NCBI RefSeq assembly: GCF_000970205.1
Contig: NZ_CP009512.1
Location: 248,001-312,000 of the forward strand
Length of the DNA stretch: 64,000 bases
Direction: 5' to 3'
Source: Methanosarcina mazei S-6
Lineage (GTDB): Archaea > Halobacteriota > Methanosarcinia > Methanosarcinales > Methanosarcinaceae
Numbering within the stretch: the stretch's first letter is position 1; the number at the start of each line of letters is the position of its first letter. Of this stretch, positions 1 through 64,000 are shown one piece after another. The position numbers and the translations under genes were made by a program. The notes under the pieces are model-generated. The model searched no databases, was not told where the DNA came from, and saw only the letters and a program-made list of their open reading frames with translations.

Positions 1-364
1 ATCCTGAGGCAACAACCTTTTTTAATGGGTTGTAATCTTTTACAGCCCGTGTAATTTTCGTGAGCAGCTCAAGAGCCTGCGATTCGGTCTGAATATCGTA
101 AAGTCCTACTTTTATGTAATCTGCTCCTGCGACTGCTGCTCCAAGAGCTGCAAGGGCAGCAGTTCCGGGTTTGTAGTTAAAATCGCCAATTGTCGCGCTT
201 ATTGGCTGCCTGCCGTTCACAACCGCTTTAACTTCTCTGATTACCCAGGGGAAATTGGCTCCAAGAGAACCTTCTTTAGGGTTTTTGACATCTACAATGT
301 CCGCGCCACCTATAGAAGCGATAATCGCCTCCTCACTATTAATTGGACTTACAAGCAGTTTCAT
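1..364 (-). CDS. mfnB: (5-formylfuran-3-yl)methyl phosphate synthase, partial
   Basis: Only the N-terminal ~121 codons are inside the window; the reading frame is open through base 1. The protein begins MKLLVSPINSEEAI and continues with VDVKNPKEGSLGANFPWVIRE and ADYIKVGLYD, typical of the MfnB (former DUF556) TIM-barrel family. MfnB makes 4-(hydroxymethyl)-2-furancarboxaldehyde phosphate from two glyceraldehyde-3-phosphate molecules, the first step of methanofuran synthesis. The ATG at 362-364 is the first start in frame. The gene is divergent from the HisA-like gene at 477, with about 110 bp of AT-rich promoter DNA between them. Confidence 0.9.
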   Translation of the reverse strand, partial: MKLLVSPINSEEAIIASIGGADIVDVKNPKEGSLGANFPWVIREVKAVVNGRQPISATIGDFNYKPGTAALAALGAAVAGADYIKVGLYDIQTESQALELLTKITRAVKDYNPLKKVVASG

Positions 365-476
365 AGAAAGCCTCTAGCAAACATGGAGTTAAATCTTTTA
401 CACAGTATATTCTTTAATATATACAATAACGTTTATTTTATATTTTTTTATAGGATGATGCAACTATCAAATAAGT
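365..476. promoter_or_regulatory. divergent promoter region of mfnB and the HisA-like gene
   Basis: This 112-bp spacer between two divergent starts is very AT-rich. It has TATA-like stretches near 414-425 and 435-452 on opposite sides. No clear operator palindrome is visible. Confidence 0.4.
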
Positions 477-1199
477 ATGTTCCGACTAGTCTTTGTAATG
501 GACATATTTAACCGTAACGTGGTTCTCGCAAAAGGCGGAATAAGGGAAAATTACCGGCCGGTCTCGGATTCAAGCGCTGTATGCAGGACCTCAGACCCCC
601 TGGAGATACTTGAAATTTTACGTCCAAAAGAGGTTTACATCGCCGACCTTAATGTTCTTCAGGGAAAAGGTCCTCTTGATATGAATGCGGAAATTATCCG
701 GGAGGTAAGTTTTAAAGCGGATACCATGCTTGATTCTGGTGTATCTTCTTCAAAAGACGTTGACAGAGCACTTTCTATTGCAGGAACCGCAGTTATAGGC
801 ACGGAGACCGGCACTCTTGAGGTAATTAAGGATTCAATCTCCAGAAATCCGGGACGTATCAGTGTCAGCATTGATATAAAACATGGGAAGCTTCTGAAGC
901 AGGATCCCAAGATCCCTGAAGACCCATTTGAAATCGTAAAAATCCTTAACAGGCTTCCACTAAAAGACCTGATTTTTCTCGATCTCGACAGGGTAGGCAC
1001 AGCTTCAGGATTTGACCCTGAGTTCCTGCGCAAACTGGCTGAGAGCTCAGCACATGACGTCCTGCTTGCAGGGGGTGTCAGGGGTATGAAAGATCTTTTT
1101 GCTCTTGACAGTCTTGGCATAAAGGGCGCTCTGGTGGCAACTGCAATACACTCCGGTGAGGTCTCTCCGGAAGTAATGACCCTGGGACTTAAAAAATAA
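477..1199 (+). CDS. HisA/HisF-like TIM-barrel protein (COG1411 type)
   Basis: A 240-residue protein resembling ProFAR isomerase (HisA). It carries YIADLNVLQGKGP near residue 55, a mid-protein stretch with TAVIGTETGT, and a C-terminal phosphate-loop pattern (VLLAGGVRGMKDL, then GALVATAIHSG). Members of this archaeal family are related to HisA but are not the histidine enzyme, and the exact reaction is not established from sequence. Length fits the family. It sits head to head with mfnB, which hints at a role in methanogen cofactor or amino-sugar metabolism, but that is only context. The ATG at 477 lacks a strong ribosome binding site. Confidence 0.75.
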   Translation: MFRLVFVMDIFNRNVVLAKGGIRENYRPVSDSSAVCRTSDPLEILEILRPKEVYIADLNVLQGKGPLDMNAEIIREVSFKADTMLDSGVSSSKDVDRALSIAGTAVIGTETGTLEVIKDSISRNPGRISVSIDIKHGKLLKQDPKIPEDPFEIVKILNRLPLKDLIFLDLDRVGTASGFDPEFLRKLAESSAHDVLLAGGVRGMKDLFALDSLGIKGALVATAIHSGEVSPEVMTLGLKK

Positions 1200-1363
1200 G
1201 GTGCTGATTCGTAAATATACAGAAGATCTTTAACTCAGCTTTATGCCTCCGGTATATAAGGTATTGAGCATCTTATATAGCCCTACAGGTATAACCCATT
1301 TAATAGATTTATCTGGATTCTCAAATTTTTATCATAAATACAAAGAATTTATGAGGTTACAGT

Positions 1364-1636
1364 ATGGCAAAAAGAAAAGTAACTGAGGAAAGTGTTGAAG
1401 AACAGGTAGATGAGAGCGAAGGAGTAAGCAGTGGAGACGGCTACGTGGAGATCAAGATGGGAGGAGGCTGGTACATGACCATCTCTCTCGCGCATAGCGA
1501 ACGTTTCGAAAAGGAATATGTAGAGTTAGCAAAAGAGCGCGGGGGCATGAAAAAATCTCGATTTAATCTTAACCCCTCTCATGTCCGGATGCTTGGTGAA
1601 GCCCTGATCAAATTTGCGGATGATAACGGGCTTTGA
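1364..1636 (+). CDS. small conserved hypothetical protein, 90 aa
   Basis: The start ATG at 1364 follows a GAGGT ribosome binding site at about 1352. The N-terminus is short, lysine-rich and then acidic (about 25 residues, probably disordered). The rest looks like a small folded domain with YVEIKMGGGWYMTISLAHSE and a C-terminal helix (MLGEALIKFADDNGL). I do not recognise a family with known function. A good ribosome binding site, ordinary codon use and an isolated position support a real gene. It is separated from tmk (convergent) by an AT-rich spacer containing the tmk-derived tandem repeat. Confidence 0.7.
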   Translation: MAKRKVTEESVEEQVDESEGVSSGDGYVEIKMGGGWYMTISLAHSERFEKEYVELAKERGGMKKSRFNLNPSHVRMLGEALIKFADDNGL

Positions 1637-1727
1637 TCTTGATTTTTCTTCCTCTTTTTTATTTTTACATTTCATTAAATCTACTTTTCCCGTATCTGTT
1701 TCTCATTTCCCGTAATATCTAACTCAA

Positions 1728-1813
1728 TACGTTGAATAAACTCAAAAAAATACGTTGAATAAACTCAAAAAAATGCGTTGAATAAACTCAAGAAATACGT
1801 TGAATAAACTCAA
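1728..1813. repeat. tandem repeat of the tmk 3' end, 22-23 bp x 4
   Basis: The core TACGTTGAATAAACTCAA occurs at 1728, 1751, 1774 (one T/G-type change) and 1796, with spacing 23, 23 and 22 bp. The copy at 1796 lies inside tmk and encodes its last residues (LEFIQRI on the minus strand). The tmk stop codon lies in the third copy, and the two outer copies are downstream. The array is therefore a duplication of the gene's own tail. Confidence 0.9.
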
Positions 1814-2408
1814 GAACCTTTTTAATTACTTTTTTCTCTACTTCTTCCTGGGGGCGAGAGGCATCTATTACCACGAAACGACCCGGATCTTCTGCGGCAA
1901 GGATAAGAAAATTTTCTCGGACATTTTGTAAAAACTCTATTTTCTCAAATTTGGTCTGTTCTCCTCGTTTTCCACACCTTTCAACTGCGATTTCAGGTTC
2001 TATATCGAAAAGAAAAGTAAGATCCGGGACAACTGTCCATCCTGAGTGCAGGCTCCTGACCCACTCAAGAGGATTCTCAAACCTGCTTTTAAGGGTAACT
2101 CCCTGATAAGCATAGCGGCTATCTGAATAGCGGTCAGAAATTACGTTTTTTCCATTTGCAAGTGCAGGCTTTACAAGCTTTGCCAGATGTTCCGCATGGT
2201 CCGCTGTAAAAAGAAACAGCTCAGCAAGCTGGTCAGTTTCAGACTGGATAGCATTTTCTACGGCAGTTCCTGTAAGTGTACCTCTGGTTGGCTCCCTGGT
2301 AAATACCGGGTCAAATACCTGAATCTCAGGGTTTTCCTGAATTTTTTTTGCAACTGTACTTTTGCCTGAACCATCAATACCCTCGAGTGTGATCAGTTTG
2401 CCTCTCAT
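1788..2408 (-). CDS. tmk: thymidylate kinase
   Basis: A 206-residue dTMP kinase that phosphorylates dTMP to dTDP with ATP. Visible motifs are the P-loop LEGIDGSGKST (residues 8-18), FTREPTRGTLTG around residue 37, the SDRYSDSRYAYQGV dTMP-binding/DRY motif near residue 91, and a lid region with RCGKRGEQTKFE. Length is normal. The start ATG at 2408 has a GGCGGT ribosome binding site just upstream. The last codons and the stop lie inside a four-copy tandem repeat, so the exact C-terminus (LEFIQRIS) depends on repeat phase. Confidence 0.95.
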   Translation of the reverse strand: MRGKLITLEGIDGSGKSTVAKKIQENPEIQVFDPVFTREPTRGTLTGTAVENAIQSETDQLAELFLFTADHAEHLAKLVKPALANGKNVISDRYSDSRYAYQGVTLKSRFENPLEWVRSLHSGWTVVPDLTFLFDIEPEIAVERCGKRGEQTKFEKIEFLQNVRENFLILAAEDPGRFVVIDASRPQEEVEKKVIKKVLEFIQRIS

Positions 2409-2565
2409 AAAGACCGCCTTTTTATCTTTTCTTAACAGGTTTTAACAGGTTTTATTGAAACGCGTTATCTGTATTTATAGCCTGCAGGAGCCAGTGGCAA
2501 CTAACAGGACAGTGTTCCGGATAAAATGAGTATCTATTTATGTAAACATTAAAAATAGCTTAGTA

Positions 2566-3228
2566 ATGACCATAATAGGAGTTATCACAAGGGGCAAGTA
2601 CGGGCACCGCCTTATTGAAACCATAAAGGAACACAGTGACTTCTCGGTTGTAACTGCCGATCTGCCTGAGTTCGTGCCTGCATTCATTGAGGAGCCTGAC
2701 GAATTCCTGGAAAACCTCAATTTCGACAGGAATGTCTTTTCTGCCGAGATCGTGATTAGTTATTCCCTTCATCCTGACCTTACTCAGGCAATTGCAAAGC
2801 TTGCCGCAGAAGCCGGGGTTCGATCTTTAATTGTTCCTGGAGGACCTTCCAGGGCATCAGTCCCTGAACTTAAAAAGATTTCAGAAATTTCCGGAATGGA
2901 TATAGAAGTAGACGAAATTTGCTGTACCCTCGAGCCCAACTTATACAATAAGCCCTTTGCTGAGATTTTCGGGTCTCCTGTTCTGGAAGTCAGGACTGAA
3001 AACGGGAAAATCGCTGAAGTTAAGGTTTTAAAAGGAGCTCCCTGCGGGAGTACGTGGCATATGGCAAAGGAAATTGTCGGGGTGCCTGTAAAGGATGCTC
3101 CTCCGAAAGCCGGCCTCTTAATCCAGCACTATCCCTGTAGGGCGGCAAGGGGTGACCTTGGAGGTATTCATGAATCAGGAGAATTGCATAAACAGGCGCT
3201 GATAAAAGCCCTTGAAAATGAGAAGTGA
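2566..3228 (+). CDS. DUF166 family protein
   Basis: A 220-residue archaeal protein of the DUF166 family, which older annotations sometimes label thymidylate synthase without good support. Visible features are TIIGVITRGKYGHR at the N-terminus, VISYSLHPDL near residue 65, VPGGPSRAS near residue 90, and a cysteine-containing C-terminal half (EICCTLEP, GAPCGSTWHMAKE, HYPCRAARGD) that could hold a metal or cluster. There is no ribosome binding site before ATG 2566. A TATA-like element around 2531-2538 sits about 28 bp upstream of the start, so the mRNA may be leaderless. It is divergent from tmk. Confidence 0.8.
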   Translation: MTIIGVITRGKYGHRLIETIKEHSDFSVVTADLPEFVPAFIEEPDEFLENLNFDRNVFSAEIVISYSLHPDLTQAIAKLAAEAGVRSLIVPGGPSRASVPELKKISEISGMDIEVDEICCTLEPNLYNKPFAEIFGSPVLEVRTENGKIAEVKVLKGAPCGSTWHMAKEIVGVPVKDAPPKAGLLIQHYPCRAARGDLGGIHESGELHKQALIKALENEK

Positions 3229-3319
3229 TTATATATTCTTTGGAAATATAATCTAAATATGGCAAAAAAAATGGAGTTCATTTTTCAGTTATGAAATTCC
3301 TGTTTTTTGCCTGTACTGG

Positions 3320-3730
3320 TTGCCAAATATCTTTGGGGGTGAAAACATTATTTCCCTATGTATCTCAGAAGATTCAGGTCCTGAAGAACTTGAGTCAATA
3401 GCAATTGCAATACATTCGTTAACCGGGCTCCCTACAACCATCAGAAGCCTGAAAAGAAAAGGCCTTAGACTGGAAAAGGGAAAAGTTATTGACAGGGACT
3501 ATACAGGTCCTGTACTTGAAAAAGTATTAAAAGCCGACAAAGTTATCCATGAAGCTCCTTCAGAGGGCGTGTATCGCGGTAAACATGTCGTAGTTGCTCC
3601 TCTTCATTCCAGGGATGGTAAAATTGTTGCGGCTATAGGGATTGTTGACCTTCTGGCTACAATTGACCTTTCATCTGTCTTTTCGGAATACGCATCCGTG
3701 CTGGAAGAAGTTGAAGATGCAAAAAAATGA
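3320..3730 (+). CDS. DUF2111 family methanogen protein
   Basis: About 130 residues matching the methanogen-specific DUF2111 family: SGPEELESIAIAIHSLTGLP, a lysine-rich LKRKGLRLEKGKVIDRDYTGP, then VVVAPLHSRDGKIVAAIGIVDLLATIDL, which looks like a GAF/PAS-type sensor strand pattern. The function is unknown. The start is uncertain. The only standard in-frame start is TTG at 3320. A GGGGGTG ribosome-binding-like run at 3335-3341 could instead serve a rare ATT start at 3347 or 3350. It lies 91 bp after the DUF166 gene, possibly in the same transcript. Confidence 0.75.
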   Translation: MPNIFGGENIISLCISEDSGPEELESIAIAIHSLTGLPTTIRSLKRKGLRLEKGKVIDRDYTGPVLEKVLKADKVIHEAPSEGVYRGKHVVVAPLHSRDGKIVAAIGIVDLLATIDLSSVFSEYASVLEEVEDAKK

Positions 3731-3799
3731 CAGCGTAAAATCTATACAAAATTGAAGACTACCAGAAAGTCTTCTAAAGAAGCAACAAACTAATTGTAT

Positions 3800-3865
3800 T
3801 TTTGCTGGAGGACTTTGTCCCTATCTCTTTTAATTGAGAGGGACATCTTTTCAGTCCCTCCAGTT
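3800..3865. terminator. bidirectional stem-loop between DUF2111 gene and mtd
   Basis: TGGAGGACT near 3803 pairs with AGTCCCTCCA ending near 3863. An inner stem is formed by GTCCC..CTC and GAGAGGGAC around a TTTTAATT loop. The genes on both sides converge here, so a shared terminator is the natural reading. Confidence 0.6.
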
Positions 3866-3928
3866 TTAATAACAGGTTTATTTCAGAAATAATAACAGGT
3901 TATTTCACAAATGATATTTTTTCCAGAA

Positions 3929-4759
3929 TTACTCTGGCTTTTCATATAACCTGACTTTTTTCAACACGGCTCCGTTCTTTGCATGGGGCATCCTGGAGAC
4001 GGTGTCATTGGATTTCTCTATTTCTCTTGCCTGGTTTGCGAGCTGTGCTGCAGCTCCCATAATCTCATGTCCGGCTGCGGCTGTAAGGCATACCTGCTCG
4101 ATTTCCTTCAACATGAAGCAAGCAGGGAAGTTGACCTGAGCAACCTTTTCAGCCATGTGAAGGGCAGCAAGAGCTTTTGACTTTGCATAGGGGTTTGCAA
4201 AGCCTGCATGTTCGACACATTTCTCGGGTTTAGCGAAAATGTGCGGGAGTTCCAGGTCCTTTCCTGACTTTCCGGATGCGACCTGTTCTGTCACTTTGTC
4301 AAGTTCTTCCTGGATAAGTCTTACAACACCACAGATGGAAAGCACTTTCATAGCGTCGGCGTTAAAGGATGCCATCTCGACAGAGTCAAGGAACTCCCTC
4401 TTTGCTCCGATAAGGGGATCTACCGGCAGGATAATGTATCCGAAACCTTCCTGCTCAAAAGCCTCACGAGCTTCTTTTTTCGTAGGGCCGTCTGAAACTA
4501 TGATGCAGGGTACATCTTTCCAGATTTCACGGGCTGCGGTAGGTCCTGGAGCTGCTGCGTTCGGGCTGATAATTACCACGAAGTCAGCATTCCACTGCTT
4601 GAAGCTTTCAGTGTCTGCAGCATCGGCAGGAGCCATTTTAGCACCGGTACCAAATACTCTTACGGTGATTCCTTCTCGTGCTGCAATTTCATCCTGGATC
4701 AGATTAATAACCTGGCTCATTCCCAGGTTGCCCATTTTTATAAAGCCTATGTTGACCAT
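3929..4759 (-). CDS. mtd: F420-dependent methylene-tetrahydromethanopterin dehydrogenase
   Basis: Mtd reversibly oxidises methylene-H4MPT (H4SPT in Methanosarcina) to methenyl-H4MPT with coenzyme F420, a core step of methanogenesis and of methyl oxidation. The sequence matches the family end to end: VNIGFIKMGNLGMSQV at the N-terminus, FGTGAKMAP, VVIISPNAAAPGP, CIIVSDGPTKK, and SFNADAMKVLSICGVVRLIQEELDKV. A TTG three codons upstream (4768) is also in frame. ATG 4757-4759 is preferred because the family starts with MVNIGF and an AGGA lies about 12 nt before it. It is transcribed alone and divergently from serB. Confidence 0.97.
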   Translation of the reverse strand: MVNIGFIKMGNLGMSQVINLIQDEIAAREGITVRVFGTGAKMAPADAADTESFKQWNADFVVIISPNAAAPGPTAAREIWKDVPCIIVSDGPTKKEAREAFEQEGFGYIILPVDPLIGAKREFLDSVEMASFNADAMKVLSICGVVRLIQEELDKVTEQVASGKSGKDLELPHIFAKPEKCVEHAGFANPYAKSKALAALHMAEKVAQVNFPACFMLKEIEQVCLTAAAGHEIMGAAAQLANQAREIEKSNDTVSRMPHAKNGAVLKKVRLYEKPE

Positions 4760-5161
4760 TTTTTTCAAAATCCTGTGTTGACCTTTTTCTCAATAGTGGA
4801 ATTCCCAAAGGGTTTATAATCCTTTTGGCAATTTCCTTCCCTTATCACCTTTATTTTATATATATCTACTCTATTTATCATCATTATTCGATATATTTTG
4901 CAGCTCCTCCGAAAAGCTTAAAAGGGATGTGATTTATTTCAGTCAAAAACGTTGACATCAATGCTGTTGTTTTGTGGTTTTGTTTTCGCGAAACCCGCAT
5001 TATAATTTGACAAACTTATCCGTTGGTGGGCTTTTAATGTCAGGGCATATATATTATCTAAAACTGTGGGGGTACCTCTGAAACGGTACTTCGGGCAGTA
5101 TGCCCTATTTCGGGAATTGTCCCGCTATATCTATAGATATTCAGGTCCAGGTTTTGATTGA
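4760..5161. promoter_or_regulatory. mtd/serB divergent intergenic region
   Basis: About 400 bp without a gene. A minus-strand TATA-type element (TATATATA) near 4858-4867 could drive mtd. A plus-strand CATATATATTATC near 5046-5058 could drive serB. No other structure is evident. Confidence 0.4.
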
Positions 5162-5869
5162 GTGAACTGTCCTATAAACGATTCTACTGAAAACAAACTC
5201 ATTGTTTTTGATATGGATAGCACCCTTATAGACGCTGAGACTATCGATGAGCTCGCCAGGGCTGCAGGTGTTGTAAGCAAAGTAGAGGAGATTACGAATA
5301 GAGCGATGCATGGAGACCTCGATTTCGAGCAAGCGCTTGCAGAAAGGGTCAGACTTCTTGAGGGTCTTCCTGTGGAAACTGCCCTTGATGCTGTAAACCA
5401 GATAAATCTAATGCCGGGAGCAGCAGAACTTGTCCTGTATGTCAAAAGTCGGGGTTATAAGACTGCTATGATTTCCGGTGGGTTTACCATAGCCGCCGAG
5501 AGGATAGGTAAAACGCTTGGTATCGATTTTGTTGTTTCTAACGAACTGCTTGTGGAAGATGGCTATCTCCTGGGAGAAGTTGTCGGCCCTGTCACACAAA
5601 GTGATTCCAAAGCAAAGGTGTTCGAGGAACTGGCACAGCTCTACAATGTCAGGCCCGAGCAGTGTGTGGTTGTCGGGGACGGCGCAAACGATGCCTGTAT
5701 TTTTGAGATAGCAGGTTTTGCCATAGCTTTCAATCCAAAGCCCATCCTTAGGGAGTATGCGGACGTGGTCATAACAGTAAAAGACCTGAGGGCCGTAATC
5801 CCTGTTCTTGAATCTCTTTCTTATCAATGTTGTAATCAGGCACAGCATGTCGACATCGAACACTACTAA
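5162..5869 (+). CDS. serB: phosphoserine phosphatase
   Basis: A 235-residue HAD phosphatase that dephosphorylates L-phosphoserine in the last step of serine synthesis. HAD motif I is FDMDSTLID (residues 17-25, with nucleophile and acid aspartates). It is followed by the SerB helix ETIDELARAAG, motif II in AMISGGFTIAAERI, and motif III/IV in VVVGDGANDACIFEIAGFAIAFNPKP. The start is GTG at 5162; no better in-frame start precedes the family N-terminus. The C-terminal ~15 residues (CNQAQHVDIEHY) extend beyond the HAD core. It is followed 40 bp later by a coiled-coil gene on the same strand. Confidence 0.93.
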   Translation: MNCPINDSTENKLIVFDMDSTLIDAETIDELARAAGVVSKVEEITNRAMHGDLDFEQALAERVRLLEGLPVETALDAVNQINLMPGAAELVLYVKSRGYKTAMISGGFTIAAERIGKTLGIDFVVSNELLVEDGYLLGEVVGPVTQSDSKAKVFEELAQLYNVRPEQCVVVGDGANDACIFEIAGFAIAFNPKPILREYADVVITVKDLRAVIPVLESLSYQCCNQAQHVDIEHY

Positions 5870-5909
5870 AATGCCAGCTTTTTTGCTGGACCGGGAGGCA
5901 CAATAAGAG

Positions 5910-6767
5910 ATGCTAAAGGAATTGCAGAAAAAAAGATCAGATTTGAAGGACATTTCTGAAGAATCCAAAGAGAAGAGGAATACTCTTAACGCTGAAGCCA
6001 GCGCTCTCGCCGCAAAGCGCAACGAACTCAACAAGAAGACGAAAGACCTTATCAACGAAGCCCAGGAATTAAAAGTTCTCAGGGACGAGATTAACGAGAA
6101 AGTCAGTGAGTACAAGAATAAGCGCGACGAGACCAATGCCAGAGCAAATGAACTGTTTGCAAAGGCAGACACCATCAGAAAGCAGAACAACCTTGGCGGG
6201 CCCTCAATCAAAGCCTTAAGGAAAGACATCGATCGCCTTGAATTCGCCCAGCAGACAGAAGTACTGAGCACCACCAAGGAAAGAGAACTCGTTGGTAAGA
6301 TCCAGCAGCTTCAGAAACAGTACCATGTTAAAAAAGTCCAGCTTGAGAGCAACCTCGAACTGAAAAATATCCTGGACGAAGCCCAGAAAATCAGGGATGA
6401 AGCTTCAGTGTTCCATGACGAGCTTGCAGAGTATGCAAGGCAGGCACAGGAATACCACGAGAAGATGATTGCAGCTTTCAAGGAAGCTGACAGAACCAGA
6501 GCAGAGTCAGATATTGCACACAGGGAATTTGTAAAAGCCCAGGAAGCAGCTGACGAACAGCACAAGATTTTCATCAACGCCCAGAAGGAAATAAGAGACC
6601 TTGACAAAGAAATCTTCAAGCTTAAGAAGAAAGACAAGGATGGAAAGTCCCGTGTTGTCAAGTCGGAACTCCAGAAAGATGCAAAATCCATTTTCGAGAA
6701 GTTCAAGGGCGGAGCAAAGCTCACCACTGAAGACCTGATGACTCTTCAGAGGTCTGGTTTAGTCTAA
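5910..6767 (+). CDS. long coiled-coil protein (COG1340 type)
   Basis: 285 residues, almost entirely charged heptad-type helix (rich in K, E, A, Q, R, D). There is a short break around residues 90-105 (NNLGGPSIKALRKDIDRLE) and a C-terminal tail (FEKFKGGAKLTTEDLMTLQRSGLV). This matches the archaeal COG1340 coiled-coil family, whose function is unknown; a structural or ribosome-associated role has been suggested for relatives. A GGGAGGC ribosome binding site precedes ATG 5910. It is linked to serB with a 40-bp gap, which contains a small hairpin-like CAGCTTTTTTGCTG. Confidence 0.85.
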   Translation: MLKELQKKRSDLKDISEESKEKRNTLNAEASALAAKRNELNKKTKDLINEAQELKVLRDEINEKVSEYKNKRDETNARANELFAKADTIRKQNNLGGPSIKALRKDIDRLEFAQQTEVLSTTKERELVGKIQQLQKQYHVKKVQLESNLELKNILDEAQKIRDEASVFHDELAEYARQAQEYHEKMIAAFKEADRTRAESDIAHREFVKAQEAADEQHKIFINAQKEIRDLDKEIFKLKKKDKDGKSRVVKSELQKDAKSIFEKFKGGAKLTTEDLMTLQRSGLV

Positions 6768-6810
6768 TCAATCTCACAAAATAGATTCGTTGAATCTTTA
6801 ATTTCAATTG

Positions 6811-6850
6811 CAAGTGAAAGCAGCTTTGCTCTCACCTGCACCTATTTTTC
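6811..6850 (+). terminator. stem-loop plus T-run after the coiled-coil gene
   Basis: GCAAGTGAAAGCA pairs with TGCTCTCACCTGC around a short GCT-type loop, followed by CTATTTTTCTATT. The position downstream of the serB/coiled-coil pair fits a terminator. Confidence 0.5.
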
Positions 6851-7064
6851 TATTATCAGAACCTTGCCGGTATCTGTTTGTTCTGCGAGTTAAGTTCCGT
6901 GCAGCCTGTGCTTTAGACTAGCTGCTGCGCAGGCAAGCTCAGACTACATATGTCGTATGAAAAAAAGGAATTCCTGTTTTCTGGCTTCCAGTTTTGCCTT
7001 TTGCCGCTTCGACTTTTTTACCCTGCCTGCTCGAAAAATTCAAAATTTGCTTTGAGTCTGAAGC

Positions 7065-8204
7065 TCATTCTGGAAGTTTCAGATATTTCTCTCTGAACTC
7101 CGGATTCCTCATAAGGCAGCATTTTGCATTATATGCGGGGTCTTTCCTGATTTTTTTCCAGATATCCTTCACCCTGTCTTTGTGGACATTCCCGTAAGGA
7201 ATGGGGATACATGCGCAGGGCAGAATGTTTCCTTCTGGCGTGATATGCAGCCATTTCCTGCCTGCCATACAGCCTGTTGTCCTCATAACCAGCGGAATCG
7301 GAAAAATTCTCGGGCCTTCTTTTTCGTGTGCCTGAACCACAAAGTTATCAAATTTTCTCATATCCTTTGGGGTCATTATTTCGGAGGCGTGGTCCATCCA
7401 CCTGCCTGTAGGCACTATCTCATAGAAAGAGAGTTCATGGGCTCCGAGGCCTGCTGCAAGGTTATAAAGCTCATCAAGTTCATTGACATTGTCCCGTGAG
7501 AGCACCACGTATATATTTACAAGCAGCCCTGCAGCAAGCCCATTTTTAACTGCTTCAACCGCGCTTTTGAATACTCCCTTCCTGCCCCTTACATAGTCGT
7601 GTTTTTCTTCATATGCGCTGTCAAAACTGACCGTAAGAGAGTAAAGCCCTGCAGCCTTGAGGCTCCTTGCGCGTTCTTCTGTCAGCCCAACCCCGGAAGT
7701 GAACATTCCGGTAATGGCTTTTTCAGGGTCAACGTAGCTTATAAGCTCTTCCAGACCTGGATATGTCAGAGGTTCTCCCCCGTCAAAGATAACAAAGGTC
7801 GTACCCATTTCGAGAACCTGGTCGATCACATCCCTGACTGTTTCAGGTGAAAGTTTCGCTCTGTTCTTCGTATCAGGAAGGGCACAGTGGATGCAGTTGT
7901 TGGGGCAGTCCTCTGTAATCGAGATTGTTACCTGGTCGGGAATGTTTTTCCCTATCATTGATGAAAGCTGGCTTTTAACAAGGCGGTCAAAGCCAGAACT
8001 CGGGATCGGGGGCATCCATGTAGAATAGATCAGGCGGTCAGCCTCTATTCTTGCAGGCTTTTCGCCGTTAAAGATTGAGATATTTGCCTTAAGGACGTTT
8101 TTCATCAGTGGAGAGACTGCCCCGCCTGTTTTCATCGCAAGGCATCCGTCTTCAATTTCGGCATAAACCCTGAAAAGGGGATTTTTGTAAAACTCGTATT
8201 GCAT
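7065..8204 (-). CDS. radical SAM protein with C-terminal SPASM-like cysteines
   Basis: From MQYEFYKNPLF this is 379 residues. The radical SAM cluster motif CPNNCIHC (CX3CX2C, C100/C104/C107 in this numbering) is followed by FDGGEPLTYP, the SAM-binding GGE region. The C-terminal half has CMAGRKWLHITPEGNILPCACIPIPYGN and later AKCCLMRNPEFREKY, an auxiliary-cluster arrangement like the SPASM/twitch domains. A TTG at 8255 would add 17 residues; ATG 8204 is preferred for its fit to the conserved start. It is the third gene of a ubiA, GGR-like, radical SAM operon, which suggests modification of a prenylated molecule. The substrate is unknown. Confidence 0.8.
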   Translation of the reverse strand: MQYEFYKNPLFRVYAEIEDGCLAMKTGGAVSPLMKNVLKANISIFNGEKPARIEADRLIYSTWMPPIPSSGFDRLVKSQLSSMIGKNIPDQVTISITEDCPNNCIHCALPDTKNRAKLSPETVRDVIDQVLEMGTTFVIFDGGEPLTYPGLEELISYVDPEKAITGMFTSGVGLTEERARSLKAAGLYSLTVSFDSAYEEKHDYVRGRKGVFKSAVEAVKNGLAAGLLVNIYVVLSRDNVNELDELYNLAAGLGAHELSFYEIVPTGRWMDHASEIMTPKDMRKFDNFVVQAHEKEGPRIFPIPLVMRTTGCMAGRKWLHITPEGNILPCACIPIPYGNVHKDRVKDIWKKIRKDPAYNAKCCLMRNPEFREKYLKLPE

Positions 8205-8365
8205 ATTTTCCCTGCATCTGGATTTCTGGTGGCTTTTATTTTCCGTGTTGTTCAATTACATGTTTCAGTTCTTCTTTTTCAGTAGTTCCGGGTACTTCTT
8301 TTCAGCGCCTTAGCTTTTGTTTACTTCTTTCGTTGATTTATGTTTTTGTTAGTTTATTTTGCTGT

Positions 8366-9523
8366 TTATTTGTTTCTCAGAAATGCCCCGTACCTGAGCA
8401 TGGCTGAAGGCTTCTTCTTCAACATGAACGTAAAAACCTGCATAGCCTGTTCAAAAGCGCTGCCGTGGATAAAGGAGAGGTCTTCGTTTTCAAATATTTC
8501 TGCCATCTCATCGATTTCCCTATCAGTCATCTTCCTGAGAGTCTCAAGCCCTATACGGCCCACGTAGTGCTCTGCCCTGAATTCCTTTTCCCAGGTTTTC
8601 CTGTATTCCGAGAGAACACTTTTTGAGACCTCACCTTTCTTTACGGCATCCGCTGCCACGTCCCCGCATATCTGGCCTGCCCTCATGGCATATCCTATCC
8701 CGGACTGGCCTGCAGCTCCTCCAACCACCATTATTCCATCCCTTATATACTCCCCGGGTATGGTTACGATAGGGTCTCCTCCGGAAAGTTTTCTGACAAC
8801 CTCTATTTCTTCAAGCCCTTTAAGCTTTTTAAAACGCTCGACCCATGCATCCAGGTAAGGGGTCGCGTCCTTTCCGCACCTGCGCACATAAGCACCGATA
8901 GCTGCGTTATTGCCTCCCCTGGGCGCATATGTCGTTTTCCAGCCAGGGGCATGGTTCCCGACATAATACTCAAACATTTCAGGTTTGCCCAGTCCTGAAG
9001 CTCTTATGTCCAGCTCGGTTCCCCAGGCTATATCTTCAGGGTATTTCATTGTTTTCAAACCCAGAAGAGAAGCCATTTTCGAATTGATGCCGTCAGAAAT
9101 TATTACAAGTTTCGACCTGAACCTCCCGGCAGAAGTGCTAACAGCAAATTCCTTTCCTTCTCTCCAGATATCCTTTGCTTCGATTCCTGTCCTGATATCA
9201 ACACCGATTTTAGCGGCTTTCTCTGCATAAAACCGGTCAAACTTTGTCTTGTCAATGGAATAGCCGGGAGTTTCCACTATTACTTCGTGTCCTTCCGGGG
9301 AGATGATTTTCATCCCTTTGAGGTGGTGAACAACATAAGATGCGTCTGCCTTTTCTCCGCACCTGTCAAGCATTCCCTTAAAAAAAGAATTTGCAGGGTG
9401 GGGTGGATTCCCTATCTCTTTTTTCCTTTCGAGCAAAAGCACATCCACACCTTTTTCACAGGCATTTCTGGCGGCCATGAGCCCTGCAGGAGATGCACCG
9501 ATTACAATTATATCTGCGTCCAT
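8366..9523 (-). CDS. geranylgeranyl-reductase-family FAD oxidoreductase
   Basis: A 385-residue flavoprotein. It has an N-terminal Rossmann motif DIIVIGASPAGLMAAR, an acidic end of strand 2 (LLLERKKEIG), the KTKFDRFYAEKAAKIGVD helix, LVIISDGINSKMA, and the second FAD motif DGIMVVGGAAGQSGIGYAMRAGQICGD. Such enzymes saturate isoprenoid chains of archaeal lipids or quinone-like molecules. Where true geranylgeranyl reductases usually have a Cys-containing P-(V/I)-R-C-type loop after EIG, this protein has NPPHPANSFFKG with no cysteine, so it is a divergent paralogue. A GGAAGG ribosome binding site precedes ATG 9523. It lies 28 bp after ubiA. Confidence 0.82.
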   Translation of the reverse strand: MDADIIVIGASPAGLMAARNACEKGVDVLLLERKKEIGNPPHPANSFFKGMLDRCGEKADASYVVHHLKGMKIISPEGHEVIVETPGYSIDKTKFDRFYAEKAAKIGVDIRTGIEAKDIWREGKEFAVSTSAGRFRSKLVIISDGINSKMASLLGLKTMKYPEDIAWGTELDIRASGLGKPEMFEYYVGNHAPGWKTTYAPRGGNNAAIGAYVRRCGKDATPYLDAWVERFKKLKGLEEIEVVRKLSGGDPIVTIPGEYIRDGIMVVGGAAGQSGIGYAMRAGQICGDVAADAVKKGEVSKSVLSEYRKTWEKEFRAEHYVGRIGLETLRKMTDREIDEMAEIFENEDLSFIHGSAFEQAMQVFTFMLKKKPSAMLRYGAFLRNK

Positions 9524-9551
9524 TTTTTTCTATCCTTCCCAACAGGGATTT

Positions 9552-10502
9552 TTACCAGAGTATGGAGGTATAAGACCCAATATATATGCAGAGCACAACA
9601 TCCAGAATCATTGACCCGAACATTACTGCCCTGTAATTTGAGCCGTTAAGGAAAAGTGCGCCGCCTCTCTCAGGCGTCGGGTGTTTTATAAAGTCAATGC
9701 ACTGAGCGAGCATCCAGAGTCCTGAAGCAAGGGCTCCTGCAAAAAATACCGGGCCCAGATGTGCTGACCAGCCTATGATAACCGAGGCAATAACCCCTAC
9801 AATCCACCAGAAGGTCACAAATCTGGCGGTAAAGGGGATCCCGAAGGTTACGGGCATTGTAGGTGCACCCTTTAACCTGTCCCCTTCCACATCCCTGGCA
9901 ACTCCTCCGAGTGTAAAAGCCCAGTCAGTAACGCACATCATTAGACCGAAACAGATTGCTGGGAGGGGCAGAATTACTCCATCACTGCCTTTCAGGATCC
10001 CTGCCGGGTCAAATGCAAGCCATACCCCGATAGGCACGAGACCATAAGATATCCCCACAGGCAGAAAACTTAGAAAGGTGTTTCTTTTTGCAAAGATCGA
10101 GTAAATTGTTATGGTTGCAGCTGCGATAAAGAGAACCACAAGAGATTCAGGGTTCAGGTAAAAAGCAGCAGCTCCCGCAATCAGTAAAAGCAGCCCGGCA
10201 TATAGCATTGCTGAGTTTTTCGAAACCTTTGAGGAAGGAAGGGGCCTGCCTGGAAGATTGATCGTGTCTATATCAATATCACAGCAGTCATTGAAGACAT
10301 ATGAACTGGTTATGGCCGCAAAGCCTCCGACTACGGCAACCAGGAATGGGAGAATTTCGGGGAGCTCTCCGGTTGCCAGGTAAGAAGCGAGAATTGCACT
10401 TGAGGCCGGGAGGGTAAGGTCCATATAGTATAGTTCGGGCCTCAGCAGCCGGAGGTAGGGACTGAGCTCCCCTATTCTTGCTGTAAGGGACAATAGTTTC
10501 AC
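9552..10502 (-). CDS. UbiA-family prenyltransferase
   Basis: A 316-residue, very hydrophobic protein with about eight or nine membrane helices. It has both aspartate-rich Mg-diphosphate motifs: NDCCDIDID at residues 71-79 and DVEGDRLKG at 204-212. UbiA enzymes transfer a prenyl chain to an acceptor within the membrane, for example quinones, haem O, archaeal lipids (DGGGP synthase) and, in Methanosarcina, presumably methanophenazine. It is the first gene of an operon with a GGR-like reductase and a radical SAM enzyme. That context favours a lipid or methanophenazine-type pathway, but the acceptor cannot be read from sequence. Confidence 0.85.
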   Translation of the reverse strand: MKLLSLTARIGELSPYLRLLRPELYYMDLTLPASSAILASYLATGELPEILPFLVAVVGGFAAITSSYVFNDCCDIDIDTINLPGRPLPSSKVSKNSAMLYAGLLLLIAGAAAFYLNPESLVVLFIAAATITIYSIFAKRNTFLSFLPVGISYGLVPIGVWLAFDPAGILKGSDGVILPLPAICFGLMMCVTDWAFTLGGVARDVEGDRLKGAPTMPVTFGIPFTARFVTFWWIVGVIASVIIGWSAHLGPVFFAGALASGLWMLAQCIDFIKHPTPERGGALFLNGSNYRAVMFGSMILDVVLCIYIGSYTSILW

Positions 10503-10786
10503 CTTTGGTTTTTCGGTTTATAAGGAGTTTTCTGTATCCGGAATTTCGTGTTTCGGGATTTTTTCGGTTTAAGAGCTTGTTTACAAATAGTCCTATAAAC
10601 TTTCGCATTTCAAAAAAGTTTCCTTTTTCTTTTTTACCGAAAGATTCTGCCAATGCGGGAGAGTTGAAAGTTAGACAATTGGAAGGGTTATTGAGCAGGG
10701 TTCTAAACCTAACCGATATTCCGCCCTTCAATTCTCAAAAATTTAATAGAAGTCTGTTCTATTCAAGTTGCAGTCTTTAAGCCTGC

Positions 10787-12259
10787 TTATTCTTTTTTCC
10801 AGGCTTCCCTGTATACAAGCTTTGCCTTTTTTCCGATTTCTTCAATTAAAGGATGCTGGAACTCTTTTTCGCAGATAAAGGTAAATTCTGCCCCGGGATT
10901 CAGATCCATCAGTTTAATTGTATTTGACAGGGACGTGCTGAGAGCTTCGTAGTCCGGAAATTTTGGAACCTCGGCATTGAAGGGATACACTTCTTCCATT
11001 TCTGCCGGGAAGGCCCCGAATGGAGCTTTAAATGTCAGAATCCGGTCATAGTCCTTTTCTCCTTTAACCGGAGATGTACGTATGATCGCCGAACCTTCAA
11101 TGCTGAACCTTTCCAGGCGCTTCCCGAAACGCAGAACCTCAGGTCTGGAAGCAGACTCCGGCCCACAGTAGAAATAAGTGCCTTTAGTTGCAGGATCAAA
11201 CTGTTCCAGCCATGCAGAGTGAGTATAGAGCCTCTTCAGACCGTCAAGGAGTTTCGGGTGGGCACGGCAGCGCTGCTCAACAAGCTCAAGCAGTTTTCCG
11301 TCCTTAATAGACTGTTTAATAAGCCGGATTTCCGCAAAAGTCGCATAAAGGTTATGCCGCCCGAGAAGTTCTTCTTTATTTTTAGCTTTTCTTAATTCTT
11401 CGGCAGTATATCTGGAGCAGACAGGACAGGAACAGGGCAGGTAGTTCAGTTTCTCCAGGTGGTATGTCCCGTTTGAGGTAATATAACGACCATCTTTTGC
11501 GTAAAGGGCATAAGCTGCCGAATCAAAAAGGTCGCAGCCAAGGGCAACTGCAAGGGCAAACATCATCGGGTGCCCTGCCCCGAAAAGATGGACAGGTGAG
11601 GTTGGAGAAAGTCCTTTTTTGGATGCTGCAATTACATCAACAAGCTCTGCATAACGGTAGGATTCCATGAGAGGCACAACTGCTCCCAGGGGATAAACTT
11701 CAAAATTCAAATCTTTAAGGTGGGATGCAGCCTTTTCCCTGAGTTCCGGATATGTTGAACCCTGGACAGGACCTGCGAGGAGCTGTTTGCTCTGGATGAA
11801 TTTACGGGCAGCTTCAAGGCGCTCGGCTGTGGTCGCAAGTTCTTCTTCCGCTCTTCTAAAATGGACATCCGGAGGGGTCGGGATATCAAGTGGGACTATA
11901 ATGTCGCTTCCTATTTTTTCCTGGAACCCGAGGATCTCTTCATTTGTAACTTCCACAGACCCGTATACTGAAAGCTGGAAAGAGCCGGAGTCTGTCATAA
12001 TCGGGCCGTCAAAACCCAGTAGCTCGTGTAACCCTTTTTCAAGGGCGACAGTACGCAGTTCTTCTTTCCTGTAAATAATGTAGGAATTGGTGATCAGAAT
12101 CTCTGCCCCGAAACTTCTCATTTCTTTCGGGGAAATAAGCTGGATGTTCGGATTGATAACAGGCATGACTGTAGGGGTCTCAACCACTCCGTGAGGAGTC
12201 CTGAGTTTTCCTATCCTGCCGCCTGCGTCCTTATCGATAATTTCAAATATTGCTGACAT
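10787..12259 (-). CDS. tgtA: archaeosine tRNA-guanine(15) transglycosylase
   Basis: A 490-residue ArcTGT that exchanges guanine-15 of archaeal tRNAs for preQ0, the first committed step to archaeosine. Visible features are MTDSGSFQ (general acid/base Asp90), PLDIPTPPD, QGSTYPELRE, the nucleophile region CDLFDSAAYALYA (Asp246), and the zinc site CSCPVC (Cys276, 278, 281). The region after residue ~340 is the archaeal C1/C2 extension. The PUA domain found in longer ArcTGTs seems absent or encoded elsewhere, as in other Methanosarcina. It is probably monocistronic. Confidence 0.95.
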   Translation of the reverse strand: MSAIFEIIDKDAGGRIGKLRTPHGVVETPTVMPVINPNIQLISPKEMRSFGAEILITNSYIIYRKEELRTVALEKGLHELLGFDGPIMTDSGSFQLSVYGSVEVTNEEILGFQEKIGSDIIVPLDIPTPPDVHFRRAEEELATTAERLEAARKFIQSKQLLAGPVQGSTYPELREKAASHLKDLNFEVYPLGAVVPLMESYRYAELVDVIAASKKGLSPTSPVHLFGAGHPMMFALAVALGCDLFDSAAYALYAKDGRYITSNGTYHLEKLNYLPCSCPVCSRYTAEELRKAKNKEELLGRHNLYATFAEIRLIKQSIKDGKLLELVEQRCRAHPKLLDGLKRLYTHSAWLEQFDPATKGTYFYCGPESASRPEVLRFGKRLERFSIEGSAIIRTSPVKGEKDYDRILTFKAPFGAFPAEMEEVYPFNAEVPKFPDYEALSTSLSNTIKLMDLNPGAEFTFICEKEFQHPLIEEIGKKAKLVYREAWKKE

Positions 12260-12381
12260 GCCGCGGTTATAGATGCCGCTCAGATATATTTATCTTTGGG
12301 GATTGGAAGGAGTTCGGGACAGATAAAAAGCTGCATCTGTCTTTCTTATCCCCTTTTTTCTTCCCCCAATCTATTTCAGCA

Positions 12382-12969
12382 TCAGTCTTCTTTTGCCCTT
12401 GGCATTGCGATTATTTCCCTTACCTGAAGGGAGAAGAAGTCATTGCTGTGAGCCGGCTTCAGCACAAGAGCTACATCTGCACCCCATCTTGTTCCTCCTA
12501 TAGCGATGATTTCAGTATCATCTGATACCGGGATGTGACCTGAATCCGCTGCCATAATGGCAACTTCTATAGCCACTTTGAAACCTTTTCCGAAGAGGGA
12601 GCGAAGGGTATCTGATATTACTTCGATCCTTGAATATCCTCCGAATTTCTTTGTGATGGAACGTTCTATACCGGAAAACATGTGCGACTGGGTAGTAATC
12701 ACTGCTCCAAGCTCTTCGAGTTTCTTTCTGTACTCTTCTTCCACTTCCCATTCGCCTTTCTCTTTCTGACCGTACTGGTGACTAACCCCAATTACCTTTA
12801 TGTTGCTGCCTTTTACCGCCTCTGCCATTTTTAAGGCAGTTTTTCCGCTTGTACTGGCAACTACGATACGTGAGATTCCAAGCTCTGCTGCTCTTTTTGC
12901 TGCAGCCCCAATAACAGCTTCGGTGTTTTCTTCTCCTACTCTGTCCAGATAAAGAACTGGTTTTTCCAT
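12382..12969 (-). CDS. pyruvate-kinase C-terminal-domain-like protein (COG1751 type)
   Basis: A 195-residue stand-alone domain resembling the C-terminal (allosteric) domain of pyruvate kinase. It has ENTEAVIGAAAKRAAELGISRIVVASTSGKTALKMAE, VIGVSHQYG, GAVITTQSHMFSGIER, and a conserved SDDTEIIAIGGTRWGADVALVLKPAH. No catalytic pyruvate kinase barrel is present. Archaeal members are uncharacterised; a nucleotide- or sugar-phosphate-sensing role is a guess. It lies downstream of a T-rich minisatellite and 122 bp before tgtA on the same strand. Confidence 0.8.
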   Translation of the reverse strand: MEKPVLYLDRVGEENTEAVIGAAAKRAAELGISRIVVASTSGKTALKMAEAVKGSNIKVIGVSHQYGQKEKGEWEVEEEYRKKLEELGAVITTQSHMFSGIERSITKKFGGYSRIEVISDTLRSLFGKGFKVAIEVAIMAADSGHIPVSDDTEIIAIGGTRWGADVALVLKPAHSNDFFSLQVREIIAMPRAKED

Positions 12970-13627
12970 AAATTACTCTCTCCTGTAGTCGGTTTTTATT
13001 TTTTATGAGCTTTTTTAATTGATTATTACAATCGCTTTGTGTTTTATTCGGCTTTCGTGCCTATTGAGCTACTTTACTAATTCTGCCTTTACTTATCCCG
13101 CTTTTATTTATCCTTTTTTTATTCATTCAGCTTTTATTTATCTTACTTTTATTTATTATGCTTTTATTTATCCTTCTTTTATTTATTCTGCTTTTACTTG
13201 TTCTGCTTTTACTTGTTCTGCTTCTATCTTTGTTTCAGCTTCACTTATGGATTGCTTTTACAACTATTTTTTTTGCGGATTTCTCTTACTTTTCTTCTTT
13301 CCTGTAAACTTCCTATATTCTTTAAGGCCTTCTTTAAATTCGGTTTATATCTGAAATATATAGCAAACGCCGGATGGGGGAAACATAACAATTAGAATAA
13401 CTGTTTCTGATCAGAATTATTTTTTCTCTGTAGTAAGAAGAAATATATATTAAAAGGATTCTCTTTTAATAAAAAAGAGGGTTATGGCATCCGAAATCCC
13501 GGAATCATCGATATTTTTTTATTGATGCCTGTGCAGAAGGTAGTACAGGTCCGGGCCGGCAAGAAACTTGTTTATTTAGGATTAGATCAGATATACTCAT
13601 AGGGGTTGTATTTCATGAGGTGGTTTT
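12970..13627. other. 658-bp intergenic region with minisatellite
   Basis: The left half is extremely pyrimidine-rich and contains the 15-bp tandem repeat described separately. The right half (13430-13620) has a TATA-like ATATATATTAAAAGG near 13444 and leads to the PAC2 gene. A plus-strand reading frame from TTG 13019 to 13354 (111 codons, repetitive AFIYP-like pentapeptides) is open but has no ribosome binding site; I do not call it a gene. Confidence 0.5.
13081..13230. repeat. 15-bp tandem repeat, 10 units
   Basis: Ten exact-length 15-bp units with consensus TTCTGCTTTTATTTA, from 13081 to 13230. The last three are nearly identical (TTCTGCTTTTACTTG twice, then a variant). Because the unit is a multiple of three, every frame stays constant through the array, and one plus-strand frame reads as a hydrophobic pentapeptide repeat. 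Confidence 0.9.
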
Positions 13628-14377
13628 TTGTCAACTACGACAGACTATGACGACAATGACGTGAAGATTATTACGAAACCTGTACAATCAAAAAATCCTG
13701 TTTTGATTGAAGGTTTTCCCGGAATCGGGCTTGTGGGGAATATTGCAAGTCAGCATATCATCGAAGAGCTGAACATGGAGTACATAGGCTCCATTGATTC
13801 CAGGTATTTCCCCTCAATCGCGGTGCTTTATGAGGGGCTTATAAACATGCCTGTAAGGATCTACGAAAATGTAGAGCACAATCTCATTATAGTTATTTCC
13901 GACATTCCTATCAGCCATTCGGTTTCCTACGATGTAAGTAATGCTCTTGTAGACTGGGCTGAGGCTATCAATGTAAAAGAGATTGCTTCCATTGCAGGGA
14001 TTGCAATTATGGACGGAGGCCATAAGGTCTTCGGAGCAGCTACCACTCCGGAAATGCTGGACAAAATCAGGGATAAGGTCGAGATTTTCCAGATGGGAAC
14101 TATTTCCGGAATTTCGGGCAGCGTAATGGCTGAATGTCTGCTGCGTGGGATTCCTGCAATCAGTCTCCTTGGGGCTACGAGGACCCAGAACCCTGATCCA
14201 AGGGCTGCATCTTCTGTTATTGGAGTCCTCAATGAGCTTTACGGGCTTTCAATCAGCACTGACAGGCTCATAGAACAGGCCGAGCGCATAGAAATCGAAC
14301 TCCAGAGGCTTGCTGAAGACGTTCAGGCTACCGAGCGGAAAGGAGAAGTCAAAAAGGAGTTCCCAATGTACGGGTGA
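13628..14377 (+). CDS. PAC2-family proteasome-assembly-chaperone-like protein
   Basis: A 249-residue PAC2 protein with the hallmark NPVLIEGFPGIGLVGNIASQHIIEELNMEYIG near the N-terminus and later SVSYDVSNALVDWA, SIAGIAIMDGG, GTISGISGSVMAECLLRGIPAISLLGAT. Archaeal PAC2 proteins resemble eukaryotic proteasome assembly chaperones, and some bind proteasomes. The start is TTG at 13628, chosen because a strong GAGGTGG lies at 13617-13623. The gene is followed after 4 bp by the DUF473 gene, so the two are co-transcribed and probably act together. The C-terminal ~50 residues form a helical, charged extension. Confidence 0.88.
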   Translation: MSTTTDYDDNDVKIITKPVQSKNPVLIEGFPGIGLVGNIASQHIIEELNMEYIGSIDSRYFPSIAVLYEGLINMPVRIYENVEHNLIIVISDIPISHSVSYDVSNALVDWAEAINVKEIASIAGIAIMDGGHKVFGAATTPEMLDKIRDKVEIFQMGTISGISGSVMAECLLRGIPAISLLGATRTQNPDPRAASSVIGVLNELYGLSISTDRLIEQAERIEIELQRLAEDVQATERKGEVKKEFPMYG

Positions 14378-14381
14378 TCTC

Positions 14382-14771
14382 ATGGAGTACATTACGTTAA
14401 CAGGAATTGCCGACTCCGTGATCGAGATCCTGAAAAAGCACGATCTCAGGACTCTTGAGATCCGAAATCCGCAGAACTTCTTTGGAGTACTAGGACTCAA
14501 TGCAGGAGACAGTGTTCTCCTGACTTCCACAAGCCTTCAGGATCTAACTGATGGGACCCAGGGGCTTATAGCAAGAGTTGTCCAGAAGCAGATCTCAGTC
14601 CACTCTTTTGTAAGCTCAAGTGAACTCTATATTGAAGAGCGAGAAGCTCTGTCAGCACGCATTCAGCTTGAATGCAGATGTATGGCAAGGGTAAGGAACG
14701 TTATCTCAAACGAAATAGGAAAACCCGTTATAGTAGACGCAAGGGAGATCTCCTGCTACGAAGCCCGTTAA
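14382..14771 (+). CDS. DUF473 family protein
   Basis: From ATG 14382 this is a 129-residue protein: MEYITLTGIADSVIEILKKHD, ending KPVIVDAREISCYEAR. It matches the methanogen DUF473 family of unknown function. An upstream in-frame start at 14310 is rejected because it would overlap the PAC2 gene by 68 bp. ATG 14382 sits 4 bp after the PAC2 stop with GGTGAT just before it. Two cysteines (CRC region near residue 98, and Cys near the end) are visible, but no metal motif is complete. Confidence 0.82.
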   Translation: MEYITLTGIADSVIEILKKHDLRTLEIRNPQNFFGVLGLNAGDSVLLTSTSLQDLTDGTQGLIARVVQKQISVHSFVSSSELYIEEREALSARIQLECRCMARVRNVISNEIGKPVIVDAREISCYEAR

Positions 14772-15137
14772 AGTTTATTTGATTGGTATACTTGCCAGAA
14801 CCCAGTTCCGAATATGTTTTTTGGAGCCATTAACCCTCTTATAATATTCGGCTTTAAAATCCGGATTATTGTGGCTAATTTTTTGAAAAAAACGTATTCT
14901 CTTTAATTTTCATTTAATTTTTAGTAAGTATTCTCAAAAAAGAGGTGTCTCTTAAAAAGGGCATCTATATAATGAAATTTATCTGAAGCCCCAAAATTTT
15001 ATCCTGAATCACTTCAGGAAAGAAATTTATTTGCCTTCCAAGTAAAAAATTTTTTAAAATGTTTTTGAAAGAGGATGCCGAAAAATTAAGCTTTTCCGGC
15101 AACCTTCTGTTAAGTTTTGATTTTATTCTAAGTCTCT
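14772..15137. other. intergenic region between convergent DUF473 gene and thermosome gene
   Basis: AT-rich, with no gene. It holds two hairpins: CCTGAA-TCAC-TTCAGG at 15003-15018, and a longer one at 15076-15101 (TGCCGAAAAA ... CTTTTCCGGCA). The second is a good candidate terminator for the minus-strand thermosome gene. Confidence 0.6.
15076..15101 (-). terminator. hairpin downstream of the thermosome gene
   Basis: Arms TGCCGAAAA and TTTTCCGGCA pair with one G:A-type interruption around a TTAAG-type loop, about 37 bp beyond the thermosome stop codon. Confidence 0.5.
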
Positions 15138-16766
15138 TTACATCATGTCTTCCATGTCGCCGCCTGGCATTCCGCCTGGAGCTGCTCTTCCGCCGCCTGT
15201 GGAAGCGATAACATCATCGATCCTGAGGACCATGATTGCAGCTTCTGTTGCTGCATTAATTGCCTGGGTCTTGATTCTAAGGGGTTCGACCACGTTATTT
15301 TCAAACATATCCTCGATCTTGCCCTTGTAGACGTTAAGTCCAGCCCTCTTGTTTCCTTTCTCATGCTGTGAGCGCATTTCTACAAGCATGTCAATCGGGT
15401 CAAGCCCTGCATTCTCTGCAAGGGTTTGCGGGATAACTTCCAGAGACTCTGCGAATTTTGTTACTGCAAGCTGTTCCCTTCCTTTGAGGGTTGCTGCATA
15501 TTCTTTGAGCCTGAGGGACAGTTCTATTTCTGGGGAGCCGCCACCGACAACAATCTTCTGGTCTTCTAGGGCAACACCAACGACCCTGAGAGCGTCTTCA
15601 AGGGCTCTCTCAAGTCCGTCCACAACATGCTCGGTTCCGCCGCGGAGAAGGATAGAGGTGGTCTTGCTGTCTTTACAGCCCGTAACAAAGGTCATCCTTG
15701 AACCTGTGACGTCCTTTTCTTCCACCATACCTGCATAGCCGAGGTCGGATTCGTCGATTTCGTCCAGGTTGGTGATGATTCTTCCGCCTGTGGCTCTGGA
15801 GAGCTTGTCCATGTCACTCTTCTTTACTCTGCGCATTGCGAAAATGCCTGCTTTTGTCAGGTAGTACTGGGCGAGGTCGTCAATTCCTTTCTGGCAGAAT
15901 ACTACGTTTGCGCCGGTATCAATCACTTTGTCTACAATTTCCCTGAGCATTGCTTCTTCCTGGTCGAGGAAAAGCTGCATCTGGTCGGGAGTGGTGATCT
16001 TTATTTCGGCTTTGGTTTCTGTCTTTTTGAGTTCGATTGGCACGCTTAAAAGAAGGACCTTTGCATCCTTCACAACTTCCGGCATGCCGGTGTGGACGCG
16101 TTCCTTGTCGACAATTACACCTTCGACAATCTCAGAGTCCTTAATGCTTCCGCCTGGCCTCTTTTCTGTTTTAACATCTTCTATGTCGACAGTGATCTTC
16201 CCATTTTCATCTTTCTCAACAATGGACTTGATTGCACGGACTGCAAGATTGGAGAGGTGAGCCTTGTGGGATTCTGCACCCTTTCCAGTGATGGCTGTGC
16301 CTGCGATCTTCTCAAGAGTCTCTGTGTCTTCAGGGGATGCGCTGATTGTAATTGTGTCAAGGATCTTTACAGCCTGGATTGCTGCGAGCCTATAACCGCT
16401 TGCGATAACAGTCGGGTGTACGCCGCTTTCAAGCAGGTCTTCTGCCTTTGTAAGTAACTCTCCTGCAAGTACGGCTGCTGTGGTTGTCCCGTCTCCTACT
16501 TCGGCATCCTGGGTCTTTGCGACTTCCACAATCATCTTTGCACCGGGGTGCTCGATGTCCATTTCTTTCAGGATGGTTGCTCCGTCATTTGTAATGACGA
16601 CGTCTCCCATCGCATCTACAAGCATCTTGTCCATACCCTTTGGCCCAAGAGTCGTTCTTACTGCTTCAGCTACAGCTTTTGCGGCCATGATGTTATTGTG
16701 CTGAGCGTCTGAACCGTGGGTTCTCTTGCTGCCTTCCCTTAATATAAAGATCGGTTGTGCTGCCAA
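15138..16766 (-). CDS. thermosome subunit (group II chaperonin)
   Basis: A 542-residue archaeal chaperonin subunit that folds proteins in an ATP-driven double ring. It has the classical motifs [55 protein letters not shown], and [19 protein letters not shown]. The C-terminal tail is glycine/methionine-rich ([19 protein letters not shown]), the usual flexible end lining the cavity. The start is TTG at 16766, supported by GGAG nine nucleotides upstream and by family alignment ([14 protein letters not shown]). It is one of several thermosome paralogues expected in Methanosarcina; which one cannot be decided here. Confidence 0.97.
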
Positions 16767-16839
16767 AAATTCAATCTCCTTTTTAATGATATGAAATAGT
16801 GTGAATTTCTATTAGTTGTATTCCTGAGCACTTTTTTTT

Positions 16840-16895
16840 GTGCTTAATTTTCCTATTCTTAATGCAAGCACTTCTATATAAGAATTCCTCTGGAG
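16840..16895 (-). promoter_or_regulatory. thermosome promoter and leader hairpin
   Basis: On the minus strand CTTATATAGAA (about 16886-16876) is a strong archaeal TATA box, preceded by a purine-rich BRE-like stretch. It is followed toward the gene by AGCAC-(A)8-GTGCT near 16830-16850, which could form a small hairpin in the leader. Confidence 0.55.
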
Positions 16896-17438
16896 GAAAG
16901 GTTCCTAATCTGGAAAAAAGGGTCTGCTGGTTCTTTTAATAGGCTCGAATTTCTCCTCCCGAGTTCTGCTTCCCCAGTTCTTCCTCGGGAAAGAAAATCA
17001 TGGATTTTTCCTGTGAGCGGATTTTGCTTAAAGGGAAAACTTCCAGATTATTTCTAATAGTGGGCTGAACTCAAAAAGACTGATAAGTATTGATTATTGC
17101 AGCTCAATATAGAGGACATTTTTAATTTAAAAAAGGAAGTAGAAAGACCTGCAGATACAATCGATTGAAAAAATACTTTATAAGGTGTAAAAAAACCAGT
17201 TTTTATCTGAAAAAGGGTTAATCGATAGAATTCTGGTTTTTTCCCTTCTATTTACGGATTTTATCTTTCGTTTTTCTGTTTTTCCTGATGTAACTCAGCG
17301 ACGTTTTATCAATTCATAACTATAAAAATAATTTAAGTCGATAATGACCTTAATTAATAATAACCTAAGTCGATAATGATCTTAATTAATAATAACCTAT
17401 GTTAATAACGGTCTAAGTTAATTATTAAAGTTAATAGT
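16896..17438. other. gene-free stretch upstream of the thermosome
   Basis: About 540 bp of AT-rich DNA without a credible gene. It contains the 32-bp direct repeat at 17334-17397 and a degenerate third copy up to about 17430, just before the NapH-like gene's stop codon. Confidence 0.5.
17334..17397. repeat. 32-bp direct repeat, two copies plus a decayed third
   Basis: The unit starts TAAGTCGATAATGA and continues with CTTAATTAATAATAACC. It occurs at 17334-17365 and 17366-17397 with one C/T difference. A third, decayed copy follows (TATGTTAATAACGGTC...). The array abuts the 3' end of the polyferredoxin gene. Confidence 0.85.
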
Positions 17439-18056
17439 TTAGAAATGGAGGGCATCTCTGGGGCAGATACTCACGCAGCGCCCGCATTTTATACAATCGG
17501 GATTTGCTCCGGTCTGGCAAATCTTAAGCTGCATGGGGCAGACTTTTTCACATTTTTTGCAGTTAACGCATTTATCTTTTTCAAGTTTCAGCTGGTACTT
17601 ATTCCCTCCAATAAGGCGCTGGGCGGTCCCCATGGGGCAGAAAGAACACCAGGCTCTGGGGCTCAGGAAAGTTCCGAGGAGAACTGCAATTGAAGTGGTT
17701 ACAAGGCACATCATTACAAAGATCATGCCTATCTTTTCAAATGTATTGAGGCCTCCGATAGTGCTTGCTACCCTGTAGCCCATAAATCCCATCATCAGGA
17801 AAAATATTGGCAGGCGGACCCAGAGACTCCGGAATGCATCGGGTATTTTCCTTTTCTTTGAGATTTTACTGACTCCAAAGTCCACAAGGCTACCTCTAGG
17901 GCAGAGATTTCCACAGAACCATCTTCCTCTGAAAGGGCTGCTCAGGAAGATTGCAGCAAAGATCAGCAGCATAAAGTAGCCGAGTGCAGGATACCAGAGT
18001 CCGCCGATAGAAACGATCAGTACAAGTATTCCCAGGTAGGGTGTGATTTTGAGTAT
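17439..18056 (-). CDS. NapH/polyferredoxin-type membrane Fe-S protein
   Basis: The confirmed part from ATG 17972 is 177 residues. The frame stays open upstream for 28 more codons encoding a hydrophobic helix (ILKITPYLGILVLIVSIGGLWYPALGYF), so the true N-terminus is probably near 18056. Membrane helices alternate with two CX3CP motifs (WFCGNLCPRGS, AWCSFCPMGT). They are followed by two classical 4Fe-4S ferredoxin motifs, CVNCKKCEKVCP and CIKCGRCVSICP. NapH/NosR/RdxA-type proteins pass electrons across or along the membrane. No ATG/GTG/TTG exists at the extended start: GGAGGCG is followed six bases later by ATA, so start choice is unusual. It is coupled to the HTH gene upstream. Confidence 0.8.
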   Translation of the reverse strand: MLKITPYLGILVLIVSIGGLWYPALGYFMLLIFAAIFLSSPFRGRWFCGNLCPRGSLVDFGVSKISKKRKIPDAFRSLWVRLPIFFLMMGFMGYRVASTIGGLNTFEKIGMIFVMMCLVTTSIAVLLGTFLSPRAWCSFCPMGTAQRLIGGNKYQLKLEKDKCVNCKKCEKVCPMQLKICQTGANPDCIKCGRCVSICPRDALHF

Positions 18057-18057
18057 T

Positions 18058-18420
18058 TTATTCGCCTCCGTTTTCCCATTCTTTCAGTTCCTGTCCGAGT
18101 CTATCAGCCCAGGACTGGACGATTTTTTGAATGATATTCCTTATCTGGTTTTTTGAATATATTTTATAAATGTAAACATAGCCCCCTCCGTCAAGGTTTT
18201 GCTGCGATCTCTGAAGGATCTCTTTCTCATGCAGCTTTTTTACGGAGCGCTGGACTGTAGAAACATCAAGTTTCAGAGATTTTGAAAGGGCATCAGTATC
18301 AATCCATCTGTCAGGTTCATTTAAGAATGACTTCATAACATTCAGATCAGCTTTTGTAAGGTTGAGGGCGCACTTGATTACATCCTCTACTTTGAACTCT
18401 TTGCAGGCAAAATCTATCAT
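18058..18420 (-). CDS. winged-helix transcriptional regulator
   Basis: A 120-residue protein with a central winged HTH: LTKADLNVMKSFLNEP, then DTDALSKSLKLDVSTVQRSVKKLHEKEILQRSQQNLDGGGYVYIYKI (helix, recognition helix, wing). It is followed by an amphipathic C-terminal helix likely used for dimerisation. The fold resembles the MarR/TrmB-like archaeal regulators. It overlaps the extended start of the NapH-like gene, so the pair forms an operon. A perfect 14-bp inverted repeat upstream (18434-18495) points to autoregulation. The N-terminus carries one Cys (MIDFACKEF) and the body another (IKCALN), a possible redox-sensing pair; that is speculation. Confidence 0.85.
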   Translation of the reverse strand: MIDFACKEFKVEDVIKCALNLTKADLNVMKSFLNEPDRWIDTDALSKSLKLDVSTVQRSVKKLHEKEILQRSQQNLDGGGYVYIYKIYSKNQIRNIIQKIVQSWADRLGQELKEWENGGE

Positions 18421-18433
18421 TCAATCCCTCTTT

Positions 18434-18495
18434 TATTTTGCAGTACTGTATTATTCTGTCCGTAGTACTTATATACTGGCAAGTACTGCAAAATA
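18434..18495. promoter_or_regulatory. inverted-repeat operator and promoter of the HTH/NapH-like operon
   Basis: TATTTTGCAGTACT at 18434-18447 is the exact reverse complement of AGTACTGCAAAATA at 18482-18495. A third AGTACT half-core sits at 18464-18469, and a minus-strand TATA element (AGTATATAAG) at about 18476-18467 lies between the arms. The left arm starts 13 bp upstream of the regulator's ATG, so a protein bound to both arms would bracket the promoter. Confidence 0.75.
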
Positions 18496-18837
18496 AAGCT
18501 AAAAAACTGAAGTACTATATTTTTTGATTCTGTTCTCCAAGCTTATGTTACAGAGAATAATAAGCACACAGAGGGAAAATAAGATACGGCAAATGTGATC
18601 CTGAGAAATCGATGAATATTCCTCTTTATTAAACTCATAAGAATCGGAAAAAAATCTATATGGTGACCTGTTTTTTATTTTTTGCCCTAACCTCTGCATA
18701 AGGACTGTCTCGACAACAATTTTGGATCGTTTAGTTCCTAGCATCTGTCAGGCTTAGATGGATTAAGGTATGTACCTGAGTCTAATAGCAATATTTATTA
18801 TTATATTGCACCAATTATATCATAGGGGAAAATAAAA

Positions 18838-19011
18838 ATGGGGGAAAATAGAAATTCATCTGCAATTGGTATTCTAGTATTCATCATATTTGTTGTGATA
18901 ATGCTTGCAGCATTTAATACAGCGAACAATTTAACGACAGGCACAGTTTTAGGTACAATTCTTACCGGGCTTTTTATAGGATTTTTAGTAGCTGCCGCAA
19001 TAGAGCAATAA
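18838..19011 (+). CDS. small two-helix membrane protein, 57 aa
   Basis: ATG 18838 is preceded by AGGGGAA at about 18823-18829. The product begins MGENRNSSAIGILVFIIFVV, has a second hydrophobic segment (VLGTILTGLFIGFLVAAAIEQ), and a short polar loop (NTANNLTTG). No family is recognised. The good ribosome binding site, a TATA-like TATTATATTG about 35 bp upstream, and the regular two-helix hairpin support a real small gene. It is divergent from the HTH regulator and convergent with the Kai operon. Confidence 0.65.
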   Translation: MGENRNSSAIGILVFIIFVVIMLAAFNTANNLTTGTVLGTILTGLFIGFLVAAAIEQ

Positions 19012-19180
19012 TAAATTCTTGGATTCCCAGTATCTGGCGAGCCAATTCTAAACTTAAAACTAATTTTTGGATCTTGACTTAAGTAATAAATCGAGCTACT
19101 GATCGGAAAAGTAGTTATGGAACTTTTGTGGATATTTAAGTGAAAACGGGTTTTGAATAGACAGCCATAAATTGAAGAGC

Positions 19181-21676
19181 TTACGGCTCTTTATCCCCAA
19201 ACCAGATTGTAAATTCTGTCCCGCAATTTCTACTGAGCTCTACACAGCCGTCTATTTGGTCAACAAGGATATTTACAAGCTGGAGCCCTAGAGAATCAGC
19301 ATTTTCGATCTCTATTTCTTTTGATATGCCCTTTCCATTGTCAGCCACTCTGAGTATGTATCGGAAATTATCTATTTCGTTGCAGTGCTGGTCCGAGTCT
19401 GATACATTGTTTCCTTTGTCAAAAGTCTCAGCTCTTCTCAGGCTTATATGGACTTCGCCTTCGCTTCCAGCAGGGAAAGCATGCTTCAGGGAGTTTGAAA
19501 ACAGTTCATTTACAATGATACCAAGAGGGATTGCTGTATCCATATCCAGATATACCTGCTCAAGATCCATTTTCAAGCTGATATTGTCATTTCCTAGATT
19601 ATATGAGCTGAATAGATCAGCAGTGAGTTTGCGGAGATAAGCTGCAAAGTCAAGGGTGTCGTTTTTATCTCCTTTGTAGAGCTCTTCGTGTATCAGAGCC
19701 ATTGAAGCTACACGGTTCTGGCTCTCTTTCAAAGTTTCAAGCATCTTTTCGTCACTGAATCTTTCAGCTTCAAGACTGAGAAGAGAACATATAACCTGCA
19801 GGTTATTTTTGATTCTGTGGTGGATTTCTTTTATGCGGATTTTGTCCATTTTTTCCAGGGTTTCTTCAGCTTTTTTACGCTCCGTAATATCCTGAACTGT
19901 TCCTCTGAGTTGGACAGGATTACTTTTCTCATCAAAGACAACTTTGAATTCCTCATGGACTACACGCTCCTCCCCATTGTTCAGGACAATCCTGTAATCA
20001 ATACTGGAGAGTTTTCCCTCTAAAGCCTGTTTAGCTGCCTTAATTACTCGGTCTTGGTCGTCAGGATGTACACAATTTAAATATGTGCTATAAGTTACTC
20101 CAAATTCCTTAGGCTTAAATCCAAAAATACGATAAACTTCATCAGACCAGTGAACTTCATTAGTTATAAGACTCCGATCCCAGTTTCCGATGTGTGCCAT
20201 TTTTTGAGCCTCAGCAAGACCTCTTTCGCTTTCTTTTAATGAGCCGTAAGCCTTCTCAAGCTCTATCGTGCGTTCCTGAACTAATTTTTCCAAATTGTTG
20301 AGGGTTTGTTTTAGTTTAACTTCTGCTTCTTTTCTTTCGGTAATGTTTGTAAGCATCTTCATAGAGCCCATAAAATTGCCATCTTTATCAAAAAGAGCTT
20401 TAGCACTTACAATTGTCCATAGAGGCGTACCATTTTTGCTTATTAATTTTAATTCATGATCTCTATCAATACGCTGCTTTCCTTTTTCCATACTCTGCTT
20501 GGCAGCTTCTTTTCCTTCATCACCGGTAAAGTCCCATGCAGACCTTCCAATTATTTCTTCATGATTGTATCCCAGCATCTCTGCCATTCTCTGATTAACA
20601 TAAGTAATTCTGGCTTCAGGGTCAAGTATCCATATACCTTCGTTTGCTGTCTCTACGATATTTCGGTATTTTTCCTCACTCTCTTGAAGCTCCCTTTCCA
20701 TTTTCTTGCGCTCAGTGATATCCGTGAGAGTTACTACACAGCCTATTATCCTGCCATTGGAGTTTCTGAGAGGTCCTGAATTTAATAGTAAATGGAGCTT
20801 CTGGTTGAACTTCTGGCAACTTTTATATTCTAAGATTGCTTCCAATCCAAGGATGGTATCTCCTTTCAGAGCAGAGGAGACCGGAAGAATACTTTTTCCT
20901 GCATCTTTTCCTTCTGAGAACCGGATATCTATGATATCTTCAAATCTCTTGAACGCCGGATCGCATTTACAGACCTTGGACACTGTGTTGCTGAAATATG
21001 TGATCCTTCCAGTCGTGTCGCAGACTACTATGGCTTCGGCAGCCTGTTCTATAATTGACCGGGCCAGACGTTCAGCAGCAACTATTTCTTCATTCTTCTT
21101 CTGCTCAGTCAGGTCTGTAACCACAAGGCACCATGCACTTGGTGATCCCTCGGACTGCAATGAACTGATAGACAGGTATACTGGTACAGACGTACCACCC
21201 TGAGCCCTAAATTTCAACTCCCCTACACTGTTTTTCTGTTTCAGGAGTGCCTTAAAGGTAATAGCATCTTCTGGCGCAATAAATCCATAAATAGACGTAC
21301 CTACTACAGCCCCGGATGACATCTTTGTGAGTTCTGCAAATTGGCGATTGCAGTAAAGAATAGTACCGTCGGAGGCAAGGGTGGCAGTACCCTCATTCAT
21401 TGCCTCCACAAGAACACGATATGCACGGTCGGCACTATCCAGGGTGAAAATCAATTTTTCTTGAGGTCCAGGTATAATCAGAGCATCCAGATCCCCCTCA
21501 CTGATGGCACGCCTGAGTTCTTCAGCCTCTTCCAGCCGCATTTTTAGATCCTGTAACTCTGCTTCCAGGGCATGATTTTTATCTAACAGCTTCTGATATG
21601 GCACGTTTCCCTGGTCTTTCGCCAATTTTGAACTCATATTTACAACGCCCTTCCCCAAAAATTGCATTTTTAGCAT
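19181..21676 (-). CDS. multi-PAS sensor histidine kinase (HisKA_2 type)
   Basis: A soluble 831-residue (or 818 from ATG 21637) kinase with no membrane helices. After a coiled-coil start it has four PAS-type sensor modules at roughly residues 80-190, 205-325, 335-455 and 490-615, three of them ending in the typical DITERKK/NITERKE linker. The phosphoacceptor box is EIHHRIKNNLQVICSLLSLEAERF (HisKA_2/HWE-like). The ATPase domain has GIIVNELFSNSLKHAF, VADNGKGI and SLGLQLVNILVDQIDG. The start overlaps the stop of the second kaiB gene, so the proteins are translationally coupled. It probably transmits the KaiB/KaiC state, or is controlled by it, by inference from the operon. Confidence 0.92.
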   Translation of the reverse strand: MLKMQFLGKGVVNMSSKLAKDQGNVPYQKLLDKNHALEAELQDLKMRLEEAEELRRAISEGDLDALIIPGPQEKLIFTLDSADRAYRVLVEAMNEGTATLASDGTILYCNRQFAELTKMSSGAVVGTSIYGFIAPEDAITFKALLKQKNSVGELKFRAQGGTSVPVYLSISSLQSEGSPSAWCLVVTDLTEQKKNEEIVAAERLARSIIEQAAEAIVVCDTTGRITYFSNTVSKVCKCDPAFKRFEDIIDIRFSEGKDAGKSILPVSSALKGDTILGLEAILEYKSCQKFNQKLHLLLNSGPLRNSNGRIIGCVVTLTDITERKKMERELQESEEKYRNIVETANEGIWILDPEARITYVNQRMAEMLGYNHEEIIGRSAWDFTGDEGKEAAKQSMEKGKQRIDRDHELKLISKNGTPLWTIVSAKALFDKDGNFMGSMKMLTNITERKEAEVKLKQTLNNLEKLVQERTIELEKAYGSLKESERGLAEAQKMAHIGNWDRSLITNEVHWSDEVYRIFGFKPKEFGVTYSTYLNCVHPDDQDRVIKAAKQALEGKLSSIDYRIVLNNGEERVVHEEFKVVFDEKSNPVQLRGTVQDITERKKAEETLEKMDKIRIKEIHHRIKNNLQVICSLLSLEAERFSDEKMLETLKESQNRVASMALIHEELYKGDKNDTLDFAAYLRKLTADLFSSYNLGNDNISLKMDLEQVYLDMDTAIPLGIIVNELFSNSLKHAFPAGSEGEVHISLRRAETFDKGNNVSDSDQHCNEIDNFRYILRVADNGKGISKEIEIENADSLGLQLVNILVDQIDGCVELSRNCGTEFTIWFGDKEP

Positions 21677-22044
21677 TCTTTATCTTTTTTTGATTTCAGG
21701 TCCATCCCCATAAGGACCCTTTCGGTATCTGACATGCTGCCTATGAGCTTTCTTAATGGTGGAGGGAGCTCTTTTATAAGAGTAGGAGCTGCCACTATCT
21801 GCTCATCTCTGGCAAAGACAGGATGCTGATAGATATCAATGACCTCAAGCTCATACTTGCCGGGCGCATACTCTTCAAATATATGCTTGATATTGTTTAT
21901 CGCCTGTATTGATTTGGGCCCCATCCCTGCGACATAGAGGCGCAGAACATATATGTTGTTATCTTCTCCTTTGGCAAGGGCTTCTTCAAAGGCTGCTGTT
22001 GAGTCCTTAACATCTGACTTTCTGGCCTCTTCGGTATCAGACAT
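21670..22044 (-). CDS. kaiB: KaiB-like protein, second copy
   Basis: From ATG 22044 (GGAG eight bases upstream) this is 124 residues: a ~30-residue acidic N-terminal tail, then the KaiB fold NIYVLRLYVAGMGPKSIQAINNIKHIFEEY...YELEVIDIYQHPVFARDEQIVAAPTLIKELPPPLRKLIGSMSDTERVLMGMDL. In cyanobacteria KaiB binds KaiC and changes fold during the clock cycle. In archaea its role is unknown. GTG 22053 and ATG 22050 are alternative starts. It overlaps the preceding kaiB stop and the following kinase start. Confidence 0.92.
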   Translation of the reverse strand: MSDTEEARKSDVKDSTAAFEEALAKGEDNNIYVLRLYVAGMGPKSIQAINNIKHIFEEYAPGKYELEVIDIYQHPVFARDEQIVAAPTLIKELPPPLRKLIGSMSDTERVLMGMDLKSKKDKEC

Positions 22045-22049
22045 TAGCA

Positions 22050-22391
22050 TCACTCCACAGGACGCAAATCCAGGCCTACCAGGACTCGCTCCGTATTCGA
22101 GAGATCTCCTATAATTTTCTTTATTGGTGGAGGGAGTCTTCTAACCAGTGTTGGAACAGCTAATATTTGATCTCCTTTAGCCAGCTGCGGGTTCTCCAGA
22201 AGATCGATGACTTCAATCCTGTACCTGCCGCCCAGATGTTCTTCGCAGATTTTCTTTAAGTTGGCGAAGGCTGTCAAACTCTTTTTAGTCTGACCAGCTA
22301 CGTATAGCCTCAGGATATAAAATTCCTGCTCAGACGTCGTATCAGACTCGAGAAGCTCGGGCCCGTTTTCGCTTTGTGCCGCATTTCCCAT
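22050..22391 (-). CDS. kaiB: KaiB-like protein, first copy
   Basis: 113 residues from ATG 22391, preceded by GGTGG. A ~20-residue polar tail leads into [29 protein letters not shown]...[53 protein letters not shown]. This is closer to cyanobacterial KaiB than the second copy is (GDLSN-type C-terminal block conserved). An in-frame start at 22550 is not preferred because it adds 53 residues without family similarity. It lies 159 bp after kaiC and is coupled to the second kaiB copy. Confidence 0.92.
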
Positions 22392-22550
22392 ATAATTTCC
22401 ACCATTTGAACATAAGAAGGAGCAATTTTTCCCTGGAAGCCCCCTTCTCTTATTTTTTGAACCCCATACATTTTTAACATAGACTATTGGATAACGAAAA
22501 TGTCCACTTGCCCGGGTTTTGAGATTGTTGCCTGCATAAACCACGCCCAT

Positions 22551-23981
22551 TCAGGGCTTATCGGCTTTCCTTATTCGAACCAGCTCACTTCTGCCAGTTG
22601 CAAGCGCTTCGTTCCTCAGTTGCTGGTCGGAGACAAGCCTGTCAAGCTCCTCTTTCAGCGTCTCATATTCAGAATTCAAGCTGGCAATCTGGGTATCCAG
22701 AGATTTGAGCCTGGTCTCAAGTTCTCTCTTTTTTCTATCAGCATTCTGTCTTTGAGCCACTGCCTCTGCCAGTTCTTCAGCTTCCTGGACTGCTTTAGAA
22801 GAACCCATAAGCAGATCACCGGATGGGCCCAGATACACATCCTGAATCTCTATACCATGATCAGTCAGCAGATACTCCCTTATCTGGTTTGAATGTCCCA
22901 TGCCTCTCGACTTAATAACAGATATTCCACGATTGCGCTCATTGCTGTTCTCGAAGAAGCGAAGGTTGACCCAGGTATCCATAAGGGAAGATATGCCCTC
23001 AGCATTAATGCCAGCAGTACTTTCGTGTTCTACCAGGCTTGTGCACACAGCAGTAATATTCCTGAGCTTTAAGTAATCGATAAACCTGGTGAGCATGAGC
23101 CTTACATCGGTCTGAGTGCCCACATTGGTCAGGTTAGAAATGGGGTCTATGACTACAACATTCGGTTTGAAGGTGTCAAGGAATTTGCGCATTGTAATCA
23201 GATGCATTTCCAGCCCGTACGCCATAGGTCTGGATGCATGGATCTTCAGAAGTCCAGAGTCTAAATAAGGTTGGAGGTCTATACCTATGGACCTCATGTT
23301 CCTGATTATCTGGTCTGGAGACTCTTCATATGCGAAGTACAGGCAGCTTTCCTCCCTTTCACATGCAGCTTTACAGAACTGGGCTGCAAAACTGGTTTTT
23401 CCTGAACCAGCTGTTCCTGAGATAAGTATGGTGGTACCGCGGTAGTAACCCTGCCCTCCAAGCATCGTATCCAGGCGCGGTATGCCCGTAGATATTCTTT
23501 CTCTAGATGCCTCATGTTCCAGGCCCAATGAAGTGATAGGCAGTACCGACATTCCGTCTTCCTCTATCATGAAGGGATACTCATTGGTGCCGTGCTTTGA
23601 GCCTCTATACTTAATAATGCGCAGGCGCCTGGTTGCAATCTGTTCCTCCATTCTGTTATCCAGGAAAATTACACAGTCTGCGACATACTCTTCCAGTCCG
23701 TATCTTGTAAGAGATGTTTCTCCTCTTTCCCCGGTGACTATAGCTGTTACACCCCTGTCCTTTAGCCACCGGAAGAGCCTGCGGAGTTCAGAGCGCAGTA
23801 TCGCTTCGTTCTGGAAACCTGAGAACAGAACCTCAAGTGTATCCAGTGCAACACGTTTGGCACCTATGGAATCTATAGCCAGCCCGAGCCTTATGAACAG
23901 TCCTTCCAGGTCATACTCGCCTGTTTCTTCTATTTCGCTCTTATCAATACGAACATAATCAACTACTAGTGTCATGAACAT
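22551..23981 (-). CDS. kaiC: KaiC, C-terminal 80 percent (downstream of insertion)
   Basis: 476 residues as an independent frame. The first few codons (MFMT) come from the inserted element; from LVVDYVRIDKSEIEETGEYDLEG it is ordinary KaiC. It contains the rest of the first ATPase domain, then the full second domain with Walker A GTAGSGKTSF (189-198), FAYEES (paired glutamates), and a Ser-Ser pair in NAEGISSLMDT (S331/S332) at the place of the cyanobacterial autophosphorylation Ser/Thr pair. It ends with a ~65-residue coiled coil (residues ~400-470). It may be translated from the ATG created by the element, giving a split KaiC, or may be inactive. Confidence 0.88.
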   Translation of the reverse strand: MFMTLVVDYVRIDKSEIEETGEYDLEGLFIRLGLAIDSIGAKRVALDTLEVLFSGFQNEAILRSELRRLFRWLKDRGVTAIVTGERGETSLTRYGLEEYVADCVIFLDNRMEEQIATRRLRIIKYRGSKHGTNEYPFMIEEDGMSVLPITSLGLEHEASRERISTGIPRLDTMLGGQGYYRGTTILISGTAGSGKTSFAAQFCKAACEREESCLYFAYEESPDQIIRNMRSIGIDLQPYLDSGLLKIHASRPMAYGLEMHLITMRKFLDTFKPNVVVIDPISNLTNVGTQTDVRLMLTRFIDYLKLRNITAVCTSLVEHESTAGINAEGISSLMDTWVNLRFFENSNERNRGISVIKSRGMGHSNQIREYLLTDHGIEIQDVYLGPSGDLLMGSSKAVQEAEELAEAVAQRQNADRKKRELETRLKSLDTQIASLNSEYETLKEELDRLVSDQQLRNEALATGRSELVRIRKADKP

Positions 23982-24071
23982 TTAGTCTTTGGTCATTTTA
24001 TAAGTTAAGAATCGTTATGTATTGACATAGAAATACTATAAATTATGCTCAATAATTAAATTGTCATGACA
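23970..24071. mobile_element. 102-bp MITE-like insertion in kaiC
   Basis: The element begins TGTCATGAACA and ends TGTCATGACA on the plus strand. Its ends are inverted repeats (TGTCATGA perfect, then a one-base shift: TGTCATGAACATTT versus TGTCATGACAATTT). It is bracketed by CTAG at 23966-23969 and 24072-24075, which looks like a target-site duplication. Removing 106 bp (element plus one CTAG) rejoins kaiC in frame: AAC AAG CTA GTA GTT GAT, encoding NKLVVD, exactly as expected for KaiC. The inside is AT-rich and non-coding. Confidence 0.9.
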
Positions 24072-24369
24072 CTAGCTTGTTTCTGGCTTCCAGGCTATCC
24101 AGATTGAATCCCAGAGAGGCAAAATTCTCTGCCAGATCCTCAGCGGTCTCCTCAAAAGCCATGAATACCCCCGGCTCGCCGTAATTTTCTGCTCCTTTAA
24201 CCAGGAATTCCATAGCCATAAGAATCTTTCCCGAACCCGCACTTCCATACACCAGGGTCGTGCGCCCCTCAGGCAGTCCCCCATAAGTTATATCATCCAG
24301 ACCGCTTATGCCTGTTGGGGTTTTCTTCAAACTTTTTTCTTTTAAAACTCTGCCCTTTTCTTCGACCAT
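24064..24369 (-). pseudogene. kaiC: KaiC, N-terminal fragment (upstream of insertion)
   Basis: 101 codons starting MVEEKGRVLKEKSLKKTPTG, then the KaiC start ISGLDDITYGGLPEGRTTLVYGSAGSGKI, MAFEETAEDLAENFASLGFNLDSLEARNKLVS and a stop supplied by the inserted element. The Walker A motif reads GSAGSGKI (residues 42-49): the Thr/Ser after Lys that coordinates Mg is replaced by Ile. The downstream EE pair (73-74) is intact. Together with the downstream frame it would make a 570-residue double-domain KaiC. The fragment alone has only a partial ATPase domain. Confidence 0.88.
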
Positions 24370-25083
24370 TAATTCCCCTTCTCACTCTCTGGTGCATAAA
24401 ATACATTACTATAAATTCTTATTTTCCATTAAGTCTTTCAGCATTGAAAATTAAGCTATGTAATGCTGTTCTTGTAAATAATAATAGGGCTCCGTATTTC
24501 AGAAACAGATCTTCTACCCTGACGAAGGATTTTCTTTCCTCCAGTCACCTCAACTAGTAATAAAACTTTAAGACTTCTATTTTGTTTTGATTCAATTTAC
24601 CCTAAATTCTCACTCATGAGATCAGGAATCTTTCCGAAACCTTCTTGGTAAATAGTTTCTCCTTGATAATAAGTTTTGAAGAAAAGAACAGATATCCGGA
24701 AATTTTACATCTTATTTTTATATAAATAATCGAACAGAAACGTTTTTATATTCCTTATCCAATTTGCAAATTAAGGTTTAATGAGCTTGCCTGTTTTAAG
24801 GTTTATCTAACTCAAAAAGACCTAATCTTAAAATCATGCTTTATGCTCGTTAAAATCCACTTATACCACAAAAGCCGGCAGGTTTCTCCTTTTCTCCTGC
24901 CGGAACCACACACCCTTTTCTCAATTAAAAAATACCTTATTCTTTTCTCAATTGTAAAACCTGTCTTTTCCAATGTTTTTTTCAGCGGCTGCCTCTTCCC
25001 CTCCCGGCAGTTCGATCTTTTTCCTAAGGCTTTTTCAGAGAAGTTTTTCCGGGGAGACTCAGAAGTCCCCCGGCCTGCAGAAA
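24370..25083. other. 714-bp gene-free region
   Basis: AT-rich spacer between the kai operon start and the sufB stop. TATA-like elements occur near 24405-24425 and 24715-24730. No credible coding frame, tRNA or clear operator is visible. A thymine/cytosine-rich tract (24890-25080) lies on the sufB side. Confidence 0.5.
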
Positions 25084-26307
25084 TTACATTCCAAGAGCTG
25101 TCTGTGCAATCGTGTTTTCTATTTCTTCCTTAAGCTCTTCCGGGATTCCCCTTATACCCACGTCCAGGAAGCCTCTTATGATCATTCCGACTGCTTCATC
25201 CTCGGTAAGCCCTCTTGCCATCAGGTATTCCACCTGGTCTTTAGCAATTTTTCCAACGGCTGCCTCATGAGTAAGCTCTATGTCGTCCACATTTGCCTCC
25301 AGTATAGGGATTGCAAGCTGGCTGCCTTTATCGGTAAGGACAAGACCTTTACATTCGAGGTGACCTTTTGCACCCTTTGCGTTTCCTATCATTTCTCCAC
25401 GTGCAATCAGTCTTCCGCCTATGGTAATTGTTCTTGAAATCAGCTCTGCTCTTGTACCCGGGGCATTAAAAATAGCTTTGCTCCCAAGGTCAAGCTCGGA
25501 ACCCGGGTGCGCAATTGCTATGGTATTGAGCCTGGTTACCGCCCCCTCTCCTTCGAGCCTGACAGTCGGGTACGTCTGTACAGAGCGCACGGGCTTTAAG
25601 CAAATATAATTACTGACATAAGTCCCGCCTTCTTCAACACTCACAACCGTTCTCGGGCGGACTCCTATCTGTTCTGCCCAGTTGTGGATCATTGTAAAAT
25701 TCAGGGTGCCGCCTTTCTTTATGTACATCTCGGAAATCCCAAGGTGCAGACCTTCTTCAACTCCTTTTTTAGTTGTACACCCCGTTATTATGTCAAGAGT
25801 CGCCCCTTCCTCAACAATTATGATGTTATGTACTGTCTGGGCTGCCTTTTTGCTTCCCAGCATAAGGCATGTCTGGACAGGCATGGAGGTTTTCTTTCCC
25901 GCAGGCACTCTGATAAAATAACCGTCAGCGTCTTCCAGATAGGTTTTTGCGGTGTATTTGTCGGCATCCACCTGAACAAGTTTCCAGGAGTAATCTTTAA
26001 GCCATTCGTATTTTTCCATAGCCTTGTGGGTTGACATCAGCTCCACGTTTTTATCTTTAAGGGTTGAGTGAGAAACCGCATTATCCAGTACCAGAAAACT
26101 TCCTGACCTGCCTTCTTCGCTCGGGATCACCCCTACCTGGAGCAGTGTCTTTTTGCTTTCTTCATCAAGAGACTGGAGGTCTTCAATTGGTTTGCTGACC
26201 TTAGAACCTTCTTCGTATTTTTCCAGTTCAAAGTCCTCTCCGAAAGCCGCTTTCTTCTCAGCTGCGCTCTCGGCTCTTTTTTTAAGGCTCACCTGTTCAG
26301 TCTGCAT
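25084..26307 (-). CDS. sufB: SufB/SufD-family Fe-S assembly scaffold
   Basis: 407 residues from ATG 26307, with AGGAGTG eight bases upstream; a GTG at 26316 is too close to that site. SufB/D proteins form the beta-helix scaffold on which SufBC assembles Fe-S clusters. The family core is visible in GATLDIITGCTTKKGVEEGLHLGISEMYIKKGGTLNFTMIHNW, RPRTVVSVEEGG, PGTRAELISRTITIGG and the C-terminal HEAAVGKIAKDQVEYLMARGLTEDEAVGMIIRGFL. It overlaps sufC by 19 bp, as in the minimal archaeal SufBC operon. Cys residues at GCTTK and ECKGL are candidate ligands. Confidence 0.92.
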   Translation of the reverse strand: MQTEQVSLKKRAESAAEKKAAFGEDFELEKYEEGSKVSKPIEDLQSLDEESKKTLLQVGVIPSEEGRSGSFLVLDNAVSHSTLKDKNVELMSTHKAMEKYEWLKDYSWKLVQVDADKYTAKTYLEDADGYFIRVPAGKKTSMPVQTCLMLGSKKAAQTVHNIIIVEEGATLDIITGCTTKKGVEEGLHLGISEMYIKKGGTLNFTMIHNWAEQIGVRPRTVVSVEEGGTYVSNYICLKPVRSVQTYPTVRLEGEGAVTRLNTIAIAHPGSELDLGSKAIFNAPGTRAELISRTITIGGRLIARGEMIGNAKGAKGHLECKGLVLTDKGSQLAIPILEANVDDIELTHEAAVGKIAKDQVEYLMARGLTEDEAVGMIIRGFLDVGIRGIPEELKEEIENTIAQTALGM

Positions 26308-27032
26308 GTTATACACTCCTGGTACCCTTTGTTTTTAATCTCTTCAAGCATTTTCATAGGATTCCCCGAACACATAACCGTGCCGTTGCAGAGGATATAT
26401 CCCCGGTCTGCCTGCACATAGTCCAGAACCTGGCCTGTGTGTGTAATAATAAGAGCCGATTTACCTTTCGTGCATCTCTCTCCTGGGCATTCCAACCCTT
26501 CGGCAAGCAGTTCTTTTATTGTCATCCCTACCTGCTCGATACTCACGAGATCCACTCCGGATTCGGGCTCGTCCAGAAGATAGAGCGTCGGGTTCTGGGC
26601 TGCAAGCTGGAGAAGTTCGGAGCGTTTAATCTCCCCTCCTGAAAAACCAACGTTCACATCCCTGTCGAGAAAACGCTTCATATCAAGGTTTTCTGCAAGT
26701 GCTTCAGGGTCTTTCTTTCCTTTTGATGTTACTTTTACAAGGTCCCCGAGTTTAATCCCTGTCATATCGGGCGGACGCTGCATCATAATACCAAGCCCGC
26801 GGCGGGCTCTTTCATCCACTGGAAGGTGAGTAATGTCCTCTCCATTGAACAGTATCCTGCCTTTCAAAACCTTGTACTCGCTGAAACCCATAATCGTCCT
26901 CATGAGGGCAGACTTCCCGGCTCCGTTTGGTCCGAAAAGTACATTTGTGTACCCTTTCTCAACCTCGAGGTTCACATCATGGAGTAAGATTTTTCCGTTG
27001 ACCTCTACAGTCAGGTCTTCTATTTTTAGCAT
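26289..27032 (-). CDS. sufC: SufC ABC-type ATPase
   Basis: 247 residues: Walker A GPNGAGKS (residues ~34-41), Q-loop region MMQRPPDMTG, signature GFSGGEIKRSELLQLAAQ, Walker B TLYLLDEPESGVD, and switch His in IITHTG. SufC drives conformational change of the SufB scaffold during Fe-S assembly. A C-terminal tail (GYQECITCRLNR) adds two cysteines. An extra CPGERCTKGK loop lies before the switch His, as is usual in methanogen SufC. It is the first gene of the operon, with start ATG 27032 and its stop inside the start of sufB. Confidence 0.95.
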   Translation of the reverse strand: MLKIEDLTVEVNGKILLHDVNLEVEKGYTNVLFGPNGAGKSALMRTIMGFSEYKVLKGRILFNGEDITHLPVDERARRGLGIMMQRPPDMTGIKLGDLVKVTSKGKKDPEALAENLDMKRFLDRDVNVGFSGGEIKRSELLQLAAQNPTLYLLDEPESGVDLVSIEQVGMTIKELLAEGLECPGERCTKGKSALIITHTGQVLDYVQADRGYILCNGTVMCSGNPMKMLEEIKNKGYQECITCRLNR

Positions 27033-27543
27033 GGTATTTTCTCCCTTTATCTCTTTCCGGATACGGTTTCCCCGATTTTCTTCGTATCCTGAGAAATAGC
27101 CGTTTAGAGTGAGTCCACTTAGTTCTATCTGGCAGAATAAGGACCAAGATCAGGCTGGCCTGACAGCTCTGTCTCATCTCCGGTTCTCTGCACAAAATCC
27201 TTTATCCCTTTTGGAGGGCATTATATTTCTAATTATATGTTCTCTGAGTGCTTCCGAACATTCTTTTGAAAATAAAATAACAAGTTTGTATTGAATCCTG
27301 AATTAAAACACTTAATTAAAACACTTAATTAAAACACTTAATTAAAACCCTGAATTGAAATTCTTCCAGATCCAGCAACCTGAATCAGGCCGATTTTGAG
27401 GTTATTAAAAGATAATCTTCAACCGCCTGAAATATAGAAATTCCTGTGTAAGCTGTCTGATAGTATAAGATGTACGATAGGTCTTCACTTTTTCTAGAAA
27501 AATAGTATTCATCAAATTATTATCTTGTTAACTTCAGTCTCAC
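27033..27543. other. intergenic region upstream of sufC with minisatellite
   Basis: About 510 bp with no gene. It contains the 13-bp tandem repeat at 27301-27352. The sufC promoter is probably in 27200-27260, where a minus-strand TATA-like ATATAAT occurs near 27222-27236. Confidence 0.45.
27301..27352. repeat. 13-bp tandem repeat, 4 units
   Basis: AATTAAAACACTT at 27301, 27314 and 27327, then a variant AATTAAAACCCTG at 27340. The three first units are identical. Confidence 0.9.
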
Positions 27544-28212
27544 TTAATATGTTGTTAACTCCAGTTTCAGGCCAGCTTGAGTTTCCATAAATTTCGTGCG
27601 GAAAAGCTCTTTTATTTTTTCCTTATGGGTTGTGCAGTGTCCGGCTGCTATCAGTTCCATTCCTTCGAGCCTCTCAAATCTGTCATCGTCGTGCAAGCCG
27701 CCAATAATTCCTTTAACTTCTCCGTGACAAAGAGCAGCGTCCAGAATTGCGGCAATGCCTGGGTGAGCACAGCCCGTAAGGACGTAGGATCCTTTCTCCG
27801 TACACAGAACCAGGGACTGTTCCTTTATTTTTTCTCCCAGTTCCCCTGTACTCCAGATGCCATCAGATATCTCAATAGACTCCTTCACCTCTATCAGCTC
27901 AGCTCTCTTCCGGATTTCCCTTTTGAGGTTCTCTGAAAAAGATGCAGGAACATAAACTGTAATGCCGGAGTTTGCGTTAAGGATTTCTGGCAGACCGCCT
28001 ATATGGTCCCAATGCTGATGGGAAAGAACCAGTTTATTTACACAGGCAGGGTCAATGCCTATTTTCTCCATATTCTTTAGAAGAAGAGTCCCATCCCAGC
28101 CTGTGTCGAAAAGAAGGGTTTCAGTGCCTGTTTCAATTAGAGCTGAAAACCCCCAGCTTCCTGTTAAACCGGGACATGCTTCATTATCGTACAACACTGT
28201 CAGCCTGAGCAT
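27544..28212 (-). CDS. metallo-beta-lactamase-fold hydrolase (RFA-P-synthase-like)
   Basis: 222 residues with the MBL zinc motif SHQHWDHIGG (HxHxDH, residues ~64-72), LFDTGWDGTLLLKNM, VLTGCAHPGI (third zinc His), GIIGGLHDDDRF, and AAGHCTTHKEK. This subgroup resembles archaeal proteins annotated as 7,8-dihydropterin-6-methyl-4-(beta-D-ribofuranosyl)-aminobenzene-5'-phosphate synthase. That would place it in methanopterin synthesis, but substrate assignment within the subgroup is not firm. The gene starts LRLTVLYDNEA and lies upstream of no obvious operon partner; an 11-bp repeat array separates it from nrpR. Confidence 0.82.
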   Translation of the reverse strand: MLRLTVLYDNEACPGLTGSWGFSALIETGTETLLFDTGWDGTLLLKNMEKIGIDPACVNKLVLSHQHWDHIGGLPEILNANSGITVYVPASFSENLKREIRKRAELIEVKESIEISDGIWSTGELGEKIKEQSLVLCTEKGSYVLTGCAHPGIAAILDAALCHGEVKGIIGGLHDDDRFERLEGMELIAAGHCTTHKEKIKELFRTKFMETQAGLKLELTTY

Positions 28213-28261
28213 TTTCCTGCCTCACGTTTCCATCTTAGTTTTTGCCTGTATTTCAAAATTT

Positions 28262-28338
28262 GATTTATATTAAATTTATATTAGATTTATATTAAATTTG
28301 TATTAGATTTATATTTGATTTATATTAAATTTATATCT
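28262..28338. repeat. 11-bp tandem repeat, 7 units, touching the nrpR stop
   Basis: Seven 11-bp units alternating GATTTATATTA and AATTTATATTA with single changes. The nrpR stop codon (28331-28333) lies inside the last unit. Confidence 0.88.
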
Positions 28339-29302
28339 CTTTCATTGTCTGATAATCCAGCATGGTAGAAATTGGGTTTGTCTCTATTTCAATTCCTGTT
28401 TCCTCAAGTGCGCAGATCCCATTAATTCCTCCCACTACCGCAGCCCCGAACTTTCCGGTTTCAACCGGAGCTCCAAGTAAATACTCATCAATTTCTCCCA
28501 GAGTGATACAGCCTGCAAGACCCACTTTTTCTGCTTTTTTCAAAATTTTTCCTGTCATCTCGTAAGCAGAGGAATTTATCTGACGCATATTGGCAAGTAT
28601 TTTTCCTTCCCCTTTCTCAAGTACTTCAAGAACTGAAGTAGGAGTCCTATTCATAAAAATCTTTATTGGGTCTATAGAGGTCCCGCTGTAAGAAATAAGG
28701 TCAAGGAAACGTGCAGGTTTTTTGTTTTCTATCTGGAGTATCCCTCCGTAAGCAGGTTCTACGGGAATTCCTGCTTTCAGAAGAAGCCCGTCAAAAGTGA
28801 CGCTGCACACGGTAGCTATTCCTATTTTCCCCGGAGGCAAAGACATTTCCAGCGAATCCTCTTCGAAAATTCTTACTCTCGGGCTTATCATATAGCCTGC
28901 GTGAGCAGTATACGAAATTAACTCGATAACAGTTTCGAAATCATCTTTGTCAAAATAAGAGATATTTACCACAACATCCCCTTTGTCAGTTTCAGGGTTA
29001 TAGGTGGTTCTGAATGCCATTTCTTCTATCCTGGATATTACAAAACCGAAACGGTCCCCAATGAGGGCGTCATTCATTTCGTTTTCCCCAAGATCAGTAA
29101 GTGTACGCCCGGCGTATCCGTGCTTGCGTGTAAACCCTCTCTCATCCAGGATCCTGAGGTGGTAACGGACAGCCCGCTCTCCTATATCATAGCCCCGGTT
29201 GTTCAGTTCATCAGCTATAGCCCGGGCACCTATGGGCTTGTCACTTTCATGAATCACCCTCATGATTTCAATGAGTTTTCTTTCTATTTGCGGATCCATC
29301 AT
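28331..29302 (-). CDS. nrpR: NrpR-type global nitrogen regulator (HTH form, NrpRI)
   Basis: 323 residues. An N-terminal winged HTH (LIEIMRVIHESDKPIGARAIADELNNRGYDIGERAVRYHLRILDERGFTRKHGYAGRTLTDLGE, residues ~10-72) is followed by one NrpR effector domain (GFVISRIEEMAF through GGINGICALEETGIEIETNPISTMLDY). NrpR represses nitrogen-fixation and glutamine-synthetase genes and is released by 2-oxoglutarate. Methanosarcina splits the function into NrpRI (with HTH) and NrpRII (without). Having an HTH and a single effector domain, this is NrpRI. A palindrome TCCGTAACGTTTACGGA lies 31-47 bp upstream of the start. Confidence 0.92.
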   Translation of the reverse strand: MMDPQIERKLIEIMRVIHESDKPIGARAIADELNNRGYDIGERAVRYHLRILDERGFTRKHGYAGRTLTDLGENEMNDALIGDRFGFVISRIEEMAFRTTYNPETDKGDVVVNISYFDKDDFETVIELISYTAHAGYMISPRVRIFEEDSLEMSLPPGKIGIATVCSVTFDGLLLKAGIPVEPAYGGILQIENKKPARFLDLISYSGTSIDPIKIFMNRTPTSVLEVLEKGEGKILANMRQINSSAYEMTGKILKKAEKVGLAGCITLGEIDEYLLGAPVETGKFGAAVVGGINGICALEETGIEIETNPISTMLDYQTMKEI

Positions 29303-29332
29303 GTCTATAACACCGTTATATCCTGTATAAAT

Positions 29333-29349
29333 TCCGTAACGTTTACGGA
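29333..29349. promoter_or_regulatory. 17-bp palindrome upstream of nrpR
   Basis: TCCGTAA at 29333-29339 and TTACGGA at 29343-29349 are exact inverted repeats with a 3-bp CGT spacer. The spacing from the nrpR start (31-47 bp) suits an operator overlapping or following the promoter. It does not match the GGTA-N6-TACC operator recalled for Methanosarcina NrpR, so the binding protein is open. Confidence 0.6.
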
Positions 29350-29832
29350 TAATAATGATAAAACCACAGAAGCCACATAATAAACCTTTTATGGGTGACT
29401 CTGATCGACAAATTCCAGGTGGTTTCAGTGGGGTTTCAGTATAATAGTTCCCGGATCACTTAATAGGTATTTTTTCAGTAAGCTCCGGATTAATATAATA
29501 ATTTATGAATCTCATTGCCTATTATCCAGTTACTCAAACCGGATTCTTTTTTGCTTTTAAATGCTTAATTATAGTAAATCTTTTCGTACTTAATATATGT
29601 TTGTCTTATTCAACTTCGTAATAAATGTGCTAGAAACCACGGAAAAGAGATTTCCTGACAACAAAAAGTTCTTTAACAAACTCTTTATTAATTTTCCTTT
29701 TATTTTATCTCTGTCATTTGAACTGATAACCTTATTAAGTGCTATTTTTAAAAAGTATTTAAAAGTGGATATATCAACCGTAAATTTTCATTCGGGATTA
29801 TGTACAGGAATTATATACTTGAATTATGTGGG

Positions 29833-29932
29833 GGAATTATGTGCAATGATTATGTAGGGAATCATGTGAGGAATTATGTGGAGGAATTATGTGCAATGAT
29901 TATGTAGGGAATCATGTGAGGAATTATGTGGA
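29833..29932. repeat. 50-bp tandem repeat, 2 copies plus partial third
   Basis: The 50-bp unit beginning GGAATTATGTGCAATGATTA occurs at 29833 and 29883 with no differences that I can see apart from the last bases. A diverged partial third copy continues to about 29975. The unit itself is built from GGAATTATGTG-like 13-bp sub-units. Confidence 0.88.
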
Positions 29933-30080
29933 GAAATTATATGCAATGATTATGTGGAGGAATTATGTGCAGGGATTGTACCAGAATAATCTACAGTGGT
30001 TCTCTGCAGGAACTATCTATAATCAGGTACGGTAATGAAATCTCAACATCTATCAGCAGTATATCAGATTATGTTCATAG

Positions 30081-30614
30081 TTATATGAGTTTTACAACCC
30101 CTGGTTCCGGAGAATAAAGCTCTCCTGTTTCCAGAAGTTTTTTCAGGATTATCTCAAACCTTTCCTTACTTATCCCTTTTTCCAGAGCTTCCTCACGAAA
30201 CTCTTCTATCTTCATCTTCCCACATGAAGATTTAAGGATCTCACTCATGATTGACTTCTGGTCTCTTTTAACTGATATATTTCCGGGAGCAGCTCCTGAT
30301 GCCAGAGGTTGTGCCTTTTTCTGTACAGCTTCGTTTTCAAAACCTGAGCTGCCAGAATCTTCTGAAAAGGTTTTCAGGGAAAAAGTTTCTTTTCCTTTTC
30401 CGGAAATCTCAGCTTGCAGACGAGTCCTGAAGTCCACAGCTTCAGGTAATTCCTCAAAAGAACCGAACACTCTAAGTTTTCGAGCATGCAGGAGTGCTCC
30501 GCATTTCTGGCATCTCAGAGTCTTTTTTCCGGTTTCGCTTATCTGAGCATGCTGCCTGCATTTAGGGCAGACAACCACAACATAATGACTTCCTGTCCTT
30601 TCCCCAAACTCCAT
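30081..30614 (-). CDS. zinc-ribbon and winged-helix protein (DUF5817-like)
   Basis: 177 residues. The N-terminal zinc ribbon has CPKCRQHAQI...LRCQKCGALLHARKLRVFGSFEELPEA (CX2C...CX2C, residues ~16-38). The middle (~70-115) is low complexity and probably disordered. The C-terminal ~60 residues (SIMSEILKSSCGKMKIEEFREEALEKGISKERFEIILKKLLETGELYSPEPGVVKLI) look like the winged helix used to read DNA by MCM- and replication-associated archaeal proteins. This layout is familiar in Euryarchaeota, but the function is unproven. It begins 2 bp after the cis-prenyltransferase-like gene, so the two are co-translated. Confidence 0.78.
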   Translation of the reverse strand: MEFGERTGSHYVVVVCPKCRQHAQISETGKKTLRCQKCGALLHARKLRVFGSFEELPEAVDFRTRLQAEISGKGKETFSLKTFSEDSGSSGFENEAVQKKAQPLASGAAPGNISVKRDQKSIMSEILKSSCGKMKIEEFREEALEKGISKERFEIILKKLLETGELYSPEPGVVKLI

Positions 30615-30616
30615 CT

Positions 30617-31291
30617 TTATTTCCCGTACCTTCTCTGTCTTTTCTGAAAGTCCCTGATTACTCTCAGGAGATCTATTTTCCTTACATCTTTCCAGTTAAC
30701 ATCCGTAAAATACAGTTCCGAATATACGGACTGCCAGACAAGGAAATCCGAAAGCTTCTGCCCTCCTGAACGGATCATTATATCCGGCTCATGCTTAACA
30801 AGGAGGTGTGATTCAAGCATTTTTTCGTCAACTTCTTCAGGCCTGATGCGCCCTGCCTTAACTTCGTCAAGTATAGAAATTACAGCCCTGGTGATTTCCC
30901 CTCTCCCTCCAAAACCAAGGGACAGATATACAAAAAAATCCTTGCCCTGCCGGCTGCAATTTACTTCCCCCTCAAGACCGCATATTTCGTACCCTGTTCC
31001 GGAAGGAAGGCCCATAAAACTTTCTTCCAGCTGTTCACCAAGAGTTGAGGCAAGCTCGGCTTTCATAGTCTGGTCAGCCTTCAGGATGTCCACATAAATG
31101 CTTACGAGTTCCACCTTAAACTTTCTGAATGTAAGAAGCGCGGTCAGGAGTTTTTCAATCCCTTTATATTCGAGGAGGTCGGCCTCTTTGAGAATAAGAG
31201 CCACATGTGCAGGGATCTTTGTAGCTGACCTTGTGATTTGCCAGGACAGATACCTCTCATAAAGTGGCTGACCAAAGGAAAGCAGGTCCAT
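30617..31291 (-). CDS. non-catalytic cis-prenyltransferase subunit (NgBR/Nus1-like)
   Basis: 224 residues with the UPP-synthase fold, but the active-site motif is gone: the usual H-V-A-x-I-M-D-G-N-R-R-W reads HVALILKEADLLE (catalytic Asp replaced by Lys35). The C-terminal dimer region is well kept: DIMIRSGGQKLSDFLVWQSVYSELYFTDVNWKDV. The very C-terminus is RRYGK, matching the RxG motif that eukaryotic NgBR/Nus1 supplies to its partner. Heteromeric cis-prenyltransferases making glycosyl-carrier polyprenols have been described in Methanosarcina. This gene fits the accessory subunit; the catalytic partner must be elsewhere. Confidence 0.85.
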   Translation of the reverse strand: MDLLSFGQPLYERYLSWQITRSATKIPAHVALILKEADLLEYKGIEKLLTALLTFRKFKVELVSIYVDILKADQTMKAELASTLGEQLEESFMGLPSGTGYEICGLEGEVNCSRQGKDFFVYLSLGFGGRGEITRAVISILDEVKAGRIRPEEVDEKMLESHLLVKHEPDIMIRSGGQKLSDFLVWQSVYSELYFTDVNWKDVRKIDLLRVIRDFQKRQRRYGK

Positions 31292-31395
31292 TGAGTATTC
31301 CTTCCGAATAAAGCCTTAAATTCGGTGTTTTTTTAATTCTTATTTCACCCGGCAGTTTTTTCCGACATGAGCTTTTCCGGTCTTTTCTACGCGGC

Positions 31396-32580
31396 TTACT
31401 TTGCAGTAGATACAATTTTTATTACATCTCCATTTTTCAGTTCATGTTTTTCCCCGAGCCTCAGCCTTGTCCTTGCATCCACTGCGTACAGGAAACGGTC
31501 TCCTATTTCTGTATGGATCTGGTATGCGAGATCGTGGCAGGTAGATCCCTTTTTCATGAGATAAGCATCCGGAAGCATATTTCCAAGTTTGTCAGACCAT
31601 TTCCCTTCATCTTCTACCGGATATACTACAATCAGGTCCAGAAGTTCAAAGACAGTCCTGTTAATGCACTCCTGAATGCCTGTAGTGCCGAACCGCTCAA
31701 GTACCTTATGGATGGCTTCAAGCCCTTTTTTCTGGGCTTTTGTAATCTCTTCCGTAAGCAGCTCGAAATCTCTATCTCCGGGGGTGTATTTTATTACCCC
31801 TGCCTTTGCAGCTGACCTTAAAACCAGTTCAGCTGCTGCACTTGTAGATACTACTATCCTGTCAAGTTCTCTGAGTTTTTCCAGGTTCTCTCTCGGGGCA
31901 ATATCAGTCTTGTTTGCTGCGATAAGCATGGGCTTGCTTATCTCCCTCATGGTATCGCAGAGGCGTATCATGTCTTCTTCAGTCCACTTAATATGATCTA
32001 TCCTTGAAAGCCCTGTTTCAATCAAGGCGGCGTTTACATGAGATTCCTTTATCCCTGCTCCGGCAAGCTGTTCTGAAATTACCACTTCAAGCTTGAGCCC
32101 TTCAGCCTGGATTTTTCTGGAAAGCTTGACCCAGTTCCTCTCAAGAATCCCGTAAAGCCACATCGTAATTTCCCTGTTCAGGAAAGCCACGTCGTCAAGG
32201 GGGTTGTGGTCTCCGATATCCACAGGGTTGCCTTCAGCGTCCGTCCCGCCTGAGGCATCTACCACGTGAATTATTGCCTGAGCCTGCCTGAGTTCGTCCA
32301 GGAATGTGTTTCCAAGCCCTCTGCCTTTACATGCGTCAGGCACAAGCCCTGCAACATCTATAATGTCAATAGGAACAAGCCTGACCCCGTCCACGCACTT
32401 CCCGCATGTTTTTCCTTTCTCTTTGCACGGGCATTCCGCCCGGACATATGTGACGCCGTGGTTGGCATTTATGGTTGTGAAAGGATAGTTTGCAATCTCA
32501 ACATCTGCAAGGGTAGCCGCTTTAAAAAAGGTGGATTTGCCCGCATTGGGCTTTCCTGCAAGGCCTATGGTCATCGACAT
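31396..32580 (-). CDS. OBG/YchF-related GTPase with TGS domain
   Basis: 394 residues: P-loop [37 protein letters not shown], an inserted cysteine loop [19 protein letters not shown] (four cysteines, possibly zinc), switch/G3 [27 protein letters not shown], and G4 AANKTD. The C-terminal TGS domain is seen in [29 protein letters not shown] and ends [19 protein letters not shown]. This is the archaeal OBG-family GTPase thought to act on ribosomes or in stress signalling. It is likely monocistronic; the prenyltransferase-like gene follows 104 bp downstream. Confidence 0.93.
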
Positions 32581-32751
32581 AAATTATAAAAAAGAACTTG
32601 TTGCATTTAATCTTTATTGATATTGAAGTCCCTTGAAAAAGGTTTTTCCTCTCTTTTTTCAGAGTTATCTTATTGAATTATTGCACGCCTGGCTTTTTTT
32701 CAACAATAAAGTTTATATTCTAGAATGTGCTTATCAGTGGTGCTCGCTTGC

Positions 32752-32823
32752 GTCCCGATAGGGTAGTGGATATCCTTGAGGCCTGCGGAGCCTTAGACCT
32801 GAGTTCAAGTCTCAGTCGGGACG
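32752..32823 (+). tRNA. tRNA-Arg (anticodon GCG)
   Basis: A full cloverleaf can be folded. Acceptor arms are GTCCCGA / TCGGGAC with discriminator G. The D arm is GGGTAGTGGATATCC and the anticodon arm GAGGC-CTGCGGA-GCCTT with GCG at loop positions 34-36. The T arm is CTGAG-TTCAAGT-CTCAG. CCA is not encoded and there is no intron. It reads CGC and CGU arginine codons. A TATA-like TTTATATT at 32711-32718, about 35 bp upstream, is a candidate promoter. The DNA downstream is T-rich. Confidence 0.95.
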
Positions 32824-33099
32824 TAAATTTTTATTTCTGGTTGTTTTTTGGTTACATTCCGCATTTCGTTATACCACTGCTTCTTCTGGATTTTTGCATC
32901 CCTGCTTTTTACTATTTTTTGTTCCAGATTTTTTGTACTTAATGTTTTGATTTAACTTTCTATGCTCCTTTTGTTTTTCTTTTAATTTCAGTTTTTATCC
33001 TTTATTTTTTGTTTCTTTCTCACCAATCTTTTAAAATCTATCAAAAAGGTAATCTATATAAATTAACTTATAAATAAAGGCTTAAGGATGGTGAGATCC

Positions 33100-33516
33100 A
33101 TGAAAGGGAAAATTCTGGTTTTACTTCTGGTATTTGTGTTTCTGTTTGCTTCCGGTTGTGCCGGAGAAGACTCAGAGGCCGCATCTGAGGAATCAGATTT
33201 AGAAGCCTCTGCAGAGCCGCAGGATGATGTACAGCAGGAAAATGTTAGTTCTGGGTCCGCAAAGGATCATGTTGTCCGCCTTGAATACTACAAAGTAATA
33301 AGACCTTCAGAACTGGATGTCCAGACAGGCGATACGGTCTCATGGTGGAGCGGAAAAAGGCAGGGAACCTATATTCTCGTCAGTGAAGAAGGACTCTTTG
33401 AGGATCAGGAACTTGCTTACAGTGTTCCCTATAGCTATACTTTTAACAAGCCCGGATCATATCTTTTCACTGTAAAAGATGTTCCGGAAATGAATGTTAC
33501 TATCAGGGTGAACTGA
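33100..33516 (+). CDS. lipoprotein with cupredoxin-like domain lacking copper ligands
   Basis: 138 residues from ATG 33100, preferred over ATG 33088 because GGTGAG lies five bases before it. The signal peptide MKGKILVLLLVFVFLFASGCAG carries a lipobox (Cys at ~22). It is followed by an acidic, probably extended linker of ~35 residues, then a beta-rich domain VVRLEYYKVIRPSELDVQTGDTVSWWSG...FNKPGSYLFTVKDVPEMNVTIRVN. The domain has the cupredoxin frame (GDTVxW, KPGxYxF), but the His and Cys/His ligands are absent, so copper binding is unlikely. It is an exported, membrane-anchored protein of unknown role, transcribed alone after the tRNA gene. Confidence 0.75.
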   Translation: MKGKILVLLLVFVFLFASGCAGEDSEAASEESDLEASAEPQDDVQQENVSSGSAKDHVVRLEYYKVIRPSELDVQTGDTVSWWSGKRQGTYILVSEEGLFEDQELAYSVPYSYTFNKPGSYLFTVKDVPEMNVTIRVN

Positions 33517-33699
33517 GAACCTCAGTTTCCCCTTTTTTTAAAAATTATTTTTTCAGCAGATATCTGCTTTCTCTATGATATATGAAAAAAAGAATACATA
33601 ACATAGTATAATAATTCTTTTTAGAAAAACAGTACTTTACTCTTGCAGGATCATTGCCCTTTAAAGTTTATTTTCTAAAATTAATAAGGGGAAGTTCTT

Positions 33700-34488
33700 T
33701 CAGACCCTGGTAATCGGCCTTGCCATACTCTTATAGTGGTCAAAAAGTTCTTTTCCCCATTTAAGTGCACTTTCATCAAAACTTACCAGGTTATGATTGT
33801 AATAGATCCCGCTGTTGCAAAAGAGGGACAGTGCCATAAACTTCTCCGTAACTATGCTTGATGCAATTTTCATATTATTGTTATTGCACACATACAGCTT
33901 TGTATACTTCAGGTTCAGGAAATGCTCAAGTTCTTTTTTGTAGTCGTTAAGCATCCTGTCATAGACATATTCCGTAAATACAAGCGTAATGTCCGTACCT
34001 TTTGCAGCAAGCTCTATACAGAGAGAAGGGTAGATTGGAAGGAAAAATGATGAGGATATCATTACCTTCTCTGATTCGGATAGGTTTTTAACCACTTCTT
34101 TCGGATACTCAAAAACATGGTTTCGGTCAGGATTCACTTCTATATAATTTCCAAGCTTTCCGATGTCATCCAGAAACTCGGGAGGAATTGACGTCATGTC
34201 CTGGTTTACCCAGTAGTTGTGGTTTTTATCAAATACATTAAATGTTTCAAGAATAGCTTTCATCTTGGGAACCAGAATCTCTCCGATACTTGAAAGCTTA
34301 TATAGCCTGTTATTTTCAACAATTAAGTCCTGCTTCATCAGGATCTTTATCTGGGTCATAATCGGGCTTGAACGTACATCAAGTGTGCTTTTAATCTCCT
34401 CGATAGTTTTGGGTCCGTCCAGAAGAAGCAGAAGCAGGTTTTTCCTTTTTTCTGAAAGAAAGAGAACATCCAGTAATGATGATTCCAT
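33700..34488 (-). CDS. Msr/FilR1-type winged-helix regulator
   Basis: 262 residues. The N-terminal winged HTH (SEKRKNLLLLLLDGPKTIEEIKSTLDVRSSPIMTQIKILMKQDLIVENNRLYKLSSIGEILV, residues 12-75) is followed by the FilR1-middle (DUF1724) domain with NQDMTSIPPEFLDDIGKLGNY and, at the end, SFDESALKWGKELFDHYKSMAR. Members of this family (Msr proteins) control the methanol methyltransferase operons mtaCB in Methanosarcina acetivorans. GAGGGA precedes ATG 34488. It is the second of two tandem paralogues downstream of the hydantoinase-like genes and near mtaCB, so it probably regulates the local methanol genes. Confidence 0.9.
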   Translation of the reverse strand: MESSLLDVLFLSEKRKNLLLLLLDGPKTIEEIKSTLDVRSSPIMTQIKILMKQDLIVENNRLYKLSSIGEILVPKMKAILETFNVFDKNHNYWVNQDMTSIPPEFLDDIGKLGNYIEVNPDRNHVFEYPKEVVKNLSESEKVMISSSFFLPIYPSLCIELAAKGTDITLVFTEYVYDRMLNDYKKELEHFLNLKYTKLYVCNNNNMKIASSIVTEKFMALSLFCNSGIYYNHNLVSFDESALKWGKELFDHYKSMARPITRV

Positions 34489-34839
34489 CTAATTCCCTCT
34501 CTTGTTTTTCATCCTGTTATATTCAACATTGTATATATCTCTATACCGGAAGTTTAATCACTTCTCAACTATCTCCATAACCATTACCGTTATGGAAAAA
34601 GTATTCACAGGTTAAGGGCTGCAGGAACATCCTGAAAATTGCCATTTTTGCGTAACAAATTACTACTATAAGATATATAATTATTTTTCATTAAGCTGGT
34701 CCTGATGTTCCCATTTCAGGGCTTTATCCGGCAAAACCCCGATCGATTATTTCTTTATATGCATGAAAAACTAGACAGGGTTCATATCTGGAATTAGCTG
34801 GGGTTTTCATCTTTGTTTTTCCTCCCTTGCATTTTTAAA
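34489..34839. other. intergenic region between the two Msr genes
   Basis: 351 bp with no gene. A minus-strand TATA-like element occurs near 34670-34690 (AAGATATATAATTATT on the plus strand). This would give the downstream Msr gene its own promoter. Confidence 0.4.
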
Positions 34840-35625
34840 TTATATCTTATTTACCTGTTTGGAAAGTCTCTTAAGATAATCGAATAATTCCTGTCCCCAC
34901 TTCAGAGCAGCAGGCTGAAAACTCATAATGAACTGCTGGTCAAACTTACCATTTTTATCAAAGAGCCCGAGAAGCATTATTTTTTCAGTTACCGTAACTT
35001 CTGAGATTTTTATACCTTCTTTTGAGATATAAAGGCTTACGTTGTCCATACTCATTAGCTCTTTTATCATATTTGAGTGCTCGTTTGACAGGTGGTCCCA
35101 GACGGACTGCGTAAAATTAAGAGAAAGTTCGGCATCCTTTCTGCCAAGTTCAACATACAGAGGCAGATAAGCAGGGTTGAAATAGGAAGCAAAGGTTGAA
35201 GCCATTTTTGCATTTGCCATACTATCAATAATCTTCTGGGAGGGCTCATAGATGTGGTTCAGATCCGGCTCTATCAATGTACAATCCCCAAGCTCAGAAA
35301 TTCTTTCAAGAAGATGGCGGGGGATCGAATTCAGATCGTGACCTGTCCAGTAACAGTTGTTTTTTTCAACAACTTCAAGGGCACTTATCAGCGGCTTAAC
35401 CTTTTTAATTATAAACTCTCCAAACACCGTGAGCTTATACATCCGGTCTTCCTGGACAATAAGGTCGCTGTCTATTAGCTTCTTTATCTGGGGAAGAATT
35501 GAAGTGGCAGTAACATCCAGCTCTTCCTTAATTTCATCAATATTTTTTGAGCCGCTATCCAGCAGTATTAGAAGATTTTTTCTTTTATCAGAGCGGAAAA
35601 CAAGATCAATAAGCGAAGACTCCAT
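34840..35625 (-). CDS. Msr/FilR1-type winged-helix regulator
   Basis: 261 residues, a paralogue of the neighbouring Msr gene. HTH region: SDKRKNLLILLDSGSKNIDEIKEELDVTATSILPQIKKLIDSDLIVQEDRMYKLTVFGEFII. The middle domain has GHDLNSIPRHLLERISELGDC and the conserved C-terminal SFQPAALKWGQELFDYLKRLS. It starts at ATG 35625 with GTAGGGA upstream, 128 bp after the hydantoinase-like gene. Position and family suggest control of mtaCB or of the hydantoinase-like genes. Which of the described Msr proteins it corresponds to cannot be decided. Confidence 0.9.
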   Translation of the reverse strand: MESSLIDLVFRSDKRKNLLILLDSGSKNIDEIKEELDVTATSILPQIKKLIDSDLIVQEDRMYKLTVFGEFIIKKVKPLISALEVVEKNNCYWTGHDLNSIPRHLLERISELGDCTLIEPDLNHIYEPSQKIIDSMANAKMASTFASYFNPAYLPLYVELGRKDAELSLNFTQSVWDHLSNEHSNMIKELMSMDNVSLYISKEGIKISEVTVTEKIMLLGLFDKNGKFDQQFIMSFQPAALKWGQELFDYLKRLSKQVNKI

Positions 35626-35753
35626 TTCTCCCTACTTCCTGCAGTATGGTTTCCTGCGATATGCCGCCAGTCCTTACTGCCGGCAGGCTGTTTCTATGGC
35701 TGTTCCTTTTCAAATTCAAAATTTCTCCGACTCTTTTGGGGGTGAATGTAAAT

Positions 35754-37682
35754 TCAGTCTGTTGAAAAACCAGGAGCGCAGACCCCTACGAATGTTATCT
35801 TTGTTTCCATCGGGGTTCGTTTCCAACCGGGAGGGACAAGGTACTCTATGCTGGTGTCTATCTTTATTGAATTGTCAGGAAGCCCGAAATCTTTCATAGA
35901 ATCCAGAATGAGTTCTTCCCCGACTTTCTGGGAATATTCCATTGCGGTCCTGTAATGTTCGAATTTTTTTCTTCCGGCCGGGGTAAATACAAGGAAATTC
36001 TGATCCGGGTTTTCCATTGAATTTGGTCTTATAGTAATCTCAATTCTTTTAATTCCTTTCCCTACAAGAGCTCCCACAGCATTTCCTACTCTTGCCTGCT
36101 CCGGGACAATAATTTCCGCATCAATAAGAGACTTCAGCTCCCCATAGTAAGCTTTTACAGGCCCTCCAAGAAGAACTATTGGAATGTTTACTTTATACTG
36201 GACAGGCACTTCTTTTTCCAGCAGCATTTTTATCCCGTCTTTGCCCTTACCTTCCATTATAAAGGACATCAGGCTGTAAGCCATATTTTTTGCAACCTGT
36301 TGCTTTACTTTTTTACAGAAAGCGATAACTCCCATCTGAGTAAAGCGGGAGAGTTTTCTTGCCCCTATCTGGGCGGCTTCCACATCCCATTCCGTATATT
36401 CTCCAAGGACATGCAGGGCATCTGTTGGTGTAAATCCTATTGCCTGAATTGCCCTCTGGTTGAGAAGGGAATCAAGAACAGCAGGAGAGGGAAACCGATT
36501 CATTTTATTTAATATGTCATGTATGGAGACAGGTTCGTCTCCTATCGCTTCAAGCAGTTTCTGTTCACTCTCTGTAGGGTTGTTGAGCGTAGCTCCGGTA
36601 CTTACAAAAAATTTTGTGGGCTGGAGATGTTCATTGAGCATTGTCCTCAAAGGTATGGGATTTTTCTCCAGTTTTTCTTTGAAATTGGGATAGTTTACCG
36701 CAGCAAAACAGAGGGGTATAACTCTTCTCGGGCCTACCCTTATGCATTTTTTGAACCATATATGGCTGTCTCCCCCGTTTGCGGAGCTTTCCATTTTTAT
36801 GGCTTTTACACGGGTCTGCCAGCCTCCTACAACAGCTCCTTTTTCGCAGAGCTCTGGAACACCATTTTTAATTATGGAGACATCCGTGCTCGTCCCTCCT
36901 ACATCAATTACGGCACATGTGTCAAGCCCCGAGAGGTGTGAGGCTCCCATAATACTTGCAGCGGGACCGGAAAATATAGTTTCAATAGGTCGCAGCTTTG
37001 CTCCCTTTATATCTATGACAGAACCGTCACATTTTAACATCAGGACTTTGGCATCGATATTTCTTTCCTTTATTTCATTCATGATTGAATGGATAAACTG
37101 GTAGGTTATGGGGATTAACTGGGCATTTAAAACTGCCGTAGCAGCTCTTTCGTAAGCTCCAAGTTCCTGGGATAGTTCATGTCCGCAGACTACGGGATGC
37201 CCTGTAAGTTTAAGGATTACTTCCTTTATCTTGATCTCATGTTCAGGATTTCTGGTGCTGAAATAAGAAGAAACAGCAAATGCGGACACTTTATTTTTAA
37301 AGCTAACTGCAAACTGCTCTACAGCCGCAATGTCAAGAGGCTGGAGCTCATCTCCATTGCTATCGTGACCCCCGTTAACCATGATAGTATAATCGGCTGG
37401 AAGCTCCCTTGGGACGGTATAGTTTCCTACAAGGATCAGGCCAACAGGATATCCTGTCTTTTCCAGAATGGTATTTGTGGAAAGAGTTGTGGAAACCGAC
37501 ACAAGTTTGACTTGTTTTAGATATTCCGGGTTCAATTCATTAATTGCATTCCGAATTCCGGTCATCAGGTTTGGATAGGTGGTAACCGCTTTACCGGTAT
37601 CAAGGATCTTGCTGTCCGAATCCCTCAAGATGACAGCATCCGTGTATGTTCCACCTGCATCAATACCCAGACTATATTGCAT
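35754..37682 (-). CDS. hydantoinase A/oxoprolinase-family ASKHA protein, copy 2
   Basis: 642 residues. The N-terminus has the sugar-kinase/actin-like phosphate loop SLGIDAGGTYTDAVI. It also has VSVSTTLSTNTILEKTGYPVGL, the conserved SGPAASIMGASHL and DTCAVIDVGGTSTDVSIIKNGVPEL, a nucleotide loop PIVLLGGPVKAYY, and VGNAVGALVGKGIKRIEI. Classical members hydrolyse hydantoins or 5-oxoproline with ATP and need a HyuB-type partner, which is not encoded here. Its paralogue lies 147 bp upstream. In this locus the pair sits between Msr regulators and mtaCB, so a methanol-linked role is suspected but unproven. Confidence 0.85.
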   Translation of the reverse strand: MQYSLGIDAGGTYTDAVILRDSDSKILDTGKAVTTYPNLMTGIRNAINELNPEYLKQVKLVSVSTTLSTNTILEKTGYPVGLILVGNYTVPRELPADYTIMVNGGHDSNGDELQPLDIAAVEQFAVSFKNKVSAFAVSSYFSTRNPEHEIKIKEVILKLTGHPVVCGHELSQELGAYERAATAVLNAQLIPITYQFIHSIMNEIKERNIDAKVLMLKCDGSVIDIKGAKLRPIETIFSGPAASIMGASHLSGLDTCAVIDVGGTSTDVSIIKNGVPELCEKGAVVGGWQTRVKAIKMESSANGGDSHIWFKKCIRVGPRRVIPLCFAAVNYPNFKEKLEKNPIPLRTMLNEHLQPTKFFVSTGATLNNPTESEQKLLEAIGDEPVSIHDILNKMNRFPSPAVLDSLLNQRAIQAIGFTPTDALHVLGEYTEWDVEAAQIGARKLSRFTQMGVIAFCKKVKQQVAKNMAYSLMSFIMEGKGKDGIKMLLEKEVPVQYKVNIPIVLLGGPVKAYYGELKSLIDAEIIVPEQARVGNAVGALVGKGIKRIEITIRPNSMENPDQNFLVFTPAGRKKFEHYRTAMEYSQKVGEELILDSMKDFGLPDNSIKIDTSIEYLVPPGWKRTPMETKITFVGVCAPGFSTD

Positions 37683-37829
37683 ATCAAAACAGCCCCATTT
37701 TTTATTCTAATTGGCGATTTATATCATTTTTAACTATATTAATCCCTTTTAGCCGGATTTATAAAGTTATGCCTCAAGATATATATTTTTACTTATATTG
37801 TTCGACATTTCCGTTACTTCTTACTTCCC

Positions 37830-39845
37830 TCAGGCAATCACACTATTCTTCGGGATTCCTATCCCTACATAAACAAGTTTTGTCTCCAGAGGGACATCCG
37901 TCCAGCCGCTTGGTGACAGATGTTTTCTGCTTACGTCTATTCTTATATCTTCTTTCCCAAGACCTGCATTGATCATATAATCCATAACAAGCTGCTTTCC
38001 AAGTTTTTCGGCATATTCGAGAGCTTCGGAATATACTTCAAATTTTTTCCTTTCCGATGGTGAAAAGACAATGAACTCGGTTTTCTTTTCCTGCTGCTGG
38101 AGTGTATCTTCTATAACTTCACTCTCCGGCGCTGCACAGTGTTCCTCACCTTCAGGCGTCTCTTCTCTGGATTTGGGGATGAACCTTGTTTTTATGAGAA
38201 TCTCCACCCTCTTAATTCCTTTTCCGACAAGAGCCCCAACTGCATTACCGACATCAGCGTGTTCTGGAACTATAAACTCGGCGCTGATCAGCTTTCTCAT
38301 GTCTTCTACATATGCTCCCACAGGACCTCCGAGAAGAACGACAGGAATTTCTACTCTGAAACGAGTAAAGTTCTTTCCCTTGAGCACTCTGTCAATCTCT
38401 TCTCTGGGCATTCCTTCTATCATATATGCGATGAGGTCTTCTGCAATATTACGTGCAACCCTGCGCTTTACTTCTGCACTGAAATCTTCAGGGTCCAGTT
38501 TAAGTGGTCTCCCAAGTAAGTAAGCTCCTATCCTTGCAGCTTCAACATCCCATTCCGTATACTCACTCAGGACGTGCAGGGCATCGGTAGGTGTAAAGCC
38601 TATAGCCTGAATAAGCCTTTTCTGTATAAGAGAATCAAGTATTGAAGGCGAAGGGCGTTTTTTCAGGGCTATGAGCAGGTCTCCGAAAGAAACAGGATCT
38701 TTTCCTATATTCCTGTAAATTTCCCTTTCCCCTGCTTTTAACTCTATAGGTCTGAACCCTGTCCTGACAAAAAACTTCGTTACCTGGATATTTTCACAGA
38801 GGTAACCTTTTGCTACCCTGTTATGCTTGAGCTTCTCCCTGAATCCCGGATATATAGCAGAAGCCCTGCAGAGAGGAATGACTCTTCGGGGTCCCACATT
38901 GATCCTATCTCCCTTGAGCCAGATATGGCTGTCACCTCCGGTCGCTGAGGTCTCCATGCGGATAGCTTTTACACGGGTCTGCCAGCCTCCAACCACCGCG
39001 CCCGAGCTGCTGAGTTCCGGAAGCCCGTTCTGCATCATGGCAACATCCGTACTCGTCCCTCCTACATCGATTACGGCACATGTATCAAGCCTGGTAAGGT
39101 GTGAGGCTCCAACAAGACTTGCTGCTGGGCCCGAGAAAATAGTTTCAATGGGTTTTTCCAGAGCCTCTTCTATCCCGACCACTGACCCATCGCATTTCAG
39201 CATCAGCATGTTTGCGTTGATTCCGCGACTTTCGAATTCTTCAATTATTGCCTGGATGAACTTATGAGTAATAGGGATCAGCTGGGCATTCAGAAAAGCA
39301 GTTACAGCCCTTTCATAGGCTCCGAGATCCTGGGATAGTTCATGCCCGCAAACAACCGGCAGTCCGGTAAGTTCCTTTAAGGCTTTTTTAACTGCAAGCT
39401 CATGTTCAGGGTTCCGGTTGCTGAAATAAGAAGAAACTGCAAAAGCGGAAACTTTACTCTGTACTTTGAGTGCGAATTCTTCTACTGCATCAAGGTTCAG
39501 GGCTTTTAATTCTTCTCCATCGCTGTTATGCCCGCCTGAAACTGCTATCCAGTAATCAGTGGGAAGTTTCTCAGGGATCACATAGTCCCCCACCATAATA
39601 AGCCCTACAGGAAATCCCGTGCTTTCCAGAATCGTATTTGTGGATAGTGTGGTGGATACTGATACCAGCTTTATATCTCCAAGGTATCCCGGATCCAGTT
39701 TGTCAATTGCATTTTTCATTCCAGGCAGAGGGTCGGGGTAGGTTGTCAGAGCTTTGCTTGACTCAACCACTGCTCCGTCCGAATCCCTCACGATAACGGC
39801 ATCGGTATATGTGCCCCCTGCATCAATTCCAAGACTGAAGTGCAT
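37830..39845 (-). CDS. hydantoinase A/oxoprolinase-family ASKHA protein, copy 1
   Basis: 671 residues, closely related to the downstream gene through most of its length: SLGIDAGGTYTDAVIVRDSDG, VSVSTTLSTNTILESTGFPVGL, FSGPAASLVGASHLTRLDTCAVIDVGGTSTDVAMM, VVLLGGPVGAYVEDMRKLISAEFIVPEHADVGNAVGALVGKGIKRVEI. It has an insertion of about 30 acidic residues (~580-605; rich in E, with a Q-Q-Q run) absent from the other copy. No HyuB-type partner is present. It is the first gene of the four-gene run hydantoinase-like, hydantoinase-like, Msr, Msr. Confidence 0.85.
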   Translation of the reverse strand: MHFSLGIDAGGTYTDAVIVRDSDGAVVESSKALTTYPDPLPGMKNAIDKLDPGYLGDIKLVSVSTTLSTNTILESTGFPVGLIMVGDYVIPEKLPTDYWIAVSGGHNSDGEELKALNLDAVEEFALKVQSKVSAFAVSSYFSNRNPEHELAVKKALKELTGLPVVCGHELSQDLGAYERAVTAFLNAQLIPITHKFIQAIIEEFESRGINANMLMLKCDGSVVGIEEALEKPIETIFSGPAASLVGASHLTRLDTCAVIDVGGTSTDVAMMQNGLPELSSSGAVVGGWQTRVKAIRMETSATGGDSHIWLKGDRINVGPRRVIPLCRASAIYPGFREKLKHNRVAKGYLCENIQVTKFFVRTGFRPIELKAGEREIYRNIGKDPVSFGDLLIALKKRPSPSILDSLIQKRLIQAIGFTPTDALHVLSEYTEWDVEAARIGAYLLGRPLKLDPEDFSAEVKRRVARNIAEDLIAYMIEGMPREEIDRVLKGKNFTRFRVEIPVVLLGGPVGAYVEDMRKLISAEFIVPEHADVGNAVGALVGKGIKRVEILIKTRFIPKSREETPEGEEHCAAPESEVIEDTLQQQEKKTEFIVFSPSERKKFEVYSEALEYAEKLGKQLVMDYMINAGLGKEDIRIDVSRKHLSPSGWTDVPLETKLVYVGIGIPKNSVIA

Positions 39846-40240
39846 TTCTTCATTAACCTCTTTTATGAATTGGATAGTAGCTTCTTAAGGCTTTCCAGAA
39901 AGTATTCCGGTCATTCTTTCCTATGGCAGGCCGGTTATCGAGAATACCAGCCTCTGTCAATTCCATCACTGGTTAAAGCCTGATATTATAATTAAGTCTG
40001 AATAGTTGTTAAACTTGAAGTAACCAAATAGATATCTGATGATAACTGAATTATATTAAAGGCAGATTTTAAGATTTTAACATCCAGAAAGATTATATTT
40101 CCTGAAAGATTATTTTTACCATCTTTGATGAATATAGAAATTAATATGGTAAAAAGCCATCACCAGTAAAACCTTCGTATCAGGTTTATAAGTATCTCCC
40201 TATTTTATTTTTCTGAATTTATAATTATTTACTTTCTCTG
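39846..40240. other. intergenic region between CDF-like gene and hydantoinase-like operon
   Basis: 395 bp, AT-rich, no gene. The promoter for the minus-strand hydantoinase-like operon should lie in 39880-40080; TATA-like runs occur near 39980-40010 and 40050-40065. Confidence 0.4.
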
Positions 40241-41233
40241 TCAGGCCAGCATTTTATCCTGAGTGTTTATGCCCTTATTTTCTTTTCTTCCTTCTTCAGA
40301 GAATTCCATCTTTTTCCTGAAAGAACAATTTCTTCCAGGGTCAGGCTCTGCTTTTACAAGAGCATAAATGTCTTCTCCATATACTGTTTTTAACCTATTT
40401 TCCACTCTGTCTGCAATTTCTGCAACTTCCTGAATGTTCAATGAATCACTTACGGTAATGCAGGCATTGATAGCTATCCCATTCCCTATTTTTCGTGTTT
40501 TAAGCTCCCCTGAGCCCGTAACCCCTTCTGTTGTGTTTATTATCTTCCTGATCTTTTTATTGTCTTCCTCATCAAGAGAGGCTTCTATAAGTTCATTGGC
40601 AGTGCCATAAAGGAGTTTGCCAGAAGTTCCCAGAAGATAAAGGCTCATGAGAGCCGCAATAAAGGAATCAGTTACAACCCAGTTTTTTCCGGGGAGAAAA
40701 GTACACCCTATTCCCAGAGTAACAAAACAGGAGAGAAGTAAACTTCTAATCTGAGCGTTTCTGGTGTAAATGCCGGTTCCTGATAAAGTACCTTCAATTT
40801 CTTTTCCTTTACTGCTGAACAAAGGAATAATTTCTCTTGATACCAGGGTTAAAGAGGCTGCGGATAGTGCGAGGATTTCAGGGGCTTCTGTCTCTCTCCC
40901 CTGTATAAATATAAGCAGTTCCTGTGAAGCCAGGCTTATTGACTCGATACCGGCAAAAAGGAGTATACATGCCCCTGCTCCAGTAAAGAGGGTTGCAACC
41001 TTTCCATGTCCGTAATTATGGCTCCAGTCTTCCGGTTTACTGGCTATAAAAACTTCAAGAAGCTTTTTAAGTTCATTGATTAATTCAGAAAATGAACGGA
41101 TAGAATCCGCAATAAGTGCTGTGCTGTTTCCTAAAAATCCTGCAAGTAATTTAATAAGAGTTAATGCAAAGCTAAAAAAAAGGGCTTTATATGATATTTT
41201 CAGGGTTTTATTCAGGTTTTTCTCCGCTTTCAT
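40241..41233 (-). CDS. cation-diffusion-facilitator-family membrane protein with altered metal site
   Basis: 330 residues, five or six membrane helices then a cytoplasmic ferredoxin-like domain (IRKIINTTEGVTGSGELKTRKIGNGIAINACITVSDSLNIQEVAEIADRVENRLK). The CDF hallmarks ALIADSIRSFSELINE and DWSHNYGHGKVATLF are visible. The second metal-binding helix, normally HxxxD, reads TRNAQIRSLLLSC with neither His nor Asp, and in the first helix the second acidic ligand is Ser. Transport of Zn/Mn-type ions may therefore be altered or lost. The tail (residues ~300-330) is charged. The gene is monocistronic. Confidence 0.8.
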   Translation of the reverse strand: MKAEKNLNKTLKISYKALFFSFALTLIKLLAGFLGNSTALIADSIRSFSELINELKKLLEVFIASKPEDWSHNYGHGKVATLFTGAGACILLFAGIESISLASQELLIFIQGRETEAPEILALSAASLTLVSREIIPLFSSKGKEIEGTLSGTGIYTRNAQIRSLLLSCFVTLGIGCTFLPGKNWVVTDSFIAALMSLYLLGTSGKLLYGTANELIEASLDEEDNKKIRKIINTTEGVTGSGELKTRKIGNGIAINACITVSDSLNIQEVAEIADRVENRLKTVYGEDIYALVKAEPDPGRNCSFRKKMEFSEEGRKENKGINTQDKMLA

Positions 41234-41414
41234 CAGAAATTCACCATCAATGAATTTTGTCCTTCTTCGGTAAAGCGGGCCCTAAAGGGTCTAAAAGAGG
41301 TGTATGTGTTATCTAAAATTTAGCATTCCTCGAACGCCTACATCTTCCCCAACGCGGTACAGAACGCAGTATTTTAAGCCAGGTATGATCAATAGATACG
41401 GAGAGGGGGATAAG

Positions 41415-41447
41415 TTGAAAACACAGATTTAGAATCTGTGTTTTCAA
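41415..41447. terminator. perfect 15-bp-arm hairpin
   Basis: TTGAAAACACAGATT at 41415-41429 and its exact complement AATCTGTGTTTTCAA at 41433-41447, with a TAG loop. The position downstream of the minus-strand acetate-transporter-like gene is compatible with a terminator. The perfect arms could also be a mobile-element end. Confidence 0.55.
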
Positions 41448-41537
41448 GGGTTGGTGTTTTTTGGGCTTTCTATCCTGTTTTTGCCCTTTCGTTTTGTGGG
41501 TTTTGTAGGTCGTCGAGGTTGGTGTAGTTTCCTCAGA

Positions 41538-41584
41538 TTCCGTTTTTCGTTCCGTTTTTCGTTCCGTTTTTCGTTCCGTTTTTA
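41538..41584. repeat. 12-bp tandem repeat, about 4 units
   Basis: TTCCGTTTTTCG at 41538, 41550 and 41562, identical, then a partial unit TTCCGTTTTTA at 41574. Confidence 0.9.
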
Positions 41585-41619
41585 TTTACTGAGGATGTAA
41601 TGCTGTCATTACTTTATCT

Positions 41620-42204
41620 TTAGAGTGGAGCGACTGCCTTTCCATGGATTTCATTCATTACCATGGCAAGAGCCGTATACATGGACCCGAGGCCCATAAT
41701 AAGTCCGACATATCCGGCCACTACAAGCAGACCGGCGTTTCCGGTTGCGTTTACAACGGCCAGCAACATAAATAGTATAAATAATGTTACAAATACAAAC
41801 TGAAGGGCTCTAACTCCGATTTTCATTGTAATGATCAACATGACAAAGGTGTACACACCCCAGGTAAAGAGATAAGCGGCCATAGCGATTCCAGAGGAGG
41901 GGGAAGCCCAGCCCATTGCAGGCATTACAAGCAGTCCGGCAAGTGAGAACCAGAAAAGGCCAAATGCTGAAAATGCTGTTCCTGCAAAAATATCTCCTTT
42001 CTTCCAGGACATAATTCCTGCAAACACCTGGGCAAATCCTCCCAGGAATATTGCCATGGAGACAATCATTGACTCTACAGGGTATACGCCAATATAGCTC
42101 AGACTTAACAGAACTGCGGCAAGACCCAGCCCTGTAAAACCAAGAGGGGCGGCGTTTGCTGTTTTATCAACAATTACGGTAGAAGTTCCTGCGTTTTCGC
42201 TCAT
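41620..42204 (-). CDS. acetate-uptake-family transporter (GPR1/FUN34/YaaH)
   Basis: 194 residues with six membrane helices. Family marks are NAAPLGFTGLGLAAVLLSL (in place of the usual NPAPLGL), the helix FLGGFAQVFAGIMSWKKGDIFAGTAFSAFGLFWFS, and YTFVMLIITMKIG. Relatives move acetate or succinate across the membrane in symport with a proton, and in Methanosarcina a related protein is thought to be involved in acetate uptake. It starts 55 bp after mtaB and is probably co-transcribed with mtaCB; a link to methanol or acetate switching is inference. Confidence 0.88.
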   Translation of the reverse strand: MSENAGTSTVIVDKTANAAPLGFTGLGLAAVLLSLSYIGVYPVESMIVSMAIFLGGFAQVFAGIMSWKKGDIFAGTAFSAFGLFWFSLAGLLVMPAMGWASPSSGIAMAAYLFTWGVYTFVMLIITMKIGVRALQFVFVTLFILFMLLAVVNATGNAGLLVVAGYVGLIMGLGSMYTALAMVMNEIHGKAVAPL

Positions 42205-42259
42205 GATTATTCTCCTGAAGCCATTTTTGAAAAAAAATTAAAAAAAGGAAGTTTAGGGC

Positions 42260-43645
42260 TTAAAGCCCGTAGTTTTCTGGTTTGAAAACTGCAACTTCCT
42301 GCTTGAATTTGGTCAGGTTGTCACTCATGAACTTGTCAGCATCGTCGGTAAGAGCTTCGAGGTCGGCTTTAACCTTTGCAAGTGCATTGGTTTCGAACCT
42401 TGTGAGTTTCAGCTTGCCGGAGCCGACACCTTCTTCTATGAGGTTGCAGCACTCGATTGCAGCATTCTTGGAACGGAGGTAGTTGTTGTTTCCGTCTTTT
42501 GCGATTGCCTGTCCAACTCTGTAGGCGTTGTCATAGGCAAGCACATATCCCTGTGGGTCTCTGTACCTGTCAGAGAGCACGAGGATGTCCCTGAGGTCCT
42601 TTGCCTTTCCGGTTTTGAGGGCGACGTTCATCATGGAACAGTCGTATGCAAGGGTTTCGGACCAGCACTGGACGGTTGTACCACCGAATTCACCGTGGTA
42701 TTCAACGGACTCGTTGGACCAGAGGTCACAGCACTGCATAACGAGGTTGCCCATCAGGTCAGAGTGTGCGCAGGTGGAGGTCTTACCTTCCTGAGCGATT
42801 GGTACACCTGAGATGGCTTTTATGATGGAGTTCTCGTAACCGCAGTCTTTACCTGGGCCTGTTGCGCCTGCTTCATATGCACAGAGTGACCTTGCTGCAG
42901 AGATTGCCCTTGCAACAATTGCAGTTGTGTGGGCAAGGTTCTTGTCAAGGAGACCGCCTGCAATGAACATTGCAGTGTTTGCCTGGGCACAGTCTGTGTC
43001 ACCGGCGGAAACAGTTCCGGTCTTCTTTGCAATGTCAGAAATGTCTTTCCAGACCATTTCCATGTCCATGCTGCCGAGCACACCGATACCGAAGAGGATG
43101 CCGGCAGTGTCGTTCCTGAGGATGGAATAGTCGAAGACTTCCTTACCGCCCATGCTCTCTACTGAAAGCAGGTCAGCACCGTTCTTGGCTACTTCTTCAA
43201 AAGCTTCCATAAAGACGCTGTACTTGTCTCCTCTGAGCTGGAGGTAGTCGCGGTCTTCACGGATGTCACCAATAGTGTGGCGGAGTGCGCACTTTATGCC
43301 GTATTCATCGTGGTATTCTTCCATGATGGTTTTCTGGGCGTGTGCAACAGCTCCTCCCCAGTCAGGGTTGTTGGACATCTGTTCAACGTGTTCGGTTTCA
43401 AGAACTATAGATGGAGCACCGATCTGGACCATCCTTGCCATGATGTCAGTGGTGATCCTTTCGTATTCCTTAACGAGTTTTTCTTTAGATTTTCCTGCCT
43501 GAGGTCTTGGAGCATAGTTCACTTCGGGGGTTGTGTATCCTGCACCAATTTCGAGTCCAAGGCCTGCCTTTACCGGGAATTTACATTGCCCGAAAATAAG
43601 TTCATCTGCGTTAGCGTAAGCCATTGAAGTGTATTTCTTTACCAT
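42260..43645 (-). CDS. mtaB: methanol:5-hydroxybenzimidazolylcobamide methyltransferase
   Basis: 461 residues. MtaB binds methanol on a zinc ion and moves its methyl group to the cobalt of MtaC. The known zinc ligands of the M. barkeri enzyme fall in SVESMGGKEV (Glu163 here), GDTDCAQANT (Cys219) and GKDCGYEN (Cys268), all present. The sequence begins VKKYTSMAYANADELIFGQCKFPVKAGLGLEIGAGYTTPEVNYAPRP. It follows mtaC by 12 bp in the standard mtaCB order. This is one of several isozymes expected in the genome; its number cannot be read from this window. Confidence 0.98.
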   Translation of the reverse strand: MVKKYTSMAYANADELIFGQCKFPVKAGLGLEIGAGYTTPEVNYAPRPQAGKSKEKLVKEYERITTDIMARMVQIGAPSIVLETEHVEQMSNNPDWGGAVAHAQKTIMEEYHDEYGIKCALRHTIGDIREDRDYLQLRGDKYSVFMEAFEEVAKNGADLLSVESMGGKEVFDYSILRNDTAGILFGIGVLGSMDMEMVWKDISDIAKKTGTVSAGDTDCAQANTAMFIAGGLLDKNLAHTTAIVARAISAARSLCAYEAGATGPGKDCGYENSIIKAISGVPIAQEGKTSTCAHSDLMGNLVMQCCDLWSNESVEYHGEFGGTTVQCWSETLAYDCSMMNVALKTGKAKDLRDILVLSDRYRDPQGYVLAYDNAYRVGQAIAKDGNNNYLRSKNAAIECCNLIEEGVGSGKLKLTRFETNALAKVKADLEALTDDADKFMSDNLTKFKQEVAVFKPENYGL

Positions 43646-43657
43646 TTTGCTCCCTCC

Positions 43658-44434
43658 TTAGTGCTTGTGGAATTCCTCTCTTAATGCTGCGATATCTGTG
43701 GTACCTGCTACGATTGCGTCAGCAATCTTGGGGGCATCAGCAGCTTCTTCACCATAAACTCCGAGGTCATACTGGGACACGAAGTCCTGGTTCACAGCAC
43801 CGCCACCGCATGCAAAGGGCAGTTTGATTCCCTTCTCAAGGAGTTTGTCATTGATTTCCTTGAATGCATACATGGTGGTTGTCATGAGGGCAGTACCTGT
43901 AAGCAGTATCGGCTTCTCTTTTGTAACACATTCAATGACCTCATCTACAGGAACATCTCTTCCGAGGTCAACTACATCATAGCCGTTTGCTCTCAGGAGG
44001 GCAACAACAATGTTCTTTCCGATGTCATGGACGTCACCTTCTGCGACATGGCAGACAACCTTGCCCTTTGGCTCGGGAACTTCTGTGGTCTTGGTCTTAC
44101 AATATTCGATACCTGCAAGCATAGCGTCAGCAGACATCATAACGTTGGGGAGGAAAATGATACCATCATCATAAAGCTGGGTTACAACTCCCATTCCTAC
44201 CATAAGGGCATCGTCAATAAGGGCAATCGGGTTCTTTCCTGCATCGATTGCTGCCTGAAGACCATCTACAACATCGTCTTCTTCTCCCTCGTAGATAGCT
44301 TTTGCAATTGGATAAATGAGTTTATCCTTGGGGTAAAGCTCTTCTGCTGCTTCGTCAGGTGTCATTTCCTTTTCGAGGGCGACGTTGTAGCGTACTAATA
44401 TGCCATCGACATCTTCCAGTTTCAAATCCAACAT
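43658..44434 (-). CDS. mtaC: methanol-specific corrinoid protein
   Basis: 258 residues. MtaC carries the cobamide that takes the methyl group from MtaB and hands it to MtaA. An N-terminal helical cap (residues 1-~115) precedes the B12-binding Rossmann domain with the base-off ligand His136 in GDVHDIGKNIV and the GTALMTTTM and GGGAVN loops near the end. A GGAGG-type ribosome binding site precedes the ATG at 44434. It is the first gene of the mtaCB pair; upstream lies nearly 1.9 kb without a clear gene, which may include a long leader. Confidence 0.98.
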   Translation of the reverse strand: MLDLKLEDVDGILVRYNVALEKEMTPDEAAEELYPKDKLIYPIAKAIYEGEEDDVVDGLQAAIDAGKNPIALIDDALMVGMGVVTQLYDDGIIFLPNVMMSADAMLAGIEYCKTKTTEVPEPKGKVVCHVAEGDVHDIGKNIVVALLRANGYDVVDLGRDVPVDEVIECVTKEKPILLTGTALMTTTMYAFKEINDKLLEKGIKLPFACGGGAVNQDFVSQYDLGVYGEEAADAPKIADAIVAGTTDIAALREEFHKH

Positions 44435-46311
44435 ATTTTAACCTCCATTTTAATAATGAAGAGATCTCAGATTGCTCAGATCTTTGATCCTGCAAGTTGA
44501 ATCTTCCTGAATTTTCAGGTATTTCATCCCGAAATACTGTCTGAAACAATGAAAATGAATTCGAAAACCTCCAGATCGAATTCTTTCCATTGTGAGAGTT
44601 GGATAACCTCTTGGTGGTATACTGGTCGCACGATAGTGCCGAATTACAGGCCAGGTTCTCGTTTTTCAGGCTCCTTAGGAATACTATTTATTTCCTGGGG
44701 TTCAGGTTTTTTCCTATTCCTATTTCATGTGCCTTTTAGCCTTTTCCCAGTTAACTAATGAAAGGTGTACTCCCTTTATTATTCGGGAATTCACTTGCAG
44801 ATGACAGTTGGAGTTTCTGGAATATACCTTCATCTGTGCTAATTTTTGAGCAGCTATAATTTTATAATTATGGCTTCAATTTTCCAGGCAAATGATTTTA
44901 TAAAAAAGAACTGTTTTTTTACCCCGGTTTATTTAATCAATGGCATCAAAATTTATGAGGCAATTATCGCCTTTTCCAGAATATTTCTTACTGGAATCTT
45001 AATTTAACTAAAGATTCTTTTTTGAGCTATGGAGGTTATCAAGTGGACTTGATTTCTATGAAATTTTTATTAAGGCAAAATATTGATCTGCCAGGGCTTT
45101 CTCGTAAATGCAAGCAAGTGAAATTAACTTGCTGAGTTATATTTCTGTATCTTTTCAGATATTTTATTTCTCTTCTTTATATATTAGAAGACCTTTGAAA
45201 GTCCCATATTTCTAATTGGTACAGGTTCTAATTAAACCTTACTTTTTGCCTTCTTTTCTTCGTTTTTCAAAAAGTGAGCGATCTTTTTCCCTGATAAGTT
45301 TTTGTATCTCTGTTCTTAATTTCTTAGTATGATGACTTTTAACTATTTTTTGAAAAAATATTTCCGTATGGAAGCCAGATGCTCTATTGCCTGGATAGAA
45401 TACTTTTTCTCTCCTTATGTTGAGACTCTATCCATGTAAAAGTCGAGGACAATTTTAACATATATAAACTTTTCTCACGTCAGGTCACAGCTTTCCTGAA
45501 CCGGAAATATTTTTCCTTCAAATGCATCCATGCTTAAAGGGACTGACTGTGATCTGACCGTAACAGTGAGTGCTTTTTGAATTTTCGTAACTAACAGCTT
45601 TCTGACCTCTATTTTCCCGCTTTCCAACACGTCCACAGGTTTTGTTAATCTTTCCGTGGAGCGCATCGCTGAACCTATTATGACTCTATCTCGATAGGAC
45701 TCCTTCCTCGGAGGCTATCAAGCCGACAGGGAAGAGTAGTTCACTGTGAATCTCTTCGAGGAGTACACCCCTGAATCTATCATCTGACTCTATTATAATA
45801 GTATCCGGGGGTTGAGAGCGCAAAGATTTACTATCATTTGCTTCAACGCTTTAACGTCATCTGCGGGATTTTGCCTTCTGCAGGACTCTATTCTGGACTA
45901 ACATGGAGGCGGGCTTTGGAGAAATGAAGAAGCTGTGACGAGAATGAAAATAGTACATCTTCTCTTTAAGTTGTCCTTCTTTTTAAGTTGTCCTTCTTTT
46001 TAAGTTGTCCTTCTTTTTAAGTTGTTCTCCTCTTCATGTGCATCTCCTCTTCATGTGCGTCTTTTCTTTGATGATAAAATATACCAGCTAAGAAAAGACT
46101 TTAAAGAAGAATATGTATCCATCTAATAATGGGTTTTTCACTCACCGTTGAAATGTAAATTAAACTAATAAAATCAGCATGCTGTAACCAGGAAACATTT
46201 CCTGGAATTACCTGCGGCATCAGGTCAGTAATTTCAGTAAAAATGTTTTAAAATAGGGTTTGACGAGTCAGGTTTTTATCTGGCCCGCCCTTCATTTTCT
46301 TTTTCGTCTTT
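44435..46311. other. 1.9-kb gene-poor region upstream of mtaC
   Basis: No convincing gene. The mtaC promoter and leader must lie in its left part. Minus-strand TATA candidates occur near 44925-44935 and, strongly, at 45460-45469 (TTTATATATG on the minus strand). A 63-codon minus-strand frame at 45475-45666 (ends PVQESCDLT) lacks support. An inverted repeat GGATAGA ... TCTATCC spans 45391-45434. The segment 45690-45760 has paired CCTTCCTCGGAGG-type short hairpins that look like remnants of a mobile element, not proven. The 17-bp tandem repeat follows. Confidence 0.45.
45960..46027. repeat. 17-bp tandem repeat, 4 units
   Basis: TTCTTTTTAAGTTGTCC at 45977 and 45994, with one-base variants at 45960 and 46011. 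It is followed by a second, two-copy 17-bp motif (CTCCTCTTCATGTGCAT-type) at about 46028-46061. Confidence 0.9.
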
Positions 46312-47469
46312 TTATTCTTTTATACCTTTTATGCTCCCGATTCTCTGTATATGTCCCTCATGTTTGTGTTCATTATGCGCGTGTCCTTCGTGCTTATGTC
46401 CATGCTCGGTTTTGTGCGCATTTATCCCTTTTTTCTCAAATGTTTCTTTCACAGAGCTGTTTACAGCATCTTTCAGAGCTTCTTTGTCAACATTTGAAAC
46501 CGCAGAGAGTATCTTGAATGTCGGGAAAGCTCCATCTTTTGATTTAATCACATCTTCCTGAGGCTCTTCATTATAGATGGTGACACTCTGTTTTACGGTC
46601 TCCGTCCCATTGTCCAGGAAGAGTTTTATATGCCCTACAAATTCAGGGTTAAGCTCCAGAACTTTTCCTTTTATTATATTCATTAATTCGGTGGTGAGTT
46701 TCCTGGCTTCTTCTGTGTTCAGGTTTCCTCCTTCTTTAATTTCAAACTCTGCCGCATAGCTGCCAACGCCCGAGGCTTTGATGGAGTCTTCGGTTTCCTG
46801 CGGCCCTGTAATGCTGGATGTATTTTCTGCAGTAGCTGTTTCCTGGATTTTTTTCGGTGCTTCTCTTATATCAGGAAGAACTACCTGCATGAATTTCTCA
46901 AATCTTTCGCCGGTGTCCTTTCCCGAAAGCAAGACCACCTTTGCTTCAGGGTTCAACTGCTGGACCGAAGTTTCGAGTATCGGTATCCTGATCGGCTCTA
47001 TGAGATCTACCTTATTTATTCCCAGGATTTCAGCATCTATAATCTGCCTCATAGCGAATTCTTTTACCTCTTTCATCAGGTGTTTGAAGCGGCTGCCGTC
47101 AATCAGAGTTACAAGTGGAGCAACTTTCACTTCCTCTCCAAGATTCATAAGCTCAACTTCGGTTTTGATCACATTCGGGAAAGCGATTCCTGTGGGCTCG
47201 ATCATTATGATATCGGGCTTATACTCTTTTACAAGAGTGCTCATTGTTGCCCTCAGCCCGACTTTCAATGTACAGCAGATGCACCCGCTTGTGATTTCCT
47301 TGGTGTCGAAACCGAATCTCTTAATCACATCGCCGTCAATCCCTATTTCCCCTATCTCGTTTACGATAATTGCAACTTTTTTCCCTTTATCTGCGAGGTA
47401 TTTGCCCATATTGATAATGGTAGTGGTCTTTCCGCTTCCCAGGAAACCTCCAACAACAATGACTTCCAC
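46312..47469 (-). CDS. CobW/P47K-family GTPase with His-rich tail
   Basis: 385 residues. P-loop VGGFLGSGKTTTIINMGKYL, the family metal motif SGCICCTLKVGL (CXCC), IMIEPTGIAFPN, and NKVD (G4) define a COG0523-type GTPase. The C-terminal tail HGHKHEGHAHNEHKHEGH is a metal-binding histidine run. Such proteins insert or guard metals, including cobalt in corrinoids. Placed between mtaC and the RamA-type activase, it may help supply metal or corrinoid to the methanol methyltransferase system; that is inference. The gap to the activase gene is 435 bp. Confidence 0.9.
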   Translation of the reverse strand: MEVIVVGGFLGSGKTTTIINMGKYLADKGKKVAIIVNEIGEIGIDGDVIKRFGFDTKEITSGCICCTLKVGLRATMSTLVKEYKPDIIMIEPTGIAFPNVIKTEVELMNLGEEVKVAPLVTLIDGSRFKHLMKEVKEFAMRQIIDAEILGINKVDLIEPIRIPILETSVQQLNPEAKVVLLSGKDTGERFEKFMQVVLPDIREAPKKIQETATAENTSSITGPQETEDSIKASGVGSYAAEFEIKEGGNLNTEEARKLTTELMNIIKGKVLELNPEFVGHIKLFLDNGTETVKQSVTIYNEEPQEDVIKSKDGAFPTFKILSAVSNVDKEALKDAVNSSVKETFEKKGINAHKTEHGHKHEGHAHNEHKHEGHIQRIGSIKGIKE

Positions 47470-47904
47470 TTTTTTTCCTCCGTTTTCTGCCGCTTTCTGC
47501 TTATTGTTTTCTTTCCGTTTTTTATTAAAAGTATTGTAAATATATTTTTTATTCAGGAATATATGTCAACTTTTCTATCCTCAAAGTATATTTTTCTATC
47601 TCTATATGGAGTTCTTAAAATTTTTATTAGTTATCTCACCCATTTCCCAGTAAAACAGGAAGATAGCAATGGGATTAAAAGCCTGAAATTGGGTAAGAAA
47701 TTTTAGTTCTCAGGTTAATTCCGCTTTTAGAAAAAGAAAAGGCTGAATCAAGCCAGTAAAAAGTAATAATAATTCATGTTTCAGGGATGTATCAGATATA
47801 TTGCAGTTTAGCCAGTGTTTTTCGAATAAAGCAGGAATCAGGATTTCATTCCTGAATCAGCCCGCTTATTCTGTCTGATTAAGCACCCTCATTTTTCCCT
47901 TTCC
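47470..47904. other. intergenic region upstream of the CobW-like gene
   Basis: 435 bp without a gene. A minus-strand TATA-type element (TATATTT/AAATATAT) near 47536-47550 could be the promoter. The region 47850-47900 contains CAGGAATCAGGATTTCATTCCTG, a short hairpin possibly terminating the activase gene. Confidence 0.4.
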
Positions 47905-49524
47905 TTAAATTCCTGCAACAGTCAGGTTTTCCCATTTGAACCTGTCATCAGGGCAGGCGTGCAGGCAGCGCTGGCAGTTTGCTCCGTCACAGAGGTCTGT
48001 CCTTATTTTGACAAGTCCGTTGTCTTCCATTCTGAGGGCTCCGTTCGGGCACACCTTTGCACACTTTTTACAGCCCTGGCAGTCTTCTATAACCATTGTG
48101 AGGTAGGTCCCGACCTTCTCAAGCACCTCAAGCCCTTCTTCTCCAAGTACGGGGATATCCCTTTCTACCTGGCGGTCAATTTTCAGGATAGTTGAAGGTT
48201 CGCTTAACATGGGCAGTTTTTTCTTTTTCAGGAACTTCTGGAGCATCTTGAATGCCATGCCCTCATTCCAGTAAGCAAGTTCAAGCAGGTAAGCTTCCTT
48301 AAAGGCTTCCGAGGTTGCAAACATTACATGCGTACCAAGGATTTGCTTTGCAATTGTCTGCAGCTCCCATAGCCTGTCTTCGGAAAGCAGGATTTCCCTG
48401 GCAACTGTAAGAGAGGTGTTCCCTATCTGTGATACATAATTTGCATTGTAAGGTATCATCCCTACCTGATGGGCTTTTGCGGCATCCATGTAAGTCCCGG
48501 CAGCACCTGACATGTGTGCTATCTTGAGGTCTTCCATCTCAATGCCTGCCGCTGCACAGAGGGTGATGTGGCCTGCCCGGAGTGCGCCTATCGCTCTTCC
48601 GGCTTCGATAAGGTCATTATTCGTGAACTTGATGCCGTCCTGCAGATAAAGGACGCCTTCAGGAGTCTGGATTTTTGGCAGGACTATTAACTTGTTTCTC
48701 ATCCCGGCTTCGATAAGGGCAATAACTCCCGTGCCTGTAATGCCTTTTGCAGTGACCTCTCCCTTTTCCACAACTTCCCCTGTTTTTGGGTTTATGAGGT
48801 CTCCTTTTGCTGTTTTCATGTCTCTGTCAAGAACATAACAGCGCAGGTTATTGCCTTCAAATTCGACATCACATATTGTGTGAGGAGAAGCAATGGATCC
48901 GTATTCGATTTCCTGGCCTTCGAGGGCAGGTCCGGCAGCAGCAGACCCTGTATAAATAATCCCGTTTGATTTAAGTGCCATTTCCGCATTTGTCCCGTAG
49001 TCCGTGGCAATTGCAATCTCGTCGCTCTCGATCATGCCTGCTTTTACAATAAGGGCAAGTGCGTCGGCTCCAACTTCGTGTTTTATTGCCGGGGGGACGA
49101 TGAGTTTACAGTTTTGAAATTCTTCAAATCCGGCAATTTCGGACAGCGGTATAATCCGGGAATCTCTGTTTTGCTCCTGGATATGATACTTCTCTTTCTT
49201 ACGCTCTCCGGCATATGCAAGGTCTTCAATTGGAATTCCCTGAAAGATAGAAAGCTGGATAGGGTTTCCGCAGATTGCGAACCTTTCCATCTCTTCAGGT
49301 TTTACTCCCAGCTCATTAAGGATGTTCTTTACTGCTGTTGCCGAGAGCCCGTGTGCTTTATCAAGACCGTAATGGATTGCAAAGTCGAGGTGGTCCATTA
49401 CATTTGCTCCTGGCAGAGGGTTCCGGAGAGTTATTACGGTTTTCTTGATCTCGCCGCTCTCCAGGTCAATTTTCTGGGCCCTGAATCCACTGGTTCCCAG
49501 GTCAATTGCAACTCCTGTTTTCAT
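47905..49524 (-). CDS. corrinoid-protein reductive activase (RamA type)
   Basis: 539 residues. The N-terminal ASKHA (actin/hsp70-like) ATPase part begins VAIDLGTSGFRAQKIDLESGE, contains EIAIATDYGTNAEMALK and SGAAGTYMDAAKA, and the C-terminal ~55 residues form a two-cluster ferredoxin, CQGCKKCAKVCP and CDGANCQRCLHACP. RamA uses ATP and low-potential electrons to reduce the inactive Co(II) corrinoid of methyltransferases back to Co(I). Next to mtaA and mtaCB, it is the likely activase for MtaC. The fold order, ATPase then ferredoxin, is that of RamA from Methanosarcina. Confidence 0.95.
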   Translation of the reverse strand: MKTGVAIDLGTSGFRAQKIDLESGEIKKTVITLRNPLPGANVMDHLDFAIHYGLDKAHGLSATAVKNILNELGVKPEEMERFAICGNPIQLSIFQGIPIEDLAYAGERKKEKYHIQEQNRDSRIIPLSEIAGFEEFQNCKLIVPPAIKHEVGADALALIVKAGMIESDEIAIATDYGTNAEMALKSNGIIYTGSAAAGPALEGQEIEYGSIASPHTICDVEFEGNNLRCYVLDRDMKTAKGDLINPKTGEVVEKGEVTAKGITGTGVIALIEAGMRNKLIVLPKIQTPEGVLYLQDGIKFTNNDLIEAGRAIGALRAGHITLCAAAGIEMEDLKIAHMSGAAGTYMDAAKAHQVGMIPYNANYVSQIGNTSLTVAREILLSEDRLWELQTIAKQILGTHVMFATSEAFKEAYLLELAYWNEGMAFKMLQKFLKKKKLPMLSEPSTILKIDRQVERDIPVLGEEGLEVLEKVGTYLTMVIEDCQGCKKCAKVCPNGALRMEDNGLVKIRTDLCDGANCQRCLHACPDDRFKWENLTVAGI

Positions 49525-49824
49525 ATCTTAACCTCCTTCAAAAAAGTTTAAGATTTTCTCTACTAATCCTTTCAACAGCTTTTGTTTTCAATAAATTTCG
49601 ATGAGTTATAATGAATAAGATATTACTGTGAATGTTGCTGGATTATTTCTGCCCGGACCGAGTATCCTGAACTGCCAGCCTTTCAGGGCCCTGGTTCGGA
49701 TATGCCTCATCCCTGAGGTCCCTTCCCGGCAAGTAAAAAAAATATGAATTGGGCACGATGTCAGAGCTTGAAAATCCCTGGCTCAGAATCTGCCCGTAAA
49801 AAAAATAAAGGATTTTATGCCTTA

Positions 49825-50844
49825 TCAGGCGTAGAATTCGTCTCTTGCTGCGACCAGAGCTTTAACGTTCTCAAGAGGGGTCATGGGTGCAATTCCACAG
49901 CCTGGTGCAAGTACATCAATTCCGCCTTCAAGAGCTTCTTTTGCTTCAGCCTTTATCTTGTCAACAGGTCCGGGCAGAAGAGTGAACGGGCTGGAAACAT
50001 TTCCTACTAACCTTGCTCTGGTTCCGATTACTTCCTTGCCCTTCTTTGCGCTTCCGATCTTTTCTTCAACGCTGAGGCCTTCAAAACCGCAGTCTGCCAT
50101 GTCGCTGAGGATCGGGTTCACGTTTCCGCAGATGTGGAGGACAGTTACGGAGTTCACGCTAGAGGCGAACTTCTGAAGCCTTGATTTGAGGAACTGCCTG
50201 AAGGAGTCAGGGCTCATAAGGTCAGGAGAGGCGACCGGGTCTGCGATGGCAATTACGTCTGCACCGGCTTCTACCATTGCATTTGCATATATAATTGAAG
50301 CTTCGGTTGCGATGTCCAGAGCCTGTTCTAAGAGGTCGGTTTTCTTGATGGACCATTTCATGAAGGATTTGACACTTACAAGGTCGGATGCGACTGTAAC
50401 AGGGCCTTCCATACCGCCAACGATTGGCACGTCAGGTCCAACTTTTTCCCTGATGATCTTAATTGCTTCAAGAACTACTGGAATTCTGCCCCTCTGCAGG
50501 AGGTCTGCAGGGACTGCTGCGCCTTCAAGGTCCTTGGGATAGGGGTGACCGGTAACGGAAGGCTGTCTGTTCTTGGTACCCATGTTGATTTCACAGCCCA
50601 TTGCTTCGACCAGAACGGTAAGGCAGTAGGGAAGTCTTACAGCTTCAAGTCCGCTGAGCTCGTGGTTGGCGAGTGCCAGCTTTGCCATGAGTTCGGGGTT
50701 TGTGTGGGCTTCAGGCCAGGGGGCACCGACTACGTCCATGAGTTCTACAATTCCGGTCTGGGTTACGGAACAAACAGGTACTTTGTCAACAGGTTCGCCT
50801 TTCAGGGCGGCTAAAAGTCTTGTTTTAAGTGTGAATTCGCTCAT
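49825..50844 (-). CDS. mtaA: methylcobamide:coenzyme M methyltransferase, methanol-specific
   Basis: 339 residues from ATG 50844 (MSEFTLKTRLLAALKGEPVDKVPVCSVTQTG), the start known for M. barkeri MtaA. A GTG/ATG three codons earlier (50853) has no room for its ribosome binding site. MtaA transfers the methyl group from methyl-MtaC to coenzyme M through a zinc site; the ligand pattern HICGN and the distal PGCGIAPMTP are visible. It is a UroD-fold enzyme. It is transcribed alone, with a strong TATA box and an inverted repeat around 50901-50927. Confidence 0.98.
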   Translation of the reverse strand: MSEFTLKTRLLAALKGEPVDKVPVCSVTQTGIVELMDVVGAPWPEAHTNPELMAKLALANHELSGLEAVRLPYCLTVLVEAMGCEINMGTKNRQPSVTGHPYPKDLEGAAVPADLLQRGRIPVVLEAIKIIREKVGPDVPIVGGMEGPVTVASDLVSVKSFMKWSIKKTDLLEQALDIATEASIIYANAMVEAGADVIAIADPVASPDLMSPDSFRQFLKSRLQKFASSVNSVTVLHICGNVNPILSDMADCGFEGLSVEEKIGSAKKGKEVIGTRARLVGNVSSPFTLLPGPVDKIKAEAKEALEGGIDVLAPGCGIAPMTPLENVKALVAARDEFYA

Positions 50845-50900
50845 ATCGGTCATACCTTTTTTTACTTTTATCCTTGTACATTTATTTTTATTACAATTTT

Positions 50901-50930
50901 ATTGTCTACTTGACAATATTATATAGACCT
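50901..50930 (-). promoter_or_regulatory. mtaA promoter with inverted repeat
   Basis: On the minus strand TCTATATAAT (about 50926-50917) is a clear TATA box. Immediately downstream, ATTGTC-(5 bp)-GACAAT at 50901-50917 is a perfect inverted repeat overlapping the expected transcription start, so a bound regulator would block or shape initiation. Confidence 0.6.
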
Positions 50931-51370
50931 TTTCAATCCAAAATGTTTCACACTCCAGACTAGAGTATCCAGAGTTTAAAGCATATTAAAAAATTAAGGT
51001 CTCTTTTGATAAACGGGAATAGATAGCTCTGAATCATCTTTTTTCTCGCCTGAGCGGGAATGAGAATAATCAAAGTAAAAACAATTCTCGAACCCCTCTG
51101 TTGAGTCAGAATGCGGACATTTTTTTAGTTAGCAAATTATAAAAGCTAATTGCCAGGAATTTTTTTCTACCTCTTTTTTGATAAATCACACAATAAATTT
51201 TAACCCTATTATCTCTCTTACTATTTTTCTTATTGATGCTTCTCGACCCGATTATTTCTCCCTTAAATGATATGCAACTCCTGTTCATTCTGTCCGGAGT
51301 TTTCAGGATTAAGTAAACTCATTAAGTTAAGTTTCTTATTCTTGCGTCACATTGAATTACAGGGGGTTCG
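50931..51370. other. 440-bp intergenic region
   Basis: AT-rich DNA between the divergent mtaA promoter and the P-type ATPase. No gene is seen. A plus-strand TATA-type element for the ATPase is unclear. Confidence 0.4.
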
Positions 51371-54238
51371 ATGGAAAAAGGATCGGCTGGGGTCAAACAT
51401 GGTTCAAGCTCTCCATGGGGTGAAGAACATCTTATTCCTCTTGCTGAGTTCCTGCAGAAGCTGGAAGTAAATGAAAACGGACTGAGCGAAGAGGAAGCCG
51501 CCCGCAGACTCCTGAAATGCGGCCCAAATATCCTTGAGGATGCCGGAAAAGAGAATATACTTAAGAGATACTTTCGACAGTTTCGTAACTTCTTCTCCAT
51601 ACTGCTGATTGTTGGAGCTGCTCTTTCTTTTCTCGGTCAATACCTTGATCCTGGGCAGGGGAATATTTATATAGGAATTGCCCTTGTAGGCGTCGTTTTT
51701 CTGAACGGGACTTTCACATTTATTCAGGAATACCAGGCTGTAAAGACAATGGAAAGCTTCCGGCAGCTTCTTCCTCCACATGCAAAAGTCCTGAGGGATG
51801 GAAACTTAAGGTACGTCCTCGCTTCCGAGCTTGTGCCAGGGGACGTTATACTCCTTGAAGAGGGAGATAAGGTTCCCGCAGACGGGCGCCTGATTGAAAT
51901 CAATTCCCTTAAAGTGGATAATTCAGCCCTTACCGGAGAGTCAGAGCCGCAGCTGCGCTCTCTTGAATGTACTCATTCAAACCTGCTGGAGTGCCGGAAC
52001 ATGGTTTTTTCCGGGACTCTTGTGCAGAGCGGAAACGGTAAAGCTGTCATCTTTGCAACCGGGCATGATACCCAGATCGGAAGCCTGGCAATTCTTACAG
52101 AGCAGACATCCTCCGTAGACACCCCTATCAGGAAAGAACTCAACCATTTCATAAAGATAATTTCAGCAATTGCTATTTCCCTTGGCGTTACTTTTTTCCT
52201 GCTCGCTTTTTTTCTTCAGGATATTTTTCTTGCAAGCCTTATTTTTGCCATAGGGATCATTGTTGCCAACGTTCCTGAAGGGCTTTTGCCCACAGTTACT
52301 CTTGCTCTGAGCCTTGCATCCAGAAGAATGGCTTCCAGAGATGCCCTTATAAAGCAGCTTGAATCTGTGGAAACCCTCGGGTCTACCACTGTAATATGTA
52401 CGGACAAGACCGGGACCCTGACCCAGAACAGGATGGCAGTGAATTCTCTCATTATAGGGTTTGAAATTCTGGAGCCGGATAAGTCTTCCATTTATCAAGA
52501 CGGAATTAAGGCGCAGGACATAAATAAAAATGTAAAAAAGGGCCCTGCTGAGAAGGTTGCTGACTCCACAAATATTGCCGGCTCAGGCGAAACAGAAATT
52601 TCTGCTGCTTCAAGTCCCGTGATATATATGGAAAAAATCCCCCCGGCTTTTATAAGGGTTGCAGGTCTCTGCAACAATGCCAAGCTTTATGAGTCGCCTC
52701 CGGGCTATACCGGTGACCCCACAGAGGGGGCCCTTCTTGTTTTTGCGAACAGTTTCATGGATATAAGAGGTCTCCAGGGTAAGTATCAGAGGCTCGAGGA
52801 GTTTCCTTTCGATTCCCTTACCCGGCGCATGGAAGTTATCTGCCGTACTCCCGAAGGAGAGCTTGAAGCGTACCTTAAAGGCGCTCCTGAGGTGGTTGTG
52901 CAGATGTGCACGTCGGTTATGGAGGCCGGAACAGTCAGAGAACTGGATGAATCCGGGAAAAAAGAGCTTCTGGAGAAAGACCTCAGGCTTGCAGAAAAAG
53001 GAGAACGTGTAATTGCCCTTGCCTTCAGGAAAGCAGAAGATCTGAAAGAATCCACCGGGGGCTTCGTTTTCCTGGGTTTCATAGGGATTGTAGATCCTCC
53101 GCGCCCCGAAGCAAGAGAAGCTATTGCAAGGTGCCATGCAGCAGGAATTAAGGTTGTTATGATTACAGGAGATCATCCTGTCACCGCAGAGTCGATTGCA
53201 AGGAACGTAGGGCTTGCGGGTTCGGGAAAGCCTGAAATTATCACCGGGGACGAGTTAAAATCTTTATCCCGCAAGGAACTTGCCTCAAGGCTCAAAAACC
53301 CGAGCATTGTTTTTGCCCGGACTTCTCCAGTCCAGAAGTTAAAAATAGTACAGCTTTTCCAGGCAGAAGGGGAAATAGTTACCATGACAGGAGACGGGGT
53401 AAACGATGCTCCTGCTATCAAGAATGCCGATATGGGAGTTGCTATGGGCAGCGGTACGGATGTGGCACGCGAAGCCGCAGACATGGTGCTTCTGGACGAC
53501 AATTTTGCCACTATAGTAAACGCCGTAGAAGAAGGCAGGACTGTCTTTGATAATATTAAAAAATTTATTGTTTATATCCTTGCAAGCAATATTCCCGAAA
53601 TTCTGCCTTTCATAGCTTTTGTGCTCCTTTCCATCCCCCTTCCCATGCCCGTCCAGCTTATCCTGGCAATCGATCTTGGAACTGATATACTCCCGGCAAT
53701 AGCCTTGGGGGTGGAAAAGGGGGAAGGAGACATTATGGAAAGGCCTCCCAGGAGAAAGGATGAAAAATTACTGACTCCTCAGGTTCTTTTGACAGCCTAC
53801 GGGGTAAAAGGGCCCATAGAGGCTGCTGCAGGCTTCTTCTGTTATTTTGCCGTACTGTTTGAAGGGGGCTGGACTTTCGGAGAAAGGCTTGCAAACACGA
53901 ATCCCCTTTATATGCAGGCGATAACAGCTTTCTTTTCAGCCGTGGTTATCTGTCAGATCGCCAATGTATTTGCTTCAAGAACAGGGACCCAGTCAGTTTT
54001 CTCAGTGGGATTGCTCAAAAACCGGCTGGTTCTCCTGGGAATTGCAAGCGAACTTTTTATTCTTGCCCTCATAATATGGAACCCTTTTGCCAACCTGATT
54101 TTCAATACAGCGCCCATTGAACTCAGGTATATGCTGCTTTCAGTTCCTTTTGCAGTTTTGCTCCTTGGGGTTGACGAACTGAGAAAATACCTCCTGAGAA
54201 AAAACATTAAATGGGCAACCAGACTTTTCAAATGGTAA
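51371..54238 (+). CDS. P-type cation-transporting ATPase, Na,K/H,K-ATPase-like
   Basis: 955 residues, with about ten membrane helices and full P-type machinery: N-terminal cation-ATPase domain (AARRLLKCGPNILEDAGKENILKRYFRQFRNFF), actuator motif DNSALTGESEPQ (~183-194), VANVPEGLLPTVTLALSLASRRMA (~298-321), phosphorylation site ICTDKTGTLTQNRM (Asp345), FDSLTRRMEV, and the hinge MTGDGVNDAPAIKNADMGVAMGSGTDVAREAADMVLLDD. The NVPEGLL helix and TLGSTTVICTDKTG stretch resemble the Na,K-type (P2C) group, reported in Methanosarcina by others. It likely exports Na+ or exchanges monovalent cations. A beta-like partner is not seen. AGGGGG precedes the ATG. Confidence 0.93.
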   Translation: MEKGSAGVKHGSSSPWGEEHLIPLAEFLQKLEVNENGLSEEEAARRLLKCGPNILEDAGKENILKRYFRQFRNFFSILLIVGAALSFLGQYLDPGQGNIYIGIALVGVVFLNGTFTFIQEYQAVKTMESFRQLLPPHAKVLRDGNLRYVLASELVPGDVILLEEGDKVPADGRLIEINSLKVDNSALTGESEPQLRSLECTHSNLLECRNMVFSGTLVQSGNGKAVIFATGHDTQIGSLAILTEQTSSVDTPIRKELNHFIKIISAIAISLGVTFFLLAFFLQDIFLASLIFAIGIIVANVPEGLLPTVTLALSLASRRMASRDALIKQLESVETLGSTTVICTDKTGTLTQNRMAVNSLIIGFEILEPDKSSIYQDGIKAQDINKNVKKGPAEKVADSTNIAGSGETEISAASSPVIYMEKIPPAFIRVAGLCNNAKLYESPPGYTGDPTEGALLVFANSFMDIRGLQGKYQRLEEFPFDSLTRRMEVICRTPEGELEAYLKGAPEVVVQMCTSVMEAGTVRELDESGKKELLEKDLRLAEKGERVIALAFRKAEDLKESTGGFVFLGFIGIVDPPRPEAREAIARCHAAGIKVVMITGDHPVTAESIARNVGLAGSGKPEIITGDELKSLSRKELASRLKNPSIVFARTSPVQKLKIVQLFQAEGEIVTMTGDGVNDAPAIKNADMGVAMGSGTDVAREAADMVLLDDNFATIVNAVEEGRTVFDNIKKFIVYILASNIPEILPFIAFVLLSIPLPMPVQLILAIDLGTDILPAIALGVEKGEGDIMERPPRRKDEKLLTPQVLLTAYGVKGPIEAAAGFFCYFAVLFEGGWTFGERLANTNPLYMQAITAFFSAVVICQIANVFASRTGTQSVFSVGLLKNRLVLLGIASELFILALIIWNPFANLIFNTAPIELRYMLLSVPFAVLLLGVDELRKYLLRKNIKWATRLFKW

Positions 54239-54476
54239 ATTTTTATATTATGTCTGTATTGTAAAGAAACTGAAGATGATGTTATTACTCTCAATATTTT
54301 TCCTTCCTGATACTATTCCTTTAATTGTATGTGACGTAGCAGAGTTTACCTGGAAAAATATCGAAGAATTGAATGGAGAATTCAAAGGAAGTCTCTTTCT
54401 ATTATGAAAAAAGAAGCTTTCAAAAGAAAAGAATTAATTAATAAGATAAAACAATTAGCTATGCTGAAGAGGCTTG

Positions 54477-54845
54477 ATGATGAAAGAAATTCTTATTGTA
54501 GAAGATAACCCCATGAACATGGAATTGATCCTTGACCTCCTGGAGTTTTACGGGCACCGTGTAACCGAAGCTGAAGACGGGATAAAGGCTCTTGAACGCC
54601 TTGCTGAGAAAAAATTCGATCTCATACTCCTTGATATGCAGCTTCCTAAAATGGACGGGCTTGAGGTTCTGGAAAGGATCAAAAAGAACCCTGCGACTTC
54701 AGAGATCCCTGTGATAGCTGTTACAGCTCATGCCATGAAAGGAAGTGAAGAACACTTTATCGAAATGGGATGCGTCGATTATATTTCAAAACCCATAGAT
54801 ATTCACAGGTTCAGGTCACTTATCGATAAATACCTTGGAGAATAA
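54477..54845 (+). CDS. single-domain response regulator (CheY-like)
   Basis: 122 residues from ATG 54477 (or 121 from ATG 54480). It is a stand-alone receiver domain: KEILIVEDNPMNMELILDLL (acidic pair), ILLDMQLPKMDGLEVLERIKK with the phosphorylatable Asp, PVIAVTAHAMKG, and YISKPIDIHRFRSLI (switch Lys). There is no output domain. Sequence style (VEDNPMNMELI) is like the receiver domains of hybrid kinases. The cognate kinase is not adjacent; the PAS kinase of the kai operon, 33 kb away, lacks a receiver and is one conceivable partner, without evidence. Confidence 0.92.
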   Translation: MMKEILIVEDNPMNMELILDLLEFYGHRVTEAEDGIKALERLAEKKFDLILLDMQLPKMDGLEVLERIKKNPATSEIPVIAVTAHAMKGSEEHFIEMGCVDYISKPIDIHRFRSLIDKYLGE

Positions 54846-55241
54846 TGGAAAGAAGAAAGGATTCAGCCTGAATATTCCGGAGCTATGGACCGGTATCTTC
54901 TTAAAAAACTGTTAAGGTTTTGTAAATTTTTATAAACTGTGCATGACCAGAGTCCTGGAGCCTGAAATAGTTCTCGAAATCTGAAGAGGTCTAAAATGCA
55001 GAGCCAGGAGCCACGGGAAAAGTAAACTGAGGTTGACAGGCTATTAAAGCCGGAAAACGTTTTTTTTTCGAGGAGCTATTTTTCAATTCGGTTTTCATTC
55101 CATATTTGAATTTTGCAGCTTATTTTCATTCCATATTTGAATTTCGCAGCTTATTTTCATTCCATATTTGAATTTTGCAGCTTATTTTCAGTCTGTCATC
55201 AAGGAGGAATGTTTTTATTTTACGCAATTATCCGTAGGCAG
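54846..55241. other. intergenic region with a 31-bp repeat
   Basis: 396 bp between convergent genes. No gene. The three-unit repeat 55092-55184 fills much of it. Confidence 0.5.
55092..55184. repeat. 31-bp tandem repeat, 3 units
   Basis: TTTTCATTCCATATTTGAAT followed by TT(T/C)GCAGCTTA. Units start at 55092, 55123 and 55154 and differ at a single T/C. A fourth partial unit begins at 55185. Confidence 0.9.
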
Positions 55242-56027
55242 TTATATTTTCTCCAGCTTTCTGGACATGTCTTTATAGTATGAAAAAAGCTCTCCGCACC
55301 ATTTAAGTGCACTTTCGTCGAAGCTCATCAAGCGCTGATGATCAAACTTCCCTTTTTTATCAAAGAGCACGAGCGAGCAGAAACGTTCTGTTACAACGTC
55401 TTTAAGAGTTACGTTTTTGTCACAGATATAAACTTCCGCGCTCTTTGATTCTATAAGCATCTTCAGGTCTTCTCTGTAGTCTTTTTTCATCCTATCATAA
55501 ACAGGCTCTGTCAGGATGAGACACATATCTGCTTCTTTTTTTATGAGTTCGGAATATATTTCAATATAAAGAGGATTGAAGTATGAAAGAAATATTTTTA
55601 TATTTCTGGATTCGAGCAGGTTATTTTTAAAGTCTTCAGGGACTTCAAAAAGCCGGTTAAGGTCGGCTTCAAGCATAAAGTAGTTTCCTAGTTCGTCTAT
55701 CCTGTTAAGGAGGTGTTCGGGAATTGCGGTAAAATCATGGTTGATCCAGTAATCATAGTTCTCCTCAAAAACCCTGACTGTATCAAGAAGAGGCTCCATC
55801 TTCTCGACAACTATTTCCCCCATATCCGAAAGCCTGTATGAATTTTTTTCATCCTGCACTATCAGGCGCCCTTCTTTTAGCTTTTTAATTTGAGGCATAA
55901 TTGACGTAGAATTCACGTTGAGGGCTGTTTTTATTTCGTCGCCTGTCTTGGGCCCTTCTTCCAGAAGGAGCAGTACGTCTTTCCTTTTTTCGGACAGGAA
56001 CGCCAGGTCAATCAGTGATATTTTCAT
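55242..56027 (-). CDS. Msr/FilR1-type winged-helix regulator, third copy
   Basis: 261 residues, same family as the two Msr genes at 33.7-35.6 kb: SEKRKDVLLLLEEGPKTGDEIKTALNVNSTSIMPQIKKLKEGRLIVQDEKNSYRLSDMGEIVV (winged HTH), NHDFTAIPEHLLNRIDELGNYFMLEADLNRLFEVPED (FilR1-middle), and the C-terminal SFDESALKWCGELFSYYKDMSRKL. It lies beyond mtaA, so the three Msr homologues bracket the methanol island. Its target is unknown. Confidence 0.9.
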   Translation of the reverse strand: MKISLIDLAFLSEKRKDVLLLLEEGPKTGDEIKTALNVNSTSIMPQIKKLKEGRLIVQDEKNSYRLSDMGEIVVEKMEPLLDTVRVFEENYDYWINHDFTAIPEHLLNRIDELGNYFMLEADLNRLFEVPEDFKNNLLESRNIKIFLSYFNPLYIEIYSELIKKEADMCLILTEPVYDRMKKDYREDLKMLIESKSAEVYICDKNVTLKDVVTERFCSLVLFDKKGKFDHQRLMSFDESALKWCGELFSYYKDMSRKLEKI

Positions 56028-56982
56028 TTTATTCCATCTCCCCTAGAAGCTTCTGAGGTATGCCGGAGCATTTCTCCTTCATTCCTTTTCAGGAAGCAAC
56101 TTTTATTGGCAAAAGTCCTTTCTTTCTCCCAGGAGAAAACCGTAATGGGGACTTAATGCAACACTCATGGGCTACTTTTTAGCTGATTCCTTATATTTTT
56201 TTCCAAAAAACACTTACTTTCTTAAAGTTAAGCTACTTTTCCTGCTTTTTCCTTTCCTTTTTTCCCATATTTTTAAAGGATCTTTTAGCTTACTTTACTT
56301 CTCTTTTTATCTTTATTTCTTAAATAATATTTTATAAAGCCCTGTTTTTTATTAAAAGAATTATTTCTTATTTATTGAATATTTTAAGGTTTTTTCGCAT
56401 AAAAAATGAATATTTGTGACTTTTTATAGATTTAATATGAATTAAAAACTATTTTGGGCTATCTCGATATATTTAAGCTCCCTATGTCGTTTATTTCTTA
56501 TTAAGAAATTCTTTTGAGCCTTTAAATACTGTCCTTGATGAATTCCATGATACGCTTGAGATCACATTGTTAATTCCATAGACCATATTGTTATATTGTG
56601 GCTTTCTGTTGAAGCTCAGATCCCACAGGTCTTCATGTCCCACCGACAGGAGATTTAGCAAAACTTTAGTCTCCATAAAAATTTCTTTCCCACAATTTCT
56701 ATGAAAGCTGATTTTTGTATTAATTTATTTGTCTGGATAGCTTCAGGAGTCAAATTATAAAAACATAGAAAGTAAAACACAGTAAATAACTGGTATGATA
56801 AATAATCAGAATAGAAAATAATCAGAATAGAAAACAGCTGGAATAGAAAATAATTAGACTAAATCTTTCCGACACCTGATGCCTGAAGACTAAATTTCTT
56901 CAGTAAACGGGTTCTGATCAAAGGAATATAGCCAGAAGTAAAAAGAAGTTGACTCCTGCATGAGGCAGGAGAGATCCCCGGA
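56028..56982. other. 955-bp gene-free region between Msr and Hyf-like operon
   Basis: Very AT-rich. TATA-like runs are abundant (around 56330-56460). A short reading frame at 56491-56676 is not convincing. An imperfect 16-17-bp repeat (AATAATCAGAATAGAAA-type) is present at about 56799-56860. GAGTCAACTTC and CCTGCATGAGGCAGG (56955-56971) form a small hairpin near the hyfI-like stop, a candidate terminator for the operon. Confidence 0.5.
56955..56972 (-). terminator. hairpin after the hyfI-like gene
   Basis: CCTGC-ATGA-GGCAGG forms a short stem just beyond the stop codon of the last gene of the Hyf-like operon. The run of T expected at the end is weak. Confidence 0.35.
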
Positions 56983-57495
56983 TTATTCCCGGGCTTTTTT
57001 TACAAGGGCAAAAATTCCCTGAAGAATTTCTTTTGGAGAGGGCGGGTTCCCGGGAATTTTTACATCCACGGGAAGGATTTTGTCAACTCCCCCAAGTACG
57101 GCGTAAGAACCCTTGTAGATCCCGCCGTCACAGGCGTCGTCTCCGACTGCTATTACATACTTGGGGTAAGGCATGGCTTCATAGGTCTTTTTTGCGGCTT
57201 CAGCCATATTAAGGGTGACTGCCCCTGTAACCAGAAGGACATCAGCATGCCTGGGAGATGCTACAAAAGAAATCCCGAACCTTTCAACATCATAATGCGG
57301 GTTTCCAAGGTTTGAAATTTCTATCTCCGTAGAATTGTCGCTTCCCGAGTCTAGCTCACGGATTGCAAGGCTGTGCCCGAAAACTTTAGGAACTTCTTTT
57401 TTTATTTGTGCTCCAAGGGCTTCCAGTTCTTCGTCCCTGAACTCAAATGTCTCCGTAACTTTCGGACGAAGGAAAAGGGAAAGAGGGTTTACCAT
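56983..57495 (-). CDS. HyfI/NuoB-like small subunit lacking the Fe-S cluster cysteines
   Basis: 170 residues from ATG 57495 (GAGGTCTT ribosome binding site); a GTG at 57507 overlaps that site. The family frame of hydrogenase-4/complex-I small subunits is clear: HSLAIRELDSGS...IEISNLGNPHYDVERFGISFVASPRHADVLLVTGAVT, YVIAVGDDACDGGIYKGSYAVLGGVDKILPVDVKIPGNPPSP. The four Cys ligands of the proximal [4Fe-4S] cluster are replaced. Expected GSCNGCD reads GSDNSTE (Asp53, Thr56), GxC before xGG reads GDDACDGG (Asp120; the lone Cys is two residues off), and PGCPP reads PGNPP (Asn150). It is the last gene of the operon. Confidence 0.9.
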   Translation of the reverse strand: MVNPLSLFLRPKVTETFEFRDEELEALGAQIKKEVPKVFGHSLAIRELDSGSDNSTEIEISNLGNPHYDVERFGISFVASPRHADVLLVTGAVTLNMAEAAKKTYEAMPYPKYVIAVGDDACDGGIYKGSYAVLGGVDKILPVDVKIPGNPPSPKEILQGIFALVKKARE

Positions 57496-57580
57496 ATAAG
57501 ACCTCACTTTTTCTTTATATTCCTTAATTGAATCTGCTCACTGTTTTTTTGCTCGAACCTTCAACTGCCTTTTTCTCTTT

Positions 57581-59206
57581 TCAAAGGTCCGTTCCTGCAT
57601 AGGAGAGGTTAAGGCTCTTATTTATCAGGGGGAAATCAGGAACAATATTTCCAAGAACAGCATGTTCTATAGCCTGCCAGTTGCAGAAAGATGCCGTCCT
57701 TACCTTATAACGGTCAACAATCCCGTTTTTAAGATATACCCAGTGAAGGTTCTGTCCCCTTGGGGCTTCTACCAGGGAAAGGGAATATCCTGTAGTTCCG
57801 GAAATGTTTATCTCTCCGGCACTTTCTCCTCTTCCGCCGTTCTCAGCAAGTACGGGACCCTGCGGGAGTTTTTCCGTGAGACGGAGGATCAGGCCCACAG
57901 CTGCACGGATTTCACTGGCTTTTATCTCAAAACGGGAAAAAACATCTCCTTTTTTCCTCAGGCAGTGCTCTGGAGTAAAGTTCCTGTAGGCTCCGTAAGG
58001 CCTGTCAAGCCTGGTATCCGAAGAGGACCCAGAAGCTCTGGCAATAGGGCCCGTAAGGTTAAGCGGAGAAATAAGTTCTTTCTTTATCACTCCGGTCGTT
58101 ACAAACCTGTCAATCAGGGAAGACGAAGATGTTGCCCTGTTATAAGCGGATTCAAAAGACCTGGAAAACTTCCCAAGAAATTCAGGAATTTCTTTCAGAG
58201 CCGGGTCTGGAATGTCTTTTTTCAACCCTCCGGGAACGGTGATCCCGCGAAGGAACCTTGAACCCGTTAGCTTCTCGTTCAGCCTGAAAACTTCTTCTCT
58301 TAATATGAAGAACGGACTTGCTACAAGCGCGAAACCCACATCTACAGCCATTCCTGCGAGGTCTCCGAGCAGGGAGTAAATGCGCTCCAGTTCGAGCATT
58401 ACCGCCCTCAGGCGTTCCGCCCTTTCAGGCACCTTTATCCCGCAGACCTGTTCCACTGCCATACAGAATCCTGCTGCGTTTGCCATGCTCTCATCCCCAC
58501 TTACGGCTTCTGCGAGAGCAACACATTCTGAAGGGTTTTTTCCTTCAGCCAGCTTTTCTATTCCCCTGTGCTTGTAAAAAAGACGGATCTCCAGGCTGAA
58601 TATAGGCTCTCCTATCACACTGAACCTGAAATGTCCCGGCTCAATTATCCCGGCATGCACCGGCCCGACGGGGATCTGATATACACCCTCCCCTTTGTGC
58701 TGCCTGAATTTGTACTCCTTACGCGGAGCCTCAACCGGGCTGATTGGTCCGTTTTTGAAGGATTTCAGGAGGGGGTGGAAACCTTCAGGATAACACTCGT
58801 GCAGGAAAAGCCTTCGTGTATCAAAAGCTCCGTCAAATTCAATGCCGAAACCGTCCCTGACCTCCCTTTCAAACCAGGATGCTGAGGGAAAAGTTTCTGC
58901 AATCGAAGTAATCCTTTTTTCATTTCCTGTTTCCCTGACGAGAATAAGGACCGGTGACATTCCTTCTTTCTTGAAGGCATAAAATAGGGTAAAGCCGTCC
59001 TTTCCCTCAAAGGCTTCCGCACAGAAAAGCCCTATCAGGCTAAACTTCCTTTCCGCAAGTGCAGGGCAGGCCTCTTTAAACCCGGTTTCCGAAATTCTCA
59101 GGTATATCTCGTTTTCACGGGCGCTGAGAATTTCAAGCTTCTCCTGTGCGATGCTGGAGACTGTAGAAAGCAGTTCTGTTATATCTTCGTTCATTTTGAT
59201 GTCCAT
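57581..59206 (-). CDS. HyfG/NuoCD-like large subunit lacking the NiFe ligands
   Basis: 541 residues. Residues ~45-150 form a NuoC-like (30-kDa) part (WFEREVRDGFGIEFDGAFDTRRLFLHECYPEGFHPL). The rest is the 49-kDa/large-subunit fold (YQIPVGPVHAGIIEPGHFRFSVIGE, LEIRLFYKHRGIEKLAEGK, LRAVMLELERIYSLLGDLAGMAVD). In hydrogenases the active site needs two CxxC motifs. The first (R-V-C-G-I-C-G) reads AEAVSGDES at 232-240. The second (D-P-C-x-x-C) reads NLSYAGTDL at 533-541, the C-terminus. All four nickel ligands are missing. It starts 11 bp after the upstream gene; the gap to the small subunit is 85 bp from its ATG. Confidence 0.92.
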   Translation of the reverse strand: MDIKMNEDITELLSTVSSIAQEKLEILSARENEIYLRISETGFKEACPALAERKFSLIGLFCAEAFEGKDGFTLFYAFKKEGMSPVLILVRETGNEKRITSIAETFPSASWFEREVRDGFGIEFDGAFDTRRLFLHECYPEGFHPLLKSFKNGPISPVEAPRKEYKFRQHKGEGVYQIPVGPVHAGIIEPGHFRFSVIGEPIFSLEIRLFYKHRGIEKLAEGKNPSECVALAEAVSGDESMANAAGFCMAVEQVCGIKVPERAERLRAVMLELERIYSLLGDLAGMAVDVGFALVASPFFILREEVFRLNEKLTGSRFLRGITVPGGLKKDIPDPALKEIPEFLGKFSRSFESAYNRATSSSSLIDRFVTTGVIKKELISPLNLTGPIARASGSSSDTRLDRPYGAYRNFTPEHCLRKKGDVFSRFEIKASEIRAAVGLILRLTEKLPQGPVLAENGGRGESAGEINISGTTGYSLSLVEAPRGQNLHWVYLKNGIVDRYKVRTASFCNWQAIEHAVLGNIVPDFPLINKSLNLSYAGTDL

Positions 59207-59217
59207 ACATACGCCCC

Positions 59218-60756
59218 TTAAACATATCCCAGTTCGAGAATTATCGCATCCAGCAGATCCGTCAGCGAGTCCGGAAAATAAAATCCCAGGGCAAGGGCAA
59301 GAGCCAGCATAAAAACTGCCGGAATCCTCATCCCGCTCTTAACAGCATACTTACGTGGAAGCCTTATTTCATCATGATCTGCTTCTCCGGCTGCGATTTT
59401 CAGTTCAGCCTCTCCTGTTAAGGAATGGGGCCTGGTAATCTGCCCTTCTATTTCTTCCTCCAGGGTTACTTTTGAGAAAGCTTTTAACAGGAAGTTTGCA
59501 AAGGAGGCAGCTGCAAGGATGAGCATAAGCAGTATTGCAAGGGTCAGGTAAGGGGAAATTGCCGCACTTTCCAGCAGGATGAAAAACTTTGCCGGGAAAA
59601 GGGGAAAAGGCGGCATTCCCACGATCGCAATGCTTCCAAGTATCAGGCTCCAGGCTGCCCTGGGCTGGAGTTTAAAAACATCCCACATGTTTTCACGCAT
59701 ATTGCTTCTGTACTGCCTGTGCAGGATGCCTGCGGAAAACAGCAGGGTTTCCTTTACAAGGACATGGACGAGCATGTAGAAAAGGGCCCAGAAAAGAGCC
59801 AGAGGCGTCCCTATTCCTATCCCTATAAGGAGAAGGCCCATATGCTCGACACTCGAGAAAGCTATCAGCCTTTTAAGGTTTCTCTGCTGGAACATGCTGA
59901 ATGAAGCAAGTGCAATTGAGAAAACCCCTGCTGCAAGAAGGATAGAGGAAGCCTGCGGGGCTGCGCCGCTTTCCCTGAGCAGGGCATACATCCTTATTAT
60001 GCCGTAGATCCCCAGGTTCTGCATCAGCCCTGAGAGGATTGCGCTCACCGAAGGTGCTCTTGCATAGGCATCCGGGAGCCAGGTGTGAAAAGGAGCTGCC
60101 CCTGCTTTTGCCCCGAAACCTATGAACATGAATGTGAAGCTCGCGAGGAGCAGGGCAGGTGAAAATTCTGAAACATGAGCTGCCAGTTCTGTCCAGTTGA
60201 GAGTGCCTTCCCCAAGTGCCTGTTCCGAGAGTGTGAACAGGAAAATTAATCCCAGGAAAGCAAAGAGCATGGCTCCGGAAACTATAAAGACGTACTTTAA
60301 GGCTGCATCGATATTTTCCCTTGCAGAAAGTATCGCAACTAGCATGGCGGCACAGACCGTAGTGAGTTCTGCGAAGATCCAGAAGAGTGCCAGGTTGTCT
60401 GAGAAGAGCGCAACTGTGGCTGTAATAAGAAGCAGGTTGAAGGCAAGGTAGAAGGTCTTCAGGTTCTTGGGGTCAAGTTCTCCTGCTTCCATAAGGCTGT
60501 CAGTGTACCCTCTGGCATAGAAGGCTGCAGCAGTGAATCCAAGTGCGGTTATCAGTTCTACATAAAGGTTGAGGTGGTCAAGATACAGCGACTCTCCCAG
60601 CCTTCCCGGCAGGTCGAGAACGGAAAGGGCCACGCAGCTCACAACAAGGTGCAGCATTCCGTTTCCTGCGGCAAGTGCATTCATAAGCCTGTGAGATTTC
60701 GGAATAAGGCCGAATGCCAGGAATATTCCCATTATTAGAAGGTAGTACCGGATCAC
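59218..60756 (-). CDS. HyfF-like antiporter-type membrane subunit
   Basis: 512 residues, about 14 membrane helices of the Mrp/NuoLMN fold. Ion-path residues are kept: a Glu in ALFWIFAELTTVCAAML, Lys in AALKYVFIVSGAM, Lys in FGAKAGAAPFHTWLPDAYARAPS, and Lys in HVLVKETLLFSAGILHR. Such subunits move protons or Na+ in complex I and in energy-converting hydrogenases. The start is GTG 60756, overlapping the previous stop as GTGA and served by AGGAGGTG. Residues ~440-470 form a hydrophilic loop before the last helix. Confidence 0.92.
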   Translation of the reverse strand: MIRYYLLIMGIFLAFGLIPKSHRLMNALAAGNGMLHLVVSCVALSVLDLPGRLGESLYLDHLNLYVELITALGFTAAAFYARGYTDSLMEAGELDPKNLKTFYLAFNLLLITATVALFSDNLALFWIFAELTTVCAAMLVAILSARENIDAALKYVFIVSGAMLFAFLGLIFLFTLSEQALGEGTLNWTELAAHVSEFSPALLLASFTFMFIGFGAKAGAAPFHTWLPDAYARAPSVSAILSGLMQNLGIYGIIRMYALLRESGAAPQASSILLAAGVFSIALASFSMFQQRNLKRLIAFSSVEHMGLLLIGIGIGTPLALFWALFYMLVHVLVKETLLFSAGILHRQYRSNMRENMWDVFKLQPRAAWSLILGSIAIVGMPPFPLFPAKFFILLESAAISPYLTLAILLMLILAAASFANFLLKAFSKVTLEEEIEGQITRPHSLTGEAELKIAAGEADHDEIRLPRKYAVKSGMRIPAVFMLALALALGFYFPDSLTDLLDAIILELGYV

Positions 60757-61439
60757 TGGGATTCACCTCCTGCCCATACCTGCAGTTTCCGGAACTTTTG
60801 CCTGTATTCTTCAATGCTGGAGTCCATTCCCACAGCCAGGATTGTGGTCAGTATGACCAGGATAATAAGGTCAATTATAATCAGGACTTCTATAATGAAG
60901 GGGAGCTCGGTCACAAACAGGCCAAACATCAGCACCCCGTTTTCCATGCTGAGGTAACCGAGGGCTTTTGTGATGACTCTTTTTCTGCTGAATATTACAA
61001 GCATACCCATCAGGGTCAGGGAAAGCCCTATTACCGCCCCGAAAAAGAAAAGCTTAGAGAGGGGCAGACCTTCGAAAACCCTTGAAAGGAAGGTGTAGGA
61101 GAGGATGATAAGACCTATACTCAGCAGAAGAGAGGGCGTTGGCTCCAGATATGTAAAATGGAGGTCTCTCCCTATCTTTATTTTCTCTTCTATCCTGGAA
61201 ATAAAGTAAGGAATCAGGATTACCTTGCTTGCCAGGGTCAGGACCGCCAGTAGCAGGAGCTGGTCTTTCCCGTCCATCAGGTAAAGGAGAGATGAGACTG
61301 AAGCCAGCAGGAAAGACTGGATTGTGTATGCGGTCAATACCGAACTCAGGTTTCGGGTTGAAATGATCAACCCTGCACTGATGAGGACAAAGACGAAAAG
61401 GATCTTAATTATGCCTTCAAGGAAGGTCGGGTCAATCAT
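60753..61439 (-). CDS. HyfE-like membrane subunit
   Basis: 228 residues with six or more membrane helices. It matches HyfE, which combines NuoK-like elements: MIDPTFLEGIIKILFVFVLISAGLIISTRNLSSVLTAYTIQSFLLA, LASKVILIPYFISRIEEKI, GYLSMENGVLMFGLFVTELPFIIEVLIIIDLI. The Glu in MEN and in FIIEVL are the typical charged membrane residues. ATG overlaps the stop of the hyfC-like gene (ATGA). Confidence 0.9.
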   Translation of the reverse strand: MIDPTFLEGIIKILFVFVLISAGLIISTRNLSSVLTAYTIQSFLLASVSSLLYLMDGKDQLLLLAVLTLASKVILIPYFISRIEEKIKIGRDLHFTYLEPTPSLLLSIGLIILSYTFLSRVFEGLPLSKLFFFGAVIGLSLTLMGMLVIFSRKRVITKALGYLSMENGVLMFGLFVTELPFIIEVLIIIDLIILVILTTILAVGMDSSIEEYRQKFRKLQVWAGGESQ

Positions 61440-62377
61440 GCAAACACCTCGATAAGGATTGTAATGGCTGAAAAGAAAAACGCCATGACGTAAAATGCGG
61501 GAAGCCTGAATAGCCTCATCTTTGCAAGGGATGATTCAAAGAGCCCTATTATTATTGCAAGCAGCCCTGCCTTTACAAGGAAGAGAAGGGCTGAAACTGC
61601 AATTTTTCCTGCGTCTATCTCAGTACTGAGCCCTACCGGGAGGATTGTGTTAATCAAAATTCCCATCAACAGGAGCTGTTTAAGGGCATGTGCAAGCTCG
61701 AGCAGGGCAAGGTTCTTTCCTGCCTGTTCAAGGATCATTGCCTCATTAATCATGGTAAGTTCAAGGTGAGTTGCAGGGTTGTCCACTGGGATTCTGCCGG
61801 TCTCCACAATCAGGATAATGAAGAGGGAGATTGCGACAAGGACAAGGGTCGGGCTGATTGGAAGAACCTTGCCTGCGGTAAGTGTAAACATCTGGTGCAG
61901 GTTAAGGCTTTTCAGGACAAATGCCAGAGCTGCAAAAGAAATTACCATGGTAGGTTCGATTACAGCAGCAAGGCTCATTGACCTTGAACTGCCCATGCCT
62001 CCGAATGCACTGCCTGCATCAAGCCCTCCAAGGGCGGTAAAGAACCTTTCAAGCGCCAGAAGGTACAGGAAAACAATTATGTTCCCCAACCCTCCGGCAG
62101 GTTCGGGGACAAATACCAGAGGTACGAAAAGTGAGCAGACAAGAAGGGTTGAAAGGTTAAGGTACGGAGTAAACCGCATGACCCATGAAGAAACAGGGGA
62201 ATACACCGTTTCTTTTTTCATGAGCTTTTTTAAGTCGTAATAGGCCTGAAAGAGCCCCGGCCCCTTTCTTCCCTGGGCATATGCCTTCACTTTCCGAATC
62301 AGAGCCATGTATAGAGGGGCTGCCAGCAGGGCAAACAGGGGATTCAGGAGGGCGAAGAGCAGAAACGAGCTGTTCAT
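61436..62377 (-). CDS. HyfC/NuoH-like membrane subunit
   Basis: 313 residues, eight membrane helices. It has the NuoH/HyfC signatures KAYAQGRKGPGLFQAYYDLKKLMKKE, the acidic membrane Glu in LLALERFFTALGGLDAGSAFGGMGSSRSMSLAAVIEPTMV, and IVETGRIPVDNPATHLELTMINEAMILEQAG. NuoH couples the redox module of complex I to the ion pumps, and here it should link the HyfGI-like module to the antiporter-like subunits. It starts inside the hyfB-like stop (ATGA overlap). Confidence 0.93.
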   Translation of the reverse strand: MNSSFLLFALLNPLFALLAAPLYMALIRKVKAYAQGRKGPGLFQAYYDLKKLMKKETVYSPVSSWVMRFTPYLNLSTLLVCSLFVPLVFVPEPAGGLGNIIVFLYLLALERFFTALGGLDAGSAFGGMGSSRSMSLAAVIEPTMVISFAALAFVLKSLNLHQMFTLTAGKVLPISPTLVLVAISLFIILIVETGRIPVDNPATHLELTMINEAMILEQAGKNLALLELAHALKQLLLMGILINTILPVGLSTEIDAGKIAVSALLFLVKAGLLAIIIGLFESSLAKMRLFRLPAFYVMAFFFSAITILIEVFA

Positions 62378-64000
62378 ACAAAGCCTCCGGTTGCTATAAT
62401 TAGTACAATCACTGCAAGAAAGGCGTAAAGGACATAACTGTCAAGTTTTCCGTTCTGCAGTTTTGAAACATATTTTGAAAAAATATCAATTGCCCGCGCA
62501 GGTGGGATGTAAAGGTATTCTTCAAAGAAGCGGAGCAGGCGTATTTCCACCTTTCCGTTCTTAAAGAGGCTTTCCTTTTCGTCGAAGTACTCGGGTCTGT
62601 TCACAATCTTTGTCCTGTAAATACTTTTGAAGATCATTACAAGAGGCTCGGAAAAGCCTGCAGAGCTGTATTCCATATAAGGTGCAAGGGCCGGGATCCC
62701 GCATCCCCATGTCTCGCTAATCCTTGCAGGGCCCGTTTCTTTTGAGCGGATTATTACGAAAAGGGCTGTGTATATCAACCCGAGAAGAATCCCCAGCAAG
62801 AGAAGGTCCGGAAAATCGATTTTCCAGCCTGCGAGAGATAGAAGCTGCTTTGAAAACAACCCGCCCAGTATACAGAAAGCTGCCGGCACTGCAGGCCCTA
62901 CAAGCATTGGTTTCTGGACTTCTTCTGCAAGCCTGCTCTTCTCAGAGCGCGGGATTGCAAGGCAGGTGATCCCGAAAAGTTTTACGAAAAGGGCAGCTGC
63001 AAGGGCTCCGGTAAGGGCAAAGCTTGAGAGGGCGATTATCAGAAATATGTTCAGTAGAGGGTCTGTTACGGCAAAAGACTGGAAGAAAGCCTGGTAAAGC
63101 AGGAGCTCGCCGGCAAAACCATTTGTTGGCGGCATGGCTGCAATGGATACCGAACCTATCAGGAAAAGGGCAGAGGTTACAGGCATGCTTTTTACAAGCC
63201 CTCCAAAGGCTTCGATTTTCCTCGTGCCTGTAGCATGGACCACCGAGCCTGCACAGAGGAAGAGCAGGCTTTTGAATACAGCATGGTTAAAGGCATGAAA
63301 ACAGGCCCCAGCAAGGCTTAAGAGGGCAAGGGATTCAAGCCCCTCAACTTTGAATACTGCATACAGCCCAATTCCTGTGAAAATAATTCCTATGTTTTCA
63401 ATGCTGCTGTAGGCGAGCATCCTTTTTATGTCATTTTCTTTAAGGGCATAGATTACCCCGAAAAGGGCTGAAATGCTGCCTGCTGTAAGGATAAGCACTC
63501 CCCACCAGAGTTCGGGAGCAGATACCGATAGCAGAAAACGCAGGAAGCCGTAAACTGCAACTTTCAGCATGACTCCTGACATCAGGGCTGAAACACTTGA
63601 AGGGGCTGCAGGGTGAGCATAGGGAAGCCATTTATGGAAAGGGACAAGCCCTGCCTTGACTCCAAATCCGATGAACAGAAAGATGAAAGGTAAAGCCAGA
63701 TCTGCTGCAGGGTATTCCAGAGGCCCGAAATCGGCAGAACCCGTCAGCCTGAAGAGGCTTATGAAGCCCACGAAAAGAAAAGCCGTACTTATATTGGTCA
63801 TTACAAAGTAGAAAAAGCCGGCTTTTTTATTCTCCTCGGAAGAGTAGTCATGCAGAACCAGGAGGAGAGAGGAAAGGGACATTATTTCCCAGAAAACCAG
63901 GAAACTTACCATATTGCCTGCAAGAATGACCATAAGCATGGCAAGGATGAAAAGATTTGTAAGGGATGCCTGAAGGCTTTTTCTGGCTTCGCTTTTAGCG
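62374..64000 (-). CDS. HyfB-like antiporter-type membrane subunit, partial
   Basis: The frame is open to base 64000, so the N-terminus is missing; 542 codons are visible. From the edge it reads AKSEARKSLQASLTNLFILAMLMVILAGNMVSF, then VFWEIMSLSSLLLVLHDYSS, FIGFGVKAGLVPFHKWLPYAHPAAPSSVSALMSGVMLKVAVYGFLRFL (conserved Lys and His), HAFNHAVFKSLLFLCAGSV, and a C-terminal extension with helix (YIPPARAIDIFSKYVSKLQNGKLDSYVLYAF) as in HyfB/HycC. It is the first visible gene of the six-gene operon. Anything further upstream (hyfA- or hyfH-like ferredoxin) would be beyond this window. Confidence 0.92.
   Translation of the reverse strand, partial: AKSEARKSLQASLTNLFILAMLMVILAGNMVSFLVFWEIMSLSSLLLVLHDYSSEENKKAGFFYFVMTNISTAFLFVGFISLFRLTGSADFGPLEYPAADLALPFIFLFIGFGVKAGLVPFHKWLPYAHPAAPSSVSALMSGVMLKVAVYGFLRFLLSVSAPELWWGVLILTAGSISALFGVIYALKENDIKRMLAYSSIENIGIIFTGIGLYAVFKVEGLESLALLSLAGACFHAFNHAVFKSLLFLCAGSVVHATGTRKIEAFGGLVKSMPVTSALFLIGSVSIAAMPPTNGFAGELLLYQAFFQSFAVTDPLLNIFLIIALSSFALTGALAAALFVKLFGITCLAIPRSEKSRLAEEVQKPMLVGPAVPAAFCILGGLFSKQLLSLAGWKIDFPDLLLLGILLGLIYTALFVIIRSKETGPARISETWGCGIPALAPYMEYSSAGFSEPLVMIFKSIYRTKIVNRPEYFDEKESLFKNGKVEIRLLRFFEEYLYIPPARAIDIFSKYVSKLQNGKLDSYVLYAFLAVIVLIIATGGFV

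Follow-up and report, generated by a model that had tools for sequence, protein, structure and literature searches.

A 102-bp IS630-dependent MITE interrupting a kaiC homologue in Methanosarcina mazei S-6

Organization of the interrupted kaiC locus

In the window (the whole 64-kb stretch of DNA that was analysed), genes for a two-domain KaiC homologue, two KaiB homologues and a PAS histidine kinase follow one another in this order on the minus strand, and the kaiC gene is split into two parts by a short element located between two copies of CTAG. The features of the locus are as follows.

24076..24369, minus strand: first 98 codons of kaiC (5' part), ending in ...EARNK; contains the altered Walker A motif
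24072..24075, no strand: right CTAG of the target-site duplication, read directly from the sequence
23970..24071, no strand: MITE, 102 bp, non-coding (inverted ends, copies, end-to-end fold)
23970..23981, minus strand: MITE end from which the downstream kaiC part gains an in-frame ATG TTC ATG ACA (seen in the sequence only)
23966..23969, no strand: left CTAG of the target-site duplication, read directly from the sequence
22551..23965, minus strand: 3' part of kaiC, encoding what remains of the first KaiC domain and all of the second; removal of 106 bp brings it back into frame with the 5' part
22050..22550, minus strand: first kaiB homologue, uninterrupted ORF (PF07689)
21670..22053, minus strand: second kaiB homologue, uninterrupted ORF (PF07689)
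19181..21676, minus strand: histidine kinase (PAS/HisKA_2) belonging to this gene string, by domain match

Both parts of kaiC match the Pfam KaiC family (PF06745), and together they cover the NCBIfam KaiC model PRK09302 in consecutive stretches (6-96, then 95-514). Removal of 106 bp had been predicted to restore the peptide NKLVVD, and this proved correct: the flanks joined over one CTAG read AAC AAG CTA GTA GTT GAT, and the rejoined gene is a 570-codon frame whose sole stop is terminal. The insertion point is the CTAG site at codons 99-100. As called mechanically, the ORF of the upstream part spans 24064-24369 and terminates within the MITE end after ...ARNKLVS. By sequence, the gene is a two-domain KaiC homologue with a putative clock role. 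No paper on kaiC or kaiB of M. mazei was found in the literature searched.

Structure and distribution of the element

The interrupting segment (positions 23966-24075) has the structure CTAG-TGTCATGAACATTTAG...TTAAATTGTCATGACA-CTAG. Its terminal inverted repeats are TGTCATGA/TCATGACA, with an imperfect subterminal continuation (ACATTTAGTCTTT / ACAATTTAATTATT), and the perfect inverted ends are 12 bp long with CTAG included. Within the 64-kb window there are two exact matches to the end sequence CTAGTGTCATGA, one on each strand, located at the two MITE ends, against a chance expectation of 0.2 occurrences with up to one mismatch allowed. The element strand folds from end to end (z = -3.4; none of 200 shuffled sequences equalled it), and no ORF of at least 60 aa is present inside the 102 bp.

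The genome, a single 4.14-Mb contig, contains four young copies (at 271966, 1283559, 1386847 and 2307772) that are 0-2 bases apart, together with an old copy at 2532645 (72% identity). Because four copies are nearly identical, the element represents a mobile family rather than a chance hairpin. The original prediction of a 102-bp MITE with inverted ends and CTAG on both sides is thus upheld by the fold, the copies and the flanking sequences. All five copies in the genome are flanked by CTAG, a tetranucleotide that occurs 24 times in the window versus 239 times expected from base composition; given this ten-fold depletion, the uniform use of CTAG reflects a strong target preference. Two of the four young copies lie inside genes, namely kaiC and a PAS/HisKA_2 histidine-kinase ORF, which is broken by the insertion and lengthens from 503 to 546 codons once the copy is removed. 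The copy at 2307772 (L004, around 1489-1622) is further bordered on each side, immediately beyond the CTAG, by a direct repeat, GAAGTGTG, which may be a chance occurrence.

Relatives of the MITE were matched in 25 of the 31 Methanosarcina genomes searched, some of which contain twenty or more matches, and the full-length relatives in the genus share 69-84% identity with it.

Empty sites and age of the insertion

The same kaiC gene is uninterrupted in eight other Methanosarcina species, where the open frames are 533-589 codons long. In M. mazei itself, an empty site would read AAGCTAGTAGTT. The insertion itself was found in none of the other species among the Methanosarcina genomes compared (one per species). 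With copies of the element elsewhere and empty sites in other species, neither outcome named as refuting in the original prediction was encountered. Comparison of the rejoined window gene with its nearest relative gave a dN/dS ratio of ~0.10 (0.086/0.844), and similar values were obtained between intact relatives; the gene therefore appears to have been constrained until recently. Judged from these sequences, the insertion is recent, as had been predicted, in the one genome of the species examined.

An older insertion that has become fixed in the species is improbable. The searchable sample consists of a single genome of the species, and the same kaiC also bears a change in the Walker A motif (GKT -> GKI; see below), both of which would fit greater age; however, the MITE copies differ by only 0-2 bases, both parts of kaiC are otherwise open, the low dN/dS ratio against the nearest relative argues for recent constraint, and every other species compared lacks the insertion.

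Relationship of the MITE to IS-A, an IS630-family element

A search for a full-length IS with the MITE ends identified IS-A, a 1173-bp element with the ends GTGTCTCAACCATTTAATTATT and GTGTCATGACCATTTAATTATT, which was the only such element found in the genome. IS-A is present in six copies of equal length that are 0-14 bases apart, and all six are located between CTAG sequences. Six genomic places match the right end of the MITE only (34 bp at 88%), and all of them are IS-A. The first 22 bp of the MITE and IS-A are identical at 21 positions at the right end and at 15 positions at the left end. The left subterminal region of the MITE also resembles the left end of IS-A (3 of 1000 shuffles were as good), whereas the remaining three MITE/IS-A end pairings showed no significant similarity in the shuffle comparison. 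Genome-wide, every exact copy of CTAGTGTCATGA lies at a MITE end or at the right end of an IS-A copy. Among the one-mismatch matches, two belong to the old MITE copy and three are isolated (one within a CRISPR array); neither a second end nor a transposase was found alongside these three. The array in question is long (L093; contig G000:C1 at about 1623000), and the match, which lies in one spacer, is probably due to chance.

The ORFs of IS-A match the Pfam families HTH_32, HTH_23 and DDE_3 (DDE_3 at 1.8e-26). With the NCBIfam IS630 transposase model NF033545, the second ORF scores 146.6 bits (1.1e-42), above the cut-off of 100 bits, and the first ORF scores 72.1 bits. IS-A thus has the features of the IS630/Tc1-mariner group, i.e. 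a transposase with HTH and DDE domains and a TA-centred CTAG target. In each of the six copies (e.g. L007:418-1514), the transposase is encoded by two ORFs that lie in different frames; in some relatives (genomes G030, G001 and G011), both transposase parts are spaced in one frame. At another locus (L006:206-1516), a broken kinase/response-regulator gene has likewise gained an in-frame ATG (MVMTLGIV...) for its downstream part from an IS-A end.

On the basis of the shared ends, it is very likely that the MITE was placed in kaiC through trans mobilization by the resident IS-A. The IS-A transposase would recognize the MITE ends in trans, and the MITE would have entered the CTAG within kaiC with duplication of the target. 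The kaiC copy would have been moved by IS-A itself and not by a relative that has died out or was not sampled.

The likeness between the left ends extends beyond the inverted repeat; a close IS-A relative therefore probably gave rise to the MITE by internal deletion. A simple deletion of one of the six resident IS-A copies was ruled out by the differences between the ends (88% at the right; 15 of 22 bp at the left), and the direct parent was not among the elements found. Three other candidate parents were considered and rejected. IS-B, a 1200-bp IS630-type element with the ends TGTCGCGTCA.../TGTCGTGTCACC..., and the IS630-type group at L062/L063 (ends TAGTGACCCTTCTA... / TAGTCACCATTTTA...) both have ends that are less like those of the MITE than are those of IS-A. 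In genome G024, a fragmentary IS carries the MITE-like sequence GACAATTTAATTATT at its right end but lacks its left end, and is therefore not a complete parent. No complete closer parent was found in other Methanosarcina species, and the literature searched yielded nothing on Methanosarcina MITEs with IS630 beyond one general IS survey.

The 102-bp element is short and non-coding and has inverted ends, dispersed copies and ends in common with a resident IS; it is an IS630-dependent MITE, and its insertion is a clear but ordinary event of a known kind. An IS630-dependent MITE family is thereby documented across Methanosarcina.

Length of the target duplication and the IS5 proposal

Characterized IS630/Tc1-mariner elements duplicate the dinucleotide TA (PMC2170065). 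Because CTAG is palindromic, insertions at CTAG cannot distinguish a 2-bp from a 4-bp duplication, and as all IS-A copies are located at CTAG, none of them is informative in this respect. Three copies at other sites have full 4-bp repeats (TTAG, CTAC and ATAG). The first is a 1200-bp copy of the IS630-family element IS-B in this genome (L049:1403-2610), which is flanked by TTAG on both sides and is 99-100% identical to five sister copies at CTAG. The second is a relative of IS-A in genome G002, which is flanked by CTAC on both sides and is 98% identical to sister copies at CTAG, and the third is a MITE in genome G005 with ATAG on both sides. A 4-bp duplication accounts for all three without further assumptions and is favoured, because duplication of TA would need an independent matching substitution of the element's terminal base in each of the three cases.

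Older MITE copies have asymmetric flanks, e.g. CTAG/CTAA and TTAG/CTAG. These were rejected as decisive evidence for TA duplication because changes in the inner bases (CTAA/CTAG, CTAG/GTAG) are about equally common. TA itself is mutated in some of the older copies (CCAG, CTGG), and changes in the flanks affect inner and outer bases to about the same extent, as decay predicts.

The flanking sequences thus favour a 4-bp rather than a TA duplication in these elements, on the evidence of three copies, none of which is of the kaiC type. We consider it reasonably probable that the IS630-type elements of Methanosarcina and their MITEs constitute a group that is directed to CTAG and generates 4-bp rather than TA duplications. 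Such an apparent 4-bp duplication departs from that of canonical IS630, and no report of an IS630 element combining CTAG with a 4-bp duplication was found in the literature searched. The duplication length in the Methanosarcina IS630 group, now a testable question, is the most interesting point that remains.

These results bear on the proposal in the original prediction that CTAG is a 4-bp target and that the MITE was mobilized by an IS5-like transposase. The first part gains support from the TTAG, CTAC and ATAG repeats; the second is not supported, because the only IS found to share the MITE ends belongs to the IS630 family. Mobilization by an IS5-family transposase is highly improbable, even though 4-bp CTAG duplications do occur with IS5-type MITEs such as MITEPsy1 (PMC3189936) and a duplication of this length is supported here. 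The transposase of the IS that shares these ends is of the IS630 family, and the exact CTAGTGTCATGA matches are, without exception, MITE or IS-A ends. A whole-genome end-sequence search revealed no resident IS5 element with the ends GTGTCATGA...ATTTAATTATT. Nor is CTAG diagnostic of IS5, since IS630 is likewise reported to favour TA in CTAG, according to the title of Tenzen and Ohtsubo (1991) as cited in PMC2170065.

Predicted consequences for KaiC

The N-terminal Walker A motif of the window gene (24210-24250, minus strand) reads GSAGSGKI versus GSAGSGKT in eight Methanosarcina relatives, and the window gene is alone in this comparison in having GKI. The change from GKT to GKI is probably a second lesion of the first ATPase domain, besides the break caused by the MITE. 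The break parts the Walker A half of this domain from the remaining protein, and the insertion would for this reason have led to the loss of KaiC function.

It is also conceivable that the MITE has re-shaped kaiC, such that an N-terminally shortened KaiC is made from the MITE ATG, perhaps under a promoter located within the AT-rich MITE. An ORF of 476 aa (22551-23981) opens inside the MITE with ATG TTC ATG ACA CTA GTA..., runs on into LVVDYV, and encodes most of the first KaiC domain and all of the second; a TATA-like TTATAAA is present upstream of this ATG, and the kaiB and kinase ORFs that follow are open. However, an in-frame start has a one-in-three chance of arising, no ribosome-binding site was seen upstream of the MITE ATG on inspection, the first domain of the product would lack Walker A, and the dN/dS ratio of ~0.1 against relatives reflects the past. 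Production of a shortened KaiC is accordingly considered quite unlikely, and functional loss, as judged from the gene structure, would be the more likely outcome. The locus would then represent a natural knock-out of the genome's only kaiC of its clade in which the kaiB and kinase genes are left open, so that the loss of an archaeal KaiC could now be compared with intact relatives.

Comparison with known systems

In size and logic, the closest known parallel is RUP, found in Streptococcus pneumoniae together with IS630-Spn1. RUP is 107 bp long (compared with 102 bp here), has short inverted ends resembling those of IS630-Spn1, its proposed mobilizer, and shows TA-centred targets and high copy identity (PMC2229807). 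It differs in being present as 108 intergenic repeats (PMC2229807), whereas four young copies, two of them in genes, were found here; moreover, RUP is a bacterial element, and it is likened to the Methanosarcina MITE by description.

IS630 of Shigella sonnei and ISY100 of Synechocystis have transposases of the same family as that of IS-A, and IS630 is reported to have a similar preference, for TA within CTAG, in the title of Tenzen and Ohtsubo (1991) as cited in PMC2170065. In contrast to the Methanosarcina elements, which apparently duplicate 4 bp, both duplicate the TA dinucleotide (PMC2170065), and the IS-A transposase differs from theirs in occupying two reading frames.

MITEPsy1 of Pseudomonas syringae is similar in length (100 nt) and generates 4-nt CTAG or YTAA duplications, but it is probably derived from ISPsy2, labelled 'IS5?' (PMC3189936), and its ends (GGAAGGTCTGAAAAAGCC) are different. 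The Sulfolobus MITEs SMN1 and SM3A are, like the present element, archaeal, non-autonomous and reliant on the transposase of a resident IS, but they belong to another host phylum, are 320 and 164 bp long, and have ISC1733 and ISC1058, respectively, as parents (PMC3718332).

Follow-up and report, generated by a model that had tools for sequence, protein, structure and literature searches.

Energy-converting-hydrogenase-related (Ehr) complexes are members of the complex I and group 4 [NiFe] hydrogenase family, and their function is treated as unknown in the passages of PMC10284858 and PMC10432482 that concern them. An operon of this kind was described in Methanospirillum hungatei as Pmh, a putative membrane-bound hydrogenase (Mhun_1817-1822), and was also reported from M. 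acetivorans and M. mazei, with large subunits from which the NiFe cysteines seem to be missing (Anderson et al. 2009, PMC2686161); the passage on Pmh notes the loss of cysteines in the large subunit only. The NiFe cysteines are likewise missing from the large subunit of the Ehr complexes of Candidate Phyla Radiation (CPR) bacteria (PMC7304191), and the hyfBCEFGI genes of Methanospirillum have been labelled as an H2-evolving [NiFe] hydrogenase (PMC11346949). Pmh and hyfBCEFGI are almost certainly the same operon as the one analysed here, and the operon and the cysteine loss of its large subunit were already published in 2009. Repression of hdrED lowered the transcript of MA4368 (PMC11619418), possibly a gene of the same operon. 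In the literature searched, from which the two papers that established Ehr (Coppi 2005; Marreiros 2013) are excepted, no statement on cysteine loss in the small subunit was found, and priority for this loss is not claimed.

The closest solved relatives, by sequence, of the large and the small subunits (hereafter referred to as L and S) belong to the E. coli formate hydrogenlyase-1 (HycE and HycG, PDB 7z0s) and to hydrogenase 4, from which the present complex differs in that the NiFe site, the proximal cluster and the ferredoxin-like subunit are all missing. The antiporter-like subunits belong to a family common to the operon and the Mrp cation/proton antiporters, and the redox-free ion movement of the latter is the mode of action proposed below; in contrast to Mrp, the six genes of the operon include none for the small Mrp subunits but do include those for the peripheral subunits of complex I. 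In the DAB/DAC systems and the cyanobacterial NDH-1MS complexes, NuoL-like membrane subunits work with a carbonic anhydrase function. The Ehr operon resembles them in having a carbonic anhydrase as a gene neighbour in the Methanomicrobiales; however, it is accompanied by neither DabA nor a Cup protein, and the carbonic anhydrase is a separate beta-class gene that is missing from the genome analysed here.

The window, that is, the whole stretch of 64,000 nucleotides that was analysed, comes from a genome of 4.14 Mb in a single contig and carries the Ehr operon as six genes on the minus strand, with S as the last gene. The genes encode a HyfB-like antiporter-type membrane subunit (62374-64000 and past the end of the window, 646 amino acids at its full length in the genome; NF006418, 1062.9 bits), a HyfC/NuoH-like membrane subunit (61436-62377), a HyfE-like membrane subunit (60753-61439), a HyfF-like antiporter-type membrane subunit (59218-60756; NF006427, 783.8 bits), L (57581-59206) and S (56983-57495). 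Other Ehr complexes share with it the six subunits B, C, E, F, L and S, the absence of NiFe ligands from L and a position on the same side of the L tree. Small Mrp subunits such as MrpB are absent from the six operon genes and MnhB from the genome, and no DabA-type protein was found among the genes of the operon with Pfam. MnhB was observed in 9 of the 18 Methanosarcina genomes that have the cluster-less Ehr operon and in none of the 12 that lack it, a comparison uncorrected for kinship. Downstream of S on the same strand lies a gene for a FilR1-type regulator (55242-56027), a neighbourhood kept in most of the Methanosarcina copies read; elsewhere in the window, a large ORF resembling a cation-transporting P-type ATPase (51371-54238) and one resembling a corrinoid-dependent methyltransferase (49825-50853) were recognised by eye only.

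The S gene is read from a conserved ATG at 57495 as a protein of 170 amino acids, and its orthologues start with MVNPL; the longer ORF (56983-57507, minus strand) begins at a GTG at 57507, 12 bases upstream of the ATG, and gives 174 amino acids, the form from which residues are numbered here. The internal stops that the genome search reported for some copies appear, in the copies read (L021, L023), to be located a little upstream of the conserved start. S belongs to the Oxidored_q6 family (complex I 20-kDa subunit, NuoB; Pfam, 2.8e-27), aligns unambiguously with E. coli HycG and with MbhJ of MBH, and is predicted to retain the fold, its model (pLDDT 93.8) matching MbhJ at 46% identity with an rmsd of 2.0 and also HycG. 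The preliminary description had read GSDNSTE, GDDACDGG and PGNPP at the cluster motifs, and the same letters are found in the translation. Alignment with the relatives places Asp57 (codon GAC, 57337-57339), Thr60 (ACG, 57328-57330), Asp124 (GAC, 57136-57138) and Asn154 (AAC, 57046-57048), all on the minus strand, at the first to fourth cluster-ligand positions. S thus lacks the ligands of the N2 cluster of NuoB homologues in complex I and Fpo and the cysteines typical of the proximal [4Fe-4S] cluster of group 4 [NiFe] hydrogenases.

L, a fusion of 30-kDa and 49-kDa domains of the HycE/HyfG/EhrL type, carries SGDE in place of the CGIC of hydrogenases and ends in NLSYAGTDL in place of ELCYSC or DPCYSC, so that the four NiFe cysteines of group 4 [NiFe] hydrogenases are missing. 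No ORF with a CxxCxxCxxxC motif, as expected for a ferredoxin-like input subunit, occurs within 9 kb of L at this locus, and none was found within the same distance in the cluster-less operons examined, except for a distant ORF on the opposite strand in L155. The absence of the input subunit, which the preliminary description did not mention, implies that the known electron path is lost completely. Complementation by a second, cluster-bearing S was considered and found unsupported, the only other matches to S in the genome being distant and apparently FpoB-, EchC- and Vho/Frh-type proteins.

The loss of the ligands is a conserved feature. In 61 cysteine-bearing relatives Cys fills every one of the four ligand columns (100%), and in none of the 28 archaeal cluster-less rows does it occur there; other strongly conserved polar residues are kept in these rows, and chance or sequencing error is therefore excluded. 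The proximal, N2-like cluster would accordingly be missing from these proteins, as had been proposed, and with it, as judged from the alignment, the redox terminus that adjoins the membrane arm. Methanosarcina and one sister genus together contribute 22 genomes with orthologues of S; the 21 full-length ones carry the same four residues, and the 22nd (L025) is truncated before the first motif. The preliminary description had allowed for sister species that keep the cysteines, with this copy as an isolated mutant, and such a mutant is ruled out by the 21 orthologues. Its question of whether the substitutes are themselves conserved receives a divided answer: Asp57 (26/28), Asp124 (26/28) and Asn154 (27/28) are conserved in the archaeal cluster-less rows, whereas position 60 is variable, with Thr in 21 of the 28 and Ala, Pro or Val in the others. 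Arg50, Asp53, Glu63, Arg86, His87 and Asp89 are retained in all the 28 rows and Tyr135 in 27 of them.

The small, large and four membrane subunits are under purifying selection. Pairwise dN/dS values of S (0.03-0.15) fall in the range spanned by the other subunits, on which grounds decay of the gene was rejected, and S is the best conserved subunit between the two Methanosarcina subclades (82-84% identity, against 58-61% for L and 52-54% for F). The conserved Glu, Lys and His residues of the antiporter-like (B and F) and NuoH-like (C) subunits are retained in the archaeal cluster-less rows. A Glu to Lys exchange at position 390 of HyfF was considered as a correlate of cluster loss and dismissed, being present in genuine hydrogenases too. 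The operon is missing from some genomes of the genus, and in one draft Methanosarcina genome (G076) the E and L frames are interrupted (L043:8979-12836) by a frameshift or an assembly error.

A scan with L across the genomes of 84,980 species yielded 80 named loci, to which scans at the levels of phylum and order added Methanomicrobiales and others. Most other sampled Ehr copies, including those of Nitrospira and Nitrososphaerota, keep four cysteines in S where the present variant has none (the Geobacter EhrS lies outside the sample). Cluster-less tetrads of the form D-T/A-D/E-N were found in Methanoculleus-like, Methanospirillum-like and other families of the Methanomicrobiales and D-P-D-N/D in a further family of the same phylum; the cluster-less state occurs also in one Altiarchaeales MAG and on one short, possibly mis-binned Dehalococcoidales contig. 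Two Micrarchaeota carry P/S-V-G-N, and the CPR bacteria D/T-C-D-D, T-E-G-N and S-E-G-D. Three genomes are named here on our assumption, G075 as M. acetivorans, G118 as Methanocella arvoryzae and G464 as M. hungatei JF-1, the last of which has the operon with D-A-D-N at the ligand positions of S. Among the individual loci, the Altiarchaeales MAG shows a second B-C-E set about 4 kb past a complete cluster-less operon (L052:2952-17450), suggesting a tandem duplication, and four loci (L092, L096, L072, L084) have a HyfC-like gene of about 530-550 amino acids and showed no HyfE-like gene apart from it, which suggests that C and E are fused. In several Methanomicrobiales a gene for a GNAT-type acetyltransferase just upstream of the HyfB-like gene (L152:7397-7876, L153:3899-4543, L202:15657-16280) looks like the first gene of the operon.

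In the tree of L, the hydrogenases split off with support values of 98/94, the L of the window groups with other NiFe-less large subunits, and all rows outside the hydrogenase clade lack the NiFe pair. Loss of the cysteines of S is confined on this tree to an archaeal-type clade (support 100/96), a CPR clade (96/94) and one partial case, which agrees with the earlier proposal that loss of the proximal cluster would be rarer than loss of the NiFe site. In a Rokubacteria S (L099:2571-3080; PCCC, motif GSPNCCE) the first ligand alone is lost, which may represent an intermediate state. A single clade of all cluster-less rows was rejected (AU p 0.0028, for a group named after the first tree seen), which rules out a single origin; cluster loss arose at least twice, in the archaeal clade and separately in the CPR. 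The tetrads differ between the clades, which gives no support to a replacement metal site shared by every cluster-less form.

Four other genomes of the same family carry a relative of S that is 53-54% identical and keeps all four cysteines. In these cysteine-bearing loci the NiFe ligands are also missing where the N-terminal motif of L is readable, and between L and S lies a 2x[4Fe-4S] ferredoxin-like subunit, which in one locus is fused to the reading frame of S; in all three loci in which the next gene was read, this gene is universal-stress-protein-like. They belong to a different clade of the L tree. Among the cluster-bearing copies, those of Nitrososphaerota, without a ferredoxin domain, and of Bacillota, with one, are the closest to the archaeal clade. 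Since they include copies without the domain, loss of the input subunit seems to have preceded or accompanied the loss of the cluster.

On the basis of these observations, the operon is read as encoding a complex I-like ion translocator free of redox chemistry, in which the peripheral arm has a structural or gating role, and a probability of roughly 0.55 is assigned to this reading. With neither known metal ligands nor an input subunit, electron transfer through the peripheral arm appears very unlikely, while the residues of the ion path are retained. With the NiFe ligands of L, the ferredoxin-like input and the proximal [4Fe-4S] cluster of S all gone from the electron path, the membrane arm would move ions without redox chemistry in the manner of Mrp or DAB, for example as a cation/proton exchanger or a transporter coupled to an ion gradient. 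The former cluster pocket, lined mainly by Asp, Asp and Asn, would keep the fold of S and perhaps also the negative charge or a bound cation, and the peripheral arm would stay docked via the retained pocket as a structural or gating element. That the two Asp residues may mimic the negative charge of the cluster is a speculation, and one that does not extend to all the clades. Against an ion translocator stand the possibility, from sequence, of a soluble redox protein encoded elsewhere or of an unconventional cofactor, the retention of the whole L-S peripheral arm, which a plain antiporter would leave unexplained, and the confinement of the carbonic anhydrase neighbours to the Methanomicrobiales.

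The gene neighbourhoods elsewhere fit the handling of ions or CO2. In three CPR loci (L091, L092, L096) the atpD-atpC genes of the F1Fo ATP synthase precede the operon, which starts with S, in the same orientation; L102 likewise has atpD upstream, and L108 has ATP synthase genes in the vicinity. The order of the cluster-less operons in the CPR is S-B-C-E-F-L. In 18 of the 43 Methanomicrobiales genomes with the complex, belonging to four genera, the gene for a beta-carbonic anhydrase is located at most 10 kb from S, in several relative orientations and in two genomes at 46 bp from S; chance proximity is estimated at about 1% per genome, given about one such gene per genome. Flanking by the gene was seen at L197-L201, L153 and L160 and in G464, G492, G477, G456, G473, G370, G383 and others, and formate dehydrogenase genes are also found near the operon in Methanospirillum. 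Both kinds of neighbours would suit a device for inorganic carbon, in which an ion gradient is coupled to CO2 hydration or bicarbonate movement together with the carbonic anhydrase, similar to DAB and NDH-1MS. This is considered unlikely for the complex as a whole, since a neighbourhood with formate genes could reflect formate or CO2 metabolism alone, and neither the CPR nor the Micrarchaeota loci yielded a beta-carbonic anhydrase. The gene is also absent from all 21 Ehr-bearing genomes of Methanosarcina and the sister genus, including the genome of the window, and the link is therefore not directly transferable to the present locus.

A redox enzyme that still receives electrons, via an unlinked protein or an unconventional cofactor such as flavin or methanophenazine in a modified arm, appears less probable than the carbon device. 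The complete peripheral arm under strong constraint and the presence of other membrane redox complexes in the methanogen genome would favour it, and a supply of reduced ferredoxin by the M. hungatei homologue was proposed in PMC2686161. However, neither the input subunit nor any of the known cofactor ligands is present, and different replacement residues in independent lineages are expected from loss rather than from a new shared cofactor site. Only slightly more doubtful is a sensor or regulator function of the peripheral arm, responding for example to pH, ions or nucleotides and gating the antiporter subunits of the membrane: the conservation of S between the Methanosarcina subclades exceeds what a purely structural role would demand, but no ligand-binding domain is recognised. 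A functionless, decaying relic of an Ehr complex, to which the patchy presence of the operon in the genus and the draft genome with interrupted frames might point, is highly improbable in view of the low dN/dS in all six subunits, the identical substitutions across the genus and the persistence in several phyla.

The preferred reading, a redox-free ion translocator, bears on annotation and on the mechanism of complex I. The ligands of both the NiFe site and the proximal cluster are missing from the Methanospirillum operons that carry the label of H2-evolving hydrogenases, and the label is not supported by what can be read from their sequences. A wider proposal, distinctly speculative, is that these operons represent a complex I-like class whose redox centres were lost at least twice to give gradient-driven transporters, acting in CO2-reducing methanogens as a CO2/bicarbonate pump with the carbonic anhydrase; if true, such a pump would energise the uptake of carbon in a way that differs from DAB and NDH-1MS. 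It has long been asked how ion pumping in complex I is coupled to electron transfer, and a natural complex that retains the antiporter-like and NuoH-like subunits and the peripheral arm but no redox centres would show what this arm does in the absence of electrons and whether the membrane arm can run as a transporter. The operon is present in M. acetivorans, which is genetically tractable, and the idea is thus open to testing.

Follow-up and report, generated by a model that had tools for sequence, protein, structure and literature searches.

Six same-strand genes in the 64,000-nucleotide stretch of Methanosarcina mazei S-6 DNA analysed here (the window) may encode a membrane complex of the complex I/group 4 hydrogenase superfamily that holds no redox cofactor and moves ions independently of redox chemistry, a reading that we regard as an even call. 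The genes (HyfB, HyfC, HyfE, HyfF, HyfG and HyfI, in the order B-C-E-F-G-I) and the replaced ligand motifs are listed in Table 1. What counts for a cofactor-free ion mover is the loss of ligands in both soluble subunits, the conservation of the residues that replace them and the intact residues of the membrane subunits. Ligand loss alone is no proof that every cofactor is lost; that cofactors are absent from the real protein, that the complex translocates ions, which ion it moves and in which direction, and that the soluble arm gates this movement, we infer.

Table 1. Operon genes and replaced ligand motifs, in positions of the window.
Feature	Position	Strand	Remark
HyfI/NuoB-like small subunit, 174 aa	56983..57507	minus	four N2 [4Fe-4S] ligands all replaced
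GSDNSTEIE, residues 55-63	57319..57345	minus	in place of N2 SCNGC(D/E) (C->D57, C->T60)
GDDAC, residues 122-126	57130..57144	minus	in place of N2 GxC (C->D124)
PGNPP, residues 152-156	57040..57054	minus	in place of N2 PGCPP (C->N154)
HyfG/HycE-like large subunit (NuoC+NuoD fusion), 541 aa	57581..59206	minus	four Ni ligands all replaced
AEAVSGDES, residues 232-240	58487..58513	minus	in place of N-terminal Ni-binding CxxC (S236, E239)
NLSYAGTDL, residues 533-541	57584..57610	minus	in place of C-terminal Ni-binding CxxC (S535, G538)
HyfF-like antiporter-type subunit, 512 aa	59218..60756	minus	E130, K217 kept; TM12 residue K390
HyfE-like membrane subunit, 228 aa	60753..61439	minus	PRK11492, E = 8e-18
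HyfC/NuoH-like membrane subunit, 313 aa	61436..62377	minus	domain match and residue alignment
HyfB-like antiporter-type subunit, 646 aa in genome	62374..64000	minus	extends past window end

The first-pass annotation, which covered the large subunit only, had claimed that all four of its Ni ligands are replaced, and alignment with E. coli HyfG and the genome's own EchE indeed places S236, E239, S535 and G538 at the ligand positions. The motif letters it had given agree with the translation (AEAVSGDES at residues 232-240, NLSYAGTDL at 533-541 and HAGIIEPGHFRF at 184-195), and the intact CxxC that might have lain elsewhere in the protein does not occur, there being zero CxxC pairs in the whole 541-aa translation. 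The protein matches the Pfam families Complex1_30kDa, Complex1_49kDa and NiFeSe_Hases, and its best solved relative is the formate hydrogenlyase subunit HycE (7z0s_E, E = 7e-68), which is also the best structural match (Z 43.1, rmsd 2.7, 495 aligned, 27% identity) of its AlphaFold model (mean pLDDT 82, pTM 0.87). Across the family, position 236 is S in 44 of 45 rows (C in L063), and position 239 is E in 45/45. Among the 42 rows extending to position 535, 41 have S, L043 being out of frame at that point, and position 538 is G in 42/42.

A further loss, absent from that annotation, lies in the adjoining small subunit, where alignment with E. coli HyfI and the genome's own EchC and FpoB puts D57, T60, D124 and N154 in place of the N2 cysteines. 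Over 42 rows, position 57 is D in 41 (one is ambiguous), position 60 is T in 28, A in 11 and P in 3, position 124 is D in 41 (E in L060), and position 154 is N throughout, with D in one further genome (L119); C126, the sole conserved cysteine of this subunit, is kept in 42/42. The conserved start is probably Met5, and the predicted fold is of the NuoB type (Z about 19), with low confidence in the former N2 loop (residues 58-60). With both the Ni and the N2 ligands replaced, neither soluble subunit would be able to hold its usual cofactor, and a membrane arm attached to no electron path would not be drivable by redox in the usual manner.

That the large subunit is a real, selected protein rather than a product of decay, as had also been proposed at first pass, is borne out by median pairwise dN/dS values of 0.12-0.14 for its gene, by the presence of the operon in 18 of 30 Methanosarcina genomes (best match of at least 480 bits) and by the invariance of the replacement residues across phyla. 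For two clades of Methanosarcina, each represented by 6 sequences, the medians were 0.07 and 0.10 for HyfI, 0.12 and 0.14 for HyfG, 0.10 and 0.10 for HyfF, 0.09 and 0.10 for HyfE, 0.06 and 0.11 for HyfC, and 0.09 and 0.13 for HyfB, with a span of 0.05-0.14 over all six genes, figures that are approximate because dS is 0.5-0.95. All six genes are under purifying selection. Of the two soluble subunits the small one is the better conserved: full-length Methanosarcina members share 82-96% identity with the small subunit of the window and 58-82% with the large one. Single broken members occur, namely a large-subunit ORF out of frame in one Methanosarcina MAG (L023/L072, G002) and an out-of-frame C-terminus in L043, both of which could be assembly errors. 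Such members are what an explanation of the finding as pseudogene, assembly error or sequence artefact could draw on, but identical residues recur in several phyla and in single-contig genomes and the dN/dS span is low throughout; on these grounds decay or artefact was rejected, and we give it a negligible chance.

The NCBIfam equivalog models PRK08667 and PRK08676 ('hydrogenase membrane subunit') match HyfB and HyfF, so that the membrane genes of the operon are already annotated as hydrogenase parts. The sites compared are those that align with proton-path residues of complex I from E. coli. HyfB keeps E143, K220, K297, H340, H344, K348 and E403 in 37/37 rows, HyfF keeps E130 and K217 in 43/43, and HyfC keeps E141, D199 and E206 in 40/40. 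Against the E of E. coli HyfF and most Ehr (see below), 42 of the 43 family rows carry K at HyfF position 390 in TM12; this exchange was dropped as a diagnostic of the family, since E is found in L194 and K in the Ehr L190. HyfC position 216 is E in 22 and A in 18 of the 40 rows, and the site aligned to NuoH D63 varies too, and the path linking soluble arm and membrane would thus be partly altered. Given the retention of the proton-path residues, the ion-moving machinery looks complete. In the proposed mechanism the antiporter-like HyfB and HyfF, together with HyfC and HyfE, would either carry H+ or swap it for Na+, with or against an ion gradient, and what was once the redox arm would act as a rigid gate that responds to a ligand and is built around the polar residues conserved in the old cofactor pockets.

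A scan of genome contigs for which 13 Methanosarcina sequences served as queries returned 46 loci, 44 of which (L036-L079) belong to the family; L080 and L081 were dropped as members because their small subunits keep the N2 cysteines and are complex I genes. The gene order B-C-E-F-G-I is conserved among the family loci, and all six genes are visible at 34 of the 44, most of the other ten running off contig ends. There is no HyfH-type ferredoxin gene in the window operon and no ferredoxin-type gene beside the operon at any of the 44 loci (both 1.5-kb flanks present in 26), nor do the member ORFs of these loci contain FeS motifs, the lone match being a 64-aa ORF that overlaps HyfG of L060. Clustering of the flanking ORFs of L036-L079 yielded no conserved partner gene, only the operon genes recurring widely. 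At one locus (L050/L196; G321, Altiarchaeales IMC4) the small subunit lies about 0.83 Mb from the large one on the same scaffold, which may be a scaffolding artefact. Elsewhere the window holds three similar regulators (33700-34488, 34840-35625 and 55242-56027), the last of which matches FilR1 and the first two of which resemble each other by eye only, and two adjacent paralogous ORFs of about 650 aa (35754-37682 and 37830-39845) that start MxxSLGIDAGGTYTDAVI.

In the accessible text of three papers, group 4 hydrogenase-related complexes without Ni/Fe-coordinating residues are known as Ehr (PMC6349859, PMC4378227, PMC7304191). Our large-subunit tree (43 rows) places the cofactor-less rows in one clade (100/100) nested among Ehr, with the Thermoproteota Ehr L190-L192 as the closest group (94/88), and sets Ehr, Ni-Cys and cofactor-less rows together apart from Hyf, Ech, Fpo and Nuo (100/100); the cofactor-less rows also form one clade in the small-subunit tree (100/99). 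L040, L041, L043, L069, L072, L073, L080 and L081 were left out of the trees (truncated, out of frame, odd ends or non-family), the later large- and small-subunit trees use a subset of the remaining rows, and long-branch warnings attach to the Geobacter and Chloroflexota Ehr rows. Ehr are the sister or parent group of the window family in these trees and resemble it in their hyf-type subunits and in Ni-ligand loss with SGD and SYxG-type replacements. They differ in the N2 cysteines, which the printed definition does not touch on and which are kept in all 8 Ehr rows compared and lost in the window family, and in the HyfH-type ferredoxin domain, which is present in L089, L134, L135 and L189 whereas the window family is without HyfH.

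Within Ehr, a Geobacter genome with two clusters keeps all N2 cysteines in both small subunits, and the archaeal operons L134 and L135 consist of B-C-E-F-G plus HyfH and an N2-bearing small subunit. The Thermoproteota L190-L192 look like an evolutionary intermediate: their N2 site is intact and their fused ferredoxin domain is partly decayed, the second motif keeping three Cys and the first being mostly gone. E239 was withdrawn as a residue unique to the cofactor-less clade, since the Thermoproteota Ehr also have SGDE, and HyfH absence was dropped as diagnostic, none being seen in the Geobacter Ehr cluster L090 either, so that HyfH loss by itself is not unique to the family of the window. Judged from sequence, the six-gene complex is an Ehr in the broad printed sense, descended from an Ehr already without NiFe but with N2, and what is new in it, going by the ligand motifs, is the loss, besides NiFe, of the N2 ligands and of the ferredoxin subunit. 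The literature searched contained no description of N2 loss or of a cofactor-free Ehr; Coppi 2005 and Marreiros 2013, which reportedly named and surveyed Ehr, may add to this.

A Chloroflexota set (L183-L188; genomes G447, G363, G455, G535, G423 and G347) has intact Ni-type Cys (e.g. RICGACSLSH and LCYSCLDR; L183 reads CCAAC), a ferredoxin domain and small subunits with an Asp-substituted N2 site (GSDN, GDEAC or GTDAC, IPGDPP), and thus amounts to a hydrogenase-like protein without N2 ligands, which is odd in itself. The set joins the cofactor-less clade weakly in the small-subunit tree (86/89); the large-subunit tree does not recover this grouping and does not reject it (p-AU 0.098), and given the disagreement N2 may have been lost once or twice. 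Were the window complex still a redox enzyme, with an unusual cofactor (an Asp/Asn/Cys126-ligated cluster, another metal or a diffusible carrier) replacing N2 and NiFe, the invariance or near-invariance of C126 and the acidic residues would fit, as would L183-L188, whose combination of Ni-type Cys and ferredoxin domain with a similar N2 site would be odd if that site carried no electrons. We consider such an enzyme unlikely, however, as 0/4 of the N2 ligands are Cys, the operon contains no electron-input subunit or FeS motif, and several hosts have no other NuoD-like complex.

Compared with E. coli hydrogenase-4/formate hydrogenlyase (HyfA-J, HycE/HycG), the window complex shares the subunits B, C, E, F, G and I and the fold but is without Ni ligands, N2, HyfH, HyfA and HyfD. 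It has the membrane subunits B, C, E and F of a group 4 [NiFe]-hydrogenase (Hyf/Hyc/Ech), whereas both the Ni Cys (RxCGxC and CxxC) and the proximal/N2 cluster of such enzymes are missing. Homology to NuoB, CD, H and the antiporters and the proton-path Lys/Glu are common to it and to respiratory complex I/Fpo, yet the operon encodes neither an N2 site nor electron-input subunits. The Mrp antiporter is a non-redox set of MrpA-G without NuoB/NuoCD/NuoH homologues. In DabAB (DAB2) and Mrp, NuoL/MrpA-type subunits are used without redox chemistry, as proposed here for the window complex, but the window operon retains NuoB/NuoCD/NuoH homologues and has no DabA-like or MrpE/F/G-type gene, and the operon flanks hold no conserved neighbour that could be a carbonic-anhydrase-like partner of the DabA kind.

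DabAB couples CO2 hydration to the proton-motive force. The available text on DAB2, which describes a NuoL-like subunit in a pmf-driven non-redox machine (PMC13144422), is a published precedent for ion-gradient-driven non-redox chemistry in the window complex, whose old NiFe/N2 pockets would bind a substrate or divalent metal with DabAB-like coupling. Residues of the former pockets rank with the best conserved in these proteins, and D57, D124 and N154 with E239 and D238 could form a metal or proton site. We hold this chemistry possible, if rather doubtful: no catalytic domain is recognisable, no conserved neighbour gene hints at a substrate, and D238 is present in Ehr with an N2 site as well, as is E239 in those of the Thermoproteota, which makes this portion of the site older than N2 loss. 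Counting against the redox-independent ion mover that we favour, the invariance of D57, N58, D123, D124, C126, N154 and S236-E239 suggests that the old pockets do something specific, for which a plain antiporter scaffold would have no need, and the strict retention of polar residues in both putatively emptied pockets argues for binding or protonation there. The literature and structures searched held no transport assay, metal analysis or solved structure for any family member.

Archaeal hosts of the complex are Methanosarcina, Methanoregula, Methanospirillum, Altiarchaeota, Bathyarchaeota, Woesearchaeota, Aenigmatarchaeota and one Thermoplasmatota-labelled MAG, and bacterial hosts are Dehalococcoidia; because hosts are often MAGs, individual taxon labels may be wrong. 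Seed genomes included, the cofactor-less small subunit is present in 17 of 294 genomes of the window's phylum, 13 of 301 Chloroflexota genomes (the phylum of G332), 4 of 371 in the phylum of the Woesearchaeota MAG G326 and 2 of 300 in that of the Bathyarchaeota MAG G323. Of 14 hosts outside Methanosarcina, 9 yielded no NuoD-like protein other than the cofactor-less one; with the reservation that MAGs are incomplete, this points to a complex that needs no second one of its kind in those hosts. The presence of an FpoD-like and an EchE-like protein in the window genome (G000; 4.14 Mb, single contig) would allow for a partnership with Fpo or Ech in a regulatory or decoy role, but those 9 hosts and the full set of membrane subunits that the complex has of its own make this very improbable.

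A Dehalococcoides-like genome (G354) carries the cofactor-less six-gene operon at L194 (G354:C1:1293500-1311000), and its three NuoD-like genes are the cofactor-less one and two others. The operon fits the Dehalococcoides 'Hyc' (DET1570 region) in position and gene type. As far as the accessible text of these papers goes, DET1570 of D. mccartyi 195 is annotated as 'hydrogenase, group 4, HycG subunit' (PMC5102406), Hyc of this strain is counted among the hydrogenases as membrane-bound (PMC2930330) and Hyc proteins were detected in strain CBDB1 (PMC6113397). The Dehalococcoides 'Hyc hydrogenase' is probably the cofactor-less complex, to judge from gene type and position. The available part of a blue-native complexome study of D. 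mccartyi CBDB1 reports no other abundant membrane complex (PMC6005880), which speaks against a high abundance of the cofactor-less complex there. Repression of hdrED in M. acetivorans lowered the transcript level of 'NADH dehydrogenase subunit N MA4368', according to the portion of that study available (PMC11619418), and from its genome position MA4368 is probably HyfF or HyfB of the cofactor-less operon. Tentatively, and at a little under an even chance, we propose that a branch of the superfamily spanning methanogens, DPANN and Dehalococcoidia, the Dehalococcoides 'Hyc' included, is non-redox and couples its proton arm to an event in the emptied pockets.

It has long been asked how complex I uses electron transfer to drive proton pumping at a distance, and a homologue from nature that has kept its membrane arm intact but has no redox cofactors would reveal what the soluble arm does besides carrying electrons. 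If our reading is true, the six genes encode a natural machine of the complex I type from which the electron path has been removed, at the end of an evolutionary series that would run from NiFe hydrogenase to Ehr with N2, to Ehr with a decaying ferredoxin domain and finally to no cofactor. Our data also suggest that methanogens and the bioremediation bacterium Dehalococcoides carry genes wrongly annotated as hydrogenases, and metabolic models that count these genes as H2 enzymes would need correcting.
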